DNA from: Bacillota bacterium
Lineage (GTDB): Bacteria; Bacillota_A; Clostridia; Acetivibrionales; DUMB01
NCBI GenBank assembly: GCA_023621975.1
Contig: JAMOAC010000036.1
Location: 1 to 10,873, forward strand
DNA length: 10,873 bases
Direction of reading: 5' to 3'
This document shows positions 1-10,873 of this stretch, in pieces. Within the stretch, counting starts at the first letter, position 1; every line of letters begins with the position of its first letter. A program made the position numbers and the translations under genes. Below the pieces are notes generated by a model that did not search any database, was not told the DNA's origin, and saw only the letters and a list, made by a program, of their open reading frames with translations.

Positions 1-33
1 AATTTTTCAACAATATTAGTTAAAAGCGTTTAT

Positions 34-63
34 TTGATAAAAACAGGTGAGCACAAATATAAC
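34..63 (+). promoter_or_regulatory. Putative sigma-A promoter for gltBD
   Basis: A TTGATA box (34-39) is followed after 18 bases by TATAAC (58-63), a reasonable -35/-10 pair for a vegetative promoter. Transcription would begin near position 70, just before the first possible hairpin of the gltB leader, so the entire antiterminator/terminator region would lie in the transcript. The spacer is one base longer than ideal and the surrounding DNA is AT-rich, so chance resemblance is possible. Confidence 0.45.
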
Positions 64-74
64 ATCATAATAAC

Positions 75-136
75 TTAGCATACGGCTGAGCTGAATTGTT
101 TAAAAGTAAATTAAAGACGTACTCAATGGAGAGTAT
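75..136 (+). promoter_or_regulatory. Candidate ANTAR-type antiterminator leader (P1 + P2 hairpins) of gltBD
   Basis: P2 is clear: GTACTC (119-124) pairs with GAGTAT (131-136), six pairs including one G-U, closing a hexaloop AATGGA (125-130) with A at loop position 1 and G at position 4. A weaker P1 can be drawn upstream: TTAGC (75-79) pairs with GCTGA (90-94), then an A-A mismatch and a T-G pair, closing the hexaloop ACGGCT (82-87), also A1/G4. A competing fold of the same bases (74-90) gives six pairs and a five-base loop, so P1 is uncertain. ANTAR-domain regulators are known to bind paired hairpins with A1/G4 hexaloops, where P2 overlaps a terminator. Forming P2 here uses bases 119-136 and so prevents the terminator at 113-164. 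The assignment to ANTAR is inference from this architecture. Confidence 0.65.
112..136 (+). repeat. 25-base direct repeat, copy 1 (leader of gltB)
   Basis: Bases 112-136 are identical to 6608-6632 upstream of asnA. The block covers the 5' arm of the terminator and the entire P2 hairpin. After it, nine to ten loop bases differ, and then the 3' terminator arm (143-164 against 6638-6659) is again the same apart from one base. Similarity does not extend convincingly outside this unit, so it looks like a conserved regulatory module and not a recent segmental duplication. Confidence 0.9.
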
Positions 137-164
137 AAGTGTTCTTCATGAGTACGTCTTTTTT
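113..164 (+). terminator. Intrinsic terminator/attenuator in the gltB leader
   Basis: A 13-base arm (113-125, AAAGACGTACTCA) pairs perfectly with 149-161 (TGAGTACGTCTTT). After one bulged A the stem continues with TGGAGA (127-132) against TCTTCA (143-148), leaving a ten-base loop, and a T-tract runs to 164. It lies between the putative promoter and gltB, which fits an attenuator. Its 5' half overlaps the P2 hairpin, so the two folds exclude each other. It could additionally or instead end transcription of an unseen upstream gene. Confidence 0.85.
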
Positions 165-252
165 GTTACATGGATTTCATACATTAAATTTTTCAGTTGA
201 ACTGCCACCATACAGCCTACTGGCAAACAAAAATCTATGAAGATGGGAATGA

Positions 253-3200
253 GTGAGTATGAGAAATAACAATTTACCGGTTAAACAGGGACTTTATGAT
301 CCAGCTTTTGAACATGATGCATGTGGAATAGGACTTGTAGCAGACATAAAAGGAAGAAAATCACACAGGATTGTCACCCAGGCTCTTGAGGTCCTTTTGA
401 ACCTGGACCACAGGGGAGGTATCGGAAGTGAGGAAAACACCGGAGACGGTGCAGGAATTCTTATTCAGATAAGCGACGATTATTTCAGACAGGTATGTGA
501 AGATAAAAATATTATACTTCCTGATGCGGGACAATATGGCATCGGGATGGTTTTCCTTCCAGTTGATGCTGATTTGAGAAGAAGTTGTGAAAAGCACTTC
601 GAAAAAATTGTCCGGGAGGAAGGACAGGAATTTATATGCTGGCGCACAGTGCCTGTAAACAATTCATCCCTGGGCGCAACAGCAGTATCCTGCCAGCCTT
701 TTATCCGCCAGGCATTTATTGCGCGTGGTGCTCAGACCAATGAGGGAATGGATTTTGAAAGAAAGCTGTATATTATCCGAAAAAGGGCGGAAAGGGAAAT
801 AAGGCCCCGGGCTGATGGAAGTTACAGCAACATTTATTTTGCAAGTTTGTCGCATAAGACCATTGTGTACAAAGGAATGCTTCAGGCAGCCCAGTTACCT
901 GAGTTTTATCCTGAACTGCTTGATGAACGGATGAAGAGCGCTATCGCACTTGTTCATTCAAGATTCAGTACCAACACTTTCCCAAGCTGGGAAAGGGCAC
1001 ACCCCAACCGCTATATTGTGCATAACGGAGAGATTAACACCCTTAGGGGCAATGTAAACTGGATGCGTGCAAGGCAGGCAATGTTTTCATCAGGCGTATT
1101 CGGCAAAGAACTTGAAAAAGTCTTGCCGGTTATCGATGAAAACGGCAGCGATTCTGCCATGATGGACAATTGCCTTGAATTTCTGTACCATTCCGGTTAT
1201 TCACTTCCCCATGCCATTATGATGATGATTCCAGAACCTTGGTCCGGCCATGAAAGCATGGATGAACAGAAAAAAGCTTTTTATCAGTATCATAGCTGCC
1301 TGATGGAGCCCTGGGACGGGCCTGCGGCTATTGCATTTACCGATGGGAATCAGGTCGGCGCCGTGCTGGACAGAAACGGACTTAGGCCGTCCCGCTATTA
1401 TATTACCGCGGATGGTTTGGTCATTCTTGCTTCCGAAGTAGGTGTACTGGATATAAATCCCCAGAACGTTGTTAAAAAGGGTAGGCTTCAGCCAGGCAGG
1501 ATGTTCCTGGTTGATACGGTTAAGGGATGTATCATTGAAGATGAAGAGATCAAGCGAAAAATTGCAGAAGGCCGTCCGTACAGGGAATGGCTGGATAAGT
1601 ACATGACCGGGACTGAGGATCTGAAAGGAAGCGTGCAGGAGGAGAATTCTGTGCCGAAAGACCTGGTTGCCATGCAGAGAATATTCGGCTACACATACGA
1701 AGATTTATCCATTATATTGGAATCCATGGCTGCAAAAGGTGAAGAACCTGTTGGTTCCATGGGGAATGATACTCCTCTGGCAGTGCTGTCGCCGAGGCCT
1801 CAGCTCCTTTACAACTACTTTAAACAGCTGTTTGCACAGGTGACCAACCCACCGATTGATGCAATAAGGGAATCAATTGTCGTGTCTACCGAAACCCTTA
1901 TCGGATCGGAATGCAACCTGTTGGAGCCTGTTCCTGAGGCATGCAGGCGGATAAGGCTGGAGCATCCCGTTATTGACAATACGAAATTGAGTTTCCTGGA
2001 GAATATAAGGCAGGAAGGTTTCAAGGCAGAGGTTCTGAAAATTCTTTATAAAGTAAGTGATGGCGGTCCTGGCCTGGAAGAGGCCATGGAAGACCTTTGC
2101 CGGAAAGCGGAGCTGGCAATTGTAAACGGGGCAAACATACTGATTCTGAGTGACAGGGAGCCTGACAGGGAATATGCTCCAATTCCGGCTTTGCTGGCAG
2201 TATCAGGCCTTCATCATTACCTCATAGAAAGAGGGCTTCGCATCAGGACCAGTATAGTGGTTTCTTCAGCTGAACCCAGAGAAGTACACCACTTTGCACT
2301 CTTAATAGGCTATGGCGCTGATGCCGTCAATCCATATCTTGCATTTGAATCCATAAAGGATATGATTGACAGAGGCTTATTGAAAGGCCTGGATTACTCA
2401 TTGGCCGAGAAGAATTATATCAAGGCGGTTGTTAAAGGATTGGTCAAGGTTATTTCCAAGATGGGGATATCCACCATTCAAAGCTACAGGGGAGCGCAGA
2501 TATTCGAAGCAGTCGGAATAAGCAGTGATGTAATTCAAAAGTACTTTGCCGGAACACCGTCGAGAATTGAAGGAATGGACATCAGTAAAATAGCCCGTGA
2601 AGTTGAACTGAGGCATAAAGCCGCTTTTAATGCAGCTGACCGCGGTGATAAGGCTCTGGATTCCGGAGGATTGTATAAATGGAGAAAGGAAGGGGAACAG
2701 CACCTTTATAACCCCGAAACCATTTACAAGCTTCAACAGGCCTGCAGAACCGGGAACTATGGAATATACAAAGAGTACGCAGAAGCAATCAATGGCCGCC
2801 CGGAAAGGGTATTCACCATTCGCGGGCTGATGAAATTCAGAAGGATTAACAAGCCTGTGAGCATTGACGAAGTGGAGCCGGTGGAATCCATTATCAGGCG
2901 CTTTAAAACCGGAGCAATGTCTTTCGGGTCTATCAGCAAGGAAGCTCACGAGGCACTGGCAATTGCAATGAACCGTATAGGAGGAATGAGCAATACCGGA
3001 GAAGGCGGAGAGGATCCAAAAAGATTCAGGCCGGATCCAAACGGAGATTCCCGGTGCAGTGCCATTAAGCAGGTGGCCTCGGCACGCTTTGGTGTAACAA
3101 GCGAATACCTTATAAATGCAAGGGAACTGCAGATAAAGATTGCTCAAGGGGCAAAACCGGGAGAAGGAGGACAGCTGCCGGGTGAAAAGGTATATCCGTG

Positions 3201-4857
3201 GATTGCCAGGGTAAGGCATTCAACACCGGGAGTGAGTTTGATTTCGCCGCCGCCCCATCATGATATTTATTCCATCGAGGACCTGGCTGAACTTATTTAT
3301 GATCTGAAAAATGCAAACAGCAATGCGAGAGTCAGTGTAAAGCTGGTATCGGAGGCCGGCGTCGGAACGGTTGCGGCTGGTGTCGCCAAAGCCGGTGCCA
3401 ATGTTGTTGTAATCAGCGGTCATGATGGAGGTACGGGTGCATCACCCCGCACAAGCATAATGCATGCAGGTCTTCCATGGGAGCTTGGAGTTGCTGAGAC
3501 CCACCAGACTTTGCTGCTCAATAATCTCAGGAGCAGAATTGTAGTGGAAACAGACGGAAAACTGATGACCGGGCGGGACGTGGTTATTGCCGCTCTCCTG
3601 GGAGCCGAAGAGTTTGCTTTCGCAACAGCTCCGCTGGTTGCACTGGGTTGTGTAATGATGCGCGTTTGCCATATGGATACGTGCCCGGTGGGAATAGCAA
3701 CTCAGAATCCTGAGCTCAGGAAGAACTTTTCCGGTGACCCGCAATACGTGGTAAATCTCATGAAATTCATTGCACAGGATGTCAGGGAGATTATGGCGGA
3801 ACTGGGTTTCAGGAGGATTGACGAAATGGTGGGAAGAACGGATGTGCTCGCCCTGGATGAAGAAAAACTGAATTGGAAGACGGAAGGATTGGATCTTCAC
3901 AGCATTATGTACCAACCGGATGTTCCACAGGAGACAGGCCGTTTCTGCAGCGTTATCCGGAAACCTCAGCTGGAAAAAACACTGGATCGCAGAATTCTGC
4001 TTCCAATTTGCAGGCCTGCTCTGGAACACGGAAGGAAAGTACGTGCAAGGCTGCTTATAAAGAATACAGACAGGGCAGCAGGAACCTTGCTGGGAAGCGA
4101 AATCACAAAGATTTACGGAGCAGATGGCCTGCCTGAAGACACAATTCACATTTATTTCAGAGGATCTGCAGGCCAGAGCTTTGGCGCTTTTATTCCTAAA
4201 GGAGTAACTATGGAGCTCGAAGGGGATGCAAATGACTATATCGGGAAAGGGCTATCGGGAGGAAAAATCATTGTATATCCTCCAAAAGAAGCGATGTTTA
4301 TACCCGAGGAGAATATAACAATAGGTAATGTGGCATTTTATGGCGCAACCAGCGGTGAAGCCTATATAAGAGGCGGAGCAGGAGAGAGGTTCTGCGTAAG
4401 GAACAGCGGCCTGAAAGCTGTTGTTGAAGCTGTCGGAGACCATGGCTGTGAATATATGACAGGCGGAAGGGTTGTGGTCCTTGGGCCAACCGGGCGAAAC
4501 TTTGCCGCAGGCATGTCAGGCGGAATCGCCTATGTATTGGATGAAACGGGTGATTTCAGAAAAAGATGCAATACGGAAATGGTGTTGCTGGAAAGGCTGG
4601 AAGACGATGAAGAGATCAAAGAAGTGAGAAACATGATAGTAAAGCATGCAGGTTACACAAACAGCAGCGTTGCCTGGAGAGTATTGTCATGCTGGGATTA
4701 TATGGTATCCAGGTTTGTGAAGGTAATGCCTAAAGATTATAAGAGAATACTTGATTTAAAAAAGAATATGAAGAACAGGGGTATGGCAGAAGAAAATGCC
4801 GTCATGGCAATTATTAAAAGAAATAAGAATGACAAGACCCTTATTGCCAGCAATTGA
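253..4857 (+). CDS. gltB: Glutamate synthase (NADPH) large subunit, GltB/GOGAT alpha
   Basis: GltB hydrolyses glutamine and channels the ammonia to 2-oxoglutarate, making glutamate with electrons supplied by GltD. The 1534-residue length is normal. The N-terminal class II glutaminase domain (about 24-430) begins at Cys24 in DACGIGLVA. By analogy with the family a roughly 23-residue propeptide is cleaved to expose this nucleophile. A central domain follows (about 470-775). The FMN-binding synthase domain (about 830-1200) shows [15 protein letters not shown] near 887, [12 protein letters not shown] near 970 and [14 protein letters not shown] at 1056. Cys1133, Cys1139 and Cys1144 have the CX5CX4C spacing of the 3Fe-4S cluster. 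The C-terminal GXGXG beta-helix (about 1290-1500) contains [13 protein letters not shown]. The start is uncertain: GTG at 253 or ATG at 259, two codons later. The weak purine stretch GATGGGA (242-248) suits ATG 259 about as well. gltD follows after 27 bases. Confidence 0.98.
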
Positions 4858-4884
4858 TGTGAAAGTGAAATGGGGTGACTTAAA

Positions 4885-6360
4885 ATGGGTAAACCGACAG
4901 GATTCATGGAATATGAACGTGAAGTGCCTTCCTCAAGAAATCCTATTGAGAGGATTCGCGACTGGAAGGAGTTAAGCAATACCTTTTCCGAAGAAAAACT
5001 GAGGGAACAGGGAGCCCGCTGCATGAACTGCGGCACTCCTTTCTGCCATACCGGCCAGATAATAGGCGGAGCGGTCGTAGGATGCCCACTGAATAACCTG
5101 ATACCGGAATGGAATGACCTGGTGTACAGGGGATTGTGGAAAGAGGCACTTTTGCGACTATTGAAGACCAATAATTTTCCGGAATTTACAGGACGGGTTT
5201 GTCCTGCACTGTGCGAGGGCTCCTGTACCGTATCGCTTAATAAAAAGGCTGTTGCCATTAAGAGTATTGAGCTTACCATTATCGAAAAAGCCTTTGAAAA
5301 CGGGTGGATTAATCCAAGGATTCCTGCACGGAGGACTGGAAGAACAGTGGCGATAGTGGGCTCGGGGCCGGCAGGGCTGGCTTGCGCTGACGAACTGAAC
5401 CAGGCAGGACATAAAGTAACGGTATATGAAAAGGCGGATCGCCCAGGCGGATTACTGATGTATGGAATCCCAAACATGAAACTTGATAAGAGCAAGGTTT
5501 TGCGGCGCATTGACATGATGAAAGAAGAAGGAATTGAATTTATCACAAATACCGAGGTGGGCAAAGATATATCTGCCGGTGAACTGTTAAAGAGTTATGA
5601 TGCCGTTGTCCTGTGCGCAGGTGCGAGAAAACCAAGAAACCTGGAGGTGGAAGGGCGTAACCTGAAGGGAATATACTATGCAGTGGACTTTCTGACACAA
5701 ACCACCCGCAGTTTGCTTGACTCCAATTTGACGGACGGAAGGTTTATTTCTGCCAGGGATAAGGATGTGGTTATAATAGGGGGTGGGGACACTGGAACGG
5801 ACTGTGTTGCCACTTCCATAAGACATGGATGCAGGAGTGTAATCCAGCTTGAAATTATGCCTAAGCCACTCCTGAACAGGGGGCCTGATAATCCGTGGCC
5901 GCAATGGCCAAAGGTATATTTGATGGATTATGGCCAACAGGAAGCTGCGGCTGTTTTCGGAGAAGATCCGAGAAAATACTGTGTAACCGCGAAAGAATTT
6001 ATAGGTGATGCCCACGGAAATGTAAAAGAGGTTGTGACGGCTGAGATTGAATGGATTAAAGACAGCAATGGCCGTTTTGTTCCGAAAGAGGTGCCGGGAA
6101 GCCGCAAAATTATTCCGGCCCAACTTGTACTGCTTGCCATGGGATTTCTGGGGCCGGAGGATGAACTGCTTCAGCAGCTTGGCATCGAAAGGGATGAACG
6201 GTCCAATGTTAAGACAAAGCCGGGGAAATATGCTACGAATATTCAGGGAGTTTTTACAGCAGGTGATATGCACAGGGGACAAAGTCTCGTAGTATGGGCC
6301 ATCAAAGAAGGCAGGGAAGCAGCAAAGGAATGCCACGAATATCTGATGGCAAAGGCTTGA
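4885..6360 (+). CDS. gltD: Glutamate synthase (NADPH) small subunit, GltD/GOGAT beta
   Basis: GltD takes electrons from NADPH onto FAD and passes them through iron-sulfur clusters to GltB. At 491 residues it has the usual length. The N-terminal cluster region contains Cys46, Cys49, Cys54 and Cys67 (CMNCGTPFC...GCPLNN) and then Cys106, Cys110 and Cys114 (CPALCEGSC), the cysteine-rich pattern of the family. The FAD-binding Rossmann motif GSGPAGLA starts at residue 159 and is followed by YEKADRPGGLLMYGIP. A second nucleotide site GGGDTGTDC starts at 299 and would hold NADPH. The C-terminal TAGDMHRGQSLVVWAIKEGR closes the FAD domain. The start ATG is preceded by GGGGTGA (4872-4878) six bases upstream. 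It lies 27 bases after gltB with no terminator between, so the two are one operon. Related domains occur in NfnB and PreT-type proteins, but adjacency to gltB settles the call. Confidence 0.97.
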   Translation: MGKPTGFMEYEREVPSSRNPIERIRDWKELSNTFSEEKLREQGARCMNCGTPFCHTGQIIGGAVVGCPLNNLIPEWNDLVYRGLWKEALLRLLKTNNFPEFTGRVCPALCEGSCTVSLNKKAVAIKSIELTIIEKAFENGWINPRIPARRTGRTVAIVGSGPAGLACADELNQAGHKVTVYEKADRPGGLLMYGIPNMKLDKSKVLRRIDMMKEEGIEFITNTEVGKDISAGELLKSYDAVVLCAGARKPRNLEVEGRNLKGIYYAVDFLTQTTRSLLDSNLTDGRFISARDKDVVIIGGGDTGTDCVATSIRHGCRSVIQLEIMPKPLLNRGPDNPWPQWPKVYLMDYGQQEAAAVFGEDPRKYCVTAKEFIGDAHGNVKEVVTAEIEWIKDSNGRFVPKEVPGSRKIIPAQLVLLAMGFLGPEDELLQQLGIERDERSNVKTKPGKYATNIQGVFTAGDMHRGQSLVVWAIKEGREAAKECHEYLMAKA

Positions 6361-6412
6361 TCCGCATGGGTAATGGCATTTTGGCAATGATTTTATATAA
6401 AACCGAATAGCT

Positions 6413-6448
6413 TTTGCAAGAAAAAATAAATAAAATTGCAAATTTTTT
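6413..6448 (+). terminator. Possible weak terminator after gltD
   Basis: TTTGCAA (6413-6419) can pair with TTGCAAA (6436-6442), and six T residues follow (6443-6448). The stem has only seven mostly A-T pairs and the 16-base A-rich loop is large, so it would be an inefficient terminator. No better candidate appears between gltD and the asnA promoter, so read-through from gltBD towards asnA is possible and would meet the attenuator at 6609-6659. Confidence 0.3.
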
Positions 6449-6458
6449 AAAAAAATTA

Positions 6459-6487
6459 TTGACTGGAAGAAAAGTGTATGTTAATAT
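6459..6487 (+). promoter_or_regulatory. Sigma-A promoter upstream of asnA
   Basis: TTGACT (6459-6464) and TAATAT (6482-6487) are separated by exactly 17 bases, each one mismatch from the vegetative consensus. An A/T-rich stretch just upstream (6441-6460) could act as an UP element. Transcription would start near 6494 and give a leader of about 300 bases before asnA that contains the repeated antiterminator/terminator module. Confidence 0.75.
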
Positions 6488-6502
6488 TTGAATATAAATT
6501 AA

Positions 6503-6531
6503 TTGACGGATCAAAAAAATTATATTAAATA
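6503..6531 (+). promoter_or_regulatory. Possible second tandem promoter upstream of asnA
   Basis: TTGACG (6503-6508) is followed after 17 bases by TAAATA (6526-6531). The -35 box is good and the -10 box is weaker. If used, transcription would start near 6537, still ahead of the candidate P1 hairpin at 6565, so both promoters would feed the same leader. The surrounding DNA is very A/T-rich, which makes chance -10 matches common. Confidence 0.4.
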
Positions 6532-6564
6532 AATAGAAAAACAGTAATATGAAATTGAAAAAGC

Positions 6565-6632
6565 ATGTAAAACAGGCTTATATAGAATAATTCAGGGACA
6601 GTTAAAATAAAGACGTACTCAATGGAGAGTAT
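6565..6632 (+). promoter_or_regulatory. Candidate ANTAR-type antiterminator leader (P1 + P2 hairpins) of asnA
   Basis: P2 is the same as in the gltB leader: GTACTC (6615-6620) pairs with GAGTAT (6627-6632) around the hexaloop AATGGA (6621-6626), A1/G4. A weaker P1 candidate upstream pairs ATGT (6565-6568) and AA (6570-6571) with TTATAT (6578-6583) around ACAGGC (6572-6577), also A1/G4, with A6569 bulged. Competing folds exist here (for example AAGC 6561-6564 with GCTT 6576-6579), so P1 is tentative. P2 occupies the 5' arm of the terminator at 6609-6659 and would block it. The likely effect is that a nitrogen-responsive ANTAR protein allows transcription into asnA and the genes behind it. The protein and its signal are not visible here. 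Confidence 0.62.
6608..6632 (+). repeat. 25-base direct repeat, copy 2 (leader of asnA)
   Basis: These bases are identical to 112-136 in the gltB leader, about 6.5 kb upstream, and comprise the 5' arm of the terminator plus the complete P2 hairpin. The flanks differ, which supports selection on the RNA element itself. Confidence 0.9.
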
Positions 6633-6659
6633 TGTAATCTTCATGGGTACGTCTTTTTT
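6609..6659 (+). terminator. Intrinsic terminator/attenuator in the asnA leader
   Basis: AAAGACGTACTCA (6609-6621) pairs with TGGGTACGTCTTT (6644-6656), with one T-G wobble replacing the T-A pair of the gltB copy. After a bulged A, TGGAGA (6623-6628) pairs with TCTTCA (6638-6643), leaving a nine-base loop. The T-tract runs to 6659. It stands between the asnA promoter and asnA, so it must be overcome for expression, as expected of an attenuator. Confidence 0.85.
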
Positions 6660-6715
6660 AGTATATTTTCAAATGCCAGTGATACCGACGAGGTAATCCC
6701 TGCAGGTAAGTATGT

Positions 6716-6759
6716 TATGCAAAATGCAACTTTCATTCTGCAAACTTGCAATTTGCATA
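6716..6759 (+). repeat. TGCAA-rich inverted repeat in the asnA 5' UTR
   Basis: The arms 6716-6729 and 6746-6759 pair at 13 of 14 positions, with one A-A mismatch (6724/6751), around a 16-base loop. The motif TGCAA or its complement recurs several times (6718, 6725, 6739, 6747, 6752). No T-tract follows, so it is not a terminator. It ends about 21 bases before the asnA ribosome binding site. It could be an mRNA stem affecting stability or translation, or an operator for a DNA-binding regulator. No matching element stands before gltB. Function unknown. Confidence 0.6.
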
Positions 6760-6793
6760 TCACGTATAAATATAGATTTGGGAGGTTGAAATA

Positions 6794-7813
6794 ATGAGTA
6801 TGAAAGAGAAAGTGCTGTGTCCAAAAGATTATAAGGCTGTTTTGGATATAAGAAAAACGGAGAAAGCGATAAAACAGCTGAAAGACTTTTTTGAAAGTGC
6901 ATTGGCAAAAGAGCTTAACCTTACAAGAGTATCTGCTCCCCTGTTTGTAAGGCCAGAGACGGGGCTGAATGATAACCTTAACGGCGTTGAAAGGCCTGTC
7001 AGTTTCGATGTCAAGGACATGGGAGGAAGCATTGCGGAAGTTGTACATTCCCTCGCAAAATGGAAGAGGATGGCTTTAAAACGTTATGGGTTTAAGCCAG
7101 GTGAGGGTTTGTATACAGACATGAATGCTATACGCAGGGATGAGGAACTGGATAACCTGCATTCAGTTTATGTAGACCAGTGGGACTGGGAGAAAATAAT
7201 CCTGAAAGAAGAAAGGAATGTTGAAACTCTAAAAAACATTGTCAGGTCAATATTCAAAGTATTTAAAGCCACTGAGGAATACATTTGTTCCGAATATCCT
7301 GAACTTGAGAAAACACTGCCGGACGATATTAGCTTTATAACAACGCAGGAACTTGAGGACCTGTATCCTGAACTGTCTCCAAGGCAGAGAGAAGATGCGA
7401 TAGCAAAAGAAAAAGGAGCAGTGTTTGTCATGCAGATAGGAGGACAGCTCAAATCAGGTATCAGGCACGACGGAAGAGCCCCGGACTATGATGACTGGGA
7501 ACTGAACGGAGATATCATATTCTGGTATCCTGTGCTGGAAAAAGCTTTTGAAGTATCTTCAATGGGCATAAGGGTGGATGAAGATTCACTGGTTAAACAG
7601 CTGAAACTGGCAGGATGTGAAGAACGATTGGAATTGCCGTTCCACAGGGATTTGCTGGAAAAGAGGCTGCCTTATACTGTAGGCGGTGGAATCGGACAGT
7701 CACGTATATGCATGTTTTTCCTTAAGAAAGCTCATATTGGAGAAGTACAGGTTTCGGTATGGCCTGATGAAATGATTGAAATATGTGAAAAAGCCAATAT
7801 CACTCTGCTGTGA
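6794..7813 (+). CDS. asnA: Aspartate--ammonia ligase (asparagine synthetase A)
   Basis: AsnA makes asparagine from aspartate, ammonia and ATP, releasing AMP and PPi. It is built on the class II aminoacyl-tRNA synthetase fold and is unrelated to glutamine-dependent AsnB. The 339-residue protein matches the family along its whole length (E. coli AsnA is about 330). Visible conserved blocks are [16 protein letters not shown] near 55, [14 protein letters not shown] near 80-93, [17 protein letters not shown] near 105, [14 protein letters not shown] near 120-133, [18 protein letters not shown] near 225-240, [15 protein letters not shown] near 255 and the C-terminal [28 protein letters not shown] from about 298. 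A strong GGGAGGT (6780-6786) stands seven bases before the ATG. The gene is behind the second ANTAR-like leader and is followed by glnA after 87 bases, consistent with control by nitrogen supply. Confidence 0.97.
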
Positions 7814-7900
7814 CAGGTGTTATAGATTGTTTGTTACCTGAAGATTCCTGAAAGTTTTATTACCTGGAAATAATGAGTTGTACAGTAAAGGGGGATAATT

Positions 7901-9235
7901 ATGCCAAATTATAGCAAGGAAGATATTTTGAGAATAGTTAGAGAAGAGGATGTCAAGTTTATTCGCCTGCAGTTCACCGATATTTTCGGTATGCTGAAAA
8001 ATGTCGCGATAACAGCCGAACAGCTTGAAAAAGCTCTCAATAATCAATGTATGTTTGATGGATCATCGATTGAGGGATTTGTCAGGATTGAGGAATCAGA
8101 TATGTATTTAAGACCTGATGTAAGTACCTTTGCAATATTCCCATGGAGACCCAGGGACAGAAAGGTGGCACGATTGATTTGTGATGTATATAATCCGGAC
8201 GGAACGCCTTTTGAGGGAGATCCCAGGTATGTTCTCAGGAGGGCTGTGGAAAAGGCAAAGTCCATGGGTTATGACAAGTTTAATGTTGGCCCTGAATGCG
8301 AATTCTTTCTGTTTTTCACTGATGAGTCAGGAAAGCCTACTACAGTGACCCATGATGATGCGGGATACTTTGATCTGGGACCTGTAGACCATGGAGAAAA
8401 TGCGAGAAGAGAAATGGTACTGGCATTGGAAGAAATGGGATTTGAAATAGAAGCGTCCCATCACGAAGTTGCACCGGGCCAGCATGAAATAGATTTCAAG
8501 TATGCAGATGCAATAACCACGGCAGATAATATCGTGACATTTAAAATGGTCGTGAAAACAATTGCCCATAGGAACGGGCTGCATGCAACATTTATGCCAA
8601 AGCCTGTTTTTGGAATAAACGGTTCAGGAATGCATACAAATGTTTCATTGTATAAAAACGGGAAAAACGCTTTTTATGATGAGAATGATCCTTTGCAGTT
8701 AAGCCAGGAAGCATATTGGTTCATCGGCGGAATCATGAAAAACATGAAATCAATAACGGCAATTACAAACCCGCTTGTAAATTCGTATAAAAGACTTGTG
8801 CCCGGTTATGAAGCTCCGGTGTATATTGCCTGGTCAACAAGAAACAGAAGCCCGCTTATAAGAATACCCGCAGCAAGAGGCGAAGCTACCAGGCTTGAGC
8901 TGAGGTGTCCGGACCCGTCATGCAATCCATACCTTGCTTTGGCTGCGGTATTGAGCGCAGGCCTTGACGGAATAGAAAATAAAATCCAGCCTCCTGCACC
9001 TGTAGACAGGAATATCTTCGAGATGGGAGAGGAGCAGAGGCTTGCCGGGGGTATAGAATCACTGCCGGGTAATTTGCAGGAAGCAATTGATGAAATGGAA
9101 AGAAGTGAAATGGTCAGGCAGGTGCTTGGGGATCACATTTTCACTAAATATATTGAGGCTAAGAAAAAAGAGTGGAACCAGTACAGGACGAAAATCAGCC
9201 AATGGGAATTGGATCAGTACCTGGCAAGATACTGA
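7901..9235 (+). CDS. glnA: Glutamine synthetase type I (GSI-alpha)
   Basis: GlnA condenses glutamate and ammonia using ATP to form glutamine, the substrate of GltBD, and works as a dodecamer in the cytoplasm. It has 444 residues, the length of the Bacillus GSI-alpha enzyme. Motifs include DGSSIEGF (53-60), GPECEFFLF, the catalytic [13 protein letters not shown], the ATP-site [17 protein letters not shown] and [28 protein letters not shown]. Arg62 and Glu304 fall exactly where the B. subtilis enzyme has the residues linked to glutamine feedback inhibition. I see no adenylylation-type NLYDLPPEE segment, so control is expected to be by feedback and transcription and not by covalent modification. 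The ATG follows AAAGGGGGAT (7887-7896 region) at good spacing. The 87-base gap from asnA holds only a small five-pair CAGGT/ACCTG stem without a T-tract, so co-transcription is likely. No TGTNA-N7-TNACA GlnR/TnrA box was found. Confidence 0.98.
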
Positions 9236-9302
9236 TATGGCATATAACTGAAGCTTCAAAGCATGGAATGATTGGTAAAAGCCCTCAAGAGGAGAAATAA
9301 AA

Positions 9303-10136
9303 ATGAAGTTTACAAAAATGCATGGATGCGGAAATGATTATATTTATATCAGTTGCCTGACAGAAGAAGTCAGTTCTCCAGAATTACTGTCTGTAAAACT
9401 GTCAGACAGGCATTTTGGCATTGGAGGGGACGGATTGGTGTTGATATGCAAATCAGATATAGCCGATGCCAAAATGCGGATGTTCAATGCTGATGGAAGT
9501 GAAGGGAAGATGTGCGGCAATGCTATCCGCTGTGTTGCCAAATACCTTTATGACAACGGAATTGTCAGGAAAGAAAATCTGACCATTGAGACACTGAGCG
9601 GGATAAAAAAGCTGAAACTGTTTACGGAGAATGGTAAGGTTACTTCTGTATGCGTAGACATGGGAAAGGCCGAGTTTGCTCCCGACAGGATTCCTGTTCT
9701 TCTGGAAGGCGACAGGATTATCAACCAGGAAGTAGAGATAGGCAACGGAAAATACCGGATTACATGCGTCTCAATGGGAAATCCTCATTGCGTGGTTTTC
9801 TGTGACGATGTAGATGAAATAGATATTGAAAAAACAGGACCTGAATTTGAAAATGCACCTATTTTCCCTGAAAGGGTAAACACGGAATTTATCAAGGTTA
9901 TCGACAGAAATACATTAAAGATGCGTGTATGGGAACGCGGAAGCGGTGAAACCCTTGCTTGCGGAACGGGTGCATGTGCTGCTGCGGTTGCTGCAGTGGA
10001 AAACGGCTTTTGTCCTAAAGGAGAAGAAATCAGGGTAATACTGAAAGGTGGAGACTTATCAGTAAGGTATACGAACGAAACAGTTTACATGACAGGAAGC
10101 GCGGAAAAGGTATTTGATGGAGTGATTGAACTATAA
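9303..10136 (+). CDS. dapF: Diaminopimelate epimerase
   Basis: DapF converts LL-diaminopimelate to the meso form, the direct precursor of lysine and of the peptidoglycan cross-link residue. It is a cofactor-independent two-base epimerase with 277 residues, the usual size. Both catalytic cysteines are present: Cys71 in MCGNAIRC and Cys220 in LACGTGACAA. Other family signatures are MHGCGNDYIYI near the start, FGIGGDGLV near 38-46, FNADGSEG at 61-68 and GNPHCVVF in the middle. The ATG is preceded by GAGGAGA (9289-9295) with a seven-base spacer. It begins 67 bases after glnA without an intervening terminator and is followed at once by a strong terminator, making it the likely last gene of the asnA-glnA-dapF unit. 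Its pathway partner dapL starts about 200 bases downstream as a separate unit. Confidence 0.97.
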   Translation: MKFTKMHGCGNDYIYISCLTEEVSSPELLSVKLSDRHFGIGGDGLVLICKSDIADAKMRMFNADGSEGKMCGNAIRCVAKYLYDNGIVRKENLTIETLSGIKKLKLFTENGKVTSVCVDMGKAEFAPDRIPVLLEGDRIINQEVEIGNGKYRITCVSMGNPHCVVFCDDVDEIDIEKTGPEFENAPIFPERVNTEFIKVIDRNTLKMRVWERGSGETLACGTGACAAAVAAVENGFCPKGEEIRVILKGGDLSVRYTNETVYMTGSAEKVFDGVIEL

Positions 10137-10138
10137 GG

Positions 10139-10180
10139 AGCGTGGCAGGGAATCTTTCCCTGTCACATCCCGCTTTTTTT
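10139..10180 (+). terminator. Strong intrinsic terminator after dapF
   Basis: TGGCAGGGAA (10143-10152) pairs with TTCCCTGTCA (10156-10165) around a three-base loop, ten pairs including one G-T. The outer bases AGCG (10139-10142) can pair with CGCT (10171-10174) across a short internal loop. A run of T residues extends to 10180. This is the most convincing simple terminator in the window and ends the unit three bases after the dapF stop. Confidence 0.92.
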
Positions 10181-10333
10181 ATGAGTCAGAGGATGAACAA
10201 AAAAGAAATAAAACTTAAGAAAAAACTAAAAAAAAATTTAAAAAAGAAAACTTAAGAAAGAAAACTGAAATAAGATAGAAGCAAAGATAAAGTGCAAAAT
10301 AAAAATAAGTCAAGTTTTGTATGGGGGATGTAA
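10181..10333 (+). other. A-rich intergenic leader before dapL
   Basis: This gap is extremely rich in A on the + strand and carries repeated A-tracts. Two copies of a CTTAAG palindrome in similar A-rich context occur near 10214 and 10251. No convincing sigma-A promoter was found, although one is expected because dapL follows a terminator. A 24-codon lysine-rich open frame (10181-10255) has no ribosome binding site and is probably not a gene. The A-tracts may bend DNA or serve as an unstructured, ribosome-accessible leader, which is inference. Confidence 0.5.
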
Positions 10334-10873
10334 ATGAGAATAAATAAAAATTATCTGAACCTGCAGGACAGCTACCTGTTTTCCAAAATATCCAGAAAAG
10401 TTGCGGACTACAAGGAAAAGAATCCCGAAAAGAAAATTATCAGTTTGGGTATAGGTGACGTCACATTGCCTCTTTGTGATGCGGTTGTTCGTGCAATGCA
10501 GGATGCAGTTGCCGAAATGGGAACAAAGGAAGGATTTAAGGGTTATGGTCCGGAACAGGGGTACGGCTTTTTAAAAGAGGCTGTAAGCAGGTATTACGGG
10601 AAGAGAAACATCTCGTTGGATCCTTCTGAAATATTCATAAGTGACGGGGCAAAAAGCGACCTGGGAAATATCCTTGATATTTTCTCGGTTGATAATACGG
10701 TGCTGATTCCCGATCCTGTATACCCTGTTTATGTGGATTCAAACATTATGGCGGGAAGAAGGATTATATATATGGATGCAAACAAGGAAAACAGTTTTCT
10801 TCCCATGCCTGATGAAAGCATAAAAGCCGATATCATTTATATTTGTTCTCCAAATAACCCCACAGGAGCAGTA
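10334..10873 (+). CDS. dapL: LL-diaminopimelate aminotransferase, N-terminal part (cut by window end)
   Basis: DapL is a PLP enzyme that moves an amino group from glutamate to tetrahydrodipicolinate, giving LL-diaminopimelate in one step and bypassing the DapD/DapC/DapE or DapH routes. The window holds the first 180 codons, open to the end. The family is normally around 400 residues, so the PLP lysine lies outside. Visible features are ISLGIGDVTLPL (36-47), EGFKGYGPEQGYGFLKEAV after it, SDGAKSDLGN from 103, the PDPVYPVYVDSN block and SPNNPTGAV (172-180), all typical of class I/II fold-type I aminotransferases and of DapL in particular. GGGGGATG (10323-10330) precedes the ATG at short spacing. 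The neighbouring dapF, whose substrate is the DapL product, supports the assignment. Another aspartate-type aminotransferase is the main alternative. Confidence 0.9.
   Translation, partial: MRINKNYLNLQDSYLFSKISRKVADYKEKNPEKKIISLGIGDVTLPLCDAVVRAMQDAVAEMGTKEGFKGYGPEQGYGFLKEAVSRYYGKRNISLDPSEIFISDGAKSDLGNILDIFSVDNTVLIPDPVYPVYVDSNIMAGRRIIYMDANKENSFLPMPDESIKADIIYICSPNNPTGAV

Follow-up and report, generated by a model that had tools for sequence, protein, structure and literature searches.

The question raised by this locus is whether the glutamate synthase (GOGAT) operon gltBD is governed by an ANTAR-type antitermination switch, and whether such a switch could work with a single hexaloop hairpin. 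A sequence-only reading of the DNA had proposed two A1/G4 hexaloop hairpins (A at loop position 1, G at position 4), one sharing bases with a terminator and a second, weaker one upstream. ANTAR control of GOGAT and glutamine synthetase (GS) is already known. NitR of Clostridium saccharobutylicum is an ANTAR protein through which GS/GOGAT genes are induced by antitermination when nitrogen is limiting (PMC6316151), the same role has been proposed for a C. thermocellum ANTAR gene (PMC4676874), and ANTAR sites have been predicted before glutamate synthase genes in Desulfotomaculum (PMC3369931). The stretch of DNA analyzed, 10,873 nucleotides and referred to here as the window, carries the following genes.

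253..4857, + strand: gltB, glutamate synthase large subunit (NCBIfam NF008730, 1775.7 bits)
4885..6360, + strand: gltD, glutamate synthase small subunit (TIGR01317, 763.3 bits)
6794..7813, + strand: asnA, aspartate-ammonia ligase (TIGR00669, 374.9 bits)
7901..9235, + strand: glnA, type I glutamine synthetase (TIGR00653, 602.5 bits)
9236..9302, + strand: 67-bp gap between glnA and dapF, at whose counterpart the sister genome G046 holds glnA2 and an ANTAR response regulator
9303-10136: dapF, 3' of glnA
From 10334: partial aminotransferase-like gene (named by eye only)

Hairpin and terminator in the two leaders

Both the gltB leader and the asnA-glnA leader contain a hexaloop hairpin, P2, whose bases are also used by an intrinsic terminator. 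The loop is bracketed in the sequences below.

119..136, + strand: P2 (antiterminator) hexaloop hairpin of the gltB leader, GTACTC[AATGGA]GAGTAT
113..164, + strand: intrinsic terminator built on the P2 bases, gltB leader
6615..6632, + strand: P2 of the asnA-glnA leader, 18 bases identical to 119-136
6609..6659, + strand: intrinsic terminator built on the P2 bases, asnA-glnA leader
6459..6487, + strand: promoter-like site of the asnA leader, TTGACT-17 nt-TAATAT (consensus scan only)

The AATGGA hairpin at 119-136 and its overlap with the terminator at 113-164, both claimed earlier, were borne out by the hexaloop search and by folding. The loop occupies 125-130, with A at position 1 and G at position 4. 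In the minimum-free-energy fold of 60-200 (-40.3 kcal/mol, z -5.12, a value that none of 200 shuffles equalled) the 5' arm of P2 pairs with the 3' side of the terminator instead, 113-125 being paired with 149-161 and followed by a T run to 164. By sequence, hairpin and terminator are mutually exclusive. The terminator stretch by itself folded at -22.4 kcal/mol. The terminator stretch of the asnA leader gave -21.1 kcal/mol, and its whole fold was less exceptional (z -2.96, equalled by 1 of 200 shuffles).

On their own, A1/G4 hexaloops on stems of at least 5 bp are not rare, ten being found on the + strand of the window with both P2s included. A strict chance script, which required a stem of at least 6 bp and, ahead of a T run, 8 bases exactly complementary to its arm, found no match in any of 3000 dinucleotide-shuffled versions of 1-252. 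For 6361-6793, 4 of 3000 shuffles scored and the real asnA copy was itself undetected, because a G-U pair breaks the exact complement. Since all P2 bases also serve the terminator, conservation of P2 alone is no proof of protein binding.

With respect to promoters, four sites were found in the asnA-leader region against 2.5 expected by chance, and the hexamers of the site listed above recur at the corresponding place in G046 (read by eye). A promoter for the gltB leader would fall at the window edge; G046 has TTGACA, 18 nt, TATAAT, and the first three window bases align with the last three of this G046 sequence.

The upstream hairpin in the window and across the order

Known dual-hexaloop ANTAR antiterminators (EutV eut, NasR nasF, AmiR amiE; PMC3369931) share with the window an A1/G4 P2 overlapping the terminator and nitrogen genes downstream. 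They differ from it in the upstream hexaloop, P1, which is missing from both window leaders and present in relatives. The closest genome compared was G046, whose GltB is 90% identical to that of the window over the first 400 residues. In the gltB leader of G046, P1 is TATGC[AATGGT]GCATA and lies 48 nt before the CTC of P2; in the leader of its asnA remnant and glnA, P1 is TTGC[AATGAT]GCAG, 23 nt before the CTC. At the corresponding places of the window only relics were found.

56..69, + strand: P1 relic of the gltB leader, AATATAACATCATA, matching G046 in 8 of 16 columns
6582..6595, + strand: P1 relic of the asnA-glnA leader, ATAGAATAATTCAG, matching G046 in 9 of 14 columns

The relic loop of the gltB leader reads AACA against AATGGT in G046, with two bases missing and no G at position 4, while that of the asnA leader reads AATAAT, its G4 now being A and both G-C pairs being lost. 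A search for a substitute P1 in the asnA leader returned just one 3-bp A1/G4 hairpin at 6503, about 100 nt upstream. P2 was identical between window and G046 in 17 of 17 columns in both leaders, and the terminator 3' arm in 20/22 (gltB) and 21/22 (asnA). Identity was 36/49 and 17/20 in the linkers, 31/40 and 25/40 in the 3' flanks, and 12/20 in each 5' flank. P1 is thus no better conserved than the 5' flanks and has drifted like an unconstrained flank.

The gene order in G046 is gltB, gltD, asnB (other strand), asnA remnant, glnA, glnA2, ANTAR response regulator and dapF. The regulator (PF03861, 60.1 bits, the sole match in G046) receives no family name from NCBIfam, and the closest proteins in a protein search were 94%, 74% and 69% identical and came without genomic context. 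The sequence-only reading had suggested looking for an ANTAR-domain gene near nitrogen genes. Such genes were found in relatives, that of G046 lying 12.5 kb from gltB, but not at the syntenic spot of the window, where glnA2 and the ANTAR gene are absent between glnA and dapF; the window as a whole contains no ANTAR gene. The leaders resemble the NitR system in being of probable ANTAR type and in preceding GS/GOGAT genes. As in a NitR-type regulon, the element heads both the GOGAT and the GS operon (119-136 and 6615-6632); unlike such a regulon, the window has no regulator gene beside glnA, which is followed by dapF.

The two genomes also differ in asparagine synthetase. In G046 asnA is reduced to its two ends (L142:9139-9246) and a glutamine-hydrolysing asnB lies nearby on the opposite strand (L142:6764-8605), while in the window asnA is intact and asnB is absent in between, a swap of asparagine synthetases. 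The best relative of the window AsnA among the matches listed in a scan of genome contigs was 78% identical.

A GltB search of 58 genomes belonging to the order gave matches at E <= 1e-80 in 25. Many of these relatives have a canonical gltB leader, in which P1 reads TGC[AAnGnn]GCA, P2 reads TACTC[AAnGnn]GAG and the terminator makes use of P2; no such P2 was present in the leaders of five Ruminiclostridium-like loci (L108-L112) or of L102-L104. In the relatives the distance from the end of P1 to the CTC of P2 is 17-23 nt, apart from two cases of 48-52 nt, compared with P1-P2 linkers of 5-12 nt in E. faecalis (PMC3369931). ANTAR domains (PF03861) were found in 48 of the 58 genomes and in none of 14 controls, and 25 of 36 ANTAR loci, taken with flanks of about 1.5 kb, also held a GS gene by motif search. 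In Herbivorax sp. ANBcel31 (L001:4639-13123) a canonical two-hexaloop leader heads split GOGAT genes, asnA, glnA and an ANTAR regulator, so this operon offers a compact model of the entire system.

A model, R1, was built from ten elements with the window and G046 rows left out; a would-be eleventh, L106, was excluded because its P2 was displaced by one column in the MAFFT alignment. Two of the four P1 pairs showed two-sided changes, a number reached by 143 of 500 shuffles, while the P1 covariation score of 0.247 (shuffled mean 0.089) was matched by 0 of 500. In P2, three of four pairs were invariant and the fourth paired in 4 of 10 elements. Because related sequences can exceed such shuffles without structure, weight was placed on position and synteny. 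R1 matched the two window leaders at 32.8 and 26.0 bits with P1 skipped, and the G046 glnA leader at 48.2 bits over its full length; the G046 gltB leader gave 30.8 bits, its distant P1 being a separate match of 17.8 bits. In a genome scan with stricter filters, which scored 100 candidates per genome, 36 of the 58 had a match at E <= 0.1 among the candidates scored, and 16 had one at E <= 1e-3. ANTAR genes are present in each of these 16, but 10 of the 16 had also contributed training rows. Among the candidates scored in the 10 genomes without ANTAR genes, matches occurred in three, all weak (E 0.041-0.087). Over the 36 ANTAR loci with 1.5-kb flanks R1 gave one weak match (18.8 bits), because most glnA leaders sit further upstream.

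Loss of P1 was recurrent. A strict script applied to 47 loci found 23 elements with P2 and terminator, 12 with P1 and 11 without; after dropping L111, which lies inside gltB, and the doubly counted gltB element of G046 (L093, L142), 11 of 21 had P1. This script missed elements seen as dual in other analyses (L092, L098, L106, L107 and L177). Sisters that differ in P1 form three well-supported pairs in the GltB tree (26 rows), namely window/G046, L096/L113 and L091/L090. L100 is labelled in the tree as having P2 only, yet a 4-bp A1/G4 hairpin precedes its P2 by 52 nt, and the argument therefore rests on the three pairs and not on the number of changes in the tree. Genomes G009, G034 and G035 have gltB leaders without a canonical P1, yet carry glnA-linked ANTAR genes. 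The proposition that loss of P1 proves loss of the regulator was rejected on these three genomes.

Readings of the window leaders

We give about an even chance to the reading that the gltB and asnA-glnA leaders are ANTAR-type attenuators which now act as one-hexaloop switches, with the regulator encoded elsewhere in the genome. By default the RNA would fold into the terminator (113-164; 6609-6659) and transcription would halt ahead of the genes. An active ANTAR response regulator, as reported for NitR on nitrogen limitation, would hold the AATGGA hairpin (119-136; 6615-6632), so that the terminator would be blocked and polymerase would proceed into gltBD or asnA-glnA. Both leaders would derive from the canonical two-hexaloop form, the upstream recruitment hairpin having decayed in each, and such P1-less leaders should act as one-hexaloop switches. 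What the sequences show is P2 and the terminator, which exclude one another, the two hexaloops of the relatives, the eroded P1 and the absence of the regulator gene from its syntenic place; we infer that a protein is bound, that nitrogen is the signal and that the organism continues to produce an ANTAR protein.

An ANTAR switch is supported by the two near-identical elements before two nitrogen operons, by the bases common to P2 and terminator, by the dual hexaloops of orthologous leaders with their two-sided changes in P1, by the R1 matches to both window leaders, by the ANTAR genes of the order and their proximity to GS genes, by the retention of P2 while P1 drifted, by the P1-less gltB leaders of G009, G034 and G035 and by the reported action of NitR. 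Against it count the loss of P1 from both leaders, given that EutV-dependent antitermination needs P1 (PMC3369931), and the lack of an ANTAR gene in the window, where the G046-type gene is missing from its syntenic place. In published assays a longer P1-P2 linker abolished antitermination (PMC8934654), which counts against loose site requirements. Descent and layout place the leader in the lineage of ANTAR attenuators; as it fails to show two hexaloops, it was not classed as a standard member. Of the switch proposed in the sequence-only reading, what stands is the family, attested in relatives by dual A1/G4 hexaloops, terminators and ANTAR genes beside GS genes, and what falls is the partner hairpin at 75-94.

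A second reading, possible but on the doubtful side, is that the attenuators are orphaned: the ANTAR regulator would have been lost, P1 would have decayed unused, and P2 with its terminator would persist as constitutive partial terminators which lower expression. The erosion of P1 in both window leaders, when it is kept twice in G046, agrees with this, as does the disappearance of glnA2 and the ANTAR gene from their place, and a terminator alone would preserve the P2 bases with no protein needed. However, the P1-less leaders of G009, G034 and G035 coexist with glnA-linked ANTAR genes, so that loss of P1 does not show regulator loss, and useless strong terminators before GOGAT and GS genes should decay, which the high identity of the 3' arms noted above does not suggest. 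Were the orphan reading true, the window would be an example of regulon decay after loss of the regulator.

It is improbable that the leaders are terminators or attenuators without any ANTAR link, for example a leader peptide, riboswitch, T-box or plain terminator. As all P2 bases lie within the terminator, a terminator alone would look alike, but canonical ANTAR hairpins occur in the orthologous leaders, no Rfam family reached its gathering score in the window (1-260 gave only chance-level matches, best E 0.18), and no ATG is present in bases 1-125.

Least of all do we expect 75-94 and 119-136 to form a working two-hexaloop site, a reading we regard as very improbable. At 75-94 one can draw an A1/G4 loop on a stem in which 6 of 7 positions pair, and its A1 and G4 recur at the same place in G046 (by eye), but 105 of 3000 dinucleotide shuffles of 49-118 were at least as good, the closing pair of the hairpin is U-G and adjoins an A.A mismatch (read by eye), G046 has its canonical P1 upstream of the counterpart, the asnA leader has no counterpart, and a competing pentaloop hairpin is what folds there. 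No A1/G4 hexaloop with at least three contiguous pairs was found in 9-118.

74..90, + strand: pentaloop hairpin of 6 bp in the P1-P2 linker, at the place of the proposed second hexaloop (RNAfold)

Its counterpart lies within the long linker of the G046 gltB leader and keeps 5 of 6 pairs, with one two-sided change, G78-C86 versus A-U (by eye).

One-hexaloop elements and ANTAR regulators of the order

According to PMC8934654, the EutV-RNA structure has one hexaloop as the minimal ANTAR binding site, yet termination is prevented only if the EutV dimer contacts the two hexaloops one after the other. The same paper posed the role of single hexaloops in the cell as a question and called for a search. 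PMC3369931 states that both hexaloops are required with EutV. In contrast to the EutV model, the window leaders would manage with one hexaloop. Our literature searches, which reached few subscription papers, found no report of one-hexaloop antiterminators before GS/GOGAT genes, and for "single hexaloop" together with "ANTAR" they found PMC8934654 alone.

Alignment of 37 regulators (those of the 36 ANTAR loci and that of G046) showed Asp at the receiver phosphorylation site in 20, Glu in 8 (L117, L123, L125, L126, L127, L128, L130, L132), Asn in 8 (L084, L085, L086, L138-L141, L142) and Ser in 1. Asn-type regulators include that of G046 and those of Acetivibrio and Ruminiclostridium-like genomes. 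In 16 of 37 regulators Glu or Asn thus takes the place of the phospho-Asp, which suggests control other than by phosphorylation.

Leaders of operons with Asn-type regulators showed another form, RGAAC[AAnGGC]GTTCY, in which GGCGTTCY starts the 5' arm of the terminator. We aligned 28 such elements, of which 16 were distinct: 25 of the 28 rows of a scan (three off-pattern rows were dropped) together with L173, L174 and L191. Two-sided changes were seen in 3 of 6 stem pairs, a number reached by 361 of 500 shuffles, and the covariation score was 0.400 against 0.172 shuffled (0 of 500 reached it). By position, 23 of the 28 lie ahead of GOGAT or GS genes and the other 5 ahead of a gene that matches GS partially, at 28-36%, proportions which are no test of enrichment because the loci were chosen for GOGAT and GS genes. 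Over the 58 genomes the pattern RAACAANGGCGTTY gave 95 matches and the reversed control 46, so that about half of the matches may be due to chance.

In five leaders, L142 (before glnA2), L173, L174, L196 and L206, the hairpin starts 7-10 nt past the -10 box. The transcript would therefore start at the hairpin, leaving no possibility of an upstream partner. Downstream of the hairpin, an A1/G4 hexaloop with at least 3 pairs was absent in four of the five, the L173 stretch ending before the full terminator; L196 has one, of 3 pairs. The regulators associated with these five leaders are closest to that of G046 (55-100% identity), and three of them (G046, L085 and L086) were found to carry Asn. Among the 28 elements, a simple rule found no promoter in 10 and a weak 3-4 bp A1/G4 hairpin lies upstream in 6, and the five leaders are therefore taken as the firm cases. 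G046 itself has both forms, the one-hexaloop one ahead of glnA2 and the two-hexaloop one ahead of gltB and of glnA. The idea that single sites accompany only Asn-type regulators was rejected, as they also occur before glnA with a linked regulator nearer the Asp/Glu type.

The window and one-hexaloop leaders are concrete candidates for one-hexaloop antitermination, the possibility raised in print. Tentatively, and at somewhat short of an even chance, we combine the observations as follows: ANTAR nitrogen antitermination in this order would have shrunk repeatedly from two hexaloops to one, the window being a late step; the RGAAC[AAnGGC]GTTCY form would work with a single hexaloop, sometimes at the first base of the mRNA; and several Asn-type regulators would be switched other than by phosphorylation, possibly by the glutamine synthetase of the adjoining gene. 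Sister species which differ in P1, together with leaders which have no room for a partner, make the single-hexaloop question directly testable, and the answer would reveal how GOGAT and GS are controlled in Acetivibrio-like clostridia.

In Ruminiclostridium-like genomes a second one-hexaloop terminator element was observed before another glutamine-synthetase-like gene, on the opposite strand to glnA. The second elements are as follows.

L175, - strand, 1879
L198, + strand, 7065
L199, - strand, 4499
L200, - strand, 2738
L201, + strand, 6782
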